In this document: positions 1-64,000 of the stretch, piece by piece
How positions within the stretch are numbered: position 1 is the stretch's first letter
How the letters are laid out: each line of letters opens with the position of its first letter
Assembly (NCBI GenBank): GCA_015039465.1
Contig: MU130224.1
Span: 70,210-134,209, forward strand
DNA length: 64,000 bases
From: Phlegmacium glaucopus
Lineage: Eukaryota; Basidiomycota; Agaricomycetes; Agaricales; Cortinariaceae
Direction: 5' to 3'
Translations under genes and position numbers: made by a program
Notes under the pieces: model-generated
Seen by the model: only the letters and a program-made list of their open reading frames with translations
Told to the model about the DNA's origin: nothing
Databases searched by the model: none

Positions 1-11
1 TCCCTACTGAG

Positions 12-638
12 CAAGGGGGCACCGGGATCGAAATTCCGGACCGGTACCTGGTTAGTTAGTCCAGCCGGAGGCCCTAAAAAAAAAAGGACTTCACCAGAAC
101 AAGGGTTTAAAACATCAATTTGAAGCTATTAAGGCCTTACTACATGCATAAGATGTGCAGAAATGAGTTTCTCTAGTAGCATAGGTCTGGTGTAGGTAGA
201 TAAGACTGTAATATTCATATTTTATGGGTGATCACACTATTTACAACCAGTATCTATAGGCAATTTGAAATGCACTGAAAATCCCTTCACCCAGGTACTT
301 GATGGTTGATCAGGTGGCACAATCAAATGTAATCAGTCTGGCTGTGAAACTCAATGGGTAAGTACCACATTATCAAGTAGGATTGTGCTGCATTACTTAC
401 CTGAGATGTTAGTATCACCTCTAATACCTAGAGTTGGAGCCCAGAATTAGGTTTGCACTGCTTGCGAGGTGTCTTCTGAGGCAAGGGGAGGCAAGCGAGC
501 ATGGAGGTGAGGATAGGATGATGTCATATTGCCATATATAGATGTGTTCCTGATTACATAAGTTAGTTAGTCCACCCAAAGTTGGCTTAAAAAATAAATC
601 GACCCCAGGTATTTTTTTTTGATCCTGGTGCCCCCTTG
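12..638. mobile_element. Non-autonomous hAT-like MITE with 8-bp target-site duplication
   Basis: The element starts CAAGGGGGCACCGGGATC and ends with the inverse of CAAGGGGGCACCAGGATC, so the outer 18 bases of the terminal inverted repeats differ at one position. Further in, both ends carry the ACTAACTAAC/GTTAGTTAGT motif. The octamer CTACTGAG flanks it on both sides (4-11 and 639-646), a perfect 8-bp target-site duplication. An 8-bp duplication with short inverted repeats is the hallmark of hAT-type insertion. No transposase is encoded in its 627 bp, so it must be mobilised in trans. Only 3 bp of the window precede the left duplication. Confidence 0.8.
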
Positions 639-646
639 CTACTGAG

Positions 647-3546
647 CTGCTTGGAAAGATTACCAGGCATCTCATCAAAGACATCAAAGATCTTTTTTAG
701 TGTCATGATGGATATAAGCAAAAGATCCTCCTAAATAAAATTATTGTACTCACCTTGCGACAGCGGAGGCTAACCATGTAAGTTGATACCTTCTTGGATA
801 TTGATGGGTTCCCTTCTACACGCACTTCACCATCTGATGAGGACATATTTGCTTCCATGGCTGGGATCCAATGCCAAGGACATGCCCGAATACATGGGTC
901 ATGCCTGCATGCATTTTCTGAGCATGGGTGTAGGAGCTGCAGGGGGTGGTGGGTGGTTTTCCATTGAGGCTGATCGTGTCACAGCTGTGAAAGGGATGAG
1001 GTTAAACTTTGAGTACAAGAAAGAAGAACTTACGAGTCCATAATCCAAGCAGTCATCATTTCATCCAAAGAGGGCAGTGGCGTGCATGAAAGGAACTGTT
1101 CCTGTTTGGTGATAGCGGTGGCTGGAGATGACAGGGAAGCTTATATGCTAAAAAGTTCCTGTCAGCTACCTTGCACATACCAGAAGAATATGTAAAGACT
1201 TACCTAGAAATGGTGCTACGCAATTTACACACCGTAAACTAGCATAGTGGGAGGCATGGGGCAGTCGCTTCGGGGCACCAGTACCAAAGGAGGGACAGGT
1301 AGTGGCGGTGGTGGAATTGCCAAGAAAGAAAGGCCAAGTTGCCACACATGTTTACGAGATGAGACGTAAGGGCATGGGATGGGTCTGGTCTGTGAGTGCA
1401 GCTTTGGAGCACCAGTATTGAAGGAGGGGTGGTGGGGGTGGGTTGAGAAAGAAAGGGTGAGGTGCCACTTGCGTTTATGAGACAAGACGTAAGGGTCTGG
1501 GATGTGGGCTGGTCTGTGAGAATGGTTGATGATCTTGGACAACTGTTGCTGATAAAGGAGGACCGTCCCTTATCACAGAAAAGACTGTTTATTATCAGTA
1601 AAAAAACAGTCAGGTCGTGAAAGAAATCACCTTGCGACTGTCAGTTTGCAACCTCACTCTGGCTTCGCAGTTTGATGGCATACCCTGTATCCAAAGGCAT
1701 GGGACCGTCCTCAGTCCAGATCTGCATGCGGATGGGTTACATGCTTACCTGGCTCATTTAATAATGAATTTGTTCGCACCGCAACCTGTGGTGTGTAGAT
1801 GTAAAACTCGCCCGAATACGAGATAATTGATCCCTGTCAAAAAAGAACAATAAATTGAGAGAGATTAAGCAAGAGCCTTCATCAACTGAATAAAATAAGA
1901 AACAGACCAATTTTCCAGCCACTATCTTTGTTCCTTCCCCTTCCTCTCAGTCTTTGTCTATCTCTCCCCAAGTTCAAATGTTGAACAACCTATGCCTGTG
2001 CTGTTCGGCTGTGGTGTCCTACCTCAGGTCATCCATGATCCAATCAATCAGGGCAAGTGGGACTCACCAGGGTGTTACTTGTGCATCGGCACAAGCTCTT
2101 CCACTACTAAAGAAGGAAGCCAAGCAATATCGAGGCTGGCGCCGCTGCCTGGGTGAGTTTGTTCAATTCAGCTTTTCGTCTAGTTGAAATCCGCGAGGGG
2201 CTGGGCATGCGAGGGGCTGGGAATGCTGAACAGATTGCGTGCCAGCACCCATGTTTCCGATAATGCAGTGTTTGATACTAGTGGCGGGTTGGCGTTGTTC
2301 GGATCCGAGTCCTGGGTGGCTCGTATAGGTAGGTGCTGGCTCGTGGGTTGCTTGCAGGGTCCTGCAGGCGGTTCAGATGGGAAGGGTGCAGGGCGTCGAC
2401 GGACCCCCGAGTTGGGCCCGCGAAGAGAGCGAGGGAGAGCAGGTGGCATCCCGGCTGGCTCACTTTGTGCTCGTCACATGCTCAGCCCCCCCTTTTTGGG
2501 ACTGCGGTTCGCAGCTTGACTTCATCTAAGTCAGTTATGGAGGGACTGGTAAATGCCATGCAAGGCAATGGCCCTCAGGTTATGTATTTTTGGAAGTGCT
2601 ATATGGCGCTGATAGATAGGATTTCTCAGTCAATGCACCAAACAAGATCGCATTGGACATGGCTCCTAATCATGTCAAATATCAGCCCTGGTTGCTCTCA
2701 TCACAGATGCCAGCAAGATTGTAGAGCAAATCAGCAAGCTCCGTCGTCCCCTCCCTCGACGATACTGAATCTCACCCTCTGGACAATGAGATATACGAAA
2801 AAAATCTAGGTAACCGTGATCCAGATAAAAAGCGCTTGCCTTCAACTTTGAACCACCGTCGCGCGACCTAGCCATACATTGGTCAACGTGAGCATTTGTG
2901 TCAATATTCATCACCATCACCCATTTTTCTAAATATATTCTCAGCGATTCATGTAATGCCAATTATTATATTGTTGAAAAGAGCTGTTTGAACGTCGGCG
3001 CTTACATACAAGGTTCTTTGATATTCTTCAAGAAAAGCCAGCTAGGGTGCATATCTCAGAAATCGGTCAGAAGTCTGGTATCTAATAAGCGCGGAAGGCT
3101 GGAAGAGTTCTCCGAATATTAGCTTCGATGCACATCTTCAGAGAGGGAGTGAATCCGAACGAATTAGTTGATCTCTCAAAAAAATTGAATCTTTACCAAT
3201 TGAAAAATGAAGTCTCGGAGAACGTTTTTGCCAACAACAGATTGAGCATGCAACTTCTCAGCGGTAACGCTTTATCTAGCCTCGGGCTCCATTTATCTGT
3301 GTTATTACTCCTTTAATATCTGATTGTTGTTACAATTGTGTTCAGTATGCTTTACTTGGTAGAACTCGCCTCCAGACTCCTGGAATAGTCTCTGGCCGTT
3401 TATTTCGAGCCTGCCAAGGCAGTCCAATGTTTTTACAAAGGAAGAACGTCCTTATTAGCAGTATGGGGAAGCGGCGAATGCTGATAGGCGTAAAAGTTGT
3501 TGCAAGTCAACACAATGCGTCGTAATTTGTATAACTTTGGAAGCAC
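647..3546. other. Stretch without a recognisable gene
   Basis: About 2.9 kb between the MITE and the URB1 stop codon. Open frames here are short (up to 158 codons), lie in competing frames on both strands and match no family I recognise. Apart from the tandem duplication at 1273-1520 I see only unstructured sequence. It may hold degraded transposon sequence or an unrecognised small host gene. Confidence 0.5.
1273..1520. repeat. Imperfect tandem duplication, two units of about 125 bp
   Basis: Two successive units (about 1273-1399 and 1405-1520) share the order GGGGCACCAGTA / GGAGCACCAGTA, a G-rich stretch, AAGAAAG, a TTGCCAC or GTGCCAC block, GAGACGTAAGGG or AAGACGTAAGGG, and GGTCTGGTCTGTGAG or GGCTGGTCTGTGAG. 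The divergence indicates an old duplication. A minus-strand open frame across it looks like a by-product of the repeat and was not called as a gene. Confidence 0.6.
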
Positions 3547-6500
3547 CTAGAAAGTATTTCGAAATGCTACGATTCTCAAAACCTCTGTTCGTGCCCATTC
3601 TCCAACCTGACTTCCTTCTCCATCTACAATCGTTCTCCAGACTAATAATTTTGGAGTCAACAAGTCCCACGCAGGACATTTCTGCTCTTGAGTCATTGCA
3701 GAGCGCCAAAGCATTTCCACCATCGATCCCCAAAGAAGCAGAGGATCTTTGATCAAGGATGGTTGATGAAGTCCGGAAGAACGGTGTAGTGAGGCGAGGG
3801 AGCTAGTTGGTAGCGTCGGAGAGACCTTTGAGCTAATGTCGACCTTCTTTTCGAACTTGTCCAAGCAATGCAAGGCATGATCGAGAAGAGTTGACAAGTT
3901 ATCGAGCGGAGATCCTGGCAATAACGAAAGCCGTAGGATGACAGGGGCGGCGTATGTCAGGTTCTCCAGAGCAGTAGCTGACAAAAAAAGGTTAATCCTT
4001 GATCATTTATCAATCCACGAACGAAGAACGTACGACAACTTTTTTCGTCTACCAAGTACTCAATGCATCTACCAATCGCGGAACGCCATTCACCATTCGT
4101 AGACGCTTCAATCTTATTCGAGTCTACTACGATAAGAATGTTTTCAAGGATTTTAATCCACGCAATACTCCCAAGGGTAGAATGTAGTATTTGAATCTCG
4201 ATCCAGGAGAGAAGTGCGAATTTGAGGACGAGAGAATTCGTTGCTTGAGCATTGCAAGTCAGGTTTGCAAGAACCTTGATGGTAAAGGGTAAGTTTAGAT
4301 AAGAGGAGGCGGTAAAAAAATCGCAATGAGGACCAACCTCCAAGATGCTCTGTCGAAGGATGATATCACTTTCTGAGCTCTGGTACAGACTTGCCAACAA
4401 CTCCCATGTATGCCTGCGTTTCAGCACTCGCCAGTCTTCCGTGCTCATCATCCCATCAGATAGAAATCGAATGATCCATCCACGTTCCTTCCTCCAATCA
4501 TCGGAGCTACTGTAAAGCATTCCATAGAGCATGGGCACATCCGTCGTGTCGAGCTCTGGACGTTGGAGAAGAAAACGAGCAGTAAGAGGATATATAAAGT
4601 TGGAAGGATAAAAAATGCCCCTCAAAGCGTGCATTAGGATGAGAGTGGTGTACGATGGGAGTCGATTAGGAGGTTCATTAGAATGGGTTCGGATAGTGTC
4701 TTTCAACATGTTAAGAATATATAACACGTGAGGCTTCTCCTGGAAGTCGGCGTGCTAGAAAGATATGAATTAGGTGTCTCGGAAACGCGTGAAGAACATT
4801 TTGCTTACCTCCATCTGTTTCCATAACGCAACAACCTGACACAAGGCGAGCTCACGCATCTGGCCATCTTTTGATGATAAGACTCGGATGAACAAGGAAA
4901 CAACATTGGACCTAAAAAGTTCTAGCCACGCAAACGCTGAGGATGGAGGCTGGTCTGCGAGCATCTGGCCGAAAAGGAGCATGACAAACACAGGGTCATA
5001 TAGATGTGCATCTTGGGTGTTGTTTGTCAACAAAGCGGATTGGTCCTCAACACACCGCCATCGTGGGAGGTTCAAACACGTCCGGAGCACCAGTATTGGG
5101 TCCAGGGATTGAAGGGCCTCCAACGCACTTTGAGAGGATGCATTAGACGTGGATGACCAACGGCTGAGAAGGGATGTAATCGATAACTTTCGTTGGTTCT
5201 CAAAAAGCTGTAAAATGGACAAAATGCGGAGGTCTGATAGCGACAATGTGCCGCGATAAGTAGGAACAATGGGTTCAATATGTGTGATTTGACATGTGTT
5301 CGTCGGATGTAGATGAAATAAGGAGTGTAGAAGTTCAATGATAGCATCCCGGATTGATGATACTTCGGGAGAGACGTTGGTGCAAAGTTTGTAGAAATGT
5401 GGGTGCTGGATGATATTTTGCAAATGACGATTGACAATGAGAGGCTAGATAATAATAGATCAATAAACACAAAACGTTGTATTTTACACAGAGAAATACA
5501 TACTTTGAGTTGAGTACTCGAAAGACAAATGACTGCAAGTTTGAGCGCTGAAACATTGCTGAATCGGCCTTGAATAATAACTGTCAAAAGTGTTTCCACC
5601 AAATGCGGTTTTGAAACAGAGGATAGTTTAATCAAGGAACCTGGCACCGGTTCAATACCCAACATGACGGAACACACGGAATATAATTGATTACATACCT
5701 AACTCATCCGCCAATTGCTTATCTACCATTGTTTCGTGATCCCCAACGAGTTGGTATTGATCAATCAGCCATTGCATTCCGCGGTCTACCAAGATAGATA
5801 TTACGCAGCTCACAGCTTTACCGAGTCTAGAAGCGAGGGCGACGCCTAGTGAAACGATTTCGAGCGAAACCGTTTTTTCTGTCATGGCGTTGACTTCTTC
5901 CGTAAAGACAGCCAGGAGGGCGGAGAGATCTCCGCCAGCGTTTGAGAGGATATTGATAATACACGATCGGCCGAGCTTTCGTAACACAACAGAAATGTTT
6001 TGATCTGCTAATACGCTGACGATTGGGGAGATATAAGGAAGCCACACGCTACTCTTTATGGATGAGGTCACTTGGGAGAGTGAAGAGTCGAGGACAGCAT
6101 GGAAAATGGGCAGTAAATGGTAGATCTGTCGTCGCGAACAGCTCTCCGTGCCTAGCCATTCAACAACACTTTCGCACTGACGATAGACCAACGCAGAGAT
6201 GATGCGGACAGTAGAATCAGACCACTTGTCTTGATTGAGAAATTGACGTATATCAAGTTCAGCTGCCAGAGTGTGGGTTCGATGAGACCAACGAGTATTT
6301 GCACGGTTGATGACTGTCACAAAATCAACCTCATTGGAGGTAGTAGTAAACAAAGGAGATCCATCCAAACCGATCGGTAATGAAGCTTCAATTGCAATGG
6401 CAATCAAATCTTCGAGGAGCAAAAAGTCCGGTAATACGGATCGTAAAGACAAAAGCTGAGGTAGTCGCTGTTTAAGAGTCAATTCAGATTCACTACGCGA

Positions 6501-9500
6501 CTTGAGGGCTTCCAACACGGTCTTGGTAACTTGCAAAGTTGGGAGAGTTGGCATATGGTGGACTCTTCCTTCCAAAACATCAAGGAGGTCCAAGAGAGAT
6601 GGTGACTCCAGATATCTGATCCACATACAGGCAGACAATACCTAGAAAAAAGTTGTTCATCGATAGGAAAAGGCCATAAAATTTTCAGAACTGACTGAAT
6701 ATTTATTTTTGCCATCAAGACCACCTTTTACTGCCGTGAGCCAGTGATAACTGATATCGGAAGCTAGCTTCCTATCATTTTCTGAAGCAGGGTTAAGAAC
6801 TGCCTCTGATAAAGATTGTACACCTGAAAATACTCTGAGAAAAAGAGGTAGGACAAACAATTAAACTGAGATTAACCTTGAAGAAGAATCTCGGTAGACG
6901 ATATCGTCATCATGACATCCTTTAAAATTCCAGGACGAACGAAAACAAACTCTTTCAATGAATCAAGGGATACAACGGGTAGGACATTTTTCGATTGTTG
7001 GAAGATAGAAGCAATGATAGACAGCTGAGCCCTGACAATTTCATCCCGTGGTCGAGAAGCCGCGATAGCGTGCATGACAAGATGTAGAACCTGCGTCAAC
7101 TCTACAAGTGTCGGCATATGCGTGAAAACCGCATCTGAGAGAATCGTCTGATGTTTCTTGTCCATAATCTGCTGTTCAGCCGCGTGAAGGAAAAGCCATT
7201 CAAAATTGAGACTACCAGACACATTCATCAACTCTATAGCAAGGATCTGGTGGAAAGAACTTACTAGGGACGGAGGTCAGAAAACCTTGACAAGACATCT
7301 AGCGCCTCCCAGAGATCAGTGCGTTCAAATGTCCAATATTCCTGGATGACATGGATGGTTGGTAAATGGACTTTAATGACAAGATCGATTAGTCGTTTCA
7401 GATCACGGGTACCTAACGGGTGGGGAACAGTTCTCATCCAGTCGACAAGCTCAAGCGCAGCAAAGGCTCGAAGTTGTTTGGATACAGCTGACAGAATTAT
7501 ATCAGCATGACATATATATCGCAGGGAGAGACAAATCATTAACTTACGAAGAGGTACCTGCTCAGCTCTGTCGAGATAGGCCTGAACTTCTGTGCTACTG
7601 CTGATAGCGGAACTATCCGACAAAGGACGGTGGCGAAACGTTAGGCTGTCACGGAGCATGCCAACCTCACGTCGAATAGAACCTGAAAAGATAGGAAATC
7701 CTTCAAACAAGCGTTCCGGGCGTGAAAAGATCTCGTCAATTTTTGCTGCAACCGCATGTAAGAATTGTAGATCTGATTGCTTGCTTGATAGATAAAACAA
7801 GAGTTTGCGAATAAAAGAGGTGATGCCGAGTATGTGCGAAGGGATGAGCAGTTTATTAGCCACTTTCGCATCGAGTTGTTCGACGATCGTCATAAGCAAT
7901 GAACTGGGATATATGTCGAATGAGTAATTGGGTTCGGATTCTGCATTTGAGGTTAAAGTCTGGGCAAGTGAACGAACGTCTTCAAGATATCGGTAAGGTG
8001 TTTTGAGGCATCGTTGAACGCAATCATCAAGGAACATGATAACTGCATCGGCTTCATCCAACAGAGGTCCACCATCAGCTACTTCCCCTTCGCCATTCGA
8101 AGGTCGCATCGTCGGAAGGGCTTTCAACCAAAGGTCGGATTCATGAGGATCTTCCTGAAATAAGATACTTTGTGACAGGACATGTCGAAGAAGAGAAGAA
8201 AGTTTGCTTCGAATTGCAGGTATGGTAGCTGATGCCAGTGCACGCAGTAGAATACAGAAAGGACTATGCGTCAATGATCCTGTAATGTAAGCATAAGTTC
8301 GAGCTTTTTTTGAATGTAAAGACTATTTGAACGGTACCTATTTTGCTCGTCCATACAAATTGATCACTGTCATTCAGAAGCTTTAGTATATGAAGTTGTT
8401 GAACCCTGTATAGTCTCGAAGCCGCATCAGTGGCCTCCTGGTCCAATGAACCTCCTTCGGTTGTAAATGTTTGAAGTAGTTTCCCGAGTTCAAAGTGAGC
8501 CTCTGCCACCATCGAGGGTAATGAGCAATGATACAACCAGAGCAATCTCTGCGCACTCTCGGCTAGCAGTGCTTTTTTTGTTGGATTTGGCTGCGGTATA
8601 GGTCCACCAGGAACGTCCGGGTGTTTCTGGTGGGAAAAGGCGACCACAACCTGGAAATCAGGTACACGACGTCGAACTTCTCGTTCCAGTTCTCTTCGTC
8701 TTTTACGCCACTGTCCATCTTCGTCATCTTCCTCCAGAGCGTGCGCAACCTTCCGAAGATGTGCATCTACGACTTGGTATTTAACGAGACATTTTGTTAA
8801 GGCTAGAGCTGTGCAATGCTGGACTAAACCAGATGAAGATAAAAGACCTTTGGAGAAATGAATTTTGGTCTGTACTGATGGCAGGATGTTCTCAATCAAT
8901 GTGGATAGAGACGGTGGAGTTGGCTGATAAAACTGGGAACTGGGTAGGTAAAAAGAGGCGGAAGGGACAGGAAGCGAGATAATACAGCCAAAGAAGCCTA
9001 TATTCGTAATCCATTTCGACGACAGGCGAGGTTCCAAAGTCAAAGCCGCTGAAGACCAAAAGCTAGTCAAAATTTAACCTCAGTTCCAAGGTTCGCGCAA
9101 ACGAATGACTCACCCAGCGACGAGTTCAGGACAGGCCATCATGATTTTTGTTGCTAGTTCTTGTTGCCTTGAATCTTCATTTACTTTGAGAGTTTTAAGA
9201 ACGTTGGCGAGAATTTTGTTATAAATCCGACTGGTTTTGCGTTTGGACTCTTCGTTGTCATTTGTGTAGATATCGTCGGGATCCGAATCTCTTGGGTACC
9301 ATCCCCGATCCTTGAAGCATATACCAGTACCTGGTCGGGTGCAAGTTGCCAGTAAAAAGTGGTGGACTAGGTTGGCAGGAACATGATCGTCGTCCTCGTC
9401 GTCGGATAAGTGACGGTCATATAGCTTGATCAGCTGTGCACACAGCAATTAGTAACAAAACAACTTGCGAAAAACATAATAAGCATACGTGTCCTATAAT

Positions 9501-10510
9501 CATTTCGTTAAATAGACCAATTTTCAAGGTTCGCTTCAATTTGGCGTCTGACCAAATGCCAGCCCAGCACACTTCCAATACCCTTCTTACTAGCGAATAA
9601 TGATCTTGACTGATACCCTTGAATATTGCGAGAAACGGTTCACGATGTTGCTCTATAAAGGTGGTTTTTGTTTGTGTTGTGTTATCGGAATCCACAAAAG
9701 AGAGGAGGAGCAGAACGTAGAGCGTTCGGATGTCTTATGAACCCTGGACTTAGTTAAAGGAAGGAGAATGGTATAGGGATGAAATGGACCTGGTCTTGTA
9801 AGTGGGTCAACTCGGTCTAGTGTACCCTGGGATTTACGTCGCATGTTCAACAATTTGGGCAGGGACTGTAACAAGATATGTGAGCAGCTTGTCAGCTGCA
9901 AAGGTTATCAACATACTTTGAGTTCCCAAGGAAAACTTTCAAGGACAAATTTTCGATATTGTCCACCGGCAAACTTCGACATCACATTGAATAACTTCAA
10001 CGTCACGATGATAAGTTCGTTGTGTGAACTTCCGATATAAGACTGTAGTCGACGAATGTTGGAGGGGTTCAAAAGTGTCTTCATGATTGGTTGACCCAAC
10101 GAGTAGTCAGTGTAATGGAAGGACAACAATGCCATGATGGAGGACGTGAGCGATACAACGAGAGCTAGAAACGAAGGTTGACGCTGAACAGGATATTAGA
10201 TCGACTTCTTATCAAGAGGACAACGAGACGCACTGGGTTCGCCTTATCCCATATGCCAAATAAATCCTGCGCGCCCGGTGAGCTCTCCAACCATTGCTTC
10301 AGAAATATGAGTCTATCGTCCTGGGGCGGGATTGCCGTGTCTTGTGGTTGTACAGTCAACTGATTGCGGATACTTGTAAGAGCTAGAAATTATTTGGAAA
10401 ACAACAGTGCAATAAAACCAAAAATACTGACCCTCCGTTAAGACTTCAGGGATCTGAGAACGCAAAGCAGATCGCAATTCCGAAATGCCCTTGAATTTGG
10501 GTGTGGGCAT
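3547..10510 (-). CDS. URB1: URB1/Npa1 nucleolar pre-ribosomal-associated protein, multi-exon
   Basis: This is the fungal Urb1/Npa1 protein, a very large helical-repeat scaffold needed in the nucleolus for early 60S pre-ribosome assembly. The N-terminal Npa1 domain spans roughly 10510-9100: a helix containing LKQWLESSPGAQDLF, then DYSLGQPIMKTLLNPSNIRR, then the landmark HHFLLATCTRPGTGICFKD at about 9360-9300. The C-terminal Urb1 domain lies at about 4730-4340, with FLLQRPELDTTDVPMLYGML and ERGWIIRFLSDGM. The start is the ATG at 10510 (reading MPTPKFKGI). The coding sequence is cut by many short GT..AG introns. I estimate around 2,000 residues, in the range of the yeast and human proteins. No in-frame damage was seen within the exons. 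Individual exon ends were not all resolved. Confidence 0.88.
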
Positions 10511-10637
10511 TGTTCTTATGACAGAAAAAATGTCACGCCGTCACATTGATATAAGCTTTGACAGTCCTGACACATGCATATGCTTAAACGACGTTTCCTG
10601 TCATTAAGTATACCCTCTTTCTTTGCAGACTTCCACC
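10511..10637. promoter_or_regulatory. Divergent (bidirectional) promoter region of URB1 and the HD-domain gene
   Basis: Only 127 bp separate the two start codons, which point away from each other. Both genes must therefore draw their core promoter and 5' leaders from this interval, or transcription must begin inside the neighbour. A pyrimidine-rich stretch (CCTCTTTCTTTGCAG) precedes the plus-strand start. No clear TATA box was seen. Confidence 0.55.
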
Positions 10638-13213
10638 ATGGACGAGGATGAAATGTTTATCCACTACCCCAAAGCTCCTGTACGCCAAATTAAGGATACC
10701 ATCTATGATCAAAGTAAGGTTTAGTGCATCCCTTATCCCCTTTACGGAGATTGACGTCTGCTTTAGTCCCAATATCTCCGACACTCTCGCGGTTTATTGA
10801 TACGTACTTAAGCATTGATATATGTCTAACTAAAAGAGTACTGATGACGTTATTTTAGGAAGCAATTCCAGAGATTGCGGAATATCAAGCAACTTGGGAC
10901 GACTTCATATGTTTGGCCGGGTGCCTCTCATACTCGGTTCGAACACTCTTTGGGTATGACTTACCTACTGGCTGTTATCCAAACGTGGCCCATTTCCAAA
11001 TTTAGGTGTTGCATATCTCGCTCGCATGATGGCCACGCATATACAAAGTCAAAAAGAACTTGAGATTACGGACCGTGATGTTGGTTGTATCGAGCTTGCA
11101 GGACTCTGCCATGATCTTGGTCACGGCCCCTGGAGCCACGTCTGGGACAATCTTTTCATTCCAGCTGCATTGTAAGCACCAATTTTTCACCTTGGGGTTT
11201 TCTTCCTCGGAATTGTACATTTCTATGCTTCAAAAAAGATAGCCAAAGGCTTTGTTCTCTTTCAATAAACAGGTTCCTTCTTGCGAGGGGCTGGTTTGCA
11301 TGGTCATCCGGGAAATTCATGTCAGCGTTATGTGCGTTGACCACTAGCATAAAGTTCACTGCTCGGCTTCACGCTGTGGTGATTCAGGAACCCATAAGAC
11401 AGCTATGCCTCGTTCACTTTTTTTTTTCCCCCATATATATGCGTTCTTCCTACCGTTCTCTCTCCTTTCGCCATTTCTCACTTTTCTTTTTGTAATACAT
11501 GATAGGAAAGACAAGCAATGGAGTCATGAGGACGGGTCTGAAATCATGTTTGATTACCTTGTGCGAGATAACAACATCCCAATACCGATGAAAGATCAAC
11601 AATTCATTAAAGCGCTTATTGCTGGCCAATCCTCCCGCACGTAAGTTCCTTTTTTTATGCACATAAGCTTTCTTTTCTGAAAAACTTCTTTTTTTTGTTT
11701 TGTTTTGTTTGATAGCCCTGATGAAAAGTCATTCCTTTTCGACATCGTAGCAAACAAAAGGAATGGGCTTGATGTAGACAAGTACTTTGTCCTTTCTTCA
11801 TGATATCTTTATAATTCTTCGCTAAACCAATCTTAGAATTGACTACATTCATCGTGATTCGCATATGTTGGGTGATCCTATTCACTTGTCGCCTGTTCGG
11901 TAAGTCATTTGGTAAAATGAAAGATTATGCATTGTGGGCTGAAGCTACAGATTAGCCTCGTCAATTCCGCACGCGTCCTTGACAACCAAATTTGTTACCA
12001 CATCAAGGACGCAAACCACATCTACGATATTTGTTACGCACGCTTCAAAATGCACAAAATATGCTATAATCATAAAGCAGGTACGTGTGTTCCTTTTCAT
12101 TTCAATGCCTAGTAGTCAGCGTGATCTCATTGAAAGTTGGGTATATAGCCGTTTCAATTGAATACATGATCATCGACGCACTCCTGAGTGCAGATCCTCA
12201 TCTGAATATTGCCAACCGGGTTTTCGAGCCCGAACGATACTTACATTTGACCGACACTATCATGCCCCTCATCGAGGCAACCACCGAACCTGTAAAACAA
12301 TCTTTTCATCTATCTACGGTTCTTGTATGTTTTAACTTGCTTATTTTTCCACTCAGGAACTTGCACAAGCTCGTGCCATATTTGATCGGATCCGCACTCG
12401 CGATCTCTATAAATGTGTTGATTTCAAAGTAATCGATTGGCCCATGCGATCTCTATTTCAGAAACACATAACAGCCGCCCGTATCGTGGAAGCTTGCAGA
12501 GCACTGCCAACACCAACAACGACTGAGGATGGGGGTTCTTTGTCCACGACTTCTCTCCAAGAATCTGATGTGATCGTTAGCTTTGTCCTGATGCATTTTG
12601 GTATGAAGGAAAAGAACCCGTTGGATTTTATTAGGTTTTATTCGAAACAGGATTATACTCGTAAGGCTCTTCCTCTTTTTCTTCTTTTTAACTACCTGTT
12701 TTTAATTGCAAATGCCTTTTGATTATAGGGAGCTACAAAGCTCAACGAGGCGATTACTCGGGGATGACCCCACAGTGGTTCGGGGAAGACCTCCTTCGGG
12801 TTTACACCAAAAAACCTCAATTTTTCGGCTTAGTTCAAGCAGGTTACCGTGCCGTGTTGGCTACCATGCCCAACGAATTCGACTTGACGCGTCCTGAGAC
12901 CTCAGCGATCCCCGACCCTATGGCACCTACTCCTCCTTCAACAGAGACAGAGGCTCCTTCCACGCCTAAAGCGGATGGCCATTCACGCAACAGTAGTTTC
13001 ACTTTCTCAAGCGCGCCGTTGTCTGCCACTACTACGCCTTTCTCAAACAATAGTTTCACAACTGTGCCACCTTCCTTCGCGCCGAGCAGTCCACCCCGGA
13101 ATAGTAAGAAGCGTCGGAGTGCGACTGGGAAACGTCTACATGAGGATTCGAAGACTTTTTCTCGAGATGATGATAATCCGAAGAAAAAACAGAAGCAGTG
13201 GCCAACCAAGTAG
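10638..13213 (+). CDS. SAMHD1-like HD-domain deoxynucleotide triphosphohydrolase
   Basis: The protein belongs to the SAMHD1/dGTPase HD-domain family, which hydrolyses dNTPs to deoxynucleoside and triphosphate. The metal site is visible: HTRFEHSLG supplies the first histidine, [12 protein letters not shown] the HD pair and following histidines, and the later block reading [12 protein letters not shown] is also typical. [20 protein letters not shown] just before the first motif matches the family closely. The start ([11 protein letters not shown]) opens directly after the leader; the first introns end at about 10767 and 10859. The intron at about 11173-11504 is unusually long for this locus (332 bp). 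The C-terminus (12900-13213) is a serine/proline/threonine-rich tail ending in a basic KKKQKQ cluster, a possible nuclear localisation signal. There is no SAM domain before the HD domain. Confidence 0.88.
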
Positions 13214-13944
13214 GGTACGGCTTGCCTTTTTTTTCTGCTTCTCAGACCGGGAAACTTCTTTCCTGGGTTTCATCCCTTCTCAGCTTATTTATTCGCGTGA
13301 ATGATGTGGGTGGACCTTTTTTCACTTTTTCATTCCTGGAAGGATGCATACAATATTTTTTACTACAACAACGGCGCACCCCCTTTCTTTCAACAACAAT
13401 ATGTCCCTATCTTCTACTAATTATCGTAATCTCTTTCTGCACATACGTTTCACTACTACCATGCATGTAAACATAATATCCTCCCTGGCATCAAGTACTT
13501 CTGGCCTCTTAATCGAACCGTCGCGTAAAAGTCCACTTGTGCTCGGTAACCGTTAGTAGCCTACCGACCGACAGGTTGGGGGTGGAATATTCCTCTGGAT
13601 AATACCCACAAGTTGTTCGCAAGTGAAATTATGAAGAAAAAGCAACTCGAATAATTCACAAAACGCCCGGCGTCAAGCTCTGGGCTACGGATATTTTTAC
13701 TCCATTCTTCTATGCTATACACTGGCATTGATTTTGTTGGAACGTTCTTATAATGAGGTCCTGGCCGAAATCGGTGCATGTACAGGTTGCGCACCCGTTT
13801 TGGACCAAATTTTGGCTGAAAATAAAAATTCGTCCCAACCGCCGAATTGAATTTGCGAAAGCGCCCGTGCTTATGTAATTGAGTACATCTTTCTTCCGCC
13901 TCTCATCACAGCACATCGAGCACCACAGCCCACTGTTCAACAAT
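13214..13944. other. Intergenic region between the HD-domain gene and the NB-ARC gene
   Basis: The first ~250 bp are T-rich and probably hold the 3' UTR of the upstream gene. The rest probably includes the promoter and 5' leader of the NB-ARC gene. I see no convincing open frame; the minus-strand frames at 13561-14063 overlap the next gene's first exon and look like shadows. Confidence 0.5.
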
Positions 13945-16900
13945 ATGAAGCCTTTTTTCAAGAAACTTACCAAGTTCAAGAAACCAAACAGTCCATCTCT
14001 GTCCATCACCGACTCTGCTCTTGGTTCAAGCCCTGAACCAGGAATTGCGAGATCGGAAATCATGACAAGCGCCGGTTATCCCATGCCATCCGTCCCCGTC
14101 AGCGCTGCGACTGAAAGCAATCAAATCATTCAAGCCGCTGGCGTTACTGTGAGTGTTCAACTTGGCCCATCACGTCAACAATAGTAGCATAATTACTCAT
14201 CGTCGTCAATCAGTCCCATGAGCGCCGACTCTCGGCGTCTATTTCCCTCTCGTCGACCGATGATGTTCCTGTAGTCTATGGGGATCAAAACTATAACAAC
14301 TCGCCTCCGCGTGACGCCATAATGCAAACCAACTTAGGATCCACGGGATCCACGGAATCAGGACGAAATCCTTCGGTGAGTTGCTCACGCCCTGGGTTTT
14401 CAGCTTTTGTTAATGATCAGCGGACTCAGCAGTCTGGCTTGGGTCACTTTCCGAATGCCAAGAATGTATTCATCACTAACAGTACCTTTGTGAGTCTTTC
14501 TCGTAGGCTATATAAATGATTTAGCAATAACTGTAGGTAGGTTAACTACATCCCTGCTAAGACTGGCGAAGGGCAGACAGAGATCCCTATACCTCAGAAG
14601 CCAAACTCCAGTCCATTGTTTACTGGACGGAAAGATGTACTCGACAAACTTGGCAATATTTTCGTTAAGAGCAGACAGTCAAGGCCCTCTTGTCTCCTTT
14701 GGGGAATGGGAGGGATTGGAAAGACTCAAATTGCTCTCAAGTTTATAGAAGAAATGTCTGACATGTAAGTGTTTTCACACTACCATTCACAATACTGAAT
14801 TCATGTCTTGATCTAGGTTTTCACTTGTCTTCTGGGTTGATGCTTCCTCTCACGAGAGTATTACAATGTCTCTCATGGGCATAGCCAGCCTTCCTGCTGC
14901 ACAAGATTCTGGTGTGGATGGCTCAGTTGAGTCTGTCCTCCAGTGGATATCTGGTATTCATGAGGAATGGTTGATGGTGTTTGATAATGCTGATGATCCT
15001 CTTCCTGAGAAGGTGGCCAAGTTCTTTCCCCCAGGTACCAGAGGTAATCTTCTCATTACTAGCAGAAACAGATCCATGGGAAGGATCATATCATTTGAGA
15101 ATAACATTGAGATCACTGAAATGGAGGAAGCAGAGGCTATAGCTCTACTTCTCAGAGCCAGCTATTTGGATCCAGCTGAGCATATGGAAGCAGCTAGAAA
15201 TATTGTCACTGAGCTTGGCTGCATTCCTCTGGCAGTTAATCATGCTGGTGCTTATATTGAAGCTGGTAAATGTGATATCAATAGATATCTGAGACAACTC
15301 TCTTTACATCATAAGACTCTCATGTCAGATGCTTCATTCAGAGGAGCATCAAATTATGACAGAACAGTCTATGGGGCTTGGGATTTATCTTTTAAAGAAA
15401 TAGAAAAGAGAGCTGGTGGACAATCCACTGCAGGAAATGCACACGAAGCCCAGGCTGCAATTCTAATTCTTCAAATATGTGCTTTTTACCATCATAGTAA
15501 TATTGCTACAGAAATATTCCAATTTGCTGCTGAGTCCACTCAGTCCAGAGAACATAGTATTCATTGTGATGTACCTAAAAAGCTACCCCAGGCAAGCACT
15601 TCACTGGATCATACTCTGCTTAGCTTGGACAATGATGGTCACTGGGATGAACTCATCTTTAGACAAGGAATTAGTGTACTTCTCTCCTTCTCCTTGATAA
15701 AACGAGGACTATCATCAGAGTCATTCTCTATTCATCCTCTAGTGCACTGCTGGAGTCGTGAACAAATGTCACAATCTGAGCAGCAAAGAATGTGTCAGAT
15801 GGGAAGCACAATCTTGTCCTGTGCAATTCCTTGGGAATCTGTGGGCCAGGGTTATGCATTCCGACAGATGATTTTTCCCCATATCAAGGCAAATGAGATG
15901 CATGGAAGCCAGATTGGACTTATAAAACAGCACTATGATGATAAATACAACAAATTTTCATTAGTAATGAAAGAGAATGGAGACTGGAAGAATTCAGAGC
16001 AGCTAGAGCTTCAAGTTGTGGACATGAGGAAGAAGCTGCTTGGTGCAGAACATCCATCCACCCTAGCAAGTATGGCAAATCTAGCAAGTGCATACCATAA
16101 TCAGGGAAGATTGCATGAATCAGAGCAGCTGCAGGTTCAAGTTGTGGACATGCGAAGGAAGTTGTTTGGTGCAGAACATCCATCCACCCTCAGAAGCATG
16201 GGAAATTTAGCAAGCACATATCGTAGTCAGGGAAGATGGAATGAAGCACACCAGCTGGGGGTTCAGGTCATGGACATGATGAAGAAGCTGCTTGGTGCAG
16301 AACATCCAGACACCCTCACAAGCATGGCAAATCTAGCAAGTATGTACCGTGATCAGGGAAGATTGAATGAGGCAGAGCACCTGGGGGTTCAAGTCATGGA
16401 CATGAGCAAGAAATTGCTTGGTGCAGAAAATCCAGACACCCTTATAAGCATGGCAAATTTAGCATGCACATACCATCATCAGGAAAGATGGCATGAGGCA
16501 GAGAAGCTGGAGGTTCAAGTCATGGACATGGAGAAGAAGCTGCTTGGTGAAACACATCCATCCACCCTCATGAGCATGGGGAATCTAGCAAGCACATACC
16601 GTTATCAGGGAAGATTGAATGAGGCAGAGCAGCTGGAGATTCAAGTCATGGACATGATGATGAAATTGCATGGTTCAGAACATCCAGTCACCCTCACAAT
16701 CATGGGAAATCTAGCTGGCACATATGACAACCAGGGAAGATTGAATGAGGCAGAGAAGCTGGGGGTTCAAGTCATTGACATGAGAAAGAAAATCCTTGGT
16801 GCAGAACATCCACACACCCTCATAAGCATGGAAAACCTAGCAGGAATATACCATAAACAGGGAAGATTGAATGAGGCAGAACAGCTGGGGGTTCAAGTCA

Positions 16901-17448
16901 TGGATATGAGAAAGAAAATCCTTGGTGCAGAACATCCACACACCCTCATGAGCATGGCAAACCTAGCAGGAATATACCATGAACAGGGAAGATTGAATGA
17001 GGTAGAGCAGCTGGGGGTTCAAGTCATGGACATGAGAAAGAAAATCCTTGGTGCAGAACATCCACACACCCTCATGAGCATGGAAAACCTAGCAGGATTA
17101 TACCATAAACAGGGAAGATTGGATGAGGCAGAACAGCTGGGGGTTCAAGTCATTGACATGAGAAAGAAAATCCTTGGTGCAGAACATCCACACACCCTCA
17201 TAAGCATGGAAAACCTAGCAGGAATATACCATAAACAGGGAAGATTGAATGAGGCAGAGCAGCTGGGGGTTCAAGTCATGGACATGAGAAAGAAAATCCT
17301 TGGTGCAGAACACCCAAACACCCTCATAAGCATGGCACATCTAGCAGACACATACTTTTATCAGGGAAGACAGAATGAGGCAGAGCAGTTGAAGCTTGAA
17401 GTTATGAATATAAGGAAGAAAATAGAAAACACTGAAGTGATGTTATAA
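13945..17448 (+). CDS. NB-ARC/TPR protein (fungal NLR-like)
   Basis: A fungal NOD-like protein, a STAND NTPase class linked to non-self recognition. My model has four exons: 13945-14148, 14214-14489, 14541-14764 and 14817-17448; lengths and phases join cleanly. The N-terminus is of unknown type and ends in NAKNVFITNSTFVNY, a segment often found just before the nucleotide-binding domain in basidiomycete NLR-like proteins. The P-loop is GMGGIGKT, Walker B is WLMVFDNADD, the sensor region is NLLITSRNR, and the GLPL-like motif is IPLAVNHAG. A winged-helix-like region (IHPLVHCWSRE) follows. The C-terminus has 11 complete 42-residue TPR units of the kinesin-light-chain type plus a partial one. No disabling change was seen. 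The ligand is unknown. Confidence 0.85.
15997..17448 (+). repeat. 126-bp tandem coding repeat: 11 TPR units plus a partial unit
   Basis: Every unit is exactly 126 bp (42 codons), starting at 15997, 16123, 16249 and so on, with the last full unit at 17257-17382. The unit consensus reads EQLGVQVMDMRKKILGAEHP then TL.SM.NLAG.Y..QGRLNEA. Units 1-6 have diverged, but units 7-11 are nearly identical in DNA as well as protein, and units 7 and 10 are almost the same. That gradient indicates recent duplication or gene conversion at the C-terminal end. Confidence 0.92.
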
Positions 17449-18229
17449 ATAACTGGTATGCTTAATTGACCCCCCACTTTCTTTCCCTTTACTATATAAC
17501 TCCCTCTCTTATTATCTTATTATCTTCCCCTGTGCCCTTGTCTTTTCCCCTTTGCCCTTACTTGTACTATAGTTAGCTTTCCCCCTTGCCCATCTTGACT
17601 CCCCTCACTTCTGTTACTATTTTTGGACTACTGAGATTATGGACTCACACTTACCTCTGACTCTGTTGTTACCTATATAAAGAGCCAATACTCTTAGCTG
17701 TAGTTCCCTTAGTTTAGACCTTAACTGTACCTCCTCTATGGTCTTAATCTACTAGCTTGCTTGTACAGCCTTGCCCTCCGTCTAGTAAGGGGACTCAGAC
17801 ATCTCAGTATATAAACCTCTAGTTATTTGGTCTACTTCACTCAGCACTGAACATGAGTGCAGGCTTGTAGTTATTGCAACAAGTGGTCCAATCATTCATG
17901 AAGTATAAACATCAGGAAAAACACTTTGGCTCTCAGACATCAGGAAAAAGGAAAATCATAGGTAGTTTTCTTATCATATATATTCTCCTCATAGTTCTGC
18001 CGAAGTGCTCAGTAACCCACCATAGTAGTAGTACACATCAGTAGCTCACCTATGCATGGTGGTACTCCAAGCAGTTCACTCAGTAGCCCACCTCTGCATG
18101 GTGGTACTGCAGGTAGTTCACTGAGCAGAGTCAGTTGAATGGGTAGTTTACTATGCAGAGTCAGTTGAACGAGTACATCTTATTCAGGTTTCTGTTGCTT
18201 TGGTAGGCATATGTTGTTACTGATACCAC
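17449..18229. other. Non-coding region downstream of the NB-ARC gene, with short tandem repeats
   Basis: T/C-rich sequence with a CTATATAAAGAG motif near 17672 and no coding frame. It resembles an LTR or 3' flank, but no matching second copy is in the window. At about 18010-18120 two units carry CTATGCATGGTGGTACT or CTCTGCATGGTGGTACT followed by a GTTCACT block. At 18110-18175 two more units carry GGTAGTT(C/T)ACT then GCAGAGTCAGTTGAA. Confidence 0.45.
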
Positions 18230-19032
18230 TTATATATCCAAATTGCTGGCATGGCCTACAAAATTTATATTAATGGTGTGCAGGCTGGGTATGAGATACA
18301 TAAAGATCAAAGAGGTATCTGAGAAGGTAGAAGTCATGGTGATGAAGGTAAGGGTTTTAAAAAAATGTTTCAGCATCATCGAGAACATTGCCAGATGACC
18401 AAGCCTCAGGTATCTGATGGCCAAAGTTAGGGGAAAGATGACAGCTACGTGCTATCAAAGTGACAGGGATAATTGATGCACACTGTTGGTGGTTGTGAGA
18501 AGAGAGTGAAGTTTTGAACATGAGGGTGTCTGGGTCTGGTTGAGTATGGAAAGGTTTATACCAGTGGACATATGCGAGAGAGTGGGGATAATGATTGAAT
18601 TCACTTGGTAAACTGAAAATCAATCAAACTTGAGCAACACGTAATCCTAAAGCATAAGAGGATGGGATAAGATGAATTATGAGAGGACTTGACTGAGTGC
18701 TCACCGCTTAAAGGGCCATCCCTTTTCATATTTCTGGGGCTATCTTGAACAAGGACGGTGCTAAAGCGAGCAGGGGCAGATTCTTTGATGCCTTGGGAGG
18801 TTACTGTGTGAGGAGTTGTTTTGATGGCTTGAACAGTATCTATGGTGGGCATTGATGAGACCTTGGGAATTGGTGAAAGAACAAATTGAACCTGTTTATA
18901 AACATCAAATGTAGAGGAAATAGTTGGGTGGTTAGTTTCAATTGGTTGATTTGTGTTGATGAAAGTGGAAAGATGGTGTAGGAAATCAGTTGCACCAAAG
19001 TCAATGATGATGGGATGCCACAGAGACTCCAC
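18230..19032 (-). pseudogene. Plavaka-type transposase C-terminal fragment
   Basis: On the minus strand the frame opens with LWHPIIIDFGATDFLHHLS and continues through a VQAIKT block and RFSTVLVQDSP. After a frame change it reads AYVHWYKPFHTQPDPDT, IIPVTLIARSCHLSPNFG and NVLDDAETFF. This order is typical of the C-terminal part of the basidiomycete Plavaka transposases (CACTA relatives). The frame breaks at a T/A run near 18359 and around 18600, and nothing upstream of about 19032 continues it, where a different repeat begins. It is a truncated relic. The assignment rests on remembered family motifs. Confidence 0.6.
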
Positions 19033-19714
19033 TCAATGCTGCCTTCTTTGCAACTGTGTGTTACATTCCGTCATACGTTACTCCGGTCTGGCTCCGTTGG
19101 AGCTGTCTCTGGTAGTCCGTACTCTGTACAGTGCCTTCCCTTGTATCCCGAACTACTCTATGTTCAACTCCGAGATGTTTCCGTGTCATTCTGGTTCCTC
19201 CGTCTATACTCCAAACCCGTTACCACTTCTTTGCCACTACCACTATTCTTTGTCATCATCCTTCCCACCATCAGTCAGCATACCTGCCATGGATTATTCA
19301 CCCAAAAATGCAGGACCTTTCCGGGAGCAGAACGCAGCACTTATATTTATCTTTTATATTTTGGTTGCTACTCCTTTATTTATTTAAGTACTTGAAACTT
19401 GTATGTTTTCCTCAGTTCAAATATCAACTTTGTTTCCTTCTCTTGTTCGTCATCTAAGTCACTGAGGTCTTCCGTCTTATTCCTTCTTCTTCCAGTTCCA
19501 AAATTAGGACACTATAGGAGCTGGGTGGCACAGCACACATGCTGAGGCCAATGTCCTTTCCGATTACTTGTTCCGGTTCTGGTTCCATCCGTTCTGGAGT
19601 AACTCCGACGTGACTTCCTTTGTCTTAAACTTAACAGTATATTCAAACTTCTCACCCACTCCTATGCTAACTTGTTCCAAAACTTCCAAAACTCAATTAC
19701 CAATACAAGAAAAT
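19033..19714 (+). other. Probable leader or LTR of the gag-bearing retroelement
   Basis: A T/C-rich, non-coding stretch lying between the truncated Plavaka frame and the gag start at 19715. Its left edge coincides with the abrupt end of the Plavaka reading frame, as expected if a retroelement inserted there. No second copy is present in the window, so LTR boundaries cannot be fixed. Confidence 0.35.
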
Positions 19715-20274
19715 ATGTCCCACAAAAACACTCCTACCAGGCAGACTCCCATTCCTGATGCAGTCAAAGAGGCTAGTCTTATTGACAAACCTCGGATTGC
19801 TACGGATGAAGTTGAGTCTCTATCTATTCATATCAATGAACTTGTTTCCGCTTTAAATTCCCTCGGGAAATCTTCAGCCAAGTCCGATTCGGCTGGCAGA
19901 CTTAGAGAGCCCAAACCCTTCACAGGTAAGGATCCTAAGAAACTAAAAGCTTTTCTTTTCCAGTGCAGGCTCTATTTCCGGAGCTCTTCTGACACATTCC
20001 GAGATGACTCCAAGTGAGTAACATTTGCTTTGTTCTATCTCTGGGACGTTGCTCAGGAATGGTTCGAACCTGGAATTTCTGGTCTCACTGACGAGCCTCT
20101 GTCTTGGCTTGAAGATTGGGACCTCTTCATCAGCAAACTTCAGTCCAACTTCGGTCCTTACGACAAATCCGCCGACGTAGAACATGAACTCACCAATCTC
20201 TGAATGAAGGATGGCCAATGTATCTCCGATGACTTAGTCCGGTTCAACTCCTTGGCAGTCCGTTGTACTTGGGG

Positions 20275-21935
20275 CAGTACTTTTCTGTCCCCCACCAGAT
20301 CTGATCAGATCTGACCAGTTCTGCTCAGATCTGATCAGAACCAGTCAGATTCTGTGCAGATCTGACTAGTTCTGATCAGAACTGCAATACTTATAAGTCA
20401 ATTCCTACTAATTCATCTTTTCTAACTTTTCAAACATATTAATTTAAATTTAAGAAGTTTATTGAGGGGGGATTAGTTACTAATACATTAGAATCATGAA
20501 ATAATATATTTAGTTAATATCAGAAAAATGAAATAAAGGCAGTAGGTGGTCAAAATAGGTGGGTAGAGTGTAAAAATGGGTGGGTAGAGTGTAGAAATGG
20601 ATGGGTAGAGTGTAGAAATGGATAGGTAGGGGGTGGAAATGGGGGTGATGGGGATGAAATGGGGGTGATGGGTGTCTATTCGTCATCATAGGTGGGTATT
20701 CATCGTCGTCGGGGTGTATTCATCGTCATCTGGGCATCATTGGGGTGTATTCGTCATCTTGGGTGTCTATTGGTTGTCGTTGGGGTGTATTGGTTGTCGT
20801 TGGGGCGTATTCATTATTGTTGGGGTGTATTTGTTGTCGTTGGGGTGTATTTGTCATCGCGGGGGGTGTATTCGTCGTCTTGGGGCCTATTTGTTGTCAT
20901 GGGTGGGTATTCGTCGTCCTCGGGGCATATTCGTCATCGTCAGGGTGTATTCGTCATCGTGGGGGTGTATTCATTGTCTCGGGCGTCTATTTGTTGTCGT
21001 GGGGGGTGCATTCCGTTGTCGTTGGGGTGAATTCAGCGTCGTGGGGGTATATTCGTTGTTGTGGACGTGTATTCGTTGTCTTGGGCGGATATTCATCTTA
21101 ATGGGCAGATATTTGTCATTGTGGGGGTGTATTCATCCATCGTGGGTGTCTATTTGTCGTCATGGGTGTCTATTTGTTGTCGTGGGGGGGGGGTATTCGT
21201 CATCATGGGCATCTAGTAGTTGTCATGGCCATGTGTGTGTCATCGTACACGTGTATGGGTTGTTGTTTGTGTTGTTCTTGTTGTACATGTGTTGCGTCGT
21301 TGTACACGTTGTGTGTGGTTGTTGTAGGCGTAATGGTTGTTTGTCATCGTTGTACATGTTGTATGTTGTCGTCATCATCATACATGACCTATTATAACAT
21401 GTTAGCAGTGAATTAGAATAGAATAAAATAACAAAATATCCCTCCCTTGGATGGGAGGGTTACCGTTGGTTATGGTCCTCGTTGTTATGGTGGCTGTCGA
21501 AACGGGCATTGTTGAAAATGGGTGGTGGTGTGAGAAACAGAAAACGAGATCAACAAACAGTGACGGGTGCATCACATGTGATCACGTGATCAAACCCCTC
21601 GCACTGAACAAAATACATGATTTTGATGGCAGCGACGTCATTGCCATCTAATCTCAATATATTGGTTTGTTGTGCTACTTGACATATTACTAACTATATT
21701 ATTTTTCTAGTAAACTCAAGTGATTCATTTGCTGATCTAAGTTAATTCTGCTCGGAATCTGACCAGATTCTGGTTGGAAATTGGTCAGAATTAAGTCTGA
21801 TTAGATCTGATCAGATCTGGTATTTCTGATCAGATCTGATCAGAATCTGGTCAGAAAAATTGGCCCTATTACTGCCATTTGGGCTTGTAAAAATTCTGAC
21901 CGGAATCTGATCTGGTGGATCACAGCAAAGACCTC
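20275..21935. mobile_element. Non-autonomous hAT-like element, copy 1
   Basis: Left end CAGTACTTTTCTGTCCCCCA; right end, read inward on the other strand, GAGGTCTTTGCTGTGATCCA. Both then run into CCAGATC, giving imperfect inverted repeats of about 27 bp. The octamer ACTTGGGG is duplicated at 20267-20274 and 21936-21943. Next to each end lie many overlapping TCTGATCAGA palindromes. The interior holds a 20-bp minisatellite and one GC stem-loop (21440-21459). The last ~240 bp are close to those of copy 2 at 25386. It encodes no transposase; long frames inside it are products of the minisatellite. Confidence 0.85.
20670..21200. repeat. 20-bp minisatellite in hAT-like element copy 1
   Basis: Units such as TGGGGTGTATTTGTTGTCGT repeat with a clear 20-bp period (for example at 20781, 20801, 20821 and 20841), with drift in length by a base in places. 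The plus strand is strongly G/T-rich. Because 20 is not a multiple of three and the unit lacks stop codons, all three plus-strand frames stay open for over 100 codons, which creates false genes. Confidence 0.85.
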
Positions 21936-22073
21936 ACTTGGGGCGAGCCTGCTCTGAGGTATAGGTTTTATGAAGGTTTACCTTCCCGACTCAAGGATAA
22001 AATTAGCAAAGGTGATGGCAAGCCCTGGTCCTCAACTGCGATGCGTCAAAAAGCTCAAAATGCCGATGCTTGC

Positions 22074-22959
22074 TGATAGGACCCATATAGCCTCTAGGTT
22101 CGTAAACAGGTTATTTTCGAGGTTTAACAACTTTGCAGACACTCGTGGATACCTCGCGGTTACCATTATCACTCGCACTCTCGGCCACAGTTACCAGTAA
22201 CTCTTGCACTATCATTCATATGTCCGGCAATACCTTCTACTCCTCGCTCATACATTGCACAACCATTCTATGACCCCTACAACTATCGAAAACACCCTCA
22301 TCACTCTTCGCACTTCATACTTCAGACCAGTTTCAACTTTCTCTAACAATATTGGACTTAGCCATTTTGCCCTTTCACAGCATTACCTCTGCACAGCCAC
22401 TATCTAATCTCGTGGTCTTTCACGGTTTGCATAAGCATACCTTACCTCTCCAGTATCCCCTGCACTGGTTTTATTATGGTCTGTGTTTATTTTACACTTG
22501 CTTTCTTTCATTTTTCCATATATATATATTTTATCATATACTTCAAAACAGGAGGTCATTCAACTGACCTCCTTACTCATCATATTTATTTTTACTTTGT
22601 CTCCTATGTCTTCGTTACTGAACTATTGGGTCAATGTGATTTCGCATTAGCTCAATTTTTACATTACTGTTTCGCATATCCACACCTGGTTAGTTTACAA
22701 CTCTTGTATTAAGTATCTGTAGCAAGTAGGAGGGAAGGCAAACAAGGGACAGCCAGAGTTTTGATCCCATAAACTTTGCAGCAACGTTCTAAGTCAATAA
22801 GTCTCATTCTTTAAGCTACTTTGCATACTGCGTTATCATTTGCGAACTTCACTATCTTCGTGGTCTACTCTTCTTGCGTATCTCAATACCGCAAACTTCT
22901 CTTTAACTCTATTGAGGAAAGCTACATTAACCCCTCCGAACTATGTTACTACTTGCGGT
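22074..22959 (+). mobile_element. LTR copy L1 (forward, TGATAGG...), 3' end truncated
   Basis: One of five copies of the same ~880-bp LTR in the window. The canonical form begins TGATAGGACCCATATA and ends CACAGGTACATCA, giving TG...CA ends. This copy starts right at the broken gag frame and matches to CTTGCGGT at 22959, losing the last ~21 bp. Shared internal landmarks include the stretch around GACCTCCTTACTCATCA and GATCCCATAAACTTTGCAGC. Confidence 0.75.
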
Positions 22960-23011
22960 GATGAACATGCTGGTTCCCCACCTTCGTTTTTTGCATTTTT
23001 GGCAGCGACGT

Positions 23012-23891
23012 TGATGTACCTGTGGTGGGATCAGACCACAAGTAATACATAGTTTGTAGGGGTTAATGTATTATTTCCTCAATAGGGTATAGGAGAAGTT
23101 TGCGATATCGGAATTTGCAGTGTGGACAATCCGCGAGGAAAGTGAAGTTCACAAACAATAATGCAGTGCGTGAATAAGTTGAAAGAATGAGACTTTTGAC
23201 TTAGAATGAAGCTTCAAAGTTTATGGGATTAAAACTCTGGCCATCTCTTGTTCACCTTGCCTCCTACTTGCTACAGGTACTTAATACAAGAGCAACAAGC
23301 TAGCCAGGTGCGGATATGCGAAACAGTAATGTAACAATTGAGCTAATGCAAAGTCACATGGGCCCAGTAGTTTGGTAACAAATAAATAGGAGATAGAGTA
23401 ACAATAGAAGTGATGAGTAAGGAGGTCAGTTGAATGACCTCCTGTTTCAAAGGAGATGATAAAATAATAATATATATAGAAAGTTAAAAGAAAGTAAGTT
23501 GAAAACAACACGGACCATGATCAAACCATTGAAAGGGATGTGTATGCAAGCCGTGAAAGACCGTGAGATTAAAGAGAAGCTGTGTGAAGGTGTGGTTGTG
23601 AAGGAAAGAAATGGCTAAGTCCAGTATTGATAGAGAGAGTTGAAGATATGTCGGAGTATGAAGTGCAAAGAGGAATGGAGGGTGCATTGGATAGTTACGA
23701 AGGTTGTAGAAGTGATGTGTGAAGGTTATGCGAGGATTATAGTATGTTGTGCGAGATGCAAAGGATGTGCAAGAATTGCAAATGATGGTGCGAACAAAAC
23801 TGGTACCTGCGAGGTATCCACATATACTGCGAAGTTGTTAAAACGCAAAAATAACCAGTTTATGAACCTAGAGGTTATATGGGTCCTATCA
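23012..23891 (-). mobile_element. LTR copy L2 (reverse orientation), probable 3' LTR of the gypsy element
   Basis: On the plus strand it runs TGATGTACCTGTGGTGGG to GGGTCCTATCA, so on the minus strand it is a complete 880-bp LTR. It is immediately preceded on the minus strand by the polypurine tract GGGAGGAGGA (23892-23901), which is where a 3' LTR should start. It is very similar to L4 (35045-35925). Only 52 bp separate it from L1 in the opposite orientation. Confidence 0.75.
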
Positions 23892-23935
23892 TCCTCCTCC
23901 CAACTGAAATCTAGACTGTCCTCAGTCTAAACCCT
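23892..23935 (-). promoter_or_regulatory. Polypurine tract and adjacent gypsy sequence next to LTR L2
   Basis: The minus strand reads GGGAGGAGGA directly before LTR L2, the primer site for plus-strand DNA synthesis. The ~35 bp beyond it (CCAACTGAAATC, GACTGTCCTCAGTC on the plus strand) are nearly the same as 27381-27410 at the end of the gypsy body, 3.4 kb away. Confidence 0.6.
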
Positions 23936-23990
23936 ATGCCCTGGTCAAACTCCCGTAAGTCATGTGAGATCCTGCTGGCGGTTGAAAACC

Positions 23991-23998
23991 TATAAAAG
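23991..23998 (+). promoter_or_regulatory. TATA box of the cysteine-cluster gene
   Basis: TATAAAAG lies 31 bp before the ATG at 24029 and 79 bp before the in-frame ATG at 24077. The usual distance to transcription start would favour translation from 24077 (MSSAVSAPT). Confidence 0.5.
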
Positions 23999-24028
23999 GT
24001 AACTGTCTGCGCCACACTTTGCTCTTCA

Positions 24029-25336
24029 TTGTCTGCCTCTACCTCCATCCTCTACTGCTTTACTCAACTTCTGCTTATGTCTTCCGCTGTCTCTGCACCT
24101 ACTGCCGGCCCCTCTGACCCTGCTGCTACTCCTGCTGTAGTCCCCGTCACTTCTGTTGTGCCACCGGTGTCCCTGTCTGCCTCTTTACAGGCGTCCTTTG
24201 CTTCTTTCCTCAAATCAATCCAAGCATTTGGGGAAACTCCGTATCACATGCAATCTGGGGTCATTCCAATGATGTTGCATGATGTGGTAAGTACTCGCTC
24301 TCATCTTCCCTGCTGCATTTTCTGAATGTCTCTATAGGCCAAAATTCAGGATATAACATGCCGTATGATCAAGGCCCAAGAATTCCTGGAAGAAGAGCTG
24401 CCGTGTCTGACTAGCCTCGCCAACCAGATACTCGACTCTTCGAAGCTGTCAAACGGGCACTTCTCGCCTCTTCTAAAAGCAATGGGGGACGTTAGGAAAT
24501 CTCTCAAAGACCTTGATACGCTTCGCCCTCCTGTTTCTGCCCCTTCGCCTATTGAAGAGCCTGCGGTCTCGGACTTGCCTGCTATCACACCTGCGGCTGA
24601 AGAAGACGTCAATATGGGAGGAGATGAGGACGAAGTCAAGGAAATAGAAGAAAGGAAACTCCTTTTCAGCTTGCTTTTAGATTTCTGCTGACATATGTCT
24701 ATCTCCAAGTTGCCGCTCCACTGGTAGGCGAATCCTCTAAGGTGAAAGGGAAGTGTCGAGATGAGGGTTGCATCATGGATAAAAAGGTAAGTGAATAGGT
24801 TTCGTTGAACTAGTGGTAATGCTGAATGTTAATGTAGTGCATTACTTGTCAGAGCAAAGGGAAGGAGTGCGTGGTGGATAAAGGGAAGCGAAGGTGTATC
24901 AAATGTGAGGGCTCGAAGACGAAGTGTTCTTTTGTCCCAGAAAGTCAACGCAGGACGAGAGCCGCTACAAAAGCGAAGACACCCGATGTCACTCCACGAC
25001 CCCTTAAATGTTGAAGGGGAGCTGACTCTGCCACCGCACCACCTCCTGTCCATGTCCCCATCATCCAACTTACTGCTCGTTCACCGGCCACCCTTCCTGT
25101 CATCCCTGGATATCTCACAACGAACGCTCCCAATACTTCAACCCATCTTCGCATGGAGCTCGAGCTAGCTCAGGCTTGTAATACAGAGCTCGAAGAAGAC
25201 GTCATTCAACTTTGCGATGGACTTAGAGCTGCAGAGCGGGCTCTTCAACGTACCCACAAGACGGCAGCACACGAGCGTGAGATATTCCGTGCTTGCATTG
25301 ACGCTCTTGGGGGTGCTGCCTCACTGCAGGACTAGG
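24029..25336 (+). pseudogene. Cysteine-cluster protein of a basidiomycete repeat-associated family, probably disabled
   Basis: Coding blocks join through short introns (for example after 24285 and after 24786). The N-terminal part is alanine/proline-rich, then a helical region (IKAQEFLEEELPCLTSLANQ), then an acidic stretch. The cysteine cluster reads CRDEGC, CITCQSKGKEC and CIKCEGSKTKCSF, resembling a compact zinc-binding domain seen in many copies in Agaricomycetes. After it come a proline-rich linker and a C-terminal coiled-coil-like helix (ELAQACNTELEEDVIQL). An in-frame TGA at 25012 after the cluster breaks the frame unless an intron removes it. It lies between duplicated gypsy end sequences, so it may have been carried in by a transposon. 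Function unknown. Confidence 0.55.
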
Positions 25337-25849
25337 TGGGATGTGGATATCGGGTCTGCTTTTTCTTGTCATGTGTATAAAATGTCAGTACTTTTCTGTC
25401 CCCCACCAGATCTGATCAGATTATGACCAATTCTGACCAATTCTGATCAGAATCTGACCAGTTCTGACCAGTTCTGATCAATTATTCCAGTCTGCCTTAG
25501 TCTCTTTATCAAGTTAATATTTTTTTTGGTGGTAATATATATATTATTTATTCAATATTACATTAAATAATCATAGCTTATTAAAATATTAAAAATAAAG
25601 TAGAATATTCCTAGTGAGGGAGCTGTTGTCATTATCATAGTCTAAAAGAAATTAAAACCTCCAAAGGGAAGGTGTTGCAACCATAATTAAAAGATTTTTT
25701 TTTAAAATTCCGGTGGCAGCCATTGTTCCGTTGTAGTCTGGAAGGGAGGTGGGGGACAGGGATAACGGCCGTTGTATGTGTATACACGTTGTTTGTTGTT
25801 GTCCTACGCGTCGTGTGTGTTGTACGTGTTGTTCGTCGTCGTCCTACAC

Positions 25850-26080
25850 GTCCTACACATCGTTCGTCGTTCCTACATGTCGTTCGTCATTCCTACACGT
25901 CGTTTGTGGTTCCTACACGTCGTTTGTGGTTCCTACACGTCGTTTGTCGTTGGTACATGTCGTTCGTGGTTGGTACACGCTGTTTGTGGTTGGTACACGT
26001 CATTTGTCGTCGTACACGTTGTTCGTCGTGTCATACACGTTGTTTGTTGTTCGTACACGTTGTTTGTTGTCGTCCTACGC
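25850..26080. repeat. 20-bp minisatellite in hAT-like element copy 2
   Basis: TCCTAC recurs at 25871, 25891, 25911 and 25931, exactly 20 bp apart, within a CCTACACGTCGTTTGTGGTT unit. The series then drifts to GGTACACG-type units. The sequence is unrelated to the copy 1 unit, but the period and position are the same. Confidence 0.82.
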
Positions 26081-26654
26081 GTTCTACGCGTCGCTTATGT
26101 GGTACGTCGTCGTATGTGCTGTTTTTTTGTTGTGATGCGTATTGGGGGTCCGTTTTTCATCGTTATATGCGTTGTTGGTTGTCGTTGCTGTTGTACACCG
26201 TACATAGGCTATTAAAATTTGTATTAGTGTGAATTCTAATGGATAAAATAAAAGATACCCCCCCCTGGGGGGAGGAATACCGTTGTTATACTCCTATATG
26301 CGTCGTATGCATTGTTTGTTGTACGTTATTGTTGTTGTACATGGTGGTACACAGCCTATCACAATATGTCAGCTCTGAATTAGAATAGAAATAAATAAAA
26401 AAATCCCCCCCTCGTGAGGGGGGGTTACCGTCGTTGGTTGTTGACCTCGATGTTACAGCGTGTGGTGTGGTTACAGTGTGTGGTGTGATGGGGCTGCGAT
26501 GGTTGGGAGATGGGGTGATGGCAGTCGATGGAGAGTGAGGCGTGTGACGAGGTAACAGGTGACCGGCTTCACATAAGTAAAAATAAAAATAAAATATTTG
26601 TAAAAATAAATATGTACGTGTAACTACCTATATAGACTACGAGTTTCCTGTGGA

Positions 26655-26742
26655 TAAAGGTGCTGTTGGTGCAGTTGGTTCATTGCGTAAGTTGTGTCAT
26701 GTGATGTATCCGTAGGTCACTGGTTCAATTCTTGCGGATGGT
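26655..26742 (+). other. tRNA-like module with A and B boxes inside hAT-like copy 2
   Basis: TGGTGCAGTTGG at 26667-26678 fits the RNA polymerase III A box, and GGTTCAATTC at 26722-26731 fits the B box; the spacing of about 44 bp is tRNA-like. The stretch reads like a decayed tRNA or tRNA-derived SINE head. A full cloverleaf with a convincing acceptor stem was not found, so it is not called as a tRNA gene. Copy 1 lacks it. Confidence 0.45.
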
Positions 26743-26977
26743 GTAAATATTTTATTAATCTAGTAAAGTCAGGTGATGTATTTCCTAAACTTGGATTCTG
26801 ATCAGAAATGGTCAGATTCTGCTCGGAAATTGGTCAGAATTAATTCTGATTAGATCTGATCAGATCTGGTCAGAAAAATTGGCCCTATTACTGCCATTTG
26901 GGCTTGTAAAAATTCTGACCAGAATCTGATCAGATCTGATCAGATCTGGTGGATCACAGCAAAGACCTCTAAAATGT

Positions 26978-27375
26978 AAATGGAATAATAAAATTTTAAT
27001 TTGCTTTTTGTGAATTGACCAAAAGGCTTGTAAGAAATAAAAACAAATTTGTGGGAAAACAAATGAAAAGGGCTTTGTTATATTTTGGAAAGGTGAAATT
27101 GTGGGAAATAAAATAAAAGGACTTTGTTGAATTTTTAGAATTTTTGTAGAAGCGATAAAGGATAAAGATTAAATAGTGATGAAATGGATAAAGGCATGTG
27201 GAATATGTTGAGCATTGGTATCGCGAAGTGTTACTTGTGCGTCCGCTTCATATTCTAAGGCTAAAAATAAAAGAAATCAGACTTGTGAAATGAAGAAAGA
27301 AGATAATAAGATAGAAAAAAGATAAATGCAAAAAATGCAAAAAAAAAATGCAAAGATGACTTTGCAGCCATCTCA
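26978..27375. other. AT-rich non-coding stretch between hAT-like copy 2 and the gypsy body
   Basis: No gene. It begins at the target duplication of the hAT-like element and ends at a polypurine tract. On the minus strand the base run after that tract starts TGAGATGG, so it could be a different LTR. It does not resemble the TGATAGG LTR family, and no second copy is present. Confidence 0.4.
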
Positions 27376-27439
27376 CTCCTCCCAACTGAAATCATGACTG
27401 TCCTCAGTCATCCTTTGCTAGAAGGTATCATCATATGGA

Positions 27440-29575
27440 TCAGTCTTCTTCCAGCTGGGTACACTCTCCATCCTCCTCGTCGTCCTCATCATCATCATCA
27501 TCTGAATACTCAGCTTTGGAATTCTCCATCTCCTCCAACCTCTTCCTCGAAATGTCTAACAACTCCTCCAATGGCGGCAACTCCAACCTCTTCCTCGCAA
27601 AATAGGGAATAACCCTAAATGCTGCAACTGGCCTCTGAAAGACTGCTCCATCCAACTCTGCAACAATATACGCTCCTCCTCTGTTTTGTGAAATGACGAT
27701 AAGTGGGCCATTATACCTCGCCCTCATCTTCCTATTCAATGCCTTTTCTATAGCTGTGTTCCGCACCAACACCAAATCTCCCAAACCAAAGTCGTAGTCG
27801 TGGATGACTCGGGAATGATCCTTCTTGAACTGGACTGCTGTTTTGAGTCGAGCACTATGGACTTTGTCATGTAACGTTGCCAATTGGGACCTTCGCTTTT
27901 GCAGAGCGACAGCTCTTCGTGCTATGACTTCAGTCGACGACAGTGCTGCTGCTGGTGGAGGTGCTGGTGGAGGTAAGAGATAGTTGGCCTCCACGATGTC
28001 GAAAGGAAGTAAAGGGTGTGTGCCTGTCATCACAAAATATGGAGAGCATCCCATCCTCCTCCTCACTGTCACTCTTTCTGCCCAAAACACTGAGTGCGCC
28101 ACTGATGACCACTTATTCTCCTCTTAATCACATGCCTTAAACAAGGCCTGCCTCACATCAAAATGTGACCTCTCTACTATTCCATTCGCTCACGAATTAT
28201 AACCTGAGATGCAAATATGTTGAATATGGTGAACCTTCTCCAGGTAATGCAATGCTTCAACAAAAGGGGCACCATTGTCTGTGATGATCTCCACCAAGGT
28301 CCCCCACCGATAAAGGATGTTGTGAAGAATGAAATTTGTGAGTGTCTTCGCCATCTCCTTCCTCAACATCTCCCACTCTGGCCAATCCATTAACGAACAT
28401 CTTGCTTGGACAATGTACTTGTATCCAGACGACGTTGAAAGGTGCATCGTGTCCATGTACGCCTTTGCGAATAAAGGTGCTGGTGTCGTGACCACAGGGG
28501 GAATTACATTCTGCTGCGTCTTGCAAAGCTGGCATAAATGACAGGTAGTGATGAACCAAGCAATGTCGCGTTTCATGCCTGGCCACCAGTATCGTTCTGC
28601 AAGTAATGCGTGTGTCGCAAATAGACCATGATGGCCAACATTGTCATGAGCCGAAATGATAAGGAATATCCGCCTCTCCTCAGGAACAACCAACTTATGG
28701 TTTCCCTTTCTGTCCTTCTTCCACAACCTCTCCTCCAACACAAAATAATCCATCGCAAAATGAATAAACGTCTTGTACTCCTTGTCCTTCAGCCCTTCTG
28801 GCCTCTCCCAACTTTCTAACCAAATCCTAATCTTCTCCAGCCTCTTGTCCGTACCAACCGCTAAAGGTGCCCTTGGAATGTTGGAATACGTGATCCGTCG
28901 TGCTTCATCCCCAACCTTGGCAATCTCTATTGAGTCTTCGCCACTCTCCTCATCTGCTCTGCTTGCGATCCCTGTTCTTCTTCCATCTTCTTTGCCTCCC
29001 TCAGCATTCTCTAATATCTCTTTGCCTTCTCCCTCGACAACCTCCACGAACCTGTCTTCATCGTCCCTTTGTCTGCCTTCCTCCTCAATCTTTCTTCTTC
29101 CTCTCATTCTACTCTGCGATTCCATGACAAAAATGGATAAGATTGGTGAGAGACTCCTGCCGCGAACTTGGTGTTGCCTCTGTGGTGCCGCATTAATGAA
29201 GTGCATGAAACCGTTAACTTGATCTATCCAATCATCGAAATCATCCCCCTCGTCCTCTACTATATCTCCTGGCTGTGGCCTGCATTGCGATAAACCATCT
29301 GGTCCGTGGAATGATGCTGGAATATGAACGAGTTCGAAATGGAACATGAGAATTGAAACAATCCAACGGTTGATGCTCGTGGACGGTGCAATATCTGGAT
29401 TTGATAACATCCCCTTGATGTACTTCATGTCTACCTCCACCACTAAGTTCCTGATCCCAATAAGATAATGCTTCAACGTCCCCAACGCACGATACAGCCC
29501 GAAAAGCTCCAACTTTGGCTGAGAAAACCTTCGCTCTCGCTCGTTCAGTGTTATACTGCCAAATCCTGCAAAGTA
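27440..29575 (-). pseudogene. Gypsy RNase H and integrase region
   Basis: The first part is the RNase H end (KLELFGLYRALGTLKHYLIG, then HGPDGLSQ). Next comes the integrase zinc-binding region with HDNVGHHG and CHLCQLC, and the catalytic core with D in YMDTMHLS, D in EIITDNGAPF and E in NGIVERSH. A stop codon lies just before that last motif (28190) and another at about 28127. The C-terminal part holds GLGDLVLVRN and a chromatin- or DNA-binding-like region ending in a long acidic run. The catalytic triad is present, but the stops make it non-functional here. Confidence 0.82.
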
Positions 29576-31312
29576 TCATTTATGATTGTTCTCTTCATTG
29601 CACTGCGACAGGATATATCCAACTGCAATGTAAGAAGTGTCGACTGACAGAATGACTTGTGACTGCGAATCATAATTGATAGGTCGAAGAGCTGGAGAAC
29701 TGAGTAGCGCGTCCTTCAAATCCTCCATCGCCTCCATCTGCTCCTCTCCAAACTCCCAAGGTACTCCCTTCCTCATCAACTTCACCAGCGGGTTCGCCCT
29801 CTTCGCAAAATCCTTTATGAACATCCTACACACTCCAACCGTCCCCAAAAATGCCCTAACATCACAGAGATCCCTGCACTTCCCCCAATTTCTAATCTTC
29901 TCGACTCGCGATAAATCCGGTAACCTCCCTTTTTCCGTACAACGATGCCCTAACACTGTGATCTCTTCCGCGCACAAAATTGACTTCGTCCACGAATACG
30001 TCCCTCCACAATACTTCATCCTCTGCACCACTCTATTCAAGTCCTGAAAATGCTCCCATACAAAACGACGAATGCCTGGATTCTCTGGTATAGTCTCTTC
30101 TGTCCCATCAGCTTGGATATATCGCGAAGCTGGGCCGTGGACAGGGACATCGTCGATATAAGGCTGTGTAACATGTGGAATCTCAGCTTGTAGAATGTGT
30201 GTAACATTGTCGTGAAATATAGGAACAGAATTCGTCCAACCCATTGGAAGAGTTGTAAGGCGATGAGCTCCAAAAGGTGTCTGAAATGTCGTGTAGTCTT
30301 GCAAAGACTGTGCCAACATACGCTTGTCGTACCCCACATACAAATCCAATATACTTCTGCACGCTCTCCCCGCAAACTGCTCTGCTAACTGGTCTGTGAA
30401 AGGTGGAACTCCCGAGTGCCTGATAGTGACGCGATTTAATGGCTCGAGAGACTGCACGATTTGCAACGACTTCCCATCCTTCTTCAACACGCAGAACCAC
30501 CGTGAACGATAAGACGAATTGCTCAGTTCAAATACCCCCGCATCTATCTTCTTCTTGATCAACCCGCACACTATGTTGAAGATCCCCGGAGGGATGGGAA
30601 TATTTCGCTCTACCCATGGTGTATGTGGAATGACTGGGATTTTGACTGGAGGAAAGAAGTCCTTGTGAAAATGACCTCGCTTGGGATCTATCCAGGTGAA
30701 CGTGTCTTGATGTAACGACATGAAATGATGCAAGAGCTCACATTCTGCTGGCCGAAGAAAATTCCCCCCATTCAACTCGTCAAACACCTCCTTCCTCTCC
30801 TGTGTATATCGACCCACTGGTACAAATGGTGGTGGCTTTGGATTCATGATTGGAAGACTTCCCAACAGATCTCCCTTTATCTCCCTCACAATTCTGAACT
30901 TCTCTAACAACTTGCTCCCCACTGGTTTAACCTTCCTCGCTACTGGCTTGTACTTCTTTCCTGCAAATACTGCGACTGTTAGCGACTGATCTGGTGACTG
31001 GATAACTGTATGCGGTACATCATGTTGGATAACGCTAGCTGGCTTCAATACCTCGCTCGAATGCTCCATTAATTTGCTAGAGGGCTGTGGTGCCCTACTC
31101 TGTATCGCAGACATTTCTGACTGGTGTGTGTTGCACATTACTTCTCTCGTCATCCTCTGAGGCCTCATCTCTTTCGCTGACTCTTCCGCTCCCCAATTCT
31201 CCGCCAACAACCAAATGTCCTTCCACACCCTTCCACACACCCTCTCTCCTGGCTTTGCTATCCCTAACCCTAGTCCTCCTCGCTGCTCCGTCCTCCCTAA
31301 CACCTTTCCCAT
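29576..31312 (-). pseudogene. Gypsy reverse transcriptase region
   Basis: A 578-codon open frame. The reverse transcriptase core runs through RSRWFCVLKKDGKSLQIVQS, LNRVTIRHSGVPPFTDQLAE, FQTPFGAHRLTTLPMGWTNS and the active-site box YIDDVPVHGP (YxDD). The RNase H start is visible as ILSVDTSYIAVGYILSQ. The frame ends in a stop at the RNase H junction (29576) with the family continuing immediately after it, so this stop is a mutation rather than the natural end. The first ~130 codons are low-conservation linker. This is a well-populated basidiomycete gypsy lineage. Confidence 0.85.
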
Positions 31313-31450
31313 TAACTGACACTGCTTCCAAATAACTTTCGGAGGAAACTGAATGATTCACTGAATAATGCGGAATAGTCAATTTATTGGTTTCAGAATT
31401 CATTGTACACGGTTGAATATTGCGAGAATCTTGTATCAGTCCCTCCTTTC

Positions 31451-32941
31451 CTAAAAATCCTTCTCCCCTTCATCGCGAGGCTGCCCACGAGGTTGAGTGT
31501 TAATTGTTACGCCTTCACCCAAGTTTGGGTCCTCGATAGTGATCATCTGACGACTGTCCACGAAGTTCTTGACAGTGCTTTCAGTAACCAAATCAAAGGG
31601 ACAACCTAAAAGTACATCGTAAGCTGGAAAACAGAGAATATGAACTTGCATGTATATTGTTATATTGCCAAACTTGAAAGGGATGTTTTGCGCTAATCCC
31701 AGAGACTTGTTGAAAGTGCCATTTGCGGATTGCATTTGAAGCTTGATGGACGGATCGTAGGCCAAGTCGAGTTCGTTACAGATCGCTTCCGACATTGCTA
31801 TGATTTGACAACCAGGGTCCAAGATGCACTCTACCTTTCGCTTGTTATGATAATACTGTAAACAGACTGAATCGTGCTTGACTCCTCCGCGACGATGAGC
31901 TCTGCTGGGTCCGGCAACTGACCAGGTGGTAAAGTGAAAAGGTATTGCTCGATTGGATCCTGAATTGTTATTGCCACTCTCTCCATCCTCTCTTCCGCTA
32001 ACATCGACCACCCCAACATCTCATCCTCCTCTAACTCCTCCTCTATGACTGCCGCATAATTCTGAGTGTGAATGGGTGCTCGTTCTTGCCCCTGAGGTAC
32101 TCGCTTATTGGTGATCTGCTCGCAAACGTGAGAGTGAACCTCGGGTGAAATGGACCACAGCTCGCGCTGAGTAAGAGTGATGGCCTCCATTGAACACTGA
32201 TAGACATCCACAGCTATCTTCGTGTCATACAAGGGTGGATAGGTATGGTAGGTTGGGTCATTCCTACATACTGGAGCTGGACCATTGAATTTCTGGGGCT
32301 GCCCTATGACTCGGTTAACTGGTGGTGCGTACACAGCATCTCTTGCCTTCGCAAACGGATGCTCTATTGTTGCTGGTGGCATGCGAACTGCCTCTCCCCT
32401 CTGCCTGACCTCGCCTTCTTTCTCCCTCTCCTCTACATCCTTCACCTTCTGCCCCCTCATCTGTACTCCCTTGCCCTTCTGCTGCAACACATAAATCTCT
32501 GCCTGTAAACTTGCAATCTGTTCCTCGGATGTTAATTGATATACTGCGTGAACCGGGGTAACGTCTGGCTTGCTCTCGTTCATGATTCTCATGTTGATTG
32601 TCTGCACGAACAATTTTGCAGTGATCGCGTTTGGATTCCTTCTATGCCACTCGTCCACCTTTTCCTTCAAATTGCTCCCTGGAAGTGCCTGCGGTATCCA
32701 CTCTCCTCCCGGCAACCCTATCTTTCCATCCGCTAATCTCACAACTTTTCCCTGCTTCAGATACTCTGCCACTGCTTTGCAATCCCTAATCAAATGCTCC
32801 AACCCGTCAAACAAACACCTCAAAGGCCTCCGCACTCCCCCTGAATATCCTCCGCCTCCTGAGTATCCTCCTCCTCCTGAGTATCCTCCACCTCCTGAAT
32901 ATCCTCCATGATTATCTCTCATCATCAACAACAGACCGCGA
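31451..32941 (-). pseudogene. Gypsy gag C-terminus and aspartic protease
   Basis: It starts with a glycine/tyrosine/serine repeat (four YSGGGG-type units), then a decayed zinc-knuckle region (CLFDGLEHLIRDC) and the conserved block DGKIGLPGGEWIPQALPG with DEWHRRNP. The protease follows in another frame from about 32011, with ILDPGCQIIAMSE as the catalytic loop (DPG in place of DTG/DSG) and DVLLGCPFDLV as the flap-proximal motif. A frame change separates the two, which could be programmed frameshifting or decay; decay is likelier given the other stops. Confidence 0.75.
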
Positions 32942-33824
32942 TGATAGGATCCATATAGCCTCTAGGTTCACAAACTATTTATTTTTGCAATTTAACAACT
33001 TCGCAGTATACGCGGATGCCTCGTGGGTACCAACTTTATTCACACTCTCATTCGCAGTTCTCACACACCCTTCGCACCTCGCACAACACAATATAGTCCT
33101 CGCATGACCTTCGCACATCACTTCTATGACCTTCATAACTATCCAAAGCACCCTCATTTCTCTTCGCATTTCATACTTCGACATATCTTCAACTCTCTCT
33201 ATCAATACTGGACTTAGCCATTTCTTTTTTCCTTCGCAACCACACCTTCGCACAGCTTCTCTTTAATCTTGCGGTCTTTCACGGCTCACATACACATCCC
33301 TTTCACTGGTTTGATCATGGTCCATGTTGTTTTCAACTTACTTTCTTTTAACTTTCTATATATATTATTATTTTATCATCTCCTTTGAAACAGGAGGTCA
33401 TTCAACTGACCTCCTTACTCATCACTTCTATTGTTATTCTATCTCCTATTTCTTTGTTACCAAACTACTGGGCCCATGTGACTTCGCATTAGCTCAATTT
33501 TTACATTACTGTTTCGCATATCCGCACCTGGCTAGCTTGTTACTCTTGTATTAAGTACCTGTAGCAAGTAGGAGGGAAGGGGAACAGGAGACGGCCAGAG
33601 TTTTGATCCCATAAATTTTGCAGCAACGTTCTAAGTCAATAAGTCTCATTCTTTAAGCTACTTCACATACTGCGTTGTCATTCGTGAACTTTGCTATCTT
33701 CGCGGTCTACTCTTCTTGCATATCTCAATACCGTGAACTTCTCTTTAACTCTATCGAGGAAAACTACATTAACCCCTCCAAATTATGTTTCTACTTGCGG
33801 TCTGATCCCACTGCAGGTACATCA
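32942..33824 (+). mobile_element. LTR copy L3 (forward), solo LTR inside gypsy gag
   Basis: A full-length copy from TGATAGGATCCATATAGC to GGTACATCA, opposite in orientation to the element it interrupts. Flanks are GCGA on the left and GCAA on the right, an imperfect short target duplication. Removing the LTR with one flank copy puts gag and the zinc-knuckle region into one frame, so it is a true insertion into gag by a member of the same LTR family. Confidence 0.75.
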
Positions 33825-35044
33825 GCAAATCTCCGCGAACAACATGCCAAGTTCTCCCCCCTCTGCAGGAACTGATGGCCGTGGAACCGGGACCGGTTCA
33901 GGAGTAATTCTCTGCTGCACTGTCTGGGACGGCTGCTGTTGCGCAAAATATGCTGGCAAGAAATTCGAAGAGCTTTGCAACATGAACTGGGTAGCTTCGA
34001 AGATCTCCTCCACTGCGTAGGGTAGTAAAGGATTGTGGTGCGGATGAGCGATCTGAAGCCGAGTGGTTACTGCAGGAATAAGGATGTGTGGAATAGCTCG
34101 CATGTACCCGTGCTGTTGTTTGTGCTTGCCTATGTAGCCTTTGCTGATAAGCCACTGCATTAAGATGATGTACTTCGTATGAAAATCCGCCAACTCATCC
34201 CTAGTCATTATCCCAAGATGCTGCCTTTTGCCAATAAGGAAATCCATATTGCGGATAGTGTAAAGGTTGTTATCATTACTGCCCGGATACATGCGTATGA
34301 CGGCGGCCTTAAGGTCGTTATACGTGGCTGTGGGATCTCCAAACTCCTCAAATGCCTTCCAAAAACCTTCTGTTTCCCAATATGTATACCCCACCATACA
34401 CTCCTTCTTCCTCCTCTCATCACTAACTCCAAACTTAGCATACAACCACTCCAAATATTTGAAAAAGCAAGATAATTCACGAGGTTTGGTTTTATCGAAG
34501 AATGGTGCCGTAGATTCCCCTGGAAGTGGCAAATATAGGTCATTGGTTCGACAAGTAACATGCTGCGAGTCTCCAGCCTCTGCGGATGCATTCACATTGT
34601 CTTGTGCGAGGTACATGTAGTCATCGGGTGGCGATTTCATAAACGACAAATCCAATATATTTGTGGGGTAGACAAACGAAGCTGCTGGAACTTGTATCGA
34701 TGTGGAAGAATATGAAATCAGCTTTTCAACTGGGAAATCCACGACTGGTCTGTCGGGTGTAACTGGACTTGGCAAAACAATCGCTAAAGGTGCAACTGAT
34801 CCTAGCGATATAGTAGGGTTGACCAATATAACAGTTGTAGGAATAGGCTTGTCCAAGAATGATTGAGTTGATTCAAATTCCGTGGGTTCACCTATTGGAT
34901 GCGAAGCAAACCCGTCCTTTGGGGTGATTTCTGGTGAAGGAATTGTAGTAACCGGTTGTGTTTCCGGTGACCGCTTTGTAAGACGAGTAGAGACTGGAAT
35001 TTTTGAGGAAAATGAACAAGAACCCCTCGCGGTGGGCTCCAATT
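33825..35044 (-). pseudogene. Gypsy gag N-terminal region
   Basis: The open frame runs straight from the end of LTR L4 without an ATG at its first codon (TTG). The capsid part contains LPGESTAPFFDKTKPRELSC, FFKYLEWLYAKFGVSDERRK, YWETEGFWKAFEEFGDPTA and DLKAAVIRMYPGS, a signature of basidiomycete gypsy gags. The proline-rich N-terminal 150 residues are poorly conserved. The frame ends inside LTR L3 a few codons after 33825. Confidence 0.78.
35021..35043 (-). promoter_or_regulatory. tRNA primer-binding site of the gypsy element
   Basis: On the minus strand, two bases after the LTR end, the sequence TTGGAGCCCACCGCGAGGGG continues into TTC. Its complement ends GGTGGGCTCCA, the shape of a tRNA 3' end (T-arm strand, acceptor strand, discriminator, CCA). 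Which tRNA this is cannot be told without the host tRNA set. Confidence 0.6.
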
Positions 35045-35925
35045 TGATGTACCTGTGGTGGGATCAGACCACAAGTAATACATAGTTTGTAGGGGTTAAT
35101 GTATTATTTCCTCAATAGGGTATAGGAGAAGTTCACGATATTGGAATTCGCAGTGTGGACAATCTGCGAGGAAAGCGAAGTTTGCGAACAATAACGCAGT
35201 GTGTGAATAAGTTGAAAGAATGAGACTTTTGACTTAGAACAAAGCTTCAAAGTTTATGGGATCAAAACTCTGGCCATCTCTTGTTCACCTTGCCTCCTAC
35301 TTGCTACAGGTACTTAATACAAGAGCAACAAGCTAGCCAGGTGCGGATATGCGAAACAGTAATGTAAAAATTGAGCTAATGCGAAGTCACATGGGCCCAG
35401 TAGTTTGGTAACAAAGAAATAGGAGATAGAATAACAATAGAAGTGATGAGTAAGGAGGTCAGTTGAATGACCTCCTGTTTCCAAAGGAGATGATAAAATA
35501 ATAATATATATGGAAAGTTAAAAGAAAGTAAGTTGAAAACAACATGGACCATGATCAAACCAGTGAAAGGGATGTGTATGCGAGCCGTGAAAGACCGCGA
35601 GATTAAAGAGAAGCTGTGCGAAGGTGTGGTTGCGAAGGAAAGAAATGGCTAAGTCCAGTATTGATAGAGAGAGTTGAAGGTATGTCAAAGTATGAAGTGC
35701 GAAGAGGAATGGGGGTGCGTTGGATAGTCACGAAGGTTGTAGAAGTGATGTGCGAAGGTTATGCGAGGATTATAGTATGTTGTGCAAGATGCGAAGGATG
35801 TGCGAGAATCGCAAATGATGGTGTGAAAGAAACTGGTACTCGCGAGGTATTCACGTATACTGCGAAGTTTGTTAAATCGCAAAAATAACCAGTTTACAAA
35901 CCTAGAGGTTATATGGGTCCTATCA
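35045..35925 (-). mobile_element. LTR copy L4, 5' LTR of the gypsy element
   Basis: A complete 881-bp copy in the same orientation as the gypsy body. On the plus strand it runs TGATGTACCTGTGGTGGG to GGGTCCTATCA. It is adjacent to the primer-binding site and is very similar to L2 along its length. On the outer side it abuts a truncated forward copy (L5). Confidence 0.82.
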
Positions 35926-35928
35926 CCA

Positions 35929-36190
35929 TAGCAAGTAGATGGCACGGTGAACAAGAGACAGCCAGAGTTTTGATCCCATAAACTTTGCAGCAATGTTCTA
36001 AGTCAAAGTCTCATCCTTTAAGCTACTTTGCGTACCGCGTTATCGTTCGTGAACTTCACTATCTTCGCGGTCTACTCTTCTTGCGTATTTCAATACCATG
36101 AACTTCTCTTTAAATTCTATCGAGGAACTCTACATTAACCCCTCTGAACTACGTTACTACTTGCGGTCTGATCCCACCACAGGTACATCA
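35929..36190 (+). mobile_element. LTR copy L5, truncated forward copy
   Basis: The last ~260 bp of the LTR, from TAGCAAGTAG to CACAGGTACATCA. Its left part is missing exactly where L4 ends, which suggests the gypsy element inserted into, or recombined with, a pre-existing copy. To the right it joins the KDZ relic. Confidence 0.72.
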
Positions 36191-39140
36191 ACGGTATGTG
36201 CATCATGAGATGGCCGGTGTCATTGCCGGTGCCGGTGCCGGCATCAATGCTCATTTATTTTATTTATTTGAAAGAAGGCACCCTGTGAAAACACATTCAG
36301 GGCCATAATGAACTCCTTGCAGGCATCCAAAGCATGCAATGTCACAGGTGTGGTAGGCATTGCTTGTGCCCGGCACGGCTGTTATGCACCCAATGCCCTT
36401 GTAGACCTCTTCAAAGGGGAACAGCAAAAGAATGTAGATTTTGCCTTCCTAAAAGCTCTAATGTCAACCCGAGTGGAGCCAGAGCAAGGGGTACTCCTGA
36501 TTTATGATATTGCCTGCCAGTATTTCATTCATTTACAAGACCGGATCAGCAGCCACCTCCAATTCAGCCTGGAAGTCGAAGCAGCCATCGGACTCTTCCA
36601 TGTCCATGCACACAAAGACAAGTATTTCTTCCGGTATGCCACCTCCTTTATCCCAGGGGCCGGTGTTGTTGCCGGTGAAATCTTGGAGTCTCTTTGGTCC
36701 TCTCTCAATTCCATTTCACCCACTGCACGTACGGCAACCCTAGCACACCAGCAGAGATGTTAGCTTCCCCCACACATTCCAAGCGGATCCGAGCGGAATG
36801 GTAGGAATCCGAGTGGAATGGTTGGAATCCAAGCAGAATCCGACCAAATTCCGACCTTAGTCCGAGTAAAAAATAAATAAATAATTGGATGTTACATTCC
36901 TAGTCATTCCTAGTCATTCCGAGTCATTCCGAGCGGAATCCGAGCATATTCCAACTTGAAAAAAATACAAATTCTGAGTGATTCCTAGTCTATTTATAGT
37001 CCATTCCTAGTCTATTCTGAGTCCATTATGAGTTAATTCTTAGTCCATTCCAAGTTAATTCCAGTCTATTCCTAGTCCATTCCTAGCCCAGATTCCAAGT
37101 CAATTCCAAGTCAATTCAAAGTCAATTCCAAGTCCATTCCAAGTATTCCCAAGAAGATCCTCTATCATTCTATACAATATTTCCTCTTTGGGAAAAGTTT
37201 CCCCATAGGCCAAATCCCATTTAATGCCTTGTTTAAAAATGTATATGTTTAAAAATGTATTTTGCATTTTTCTCAATAAGGAAAGAAGCTATTAATAGAA
37301 TTTCAACAGATTCAAGGTCCTAAAAGGATGCAACATCCTTTTAGACACTATTTCCTTTTTGGGAAAATTTCCCATAGGCCAAATCTCATTTAGCACTGTG
37401 TTTAAAAATGTATTTTGCATTGTTCTCAATAAGAAAAGAAGCTATTAATAGAATTTCAACAGATTCAGGGTCCTAAAAGGATGATCTATCATTCTTACAT
37501 TTTTTCCTTTTTTGGAAATATCACTCAGAATTGACTCAGAATACCCTAGGAATGCACTAGGAATGCACTAGGAATGACCTTTTTTCAAGTCGGAATCTGA
37601 TAGGATCCTAGTAGGATTGGGATCTGAGCGGATCCTAGTGAATCCGCTCAGACTGGTCGGAATTTGGTCGGAATTTGGTCGGAATCATTCCGAGTCCGAG
37701 TCAAATTTGGCTGGGTTCTCACTGAAAACTCATTCCGACCAATTCCAACCATTCCGCTCGGAATGTGTGGGGGATGGTAAAGTACTCCACACCAGGCAGA
37801 GATGTTAGATGACCACGCAGCTGATTCCGACCACAAGAAAATGCTTGGCATGGTCACAACACTATGCAAATTGAACAGCACAGCAATCAATATGCTTGAA
37901 CACGCTCAATCGTACTACCAAAATCTAACAGTTGAGGCGGGACAGACAGCAGTGGAGAAATGGACGAGTGATATTGAGAGAGCGGAGGAGAAACGCCCCC
38001 TGGACATTACAGCAATGGATGTATACGGTGTGAAGTTGAACATGCATGCACCGGCATTTGGCATGCTGCCGGCCAGCATCACCGGCGGACCTCTGGGTTA
38101 CTGGATGGAGTTATCTCTGGCTGTCGAGGAGAAACAGTGAGCAATTCTTCTCCCATTAACATGAGCATTTCGATGAACAACTGTCAGGCTCCAAATCCAA
38201 GCAAAGGTCCAACAATTGGGCTGAGCCACCGGAAGTACGGACCGGCAGACCATCGAAAAGGATCGGGAGGGACTAACTGCCCTCATGCTTCAGCTCAAGC
38301 AAGCGCAGCAAGTGGCAGAAGTCATAGAAATTAATGGCCAACAAGTCATTGATGCTGACTTGTTAGACATTTGGGATGAAATCATCAATGAACCAGTGCC
38401 TGCCAGTGAGGATGCTGCTCAACGGCCTGGACCGGCATCGGCACTGGCACCATCTGACATCCACCAGTCACCTATCGGCCCTAATCCAATTGAGGATCAA
38501 GTACTCACACTACCGTCCAATGGCAACACTAGCGCAGTGTATCGTGAACTTGAGTGTTCCCATCGCATTGCAGTTGCTGAACACCACTGCCAAGTGTATT
38601 CCCAATGCCGGGCACATGTCTTGGCCCTAGGTGCTGAGCCAGCAACTCAGGCCCGGCTGAGACTGCTCCGGCCTGATGATGTGAAGGCCAGCACGGCAAT
38701 TATCAATTCCAATGAACCAGGATCCACACAACTAAAACTCTCCTGGATTTGGCAAACAGCAGGAGGTCATCGCCTAGGCTTAGCTGCCGACTTGACAGCT
38801 GGTGCCGGTGCCAGTGCTGATTACAGTGTCTTGGAATGCAAGTCATTGTCATATTATACTTGATTGTTATTAACTTTTCAATAGTTCAACAAGTCCATTG
38901 GCTTCATGCTCGAGCCCAACTCATGAGATGGCAGGAGGAGGTTACATTAACTAGATATGAGATGCAGTGGACTGTGGCATTTTTTGCCTACAATTGTCAA
39001 AAGTGGGGTATGCATTCGTGCAGTACCCCTGGGGTCACTGCATATGCCAAACGCAAACAGGCAATGTGGCAGCAACTGGCCGTTAGAGCCGATCAGAGAT
39101 TTAGCTTACTCAATAATGCTTACAAATTACCATTGTAAAT
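36191..39140 (+). pseudogene. KDZ (Kyakuja-Dileera-Zisupton) transposase relic
   Basis: The block GVVGIACARHGCYAPNALVD then FKGEQQKNVDFAFL and LLIYDIACQYFIHL is the KDZ transposase core, followed by GLFHVHAHKDKYFFRYATS and GEILESLWSSLNSISP. The frame is interrupted at about 36752-37787 by a 1-kb insertion, resumes at AEMLDDHAADSDHKKM, breaks again at 38137, and ends with the KDZ C-terminal signature HWLHARAQLMRWQEEVTLT and FAYNCQKWG near 39000. The 5' part is cut off by LTR L5. It cannot be functional. Confidence 0.8.
36752..37787. mobile_element. Small non-autonomous transposon inserted in the KDZ relic
   Basis: Inverted ends share TCCCCCACACATTCC: the left reads CTTCCCCCACACATTCC, the right (inverse) GAGTACTTTACCATCCCCCA. 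The right end also resembles the hAT-like family end CAGTACTTTTCTGTCCCCCA. Terminal regions are filled with GGAATCCGAGCGGAATGG- and GTCCATTCCTAGT-type repeats. The centre has two ~160-bp direct repeats (about 37170-37330 and 37335-37490) sharing CCCATAGGCCAAATC and GAAGCTATTAATAGAATTTC. CACACCAG flanks it (36744-36751, 37788-37795), with CAGAGATGTTAG also on both sides. No coding capacity. Confidence 0.65.
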
Positions 39141-39601
39141 TTTTGCCCAATGTGGAATGAAGATTGATTACTCTTCACCATCCACAATGCCGACCCATAC
39201 AATCCAACGTCTCAACCCATTCAATTTACAGCATGGTTCAGATCACAACCTCCATTCAAATGTGCAGGAGATCCTTTACTATGCTGAATCTTGGTTCCGG
39301 TGCATTTTGAACGAGATCAGTAAGGCCAATCTTGATCGGCAATCATGGACCCAGAAACTCCTTCAACGGGAACTGGTACGCACCCTGTGATTGTTCTAGT
39401 GCCACTCCTTGACAGCTATTTATCCTATCATATGTCGGCATTGCAAGTGCGATTGGACAGACTGTTGACATGCCAATCATCGTCCGGTTGCTGGCAGACA
39501 GTATGGCAATGTTACAACAGGACGACCTCCCTATACCATTTGATCCATAATTTCTGATGACATTGGATATTGGGGCCTACAAAAGTGACAACAAGAGCTG
39601 A

Positions 39602-40450
39602 GTGGTTGAAAAGTATGATCGTGCTTGGTGGAATGGCAGGAAGCCAAGAAGTCTTGCCATTGCCAAAATTCTGGATCATTCATGCCTTCCAAAATGCCTC
39701 CACATGCATAAAATACAACTGGCATCTACTTGCCAGGGTGAAATTGTGGATTGTCCCCAGGTTCCAGCAAAGCCGACTATGCCGGCCGCATCGGCGGGTG
39801 CCGGTACTGATGCCAGTGCCAGTCAATGTCAGCAATGTGTCCTGTACCGCGATATTCTTGGGGATACCCTCTGGGACTTCCTCGATGTCCACCGGTTTTC
39901 CAATACCATGTCAACCGCCTCCAAAAATCAGTGGCACCTGGATATGCGCCGGGCATCGACCTTCAACTTACTGCACAAGGCGGCTGTGATCAAGGAATCA
40001 TCAACGCCAGCCTCAGATGAACTGGCACAGCAGGTCTGTGGGATTGACACTTCCGCCTTGGCTTCACTACAACAGGCCTCTATCACAGAAGTGGCAGAAC
40101 AAGAGCTTCATCAACTAAGGGCATTGCCTCTGACCTCACACAAGTGGACCTGGGGTGAGAGTCTCACGGATGCCGAAGTTGTTGCCCTGCGCCGGTCGGG
40201 GACACAGCCAGCACAGGCATCCCATTCTGGGTATGACATATCATGGAGAGAGGGGAGACTTACTGGGGAGGTATCCTCCCCTTCACTTCCAACCTCTCAT
40301 GGCCGATATGATGAGGTGCCAGTGGAGGTATCCCTGCCGGTTCCACTTCGGCATTCAATGGACCCACCATATTTGGCAAGGTATGGTCACCTTGTCTATG
40401 ACCCTCTCCCGAGCCCAAGCTCTGGCATGCAACTACCTCCAGCCGAATGA
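39602..40450 (+). CDS. Hypothetical protein downstream of the KDZ relic
   Basis: A 282-codon open frame with no recognised domain. It contains an H/C-containing stretch (AKILDHSCLPKCLHMHK) and an A/S/G/T-rich linker with CCGGTGCCGGTGCC-type codons shared with the KDZ relic. A region LDMRRASTFNLLHKAAVIKE looks helical. It may be an accessory protein of the same transposon or its decayed C-terminal extension. It ends at a TGA at 40450, and a different frame carries on the coding-like composition, so it may be broken. Confidence 0.35.
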   Translation: MVEKYDRAWWNGRKPRSLAIAKILDHSCLPKCLHMHKIQLASTCQGEIVDCPQVPAKPTMPAASAGAGTDASASQCQQCVLYRDILGDTLWDFLDVHRFSNTMSTASKNQWHLDMRRASTFNLLHKAAVIKESSTPASDELAQQVCGIDTSALASLQQASITEVAEQELHQLRALPLTSHKWTWGESLTDAEVVALRRSGTQPAQASHSGYDISWREGRLTGEVSSPSLPTSHGRYDEVPVEVSLPVPLRHSMDPPYLARYGHLVYDPLPSPSSGMQLPPAE

Positions 40451-40900
40451 GCTGCTCAGCTGGCAGAACTCTCACCAGGTCTGCCGGGGTCACCGGCCGG
40501 CTGTGACTATCTTGTGGCTGATGATTGGTCGTCAGCCAGTGATGAGCTTCACGCCGCACCAGCTGTTGCTGTCTCTGCTGACCTTGTTGCAGATAATTGG
40601 TCATCGGCCAGTGAAGATGAGCATGCCCTGGTTGAAATCTCAGCGTCGGCGTCTGGGCGTACCATCGCACATAGGTCTGAAGCCATCAAATATGTGTCAC
40701 CGGCATCAGCATCGGCACCACATGCCCTCTGGATTTCAGCCAGTGAGGATGAAGAGGAGGAGGACCCCAGGCTGCATTCAGATCAGCAGGAGGATGATGT
40801 GGGGGCCATTGCGGCACCTGAGGATTGGTCGTCTGCCAGTGAGCAGGAGACACCGGCAGCAATGTTGGCAGAAGATTGGTCATCAGAGAGTGAGCACTGA
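40451..40900 (+). CDS. Acidic repeat ORF with four DWSSASE motifs
   Basis: The frame containing the ATG at 40514 reads four spaced copies of a short motif: ADDWSSASDE, ADNWSSASEDE, PEDWSSASEQE and AEDWSSESEH. The spacers are alanine/acid-rich. It ends at a TGA at 40898-40900. No known family is recognised; it probably belongs to the preceding ORF through a frameshift or splice. It may be a transposon accessory protein or its remnant. Confidence 0.35.
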   Translation, partial: AAQLAELSPGLPGSPAGCDYLVADDWSSASDELHAAPAVAVSADLVADNWSSASEDEHALVEISASASGRTIAHRSEAIKYVSPASASAPHALWISASEDEEEEDPRLHSDQQEDDVGAIAAPEDWSSASEQETPAAMLAEDWSSESEH

Positions 40901-41759
40901 GTCACATCTTGACCAGCCCAGCTGAGACATTGTCATCAGGCAGTGGGTCAGGCCCGGTCGATGCCGGTAGCCGGTCCAGCAGCCTCAACCCCAACTCCCA
41001 GTTTGTCATTTCACTGTCCCGCTGATATGATTTAATTTGTATTTCTAAGATTACTGTTTAAGGAAATGTTCAAAACAAATCCAACAACCAGCAACCAATA
41101 ACAAATTTCTGTATTAGGCAAGTTGGGGTTTCCTTGAAAGTATAACCAGTATACTCTTGAATAGAACTTCCAAATACAGGTTTAAAGTCCAATCCTTTTT
41201 AGACTATCTTTCACAACTTGTCTTTTCTCTTTTCTCTCTTCTTTCCTAATTTGACCAGTTTTTAAAGTCCAATTTCTCAGACTATATGAGATAGTGATTT
41301 GATAGACAAAGATTATTCCCTTTTTAGGTTTCAATATTCTTTGTTTATATGATAAGGCAATTTGGATGAACATAGACAAGTCCCTTTAGGATTTAATATT
41401 CTATGAACAGTTCCAAAAACAAATGATTTAAAGTCCCACAGGCAGACTATGAAACAGCTTTATAGTACAAGGATTTCTCCTCAGACTCTGACAAAGGCTT
41501 TAATATTCCAACTCCAAAGACAAGTCCCTTTAGAATTTAATATTCTTTGTTCAAACAGAACAAATACAAGTCCCTTTAGGATTTAATATTCTTTGAACTG
41601 AGTGAAGTAGGACAAGTCCACTTGTAAGTTCTTTCTAACTTGTGCCAATTCACTGTTTGTGAAACTTGGGAAAGAAAGAATGAGTGCAAATTCACTGTTT
41701 TACTGGTGCTTTCTAGTTACTTATATACATAAATGAGAAACAAAATTAGGTAAGAGTCT
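40901..41759. other. AT-rich non-coding stretch with scattered short repeats
   Basis: No gene is seen. The phrase CAAGTCCCTTTAGGATTTAATATTCT recurs in decayed form near 41380, 41521 and 41571, and TTTAAAGTCC near 41182, 41263 and 41428. These look like degraded tandem repeats or terminal repeat remnants of the adjacent transposon. Confidence 0.45.
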
Positions 41760-42224
41760 GTGATGTCATGTCTATGTTATGATATCATGCCTTGTTTTTG
41801 TGTGGTGTGGTGGGCAATGCCTGTTATGGATTTGGCAGTGTTATGTCACATCACATTGCCAAATGCGTGACAAAGTGTGAAACACTTGAAACATAGCTTA
41901 CTCACTCAGTTCTGCATCATTTTGGATAATTTTTTGGTATCGTAAATGTATTACTGCATCATGTGAACATATATTGAATGAATTTTTATGATAGAAATGG
42001 TGATTGTGTTGTTTTTTGAGGTGGCTATGCTTTCTTTGTCTGGTGGACTAAAACTTCTAAGCAATATAACACTTCAATTATTGATTTCTGCAACATATTT
42101 TGGTGATGTGAAATTCTCTACCATGTATTGTAAATATTTCTCAGCAGTTATTTTATTTTATTGTACACACAGGACCCTACAAATGAGCGATTTATACCCA
42201 AGTCCCTGCCAAAATGCCATTTTT

Positions 42225-43230
42225 GAAACTTCCAGCCAATAGAACACTTCAGAAATGGGTTTATGTAACTTGTCTTGGTGATGTGAAATGATCTAATATA
42301 TATTTTAAATATTTCTCAGCAGTTATTTTGTTTTATTTCACACCCAGACCCTTATAAATGATCAGTTTCCACCCAAATTCCTGCTAAAATGCAGTGTTGG
42401 CAACTTCTGTCCTATAGAACACTTCTAAAACTGGTTTATGTAACTCATATTACTGACATAAAATACTATACTATGTATTATGAACATCTCTCAGGAGTTA
42501 GAATTTTTTATTTCACACTCAAGCCCTTAAAAATGAGTAAGCTAGTGGCAATTCCAAGCCAAATTTGAAACTTCCAACCTATAGAATTGTTCATAAACTA
42601 AACTTTTGTAGCTATTCCTGTGCCAAAAATTGTCTATGGTGTGTTAAAAATATTCCTCAGAAGTTTTATTATCTTATTTCACACTTAGAACCCTACAATT
42701 AAGCAAACCCCACCCAAATCCCTGCTAAATTTCAATTTTTAAGACTTCCAGCCTATAGAACTCTTCAGAAACTGGGTTCTGCAGTCTATCATAGTGACAA
42801 AATATACTCTACTATATATCCTCAACATTTCTTAGGAGTTATATTTTTTTATTCTGCTTTCAACCCCTCACAACTGAGTGATCTTCAGCCAATTTCATCC
42901 AAAGTGTGATGTTTGAGACTTCCAACCTATAGAACACTTCATAAACTAGTTTCTGTAACTCATCTTGGTGATAATAAATGCTCTACAATGTATCCTAAAC
43001 ATTTCTCAGGAGTCTAATCTTCTGATTTTATATGTTGAGCTTAATAAAACAAGTGATATCAAGCCAATATCAGCCAAATTGATGGCTGAAGTTTATAAGG
43101 AATAGAACTCTTCAACAACTCATTTATTGGATTTGTTTTGGTGGTATAATATGTTCTAATCTTTGTTTTTAACATTTTGTTGGGAGTGGAATTTTTAATT
43201 TCATGCTCTAAGTATGAGATACTGGGTGGT
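42225..43230. repeat. ~174-bp degenerate tandem repeat, six units
   Basis: The landmark TCCAGCCTATAGAACACTTC (variants) recurs at about 42229, 42404, 42571, 42746, 42922 and 43092, spaced 167-176 bp. A second landmark, TTTCTCAGCAGTTATT-type followed by TATTTCACAC, recurs with the same period. Units have diverged from each other. No coding frame follows the period. Confidence 0.75.
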
Positions 43231-43400
43231 AAGAGCCCATATCTCATACTTGGAGCATGAAATTAAACATTCTACTCCCAAGAAAATGTTAAGAATATAA
43301 AATATAACATATTCTCCCACCAAAACAAATCCCAGAAATGAGTTGTTGAAGAGTTCTATACCTTAGAAGTTTCAGCCATCAATTTGGCTGGGGAAACATG
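43061..43400. repeat. Hairpin: last tandem unit followed by its inverted copy
   Basis: Sequence at 43061-43228 is repeated in inverse at about 43233-43400 with roughly 90% identity; for example TTGATGGCTGAAGTTTATAA faces TTAGAAGTTTCAGCCATCAA. The centre is AAGTATGAGATACTGGGTGG, TAAGAG, then CCCATATCTCATACTT. Confidence 0.75.
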
Positions 43401-43610
43401 CATCCAGAAACAACAGTACAAATTCACAAAATTTTATTTATTGTAGCTGATTCACATCCTATTTATATGGATATACATCACTGAAAGTCCCCTCTGGGAG
43501 TGTTGCACAGAGAGGGAGCTCAGTGTCTCAGTTTCTGAGATGTGACATATGTGTGACACATGCCAAGCCAGATGTCACAGGTGACAGGCATTGCCCACCA
43601 CCAGTTTTTG

Positions 43611-43760
43611 ATGTCATGCCTTGGTTTTATGATATCATGCCTTGTTCTATGATATCATGCCTTGTTCTATGATATCATGCCTTGTTCTATGATATCATGC
43701 CTTGTTCTATGATATCATGCCTTGTTTTATGATATCATGTGTTTCATGATATCATGCTGT
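43611..43760. repeat. 20-bp minisatellite, unit GATATCATGCCTTGTTCTAT
   Basis: GATATCATGC starts at 43631, 43651, 43671, 43691 and 43711 with a fixed 20-bp step, four units being identical or nearly so. Flanking units have decayed. Each unit holds the palindrome ATGATATCAT. TGTCACAAAATGTCAC-type repeats follow to about 43840. Confidence 0.82.
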
Positions 43761-44249
43761 TATAAATGTCACAAAAATGTCACAAATGTCACATAATGTT
43801 ACAAAATGTCACATAATGTGACAAAATGTCACAAAGTGTTTCACTGTTTCAGGAACTTTATTGATGTTTACTGATATCGTCCTAGGACTTGTATGACAAA
43901 TTTCTTCACAGTTGTAGACTTGATAGTTACTTTAGATTGCAAGTTGTTCATTTAGACCATTATGGATTTTTGTATGGTTATAGTCTGAACTTTTTGTAGT
44001 GTTATTTTACAGTATGATAAATAGATCAATTCAGATCATAGTTATCTGCTGAGTTAACATTCAAAACTTTGCAATTTCCAGTTTAATCAACAAGTGTAAT
44101 CAACACTTTTGACCCTTACACTACCAATTTGTAGATTAATTCATGGTTGGTTTATTGATCTTTTTGATTCAATTGAAGAATAATATTATGAAAAATGAAT
44201 AATCCATAGGTATTCAATTTTCAGTCCTATCATTGCATCACCCTAGATC

Positions 44250-47200
44250 CCTCTCATACTTGCCTTGACAACCTCTTCATCCTTCCTAATATGTCTCTGG
44301 ACCCATTAGTATCATCCTTGGTGATCGCAGGGATGCCTGTTCATAGATATGGTCCAGAACATTTTGCCCACCTTCAAGATAACATGTTTGAGGAGGAACA
44401 ATCTGAAGAGGAAGCGGAGGATTCAGGTTGATTTTATTTGTACAAAGTTTTTGTCTCTCGTAATGCTCTACAGTGCAGTCGAAAATGCTATCTAGTTTGA
44501 AAGATTCCAGTCACCTGCATTTTGTACCGCCACCCTGAGTCAAACCTGGCACCGGCAACAGCAGCTGCCTGCGCCCGACTACCAGTTTCAGATCCACCCC
44601 TGGTGTGATTACATCGGCTGGTCAACCAGCATCTATACCACCGGCACTGATAGACCGGCACATACATCGGCTGCAGACACTGGCATGCAGATTGGCATGG
44701 GCACACCGGCATACCCATCGGCTGCATACACCGGCATACACACCTTGATGGATACACCGGCATACACAATACACATCAGCTGCATACGCCGGCATACACA
44801 CCAGCATAGGTACACCGGCATACACCATACACATTGGCTGCATATGCCGGCATACACATCAGCATGGACACACCGGCACTCATACACCAGTACGCGACAC
44901 ACTGGCACTGGTGCCCCGGGGTGCACTAGGCACCAGCACTCTTATTCCTGGCATCATGGCCGGCACCTCACATCAGCACCATCAGGGCCCTACAATGTTT
45001 TCTGGCCTCTACATGTGGGGAATGCCGGTCCTCAGAAATGTGCCTCTCAGAGGTGTCCTGTGATTTGATCAGGCCAGGAAATGTATTTCTATCATTACTT
45101 TAGATCACCTTAGCCCCCAAGGTACATATACATGTGCATATACTAGCCCTAGGCCCTTCCTGTGGCCTAGGGATGAGACCGGAGCCAGCAGCAGCATACA
45201 CAGTCGGCATTCTGAAGGCATTCCTTGAGTCCATGGAGCACAGCACACTGTGTATTTCTATATATGGTAGGCGATATTCCCGGATTTGAGGTGTTCCGGG
45301 AATGCGTACCATATGGCACACTGTGGCCATTCCGGGAATTGTACCATACGACACACTGTAGTGTCCTTACCTGGCATTCCCACCCAATCAATTCAATTCT
45401 TGACGACGACTACTGAACTGAAGTTGAAATGCTTCGTCCTGGGACTGCTATACCTCATACAACAACTGTACAACATGACCTTGTCAGTATATATATCCAT
45501 ATGTCAACCTTTGTCATGAATTATTTTATGGTAACATTAATATTTCTCCACTCCTTTTTCAAGATGCTGAAAAATATTCCCAGACACTTGGTACTGCTAT
45601 TCATATTGCACTTGATGGATGGACAAGTCCCCTTGTTACTTCCTACCTTGGGCTTGTTGTTATCTGGTATGCAAATGGTACAATAAATTGTGCAGTCTTG
45701 GAATTTATTCAGTATGTATTTCATTAATACATATATATTATTCTAATATTTTTTTTAGTCTTACCTGTAGTCATACAGGAGAATATTTGGCAGAAGTTAC
45801 AGCTGAATGTCTCAAACGCTATGGTTTGGATAAATTGGTAAGAGACATTTCTGAGTTATGCTTGCTATTGCTAATATATAATAGATTTTGGGATTATGTA
45901 TGGACAATGCTAGCAATTGTAATCACCTTGCTAGTATTCTCTCAACTTGTATCCCACACTTTGGAGGAACACATGCAAGGCTTCGTTGTCTTGCCCATAT
46001 CATCAATCTTATTGCAAAAGCAAGTTTTATTTTATTTTTACCTGCTAGCTACTTTGATTTATATTGTCTGGTTAGATATTTTTATCATTTTTCTTCAAGA
46101 AACCCAAGCGCAAGAAATCAACAACTCCCATTCCATCTGATGACCCAATTTTTGATGATGATATAGCAGCTGTTGAGGAGGCAGAGTATGATGCCCAGGT
46201 AGAACAGGATGATGAAGGGCAAATTGCACATGATGAGCCAACAGTTTGGTCTATTTATGATCAAGCTATTGAATTTATGAGAGAACAGAGGGTTTAAATG
46301 ACAGTGAATGAGGAGGAATTAGCTCTGAACTTATTTCCCAAGGTGAGTTTATTTATTTATTTTGTCTTTTAATCTATTAAAAGTCCTGTATTAGGTTGCA
46401 GGGCTTGCTCGTCAAATTCAGGATTCTTTACCTCTCAAGGAAAAGTTTAAGGATCTTGTTTTACGAGATCCTGAGCTTCAATCTAGCATGAGGGACTCTC
46501 TTGCTCGGCGTGTTCCAACCCGATGGAATTCTGACTTTGACTGCCTTTACTCACATCTATATTTCAAGACAGTTGTTCAGAGCATGACAGGTGTAACAGA
46601 AAACAAACTCAAAGCCTATCGCCTTAGTGAGGATCAATGGGACCTTGCAGAAGACCTTCAGGCAGTCTTAGTGGTAGCTTCTTTATTTCCCGTTTTCAGT
46701 TAGCATTCTAATCTTATCTTTAGCTTTTCAAAGATCTTACAGAGCTCTTTTCAAAGGCTGATATCCCTCTTGTGGTTGAAGCTGTTCCTATGCTCCTTCT
46801 ACTTTGCAGCAGATTGGTGTTGGTTATTGAAGACACTCCAATGGCAAGTAGTGCTGGTTGTGATGACTCTGATTCAGATGGGCAGGACACAGACAGTGAG
46901 GAAAATGGTCTTGATCATCCCACTCCAGCTGTTATCCGCATTGCTTCACAAGCAGCTGTTCTGTTGATTGAAAAATATCTTGATTTACTGTGGGACTGTG
47001 ATATATATATCATTGCAATTGGTATGTAATTTATATCATCTCTATATTTTCATTTCTCAAATTCGAATGTCATAGTTATGTATCCTGATCACAAAACAGG
47101 ATGGTTCAAGGAGCATTTGAAATATTCAGCTGCAGAAATCAAGAGGATCAAAACAATAGTTGTTAAGGCATGGAAGTCAAAATATGCACCCCAGGATCAG

Positions 47201-47729
47201 CCAGAGAGCTCACAGGTTCAGAAGAAGGACAAGAGTCGCAAAGGGAAATTGGTATATTTCAGCTCTTGATCATATTGTTACCTTTAACTCACATCACCTA
47301 GGAGTTTTCAAAGTGGGCAACCAACCCTGATCAAGCACAGAAGAAACATGGATATGATCATATTGAAACCTACCTCAGTGAGCCCACACCTACCAAAGAA
47401 TCTATTACTGCAGCTGGTGGTTATCTCAATTACTGGGCCACTGCTCTCAAGACACGCCATTCAGTTGCTCAGATGGCACTGGACTACATTTCTGCACCTG
47501 GTATTTCTAATTTTATCTTCATGGTTTTATCTAACCATATACAGCAACATCTGTGGATGCAGAACATGCATTTTCAACAGGTCATTGCCAAGTAAACTTC
47601 ATGCAACATAATATGAGTTCTCAGACCTTCCAATCACAAATAACTGTTGTTTCATGGGTTAAAACACCCCTGAACCCTGGCCTCTCCAAAATTTCCAAAA
47701 TTATTGCTGATCAACATCACTCAAAGTAA
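44250..47729 (+). pseudogene. hAT transposase (plus strand), probably inactive
   Basis: A multi-exon hAT transposase with exons at about 45564-45711, 45759-45837 and 45885-46023 joined through consensus introns. The catalytic region reads IHIALDGWTSPLVTSYLGL, CSHTGEYLAEV and ILGLCMDNASNCNHLASIL with RCLAHIINLIAKA. Further on come PTRWNSDFDCLYSHL and an acidic segment. The C-terminal dimerisation region reads GYLNYWATALKTRHSVAQMA and SAPATSVDAEHAFS. A TAA near 46297 interrupts the frame (EQRV, stop, MTVNEE). The N-terminus, perhaps the acidic exon at 44300-44430, is separated by about 1 kb of repeat-rich sequence, and no BED zinc finger was found. Element ends were not identified. Confidence 0.75.
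44640..44900. repeat. Minisatellite of CACCGGCATACACA-type units
   Basis: Short units (CACCGGCATACACA, CATCGGCTGCATACACCGGC and variants) fill this stretch in the interval before the hAT catalytic exons. They keep several minus-strand frames open with a cysteine/methionine/valine-rich translation, which is an artefact of the repeat. The block may be an insertion in an intron of the hAT gene. Confidence 0.6.
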
Positions 47730-48044
47730 TGTAGAAAAATGAAGTAGTTCACACAAATTTGTACAACTCTAACTCATTTATGGTCATTTAAATTCTATTT
47801 CACATTTTATTCTCAATTTATGTGTGTTGTCCTGATCAAACACTCTCTAATGCACCTAATTTTAAAGAAATTGGTCCAGTATTGGGTCCACAATGAGGGC
47901 AACAAAGTTGCAGCCCACTGTGAACCCTATGTGGACCCTGAGCTACCTAAATTAGTATGGTAGTTCCAGGAACCATGGAAACTGTACCGTACCATACCGT
48001 ATTTGGTTGAACTGCGGTTGTCACACTGGTTGTTACTGGTTGTG

Positions 48045-49765
48045 ACCATGCTAGTCCCTACTACAAAGAAAAAGAAGGTTGAAAAACCCAAGTTGCATTG
48101 AACAAACCTCACAGCAGAGCAAGTGGCCCTCACAAATCCCCCAAAAGTCAGCAACAGAGCATTCTTGACCCTCAATTGCCAGTCATCTCCACCAGAACAT
48201 ACAACTCAGTACAATGATCACCCTGCCAGTGCCATGACATCTCCATCTCACCACACCTCACTTGGCTCAAGCAAAGAAGCCTGCAAAGTCCATTGCAAAG
48301 TTCCAAGATGGGGCTGTGATTGGTAAACATGCAAAGGCAGCTAATTATGAAGATGTAGTCAGTGCACTTCTCATTCAAGCAATGTTCAATTACAAAGGTC
48401 TCATTTCAATGCATGACACCTTCCCTGATATTTCCCTTTGCTGCCAATGGACATTATGGTGCTGGAAACAAGTGTTGAAGGATGCTGATGAATGGATTGA
48501 GATATTGGATAGGATGATAACATTGGTTCATCACACTTATTGCATTCATCATAGTTTCTTCACAATAAAGCCAACCTGATGTTGTAGGTCAAGAAGCATG
48601 GATCATGAATCTACAGTCATATTGTCTCTTGTGTTCAGCCTCAAATCATTGCCACCTATGGCTTTATCCACAAGGCAACCCCCCAAGCCATGGCCCAAAA
48701 TTGAGTACTTTACGAAAAATTAATCTTAAAGGGTGCATTTCATTACAAGGTGAAGTCTTTATGATTCAGCCACTGCCGTTCTTGTTCATTAAACTCATGT
48801 TCTGAAGGATCCTGATACAATGAGTGGCTTTGCTCAAAACAAAATCATCTCCGAGATCCTATATCTTGCATGGTTTGAGGACAAGCGTTCTCAAGGGCCC
48901 ATTCTCAGCAAATACTTCAACCCTATCACTCTCAAAACACTTTCACTCATCTTTACAATCATCAGAAAAAAATAACCTTGGCCTGGCTGGCTCTGGCTGC
49001 CCTGGGCTGCCCTGGCCAGCCCTGAACATCTTTGGCTAGGTTTAAAAATCTGAAAAAAATATAACAAATCACAGAAATATTTATAACACCCAATTCCAAA
49101 GAAAGTACACAATTACATAAGACAGATGCTGAGATATTAAAGATATTAAATCTTTTTTAATATCTTTAATATCTCAGCATCTGTCTTATGTAATTGTGTA
49201 CTTTCTTTGGAATTGGGTGTTATAAATATTTCTGTGATTTGTTATATTTTTTTCAGATTTTTAAACCTAGCCAAAGATGTTCAGGGCTGGCCAGGGCAGC
49301 CCAGGGCAGCCAGAGCCAGCCAGGCCAAGGTTATTTTTTTCTGATGATGGTGCATATTCATATTGACAATCATAAATTGCCCTTTTAAGTTTCTCATACC
49401 CCAACAGATTGATTTCTGTCTCCGGGAGTGGTCAACGGGGGTGTTTCTGCAGGCCACATTCTTTGAGAAGGATGTCATCCATGCACACAATATATACTGA
49501 GTCGAAGTCAAAACTTGGAGTAGCATTAATTTCACAGTCACATTGAATATTTGAAAGAAAATTTTCTCCCAAGCCCTGTAAGTCCATCTTTATTTCTCAC
49601 TGAGTTCATAGCTGTAATAACCATTGTTCTTTAGTCGCAATGCTGGTGTGGTTGATGAGGATGCTACCATTATTTCTGGGCTTGTTGGTGAGGCTAAAGA
49701 CCGTGTTCAAACAGAACTTGATGGCTAAACTGGTGATACTGACAGTGAGCTGTCTGATGGCCTGT
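48045..49765 (+). pseudogene. DUF6532-like protein relic, split by an inverted repeat
   Basis: Family-like blocks appear in order in shifting frames: ANYEDVVSALLIQAMFNYKG with DTFPDISLCCQW; ATYGFIHKATPQAMAQ-type sequence; LKGAFHYK; IISEILYLAWFEDKRSQGPI with FNPITLKTLSLIFTII; then, after the 391-bp inverted repeat, FCLREWSTGVFLQATFFEKD; and a final exon, NAGVVDEDATIISGLVGEAK, after an intron ending near 49634. DUF6532 proteins are multi-copy in basidiomycetes and of unknown function. Several frame changes and stops plus the insertion show it is dead. The family name rests on remembered motif order. Confidence 0.55.
48958..49348. repeat. Inverted repeat with 193-bp arms and a 5-bp loop, no mismatch seen
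   Basis: 48958-49150 is the exact reverse complement of 49156-49348 by reading; the loop is TCTTT. The arms begin ATCATCAGAAAAAAATAACC, contain a GC-rich part (TGGCTCTGGCTGCCCTGGGC) and an AT-rich part towards the centre. The same 51-residue open frame (starting MCTFFGIGCYKYF) therefore appears on both strands. It interrupts the DUF6532-like frame; ACAATCAT occurs at the left edge and again 19 bp past the right arm. Confidence 0.9.
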
Positions 49766-50514
49766 AGGTAGCATTGAGTAGTGATTTAATAGTAGTTTAT
49801 TTTGTTGAATGCATGCATTTGTCCTTTCTTGACTTGCCACATGGGTTTTGTTCCTCATTACAAGTGGAAATTATAAATATGTCCAATGGACTGCACACCA
49901 AAATATATCAGTCATTAGTAGGCTGAGTAGCTTCTATAGTTAGCCTGCACACTGAATATATCATTGGATAGTAGGCTGAGTAGCTTCCATAGGTTATAAA
50001 ATACTGAACACTACCTATGAGTATCAGCAGAGAGCAAGATGCTACTGGTGTCTACTAATATTAAGTGAGAAATACTGGGGGGGGACTAGACAACCAGGGT
50101 ATTGTATCTACTGTGGGTATGATGAGCTACATATCCAAGTGGTTTTTCCCTGATGGAGCACCCAGAGCAACCTCAAAAATTTGTATAAAATCATTAAAAA
50201 ATGCATTTGAAACATATTTATTTTTTTGAGGTTGGTCTGAGAGACTCTCAGAGTAGCTAGAGTGTCTTAGAGAAGTGTTTTTCCTGATGCTCAAGGTGTT
50301 TGTACTCTGAGATTGCTATTTTTGGGAGTCAGGTAGCTTAGCTGGCTTGGGGCCCTAGCCATGGGCAAGCTGATGTAAGCAGCTCTGGTGCCTGAGCAGC
50401 AAGCCAAGTGTTGGAATATTTTTGGTGTGAGCTGAAATGTGTAGAATATGGACCTAAGTAGATAGCTAGGAATACTACTGACCAATAGCAGATACAACTC
50501 ATAGATAGCTATCA
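49766..50514. other. Non-coding stretch between the DUF6532 relic and the complete hAT element
   Basis: No convincing gene. At 49885-50000 two ~65-bp units share CTGCACAC, ATATATCA and TAGTAGGCTGAGTAGCTTC. The rest is unstructured; the minus-strand 68-codon frame at 50291-50497 has no recognisable features. Confidence 0.5.
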
Positions 50515-50639
50515 GTTACCCATAGGGTTACCAAAGTTCAGTTCAGTTCAGTTCAGTTCAAGAACCAGTTCGAACCACTGAACTGTATGTAAATTGACAA
50601 ATGTCAATTTTATTGAGTATATAGTCAATAAGTACCCAA

Positions 50640-53600
50640 CTATTTAATTTCTATGATCTCTACAGCCTCATGAGAAGCAGCATCATCAGAAACATTTAAG
50701 AATTTAGTTCTGTAAGCATCTCTGAGGATCTGAACCCTCCCAAAGGCTGTAGGATCTATACATGTATGCTGTAGAGTGCCAACTAAACCTGCCGCAGAGA
50801 AGGTTCTCTCAGAAGCAACTGATGACCCCTGTATAGCAAGGTAGTCACGGGCAATGCGAGACACGGTAGGGTATTGTCTTGAGTGATACTGTGAAACTTG
50901 AATTAGAGAAAGAAGATGTAAAATAATAACAACATACCCCCCACCACTTCACTGGGTTCAACCCATCCCCAGGCTCAAGAGGACTGTTGATATAGTCCAG
51001 AAGCTCCTTCCTAGGATTCTGACCTACATCATTTTCCAAAGCAGACCTTTTGAGGGATGAAAGTATCCAGTTGGAGCCATATCCATTGAAGGAACTATTG
51101 GCACCTTTATAAAGGACTTAGATCAATACATAAGTAATAAAGATTAATGCTAACCTTGGCCCTTGACTTCTGATGTTGAGGTTGATGTTTTTGGCTTCTT
51201 AGGTGGTTTATAATATGTGTCAAACTTGTTAAAATTCAGTGTTGATATGTTCATTGATGAGGAGTACACATACAACATGTTCAAGAGCAGAATATCCAGC
51301 ATCATAATATGATTTATCCCATTTATCCATACAATATTCAAGCTTGATTGAAGGATCCAAGGCTGGAAAATAAATGAGGAATAAAACCTATTTTATGGAA
51401 GAAAAAAACTCACCAAGACAGATGAAGTAGGTATCACTTTCATCAATAGTCTTATACCATTTCCATAACTTCTCCAAGCCACATTTAAGAGCATCAGCAA
51501 CAGGCAAAAATTTTGGTGTATCATACATAATTTCCCAACATGTTTGAAGTAACTCCAGAATTGGAATTGTCTTCCATGCAACTGACTGAGTTTCTGAAGA
51601 GAAAGAGGCTTGGGCTCCACGTGGCTCCTAATTATGGATCAGAATATAAGTATTAAGATATTGAAGAAACTCACCGCAAGAACCTCCATAATAAGGCTCA
51701 GCAATTTCCACTCATCTTCTTTGAGTTGATAGTCTGAGTATTGTTTGTTCCTCAGTTTTGGAAGAATTTCATCTGCAAACAGGCAAAAATTTTTGACAGC
51801 CTGATAATGAGGTCATTAATAAGATTAATCAAAAGAAAGCATTAAAATACCTTTTTGCACAAAACAAACTGCTCAATTAAGTCATACATTGATCCCCAAC
51901 GGGTCCGTACCCACTTGACAAGCTCTAGTGGGGGTAAACCTTCATCTCGAGAGACCTTGGCAAAGTATGCCTTGGCCTGAGGTGAAGCACAAATCTAGCT
52001 TGGTAATTATCATCTGAAAATAAAATATAAAAGTAAAAATACCTGATTTACAAGGGCAAGAACCTTTCCAAGAACGTCACCCGCAGTGAAATCAACTACA
52101 TCATCAATTTCCTCCTCATTAGGGACATTCACTAATTCAGACCAGTCAGCAAGCCAGTCCTCCCCATCATCACCATACATATCCTCCTCATCCTCATCCT
52201 CTATGGAAACTGTACCATTTTTGGTCAATTTTTTATTCTTTGGAGCACAAGGACCAACAGCCTCAATAAACACTTTTGCTGAAAGGTAGACAGTGTGCTC
52301 CATGCACCTAAAAAACCATTCATTAGATACTATATTATTAAAATAATCATTGTCTTTATACCTGACTCGATGATCTTGAGCGACCCAATCCTTCTTGAAA
52401 GGAACAGAAACACTGCGCTGAAGAGCATGGAGAGCCTTATCATTTGCAGTAGCATTATCGGCAGTTGCCCACCCAAGCTAAACATAAAATTTTGTTAATT
52501 ATATCAAAATATAAGTCAAAAAAAAAACATACTTTGCTCCGAATATCATATTGATCAAGAACCTCAAGAATCTTAGCAGCTATATTAGCACCACTGTGAC
52601 TACCTTTCAGTTCCTCAAAACCAATCAGTCGGCTCTCTAACTCCCAGTCAACGGGCTGGCTAGGAGGGGCATCGATGTAGTGAGCAGTGATCGCAAGATA
52701 AGGGTCGTATGCTTTTGAAGTCCATGCGTCGAAGGTAATTGAGATTTGACTAGTAATGGTCTACAAACAAGATGAATACAAGCAAATTATTTTGAAAAAA
52801 AAAGAAAATCTACCGCAAAATGCTCAGTAAGGTGGACAATAGCTTCGTTAGCCTTCTCAATGACTTCCTCTTGAAGTTTTTGATGGTGGGGTATATCACT
52901 TTCCTTTGTAGCAGGACATTGGTAGACCAGAAGCTTTCGGAAAGAATCTTCATCAACCACTCAAAACGACTAGAATTTTTTTATCAGGCGCATGTCATTG
53001 CATATAAGAAATAAAAGACTTTACCTGATCACTTTGAACAATAAAATTTACAATGTGCTCAAGGACACCTTCTTTAGACCACTTTGTCTTCAAGAATTGA
53101 TCAAGGCTAGGCTGCGTCAATCCCTGGGCATCTGTGTTGGCTTCAGCATTCGACGGAAGTGCAGCAGGGTTAGGTTGTATTTTGAGCGCCTTGCATTTTG
53201 TGAGGTATATCTCTCCATGCGTTTTCCAATTACTGAGAGCAGAAATAAGTAAATGATAAAAAATACAGTGATGATGAACATACCGTGCGATGTGTTTTCG
53301 CAAGGAACTGGTTCCCCCACTCATATATGCATTGATATTTTTTTTACCTTGATCTCTATGCCGAAATTAAGACTATGAATATTAAATAATAGCAGACACT
53401 TACTTGCAGACATTGCATATATGTCCCTTCATGTTTTCACCATCTTCTTCCACTGTGGCTTTCATGTACATTGCTTGAATATCTCAGGTACATTCGTCAA
53501 GGCCTCGATGGTTGTGTTTACGAGGTGGCTACATGATTTCCGGTGAGATTACTGTATGCAAACAAAAAATTTTGACTTACTTTGTGTTCAAGCTGTATTT

Positions 53601-54662
53601 CAGCCTGAAGACACTCATATTGCTTAACCGGATCCTCCTCCTCCTCATCATCTCCGCTTTCATCCCCACCATTGCCATCACCCTCCTCTCCAGTGTCAAG
53701 AGATCAGTTGGGACCTAGTCCCTGGTAATCATCATCATAATCATCGTCATTGTCACTCGCAATCGCCAGCCCATCTAGATAGTGTCATGATTAGCTTTAT
53801 ATAAATAGTACATATTTTATTGCACCTTTTTTTGATTTCTGACCACTATATATGTGACGTAGGGGCTCGCTTATCATCGCCGGCCCATCTAGGTGACATT
53901 GTGGTTAGTTTTATGTAAATAATGTATCTATCGCACCTTTTTTTGATTTTTTGTTATTGTGTACACGACGTAGGGGCTCACTTGTTGTCACCAGCCCATC
54001 TAGGTAATGTTTATGATTAGTTTTATATAAATACTGAATTTTATCGCACCTGTTTTTGATTTTTCACTATCGTGTCCACGATGTAGGGGCTTGCTTGCCA
54101 TTGCCAGCCCATCTAGGTAATGTTTATGATTAGTTTTGTATAAACACTGAATTTTATCATACCTTTTTTCGATTTTTTGCCACCTTTTAGGGTGGTTGGC
54201 CCATCTAAGTGATGTTCTAATCAGTTTTCTGTGAATGTTGACCATTAAACATACCTTTTTTTGATTTTTCACCATTTTTGGTATCTTTCTGACCTACTAA
54301 ACAACATAATCAATGAAATGAAAAAGAGAGTGATATATTTACTCACAGACGAAGTTGGTGGAAAAAAACCGGCATGTTTTCAGAGATAAATGACCCTGCT
54401 TTGCTTGCTGGGCCCGAGTTGATGCTTGTTTAATCCTTTTCCCACCCACTCGACATGCTGGTTCTTTTCCTTTGAGTCCGGACACAGTTGGCAGGGTGTG
54501 GGAGTCACGGTCATCATCTGTCGAGTTAGCTCGTTGGTGCTTTTTGGACAGTTGGGGGTCGATAGTAGCTACTTGGGCGCTCGGAAAGTGGAGCCATTCC
54601 ATTTCGGATGCTTCCTTGAGTGTGCCATCAGCGTTGCGAGCGGGAGCTTCTGGATCAGACAT
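50640..54662 (-). CDS. hAT transposase with BED-type zinc finger
   Basis: The start at 54662 (MSDPEAPARNADG) is preceded by an in-frame ATG at 54722. Exon 1 is 54347-54662. Five micro-exons and an acidic exon (53581-53774) follow, then a BED-like zinc finger (GHICNVCK ... SLRKHIAR). The RNase-H-like core contains SITFDAWTSKAYDPYLAITA, LGWATADNATANDKALHAL and DHRVRCMEHTVYLSAK, then VRTRWGSMYDLIEQF and WDKSYYDAG. The C-terminal dimerisation domain is RIARDYLAIQGSSVASERTF. Exons are joined by consensus introns of about 50 bp. The one disabling feature I see is an in-frame TGA near 53703 in the acidic exon; splicing between that exon and the zinc finger was not resolved. Otherwise the gene looks nearly intact. 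Confidence 0.78.
53826..54296 (-). repeat. Tandem micro-exon/intron array in the hAT transposase gene
   Basis: In gene order the exons are 54255-54296 (42 nt), 54163-54204 (42), 54050-54112 (63), 53937-53999 (63) and 53826-53888 (63). Introns around them are 50, 50, 50, 50, 48 and 51 nt. From the second on, each exon begins AT GGG C and ends AAA (or ACA) G, so each junction codes for Asp then Gly. All are phase 1-1. Encoded units look like DGPTTLKGGKKSKK or DGLVTTSEPLRRV ... KKSKK. The following exon (53774 down) starts the same way (ATGGGCTGGCGATTGC) but then turns acidic. Confidence 0.85.
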
Positions 54663-54950
54663 TAAATAAATGTTACGTGGTTGTGTTGATTTTTTTGCGA
54701 AGGTTTGGAGCTGCAGCATCAACCGAGAATTTCAATTTCCGCTACCTTTCCAGTCTTTTAAGTAGTCAATTAAACCAATTTTTCTGACTATAGTTCAGTT
54801 TGAACCATCAAAAGATGAAGTTTTTCTTTTATGGATTTGTTTATCACATTATGACAATTATAACTACTAGTAGCCTAATGAAATAAATTAATTAAGGAGC
54901 AAATGACGCTCTCACTGTCGAAGCCCCACCAGATGGTTGGTCATGGTTGG

Positions 54951-55125
54951 TCGTCTAAACAGGTGGGGGTTGGGTCCAAACAGGCATTCGTCGTTGGTCG
55001 TCTAAATGGGTCCAAACGGGCATTCGTCATTAGTCGTCTAAACGGGTCCAAACGGGTGTTCATCGTTGGTTGTCTAAACGGGTCCAAACAGGTGTTCACC
55101 GTTGGTCATCTAAATGGGCAGGGGT
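54951..55125. repeat. ~36-bp minisatellite in the hAT element's non-coding part
   Basis: Units carrying GGTCGTCTAAACGGGTCCAA and a following CATTCGTC or GTTCATCGTTG block recur about five times with a ~36-bp step. The surrounding DNA to about 55880 is G/T-rich and contains GC stem-loops at 55205-55223 and about 55543-55560. Confidence 0.7.
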
Positions 55126-56178
55126 TGGGTCCAAACAGGCGTTGTCATTGCCGTCATCGCCATTTGTTCTTCATCTGTTGTTTAGAAACTAAACTAGAAA
55201 ATAACTCCCCCAGTGAGGGGGAGATACCACCTTTGGTTACTGTTTGTTCGTCGTCGTCGTCAATTGTTCGTTTGGCGTTCACTCGTTTGTTAGTTTGGCA
55301 TCATTCATTTGTCATTGTCATTTGTTTGTCATCGCTATTTGTTTGTTGTTGTAATTTGTTCATCCTGTAATGGTTTCCATTAGAATTAAATTTGAATTTA
55401 AAGAGATACCTCCTACGAGGTTGTTGTGGGTCACTAAGGGGGGTTCTTAGACGTTGTGAACGGTCTTGGATGGTAATTAATAGTCATAGTAGGTAGCGAG
55501 GGTGGTGAGGGGTGTTGTATGTTGATAGAGAATAAGGAAGGACCCCCTGTTGAGGGGGGGGTTGCTACAGCAACCAGCGTCTAAAACAGGGGCAGGGCGT
55601 CTAACAGGGGTCGTGGCGAGGTGAAGGTGCAAGGTGCAAGGTGCAAGTGGTAGTGGTAATGGTCCTTATTGTTGTCATTCGAGGTGGTGATGGGTCGATG
55701 TCGTCGGTAGTGGACCTGGTGGCCGCGGTGACATGGTGGCCTGATATGACGGCCGTCATGGTTGTCGTGCTTGGCATTGTGGTCCTTGTGTGTTGCCTGG
55801 TGTTGCTGGTGTCATTGGCATTGTGTTTGTTAGCTAGTGGTGGTGGGAATGGGGTTGCGAATGGTTCCGAACATAGTAAGCAATGAAAATATTCAAACTC
55901 CGACTCCCAAAATGTCGGGTCCAGCGCCTAATGACAATACTTTATGGTTTTTAGGGTCAATTCTGCACGAAAAAATTAGAGAAAATTATTGGCAGAAAGT
56001 TCAGTTCAAACCGGTTTGAACCCAGTTCTTAAAAAAAAGATTTGTGCCAAACCGAGAACTGAACAGACAGGTTGAAACCAGAACTGGACTGAACTGAACC
56101 CGAACCGTCGGTTCGGTTCAGTCAGTTTGCGGTTCTTGAATCAGTTCTGGACCGAACTTCGGTAACCCTAGTTACCCA

Positions 56179-57498
56179 GAGTATGTAGGATGTATAAGTA
56201 GTAAACCTATGAGGACAGAACTCCTCATCAGTTTGAACCAATATACATTGTATTCCCCCCCTAGCTCTAAGCCCATCATGTTAGTGCTCTCTGTTAGTCT
56301 GTGTACTTCAACCCAATTACCCAAAATTTCAACACCAAGCCGAGCTGCAGCAACACTAGTTCAGGACAAGTCAAAATCTTGCTTTGACTGAATGCCCTTC
56401 ATCTTTGACACATACAGTATAACATACATTTTTTTCTCACTTGGATCATATTCATTGTTTTCAAAGGCTGAACATTTCAAAGCACTACCAATTTTTTTCA
56501 ATCTTTTTTTGAAGATCTTGGTGAGCCACTGATCACTTCTGGTGGTGATGACTTCAGGGGGTGGTTAATTTTGGTATTTGTTGAATACTTCATTTACAAA
56601 AATATTTGATTATTGCCAAATGTGTTGATGAATCTTTCATTCTTGGGTTGTAACTTTTTTGGACATACATATCATTTTGTTTGGATTTTTTACTTCCACA
56701 ATTGTTTCATATCCCATTTTGGACACTTTTTTCCCTTCTTCATTTATCTTCAAGTCCTGCAAATTTGACCAAAACAATTAGTTTTACAATTGACAAAATT
56801 GACCTTGTATGTTGCATACTACAAATTAAACAATAAATTTCCCATTGGGGAAATGATTCATTTTTAAATTATTTACCCAACATGTTACAAACCTTATTTT
56901 TCTTTCTCTTAACTCCTCCAATACATGCTTCATACACATTCTTTTCATCTCAATTTACACATGTTCACTTTTCCTCTTTCATTGTTTCACCTTGATGTTT
57001 CATCTACATGTGGTATGAGTCACTTCTATTTTCACCTATGATTCATTACTTACATGCAACTCATTCTTTTACTAGTAGTACAAATACTGTATTCATCTCT
57101 TAGTATATTCTTTAGCTAGTTCTTGAGAATACTACCTGTTTTTCTACTCAATCTATCTCAAACTCTTAAGACAATACCAAAATAACCTTTTGGCACTCTT
57201 AGAACTCATTCAAGAATGAACAATCTTTATTGACTGTCTAAGGTCAGATTCAAGTCAGATTTATCTGAGCCTTTTAAAGTCATGACACAACATAAATGAT
57301 CGAAAAATTTCCTAAACATTTTCATTAGTAGCTGTCAATACTACCAGTGTATGAAGACTGGAGGCATGTCTAATATCACCCTTGGTTTAGATTTTTTATC
57401 TGTTCTATACTTATAATTATATATGTATGCATGATCAGATTGATAAAAGTTTTAAAGTCTGTGTGTAGTATTAACGTGCAGGGTAGAAAAGCTTCTGA
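56179..57498. other. AT-rich non-coding region between the hAT element and the membrane-protein gene
   Basis: No gene or clear repeat recognised. T-rich runs dominate (56630-57200). The right end holds the 3' flank of the minus-strand membrane-protein gene. Confidence 0.5.
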
Positions 57499-60464
57499 TC
57501 AAGGCAAACTGTCAAATTGTTCAATCTTCAAGTCCATTTCTACCTCTGACAATTCCTCGAGCTCGCCGCTATCACGAGCTATAACCCTAGAACCCAGTCC
57601 CAGTCCAAGCATTGCTTTCGAATTCTGTCCGCCTCTCTTAGCACTGCCATCTCCAACACTCGATTGCCCTCCATGTTGCCTGCGTTCTACGTGTTCTTCC
57701 CTTCGCCGAACTTGGGTATTAGACACACTTCTCTCTCTCTGCCTCCCTCGACGTTCCATCGCAGCGTCGATATCTCTCGCTCGCATTTTCTTCTCGCCCG
57801 TACCACTCCCATGACCTTCAGTCGTCGTATTCCCATGTATCTGTTGTGTCCCACCTCCTTGGGGGGTATTGTTCCTGATCCTAGGACTCCCCACCTGTAA
57901 CAACGCTTTAGTTGAGTTTTCGTTCGACCCGTACTTCTTCAATGTTCTAACGATCATAGCCAGATATACAAGTCCCAAAAATAATACGGATGTGATCGCA
58001 ATACGTGGACCTAATGCTGCTCGATCTCCAAGTGGAGGACGATTGGTTGGGTCCGAAACTGATCCAGTCCGCCATACGAAGGAGAGAATGGCGGATATGA
58101 ACAAAAGCATTGCCCTACAAGAAATTAGAAGAGAGAGTGGAAGCGATAGTTTTGCAACCGACCATGACATCCATATGGCGGGCATTGCCAGCAACACCCA
58201 GACGTTCCACCAGATCGAGGTATTAGTTTTCTGTGCCTCCTGGATGAAGATTAGATATGTTACATAGTAGCATTAAAGGAAATATGATATATACTCACCT
58301 CTGCCCACCGCGATGCATGGAACATATTTTTCATCATACCAAATCTAACACTATACATACAACCATAAGCAAGACTCATCAACGCACACACCAAGGACAG
58401 CAACGCAGCGGTACGAGTCACAGGATCATTCGCCGCTTGAGGTATTTGGAAAACAGTGAGGATAGTACTAGCGCAAAAAGTAATGAATCGATTAGGAGGT
58501 TTTCTGTCGGGTAGAAACACTTACGAAGCAAGTACAGCGGAGACGACGTTCAGCGTCTTCCATTCCCTCAAGAGAGAATCGATAAAACCTTCCCAAGAGT
58601 GCTTGAATCGGATCAGGGCAGGTGAAACGAGCGGCGGTGCCCATTCATCCGGGAATGGCAAAGGCATATGCATCATGGAAGCGACAGGCGCGGTGGCACC
58701 AATTTGTGGAGACGGAGACCCAGATGCAGCTCCGGGAGAGGAGATTCCTGGGGCTAGCGGAGAGAAAGTCGACATGGGTATATGAGCGGGAGTGCTTTGT
58801 GCGAGAATGTTCGGTTCCCAATTGCCAGTGGTCTGACCGTTATTTCCCGCCTGCATCGACACCATCCCCGGACCACCAGACGTAGCAGTGCCCCCACGTC
58901 CTAAATCATCAATCATGCGTTGGATATCCGGTTTGCTCACTTCAGCATCTTCGAATATCCTCGCAACACGCGAAAAATACATGGCAGGAAGATGAAGTAG
59001 AAAGTTGAGGTAAAATTGTCGAGGAAGAGTATCGACAATAAAGATATGTGTATTATTGAAGAAGGATTTAATGGATTTGGTGGGAATCAAGTCCTCGCAG
59101 TCATATGGACCGCTAAATGCGGAGCCTTCCCCAATCTCGAGGTCATGACTATGACCTGGAAAGCAACAGAACCAGCTGTGAGGGTGAGGTTTGAATGGAT
59201 CTACAGGTACGAAAAGCTCTTCAACTGTTGCTCGATGTCCACGGAGACCAGAAGACCATTGTTGGAACATCCTTAGAGGAGAAGCCGCCCGAGAACGAAT
59301 TAGAGATTGAGAAGGGGAGCCTAATTCTTGGGCATTGCTGGAAGAATCGACATTTCGATGTTCCACGTGTGGAGAAGAGCGTAAGACAGGCGGCGTAGTC
59401 TGCGAATCATTCCCTTTAGTTCGACGCGTAAATGCTGCAGATAATTATGAGTTTGATTGGATAGACGGAGGTATGTATATCGTACCTTGTCCAACGCTAC
59501 GCATAGTGGGTAAAGAACCACGATCGCTATCAAAAGAAACCCTTTGTATGGGCGTGTCTTTACCAAGCTCTGGCGTAGGAAGACGTTGAAAGACATTATT
59601 ATTATTGGTTTCGGTGCGCGCACTTAAACTTGGAGTAGTTCCCCAAACATTGGGGATAGGCGCTGGTAAATCAGGTTCGGCCAATGAAAACGAGGGGAGA
59701 GAGGTAGAAGCATCAAGGCTACGACGATATCCTCGCATGCTGTTTGCCAACGCAGAAAATGATGGAGAGCGTGTGTTGCGAATGGCATTCGGACTTGATG
59801 AAATCGTGGTGGAAGGCAGAGCCGAGAGTTTGTCGGAGGATGTCAATCTCGAAGATGATGCTGTCATATGAGATTCTAAAAAGTATCAGGTATGTGTTGG
59901 TACAAATCAGAGAGCATATACTCACCTTCAGCTACTGAATACGATGCAGAATCTCTCGTCACGGGCTCTATATGAAATGTCGTCGTTAGCTGTGTACACA
60001 TAGTAAATATCACAACAGCCGCCGACTTACCTGGCCTTGGATTTGGATTTGGGGACTCATTACTCGGGATCGGGGGATTGATTGGGGAGGGTAAAGCAGA
60101 GACGTCATCGGAGGTTACTTGCTGAGATGGCGATCGTCCATAAAGTTCTAAACCATACATAAATTTCAGAACACTGTTCACGAACACGAAACTCGCCTGG
60201 CAGCGCCGAAGACGATGCAGAAGGACGCAAAATCATAAGTTCTAAACAAGACAACTGTCAGCTTTCTGAATTTATATCAAACACTCCATCTCCTCCTATG
60301 TATTCCAAGCAGGTCTTAAATATAAACTTACCTGGACTAGGACTTGAAGACCCTTCCAACGCGCTCAAAGTTTGACGAAGTAAGCTGCTATCCAGGGAAG
60401 GGAAAGGTATAACACCAGTTGAAATAGATAGCCTCGAGAGAACACTATCTTCCTGTTCAGACAT
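57499..60464 (-). CDS. Conserved basidiomycete multi-pass membrane protein of unknown function
   Basis: The start is MSEQEDSVLSRLS at 60464. The N-terminal third is serine/proline-rich and probably disordered, split over several short exons (to about 59400). The middle is conserved: DPFKPHPHSWFCCFPGHSHD and LPRQFYLNFLLHLPAMYFSR, then RFKHSWEGFIDSLLREWKTL. Hydrophobic segments follow: TLNVVSAVLASTILTVFQ, TAALLSLVCALMSLAYGCMY, VWVLLAMPAIWMSW with AMLLFISAILSFVW, and AITSVLFLGLVYLAMIV, giving four or five membrane spans. The C-terminus is basic/polar and ends in an acidic stretch. I recognise the central block as widely conserved in Agaricomycetes without an assigned function. No damage seen. 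Confidence 0.75.
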
Positions 60465-61849
60465 TTTGAATATCGATGGATGCCGAAGCGGTTATTTCAA
60501 GTTCAAGTCCGTCGTTATGCAAGTAGTGCTAGATGTCTGGCGTTGAAGTGGGACATTGACAAGCGACTTTAACCCCGTTTTGTACAGCTTTTATATAGTC
60601 CCGTTTGATAGACTCTCGTTCTGTGGCCCTTGGCCTGATTCTTTGTTTTCTCTGTGGGTGAGTGACAAAAAGCTGCATCGGCAGGGCGAGCCCGTTTTGG
60701 TGATATTGGCGTCGTCAGCGCTATGTAACAAGTTGCCACGCTCGGCCAAATAAGGCCAGCCGTTGGTTCTCTAACACATCAGAGTATGTGTGCATTAAAA
60801 TCTTATTACGAGTGCAAGGAGTCTGTATCTACAACTGATATCTTAGAACTTCAAGTAGGGCTCATGCACAACCTCACCATATCACGTGCATGTGACATTC
60901 CGTGACAAGCGCGCCTTCGTATTTACGAGCGGAATTAGTGTAAGATAGGTACTAACACCGTATCAAAACGAAGACAACTAAAATACATTACCACAAGCCC
61001 GGCGGGCATGCAACAGTATTTGTTGTTTGCCCAAGCAGCTTCTTTTCTGGTCAAACCACGCTTGTATGCATCTGTAAATTGGCGTGAACACTGAAAATCT
61101 AGTCAAGTCAAGTAAATAGTCAAATTATATTTGAGGGAGAGAGAATTGAATTAAATACCTGCACATTTCGACAATAGTGAAATTTTCAAGGGATTCTATC
61201 ACGTTAGACTCAAGATCCTCCTCCTTGGTAGAAGGGGGGGTTCATTGGCTTTACTATCTCACGTAGTCTTTTTGGTATTTCCACTCAGGCTGGCCCATTT
61301 AACTAGATTTATGAGGACTCCTAGAGACCTCCTGGGCATGAGTAGTAGCTTCTGAGTCTTCTTAAGTCAGTAAAAACTGGTGTATTTCTTGAATAGCATC
61401 TCTACTAGGTCCTAATTCAAAAAATTGGTCGCAGGAGGTTCTCAATATATCTATTTACTAGGGTGCCCTGCTACCCGATAAGACAATTTCCCCTTTGTGC
61501 AAGCGCTATTCACAAAAAGGTGGTTTCATGGAAATTGTCACGCTTAGTCACGTGATGTGGTGAGGGTTTACCTTTATTAAATTATTTAGTCGTGGCACGA
61601 CTCGTCACACTGCAGGTGATATGTTGGTTTATCAAGCAGTCACGCTATGTACATATTGGATTGTACTTACAGTACAACTGAAGAATTCCGTTGATGATGA
61701 GAAAATGACAATGCCAGAATTCCGGGATTTGCAAAGAGGTAAAAAAAACGCATGCTCATTCGATTCTTCCACGCAGCCAGCTCAACAAACCTTTGGTTCC
61801 TTCTCTCTCCCAGACGCGTCGTTGGGGGACACGGAATCTACAAATGGGG
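60465..61849. other. Intergenic region between the membrane-protein and LRR genes
   Basis: No convincing gene. It includes the promoter of the upstream minus-strand gene near 60470-60700 and the 3' flank of the LRR gene. A plus-strand 83-codon frame at 61621-61872 overlaps the LRR stop and has no recognisable features. No transposon ends were identified. Confidence 0.45.
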
Positions 61850-64000
61850 TTAGCATCCTAATGTATAAATAGCTTCAAAGCCCACTGACGTATTCCCATC
61901 GACTAAAAAGACCTCGAGAGGCAAAAGGCCAAGCTCAGGAGGTAGCTTCCCAATCTCGTTGTCTCTCAAATCAAGTTCTTCTAATTTCCACCCTGGAACA
62001 TTCCGATTGCCTTTAAACGACTCAGACAGGTTCAGAAATCCATCAAGCTCCGATAACTTGTTGCCTCGAAGTCGAAGGTGACGAAGTCCTTTCCGATGAG
62101 GAGATGTAAGGATCAGCGTCGACAAAGCTTCAGAAGTGAGCGATGTGTTCGTAAGACCGTTATAGGACAAATTGAGGGTTTGTAAACTTGGGAAAAGTTT
62201 CGCCAGAGTTGGTAAAATGAGCTCAGTCGATCGCGGAGGAGTAGTTGTACCAGAACTCGATTCAGGATAAACGGTGACAAGATCCGTGAGATTGCAACCT
62301 TCCAAGTCAAGCTCTTCCAAGCAAGGTAAAAACCCGCTTACACTACCCAGAGAGCTGGGAAGGGCAAACGACCTATCCATTCGACGGTTGGCAAGGATGA
62401 GAACCCGCAGAGTCTGTGCAAAAGGCTGGGTGATGATAACAGACAACGGAAGGGTAGGAACAGGAACAGAGATATCGCCCGTTCGGGAAGCGCCTGAAGA
62501 AAACGCTGATGACGTAGGAGCGGCTAATGAAAAGGCACGCGAGTGTCCTGCTGATTTAGCAGGAGGTGCAGAAGGAGGTAGTCGGAGTGTCTGGGTAGAC
62601 GACGTGAAATATTGCGGGTTATTTAACCCTGATCCTGAGCTCGAGGGCGGGGGCGATGGAGAATTGGTGGAGGAGGGCATACCCAAGCCAATGTTTTTAC
62701 GATTCTGCGACTGTGCTGCTGCTGCTGCTGCCCGTGCCCGTCGTCTTCCGCCTTCTGTTAGTAACCCTTGCTCTGCTTCGATCTCCCACGCTTCCTTGAC
62801 AACTTCAGTGGAAGGCTTTTTTCCTACCTTGACTACGTCTACCACTGGCTCTACCGCTGGCTTAGCAGTGGTTTTGGATATAGGGACTGGATTAGTGACA
62901 GGGGCTTGGTCGTTTGAAAGCTTGGGAGGAAATGGTGTTTCCCAATCATCGGTGAAAGACGTAGTATCCATCACTCTAGTCTTCGCACGTCGTTCAAGTT
63001 CCAACTCCCATGCCTCCTTGATGACCCGTTTACCAACAAGGACTCGTGTGACACCGTCAGACACATCGTCTAAGGCGAACTCAAAGTTAAGTTCCTGTTT
63101 CACCAGCTTCAGAGCAGCTTTCAGGGGCTCCAAATTTACTTGAGTTTCTGAAACGTCCAATAGCCGTAGATTCGGGAAAGGTGCAGTGGAAAATAATGTT
63201 GGAGGGAAGGAATCATCGCCAATCTCAGACTTTTCGAATTTAACTTCTTTCAATCTCTTCAGCGAGGCCAAATTACGCAAGAGTGACTGAGAGGGGCCGA
63301 GAGGGTTACCAGAAAGGTCGATTTTGGTCAGGGAAACGGGGATGGTCTCGTCAATTGCATTGGCAGAAATTCGATTGTACGAAACATCCAGAACCACAAG
63401 GTGGGGTAGCGATGTAGTGGCACGTGCAACGGCTGGTGTGAAAAATATCCCACTAGTATACTGATTTGAGCGTGAACGCCCGTCACCGGTTGCGAAAGGT
63501 GCGTTGAAGGGAAGGCCAGGAAGCAAGTTATGAGAAAGGTTGAGTGTCGTCAACTCTGGAAGAGCAAACAAATTGTCTGGCAGAGCCGTGAGGCTGTTGT
63601 GGGATAAATCCAAAACAGTCAGGGCTGTTAGGTCCGCAAATGTCTTCGGCAGAGAGGCCAATTTATTTTTATGTAACTAAATTACACATCAGCATACGAA
63701 ATTTGAGCATCAGTAAATATAAAATGACTCACGTCTACGGTTTTGAGTGAGCCAAACATCGAAATTTCGTGCTGAATTTCCTCGATCTCGTTGTTCCAAG
63801 CTTTAAGTACCGTGAGATCTTGAGCTTCGAACCAGGAAGGTTGGTCACGATTCCCTCTGCGCAAAGCAGCTTTGGAGGGCTCAGAAGGAGGTAAGGCGGG
63901 TTCATTAGGGACAGACCGAAGAAGATCTGGGGTCACCCCGAGATGTATTTCGAAAAGGGCAGACGGGAGACAAGGTAAAGAGCGAGTTGCAAGGTTGAGG
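61850..64000 (-). CDS. Leucine-rich-repeat protein, 5' end outside the window
   Basis: An intracellular-type LRR protein with two repeat blocks. The upstream exon (from beyond 64000 to about 63738) has SWFEAQDLTVLKAWNNEIEE. After an intron come classic 23-residue repeats: LTVLDLSHNSLTALPDNLFA, LTTLNLSHNLLPGLP and LVVLDVSYNRIS. A serine/proline-rich, low-complexity linker occupies about 62990-62500. The C-terminal block has LEELDLEGCNLTDL, LQTLNLSYNGLTNTS, LRHLRLRGNKLSELDGF and LEELDLRDNEIGKLPPELG. The stop is at 61850. No signal peptide or kinase domain is visible. The LRR-linker-LRR layout recalls LRRC40-like proteins, but this is only a suggestion. Confidence 0.8.

Follow-up and report, generated by a model that had tools for sequence, protein, structure and literature searches.

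A micro-exon array in the linker of a decayed fungal hAT transposase, probably grown by tandem exon-intron duplication

Tandem duplication of a segment together with its intron belongs to the known kinds of mutation, and both tandem exon duplication and internal gene duplication with an intron have reportedly been described. The locus analyzed here has in common with tandem exon duplication that copies of an exon plus its intron stand within one gene, the frame being kept by symmetric phase. Its host is a transposon of the hAT superfamily, with whose members (Hermes, Ac, Tam3) it shares terminal inverted repeats (TIRs), an 8-bp target-site duplication (TSD) and a C-terminal dimerization domain, but from which it differs by its 21 exons and by a micro-exon array in the N-terminal linker. 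We know of no hAT element with such an array.

The hAT element and its micro-exon array

The element is located on the minus strand of the 64,000-nt stretch of DNA that was analyzed (the window). It is a complete hAT transposon of 5648 bp (50523-56170), delimited by TIRs (TAGGGTTACC.../...GGTAACCCTA) and identical 8-bp flanks. The short TIR TAGGGTTACC is present at both element ends, as is typical for hAT elements, and the TSD, TGGGTAAC in gene orientation, is found at 56171-56178 and on the other side at 50515-50522. An exact 8-bp TSD flanks all five copies of the window family, which share 95-100% DNA identity. The transposase model of the window copy is made up of 21 exons and, with the final stop, counts 998 codons. 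Since three in-frame TGAs interrupt it (53704-53706 in the acidic exon, 53484-53486 and 52961-52963), this copy is decayed and its gene is not intact.

The C-terminal part of the protein carries a Dimer_Tnp_hAT domain (E 4.7e-14, 52.4 bits versus a cut-off of 21.4), encoded together with the presumed catalytic part by exons 10-21 (50640-53232, minus strand, including the TGA at 52961-52963). Among solved structures, Hermes was the sole molecule matched (four sequences; 6dww, E 2.5e-7), the alignment being confined to 58 residues close to the C-terminus. The translation further contains FDAWTS, ADNATAND and SERTFSAAG, which are candidates for the hAT catalytic D, D and E motifs. The identification as a hAT transposase, made earlier by a model from the letters alone (the sequence-only reading), is thus borne out by domain, TIRs, TSD and Hermes match. 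That reading also placed a BED finger after the units. What stands of it is a zinc-finger match, zf-C17orf113, below threshold (16.8 bits, cut-off 29.5) in the N-terminus of a second copy, on contig C130; a domain search of the window protein returned no zinc finger at E 0.1. The corresponding region of the window copy consists of exons 8-9 with intron 8 (53284-53528, minus strand) and holds the TGA at 53484-53486. Upstream of the gene but inside the element, a tandem repeat (36 nt x 4.1, 54971-55118) may represent subterminal repeats.

When the window copy (50640-54662) is compared with L030, both being full copies, exons 1-10 diverge by about 9.5% and exons 11-21 by about 2.6%, as if the two halves of the transposase had different histories. 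The same comparison counts 170 transitions and 46 transversions, a CpG change being possible for 106 of 171 transitions; this is decay of the methylation or RIP kind.

Re-derivation of the boundaries on the minus strand agreed with the sequence-only reading: exon 1 is separated from the acidic exon by five micro-exons of 42, 42, 63, 63 and 63 nt, and the introns measure, in gene order, 50, 50, 50, 50, 48 and 51 nt. Every junction up to the one that opens the acidic exon is in phase 1 and all micro-exon lengths are multiples of three, so the units are frame-neutral, as had been claimed. Exon 1 (54347-54662, 316 nt) is open and ends in phase 1; it is followed by intron 1 (54297-54346, 50 nt), which lies outside the repeat and in which CTRAY was not found. 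Micro-exon 1 (54255-54296, 42 nt, LGQKDTKNGEKSKK) and micro-exon 2 (54163-54204, 42 nt, DGPTTLKGGKKSKK) are separated by unit intron 2 (54205-54254, 50 nt, CTRAY at -20). Unit intron 3 (54113-54162, 50 nt, CTRAY at -21) leads to micro-exon 3 (54050-54112, 63 nt, DGLAMASKPLHRGHDSEKSKT), and unit intron 4 (54000-54049, 50 nt, CTRAY at -21) to micro-exon 4 (53937-53999, 63 nt, DGLVTTSEPLRRVHNNKKSKK). After unit intron 5 (53889-53936, 48 nt, CTRAY at -20), micro-exon 5 (53826-53888, 63 nt, DGPAMISEPLRHIYSGQKSKK) and unit intron 6 (53775-53825, 51 nt, CTRAY at -20), the acidic exon (53581-53774, 194 nt, in-frame TGA at 53704-53706) begins with ATGGGCTGG, the start of the units. Because of this common boundary, which the sequence-only reading had also noticed, the repeat extends into the acidic exon.

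Tandem Repeats Finder (TRF) independently reports an array at 53762-54177 with period 113 and score 471. In a self-comparison of the 64-kb window (period 60-250), intron-like signals on the coding strand number four in this array, one in the array at 54972-55118 and zero in the other arrays listed. CTRAY stands 20-21 nt before the 3' end in 5/5 unit introns of the window copy and 19-21 nt before it in 4/5 of the C130 copy. Introns this short and CTRAY sites are in keeping with a basidiomycete. Micro-exon 1 has weak homology with unit 5: among 2000 shuffles, 121 scored as high.

Copies of the family and related subfamilies

A search of the 60.5-Mb assembly with the array DNA, of a type that warns that repeats may be missed, gave two matches, the array itself and C130. 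In the C130 copy all five units recur in register, 88% identical, so the window array is not a product of chance, and together with the TRF array this upholds the tandem exon-intron duplication put forward earlier. The exon lengths in C130 are 316-42-42-63-63-63-212, with the frame open from exon 1 through the end of the acidic exon. A genome check for other copies of the family, which the sequence-only reading had suggested, found unit number to be equal, five in both the window and C130. In a tree of the ten units, units 1, 2 and 5 pair by position (support 100/100, 84/84 and 96/97) and units 3 and 4 are not separated. This grouping by position across copies suggests that the array had probably reached five units before the window and C130 copies split. 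The window intron after unit 3 differs at 1/50 positions from the C130 intron after unit 2 versus 5/45 from its own counterpart, a sign of exchange between units.

Beyond the window and C130, exact TSDs flank three copies, in C180, C164 and C78 near 470 kb. The C164 and the second C78 copies have internal deletions and no array. The C180 copy spans 5682 bp including a run of N, and the letters are N where the array could be; in L039, which holds this third copy, the place of the array is unreadable (3194-4799 in gene orientation). L040 (3685-5831, 2147 bp) and L041 (3440-5967, 2528 bp), likewise in gene orientation, are internally deleted derivatives with exact TSDs and were likely moved by a transposase supplied from elsewhere.

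With a zinc-finger exon as a query, 15 loci were retrieved from this genome at an E value no higher than 1. A protein tree of all 15, based on the stretch from the zinc finger to exon 12, yielded clades A (window, C130), B (C143, C53, C193, C21, C198), C (C237, C23, C208) and D (C128, C241, C97, C206, C182). Support is strong for A, B, C and the whole of D, but not for the split within D. Tandem exon-intron duplications with dissimilar units of about 110-128 nt occupy the same linker in B, C and D, being clear in B and D and weaker in C.

In clade B the unit measures 128 nt (79%, E 3e-27 in self-BLAST) and the micro-exons 45 and 69 nt. Clades A and B are sisters and both duplicated next to the acidic exon; they may go back to one shared first duplication that was later homogenized. 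Clade C has micro-exons of 54 and 42 nt and the weakest self-BLAST repeat (32 nt, 75%, E 0.36). The end of exon 1, the intron and the start of the next exon are nevertheless echoed 110 nt further on, with 0/2000 shuffles as good, and the peptide KFFEKNFI/VDSPTPSGSS recurs as HFFKKHFI/VGSPNASGSK (11/18 residues, aligned by eye). A further weak repeat (50 nt, 76%, 111 nt apart) lies inside the acidic exon of this subfamily (L034, 2776-2936), and duplication that involves no intron may thus lengthen the acidic exon as well.

Clade D combines one and two units in close relatives. D2 (C128, C241) has a unit of 113-114 nt (71-74%, self-BLAST E 1e-13 and 4e-19), the micro-exons of C128 measuring 51 and 66 nt. 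D1 (C97, C206, C182) has one exon of 60 nt in place of two. The D query is matched by C97, C206 and C182 only from shortly before the second micro-exon onward. Between the two units, the start of the intron resembles the downstream intron and its end resembles intron 1; it looks like a hybrid, as would arise from tandem duplication with intronic breakpoints. Unit one has lost 9 nt and unit two has gained 6 nt, changes that are both absent from the D1 exon, for which reason the gain of a unit in D2 appears likelier than a loss in D1. Frame is kept with two units in C128 and with one in C97 and C206, which by extension agrees with the earlier claim that units can come and go without a frame shift.

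As to further copies, the B query was matched over its full 656 bases by C193, C53 and C143 and over 58-656 by C21, and the C query over nearly its full length by C237, C23, C16 and C208. Both clade C micro-exons are present in C16 and C138, the two matches fetched; the remaining B and C matches cover part of the query. Frame is lost in a micro-exon or the acidic exon in C53, C23, C241 and C182, and exon 1 holds a stop codon in C143 and C53.

Splicing, constraint and competing readings

In five lineages, which have 5, 2, 2, 2 and 1 micro-exons, the spliced model keeps an open frame from exon 1 through the whole acidic exon. Outside the window family, the exon lengths of the open models are 325-45-69-296 (C193), 295-54-42-329 (C237), 448-51-66-290 (C128) and 445-60-263 (C97 and C206). 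Retention creates an in-frame stop for 22 of 23 introns in six loci, among them each of the six window introns. In five non-overlapping pairs out of nine, the introns have 11 indels in 866 aligned bases, none a multiple of three, and the micro-exons 2 in 658 bases, both of which break the frame of their copy. Micro-exon lengths are multiples of three in 12/12 cases across the five open lineages, which is no independent test because the boundaries were partly chosen to keep the frame. We thus infer, rather than observe, splicing of the micro-exons from open frames, retention stops and indels, and the sequence-only reading, which had proposed it, gains indirect support from this pattern.

Constraint was assessed by codon position. 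The 63-nt units differ from each other at positions 1/2/3 by 15/20/14 in the window and 14/14/12 in C130, and the micro-exons of the two copies differ by 12/9/12, versus 5/5/13 in exon 1 and 20/22/36 in exons 8-21. In this family the micro-exons evolve about as fast as their own introns, without third-position bias, and the lysine tails differ at 11/90 sites versus 22/183 in the rest of the micro-exon. Pooled rates over five pairs are 0.090 for micro-exons, 0.073 for introns and 0.072 for exon 1, with 0.110 for the acidic exon (four pairs). The pooled third-position share, 25/59 in micro-exons versus 119/244 in flanks (p 0.39), does not separate the groups, and third positions hold 6/8 micro-exon differences between C128 and C241; the lack of constraint is therefore seen in the window family only. 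The codon tests exclude C208 (no end found by pattern), C21 and C198 (whose 5' part, inspected by eye, is not intact), and the acidic exon and third intron of C237/C23.

The sequence-only reading had proposed that the lysine clusters tune nuclear import or DNA contact. A selected domain of this kind, its strength set by unit number, would account for the basic cluster that ends each window unit ahead of the zinc finger, yet we regard it as unlikely: the tails are no better conserved than the remainder, codon positions are flat, the other subfamilies have different sequences, and KKSKK is not shared by them, one clade C micro-exon ending in HAKKS. On tail conservation and codon positions the lysine cluster was rejected as the main role, and the same two observations favour a nearly sequence-free spacer over a tuned import or DNA-contact domain. 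We give equally little credit to an alternative-splicing cassette, in which skipping of frame-neutral units would supply transposases of varied linker length. Phase 1-1 micro-exons could be skipped in frame in any subset, but the unit introns have similar signals and so give no pointer to regulated skipping.

It is quite improbable that the array is a minisatellite within one long intron rather than exonic. To TRF it is an ordinary tandem repeat of 113 nt, and joining exon 1 directly to the acidic exon would keep the frame too; against this stand the spliced frames open in five lineages and the concentration of indels in the intron parts. A coding minisatellite was rejected on the 113-nt unit and the stop met on retention of each of the six window introns. 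Introner elements were rejected too, with only two matches to the array DNA in the assembly, in the search that may miss repeats. hAT transposases bind repeats near element ends, and the array might on that ground serve the DNA of the element as transposase-binding repeats, its exonic reading being incidental. This we hold to be very improbable, as some 1.8-2.4 kb separate the array from the nearer end and the 36-nt repeat is closer to it, the units are dissimilar in other subfamilies, and exact TSDs flank internally deleted copies that lack the array.

Proposed linker growth and comparison with known systems

We propose as the probable explanation that the window holds a decayed, intron-rich fungal hAT element whose linker has grown by tandem exon-intron duplication, with the units acting mainly as a nearly sequence-free spacer; the weak repeat of clade C takes slightly from our confidence in it. 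The N-terminal linker would grow by tandem duplication of short segments, each worth one intron and one exon. As the linker introns are in phase 1, the frame survives the addition of any unit whose exonic length is divisible by three. For the window family, it is probable that the duplicated segment brought the start of the acidic exon together with the end of the first micro-exon, which would give fusion micro-exons, and this duplication would have been repeated up to five units; sister subfamilies would have undergone like duplications from other breakpoints. The units would form a flexible spacer between an N-terminal FF..NF motif and the zinc finger, in a linker that may tolerate many in-frame peptides. 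The independence of the subfamily duplications, the spacer role and the breakpoints of the window array are what we infer from these comparisons. Related elements of this genome have lengthened the same linker in a similar manner from other sequence, which suggests a recurrent route to a longer spacer.

Between exon 1 and the zinc-finger exon there are about 162 codons in C130, 156 in the window, 137-141 in B, 142 in C, 136 in D2 and 108 in D1. The longest array and the shortest acidic exon occur in the same family, which would fit a spacer where length outweighs sequence, although this is suggestive only. A more tentative and rather doubtful extension is an evolvable linker in the hAT transposases of this fungal lineage, a site bounded by phase-1 introns where unit duplication is repeatedly tolerated or favoured. 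The number of units would then fix linker length, and skipping of units might vary it within one element.

Ten loci with a mapped zinc-finger exon (L030-L037, L043, L044) and the window have no tandem repeat of this size in the stretch that runs from the zinc finger to where hAT homology ends. Duplications in the linker and none in the structured part fit tolerance in the former. The background for duplication frequency is the 64-kb window plus the gene bodies of the mapped loci. Upstream of the hAT copy in L037 (486-715 in gene orientation, C208:62000-69500 reversed), apparently within another gene, we observed an exon-intron-like duplication of 142 nt, 77% identical. This mutation is thus not confined to the hAT family, which argues for a general tolerance and not for a special transposon device. 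Elsewhere in the window, 15995-17423 contains 11.3 copies of a 126-nt unit (42 codons) without intron signals, perhaps a repeat protein of the TPR type, and tandem repeats of 175 and 134 nt, also without intron signals, lie at 42051-43013 and 1267-1520.

One genome thus offers several likely parallel cases of exons and introns born by tandem duplication, and close relatives with one versus two units make the birth of an intron and a micro-exon directly testable. The array equally makes testable how sequence-free a protein spacer can be. For gene prediction it is a warning, as transposon exons of only 42-69 nt, flanked by introns of some 50-60 nt, are easily missed.

Introner elements are near-identical introns dispersed over many genes. 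They share with the array the occurrence of several similar short introns, whereas the window array is not dispersed, both of its matches at the sensitivity of the assembly search lying within this hAT element. Dscam-type arrays of mutually exclusive exons likewise consist of tandemly duplicated exons of equal phase, but the frame here does not force an exclusive choice. To our knowledge, parallel recurrence of exon-intron duplication in one transposase linker has not been met before. In contrast to the known cases of tandem exon duplication, the process here recurs in sister transposase subfamilies, in the same linker but with other sequence and breakpoints, and reaches up to five units.
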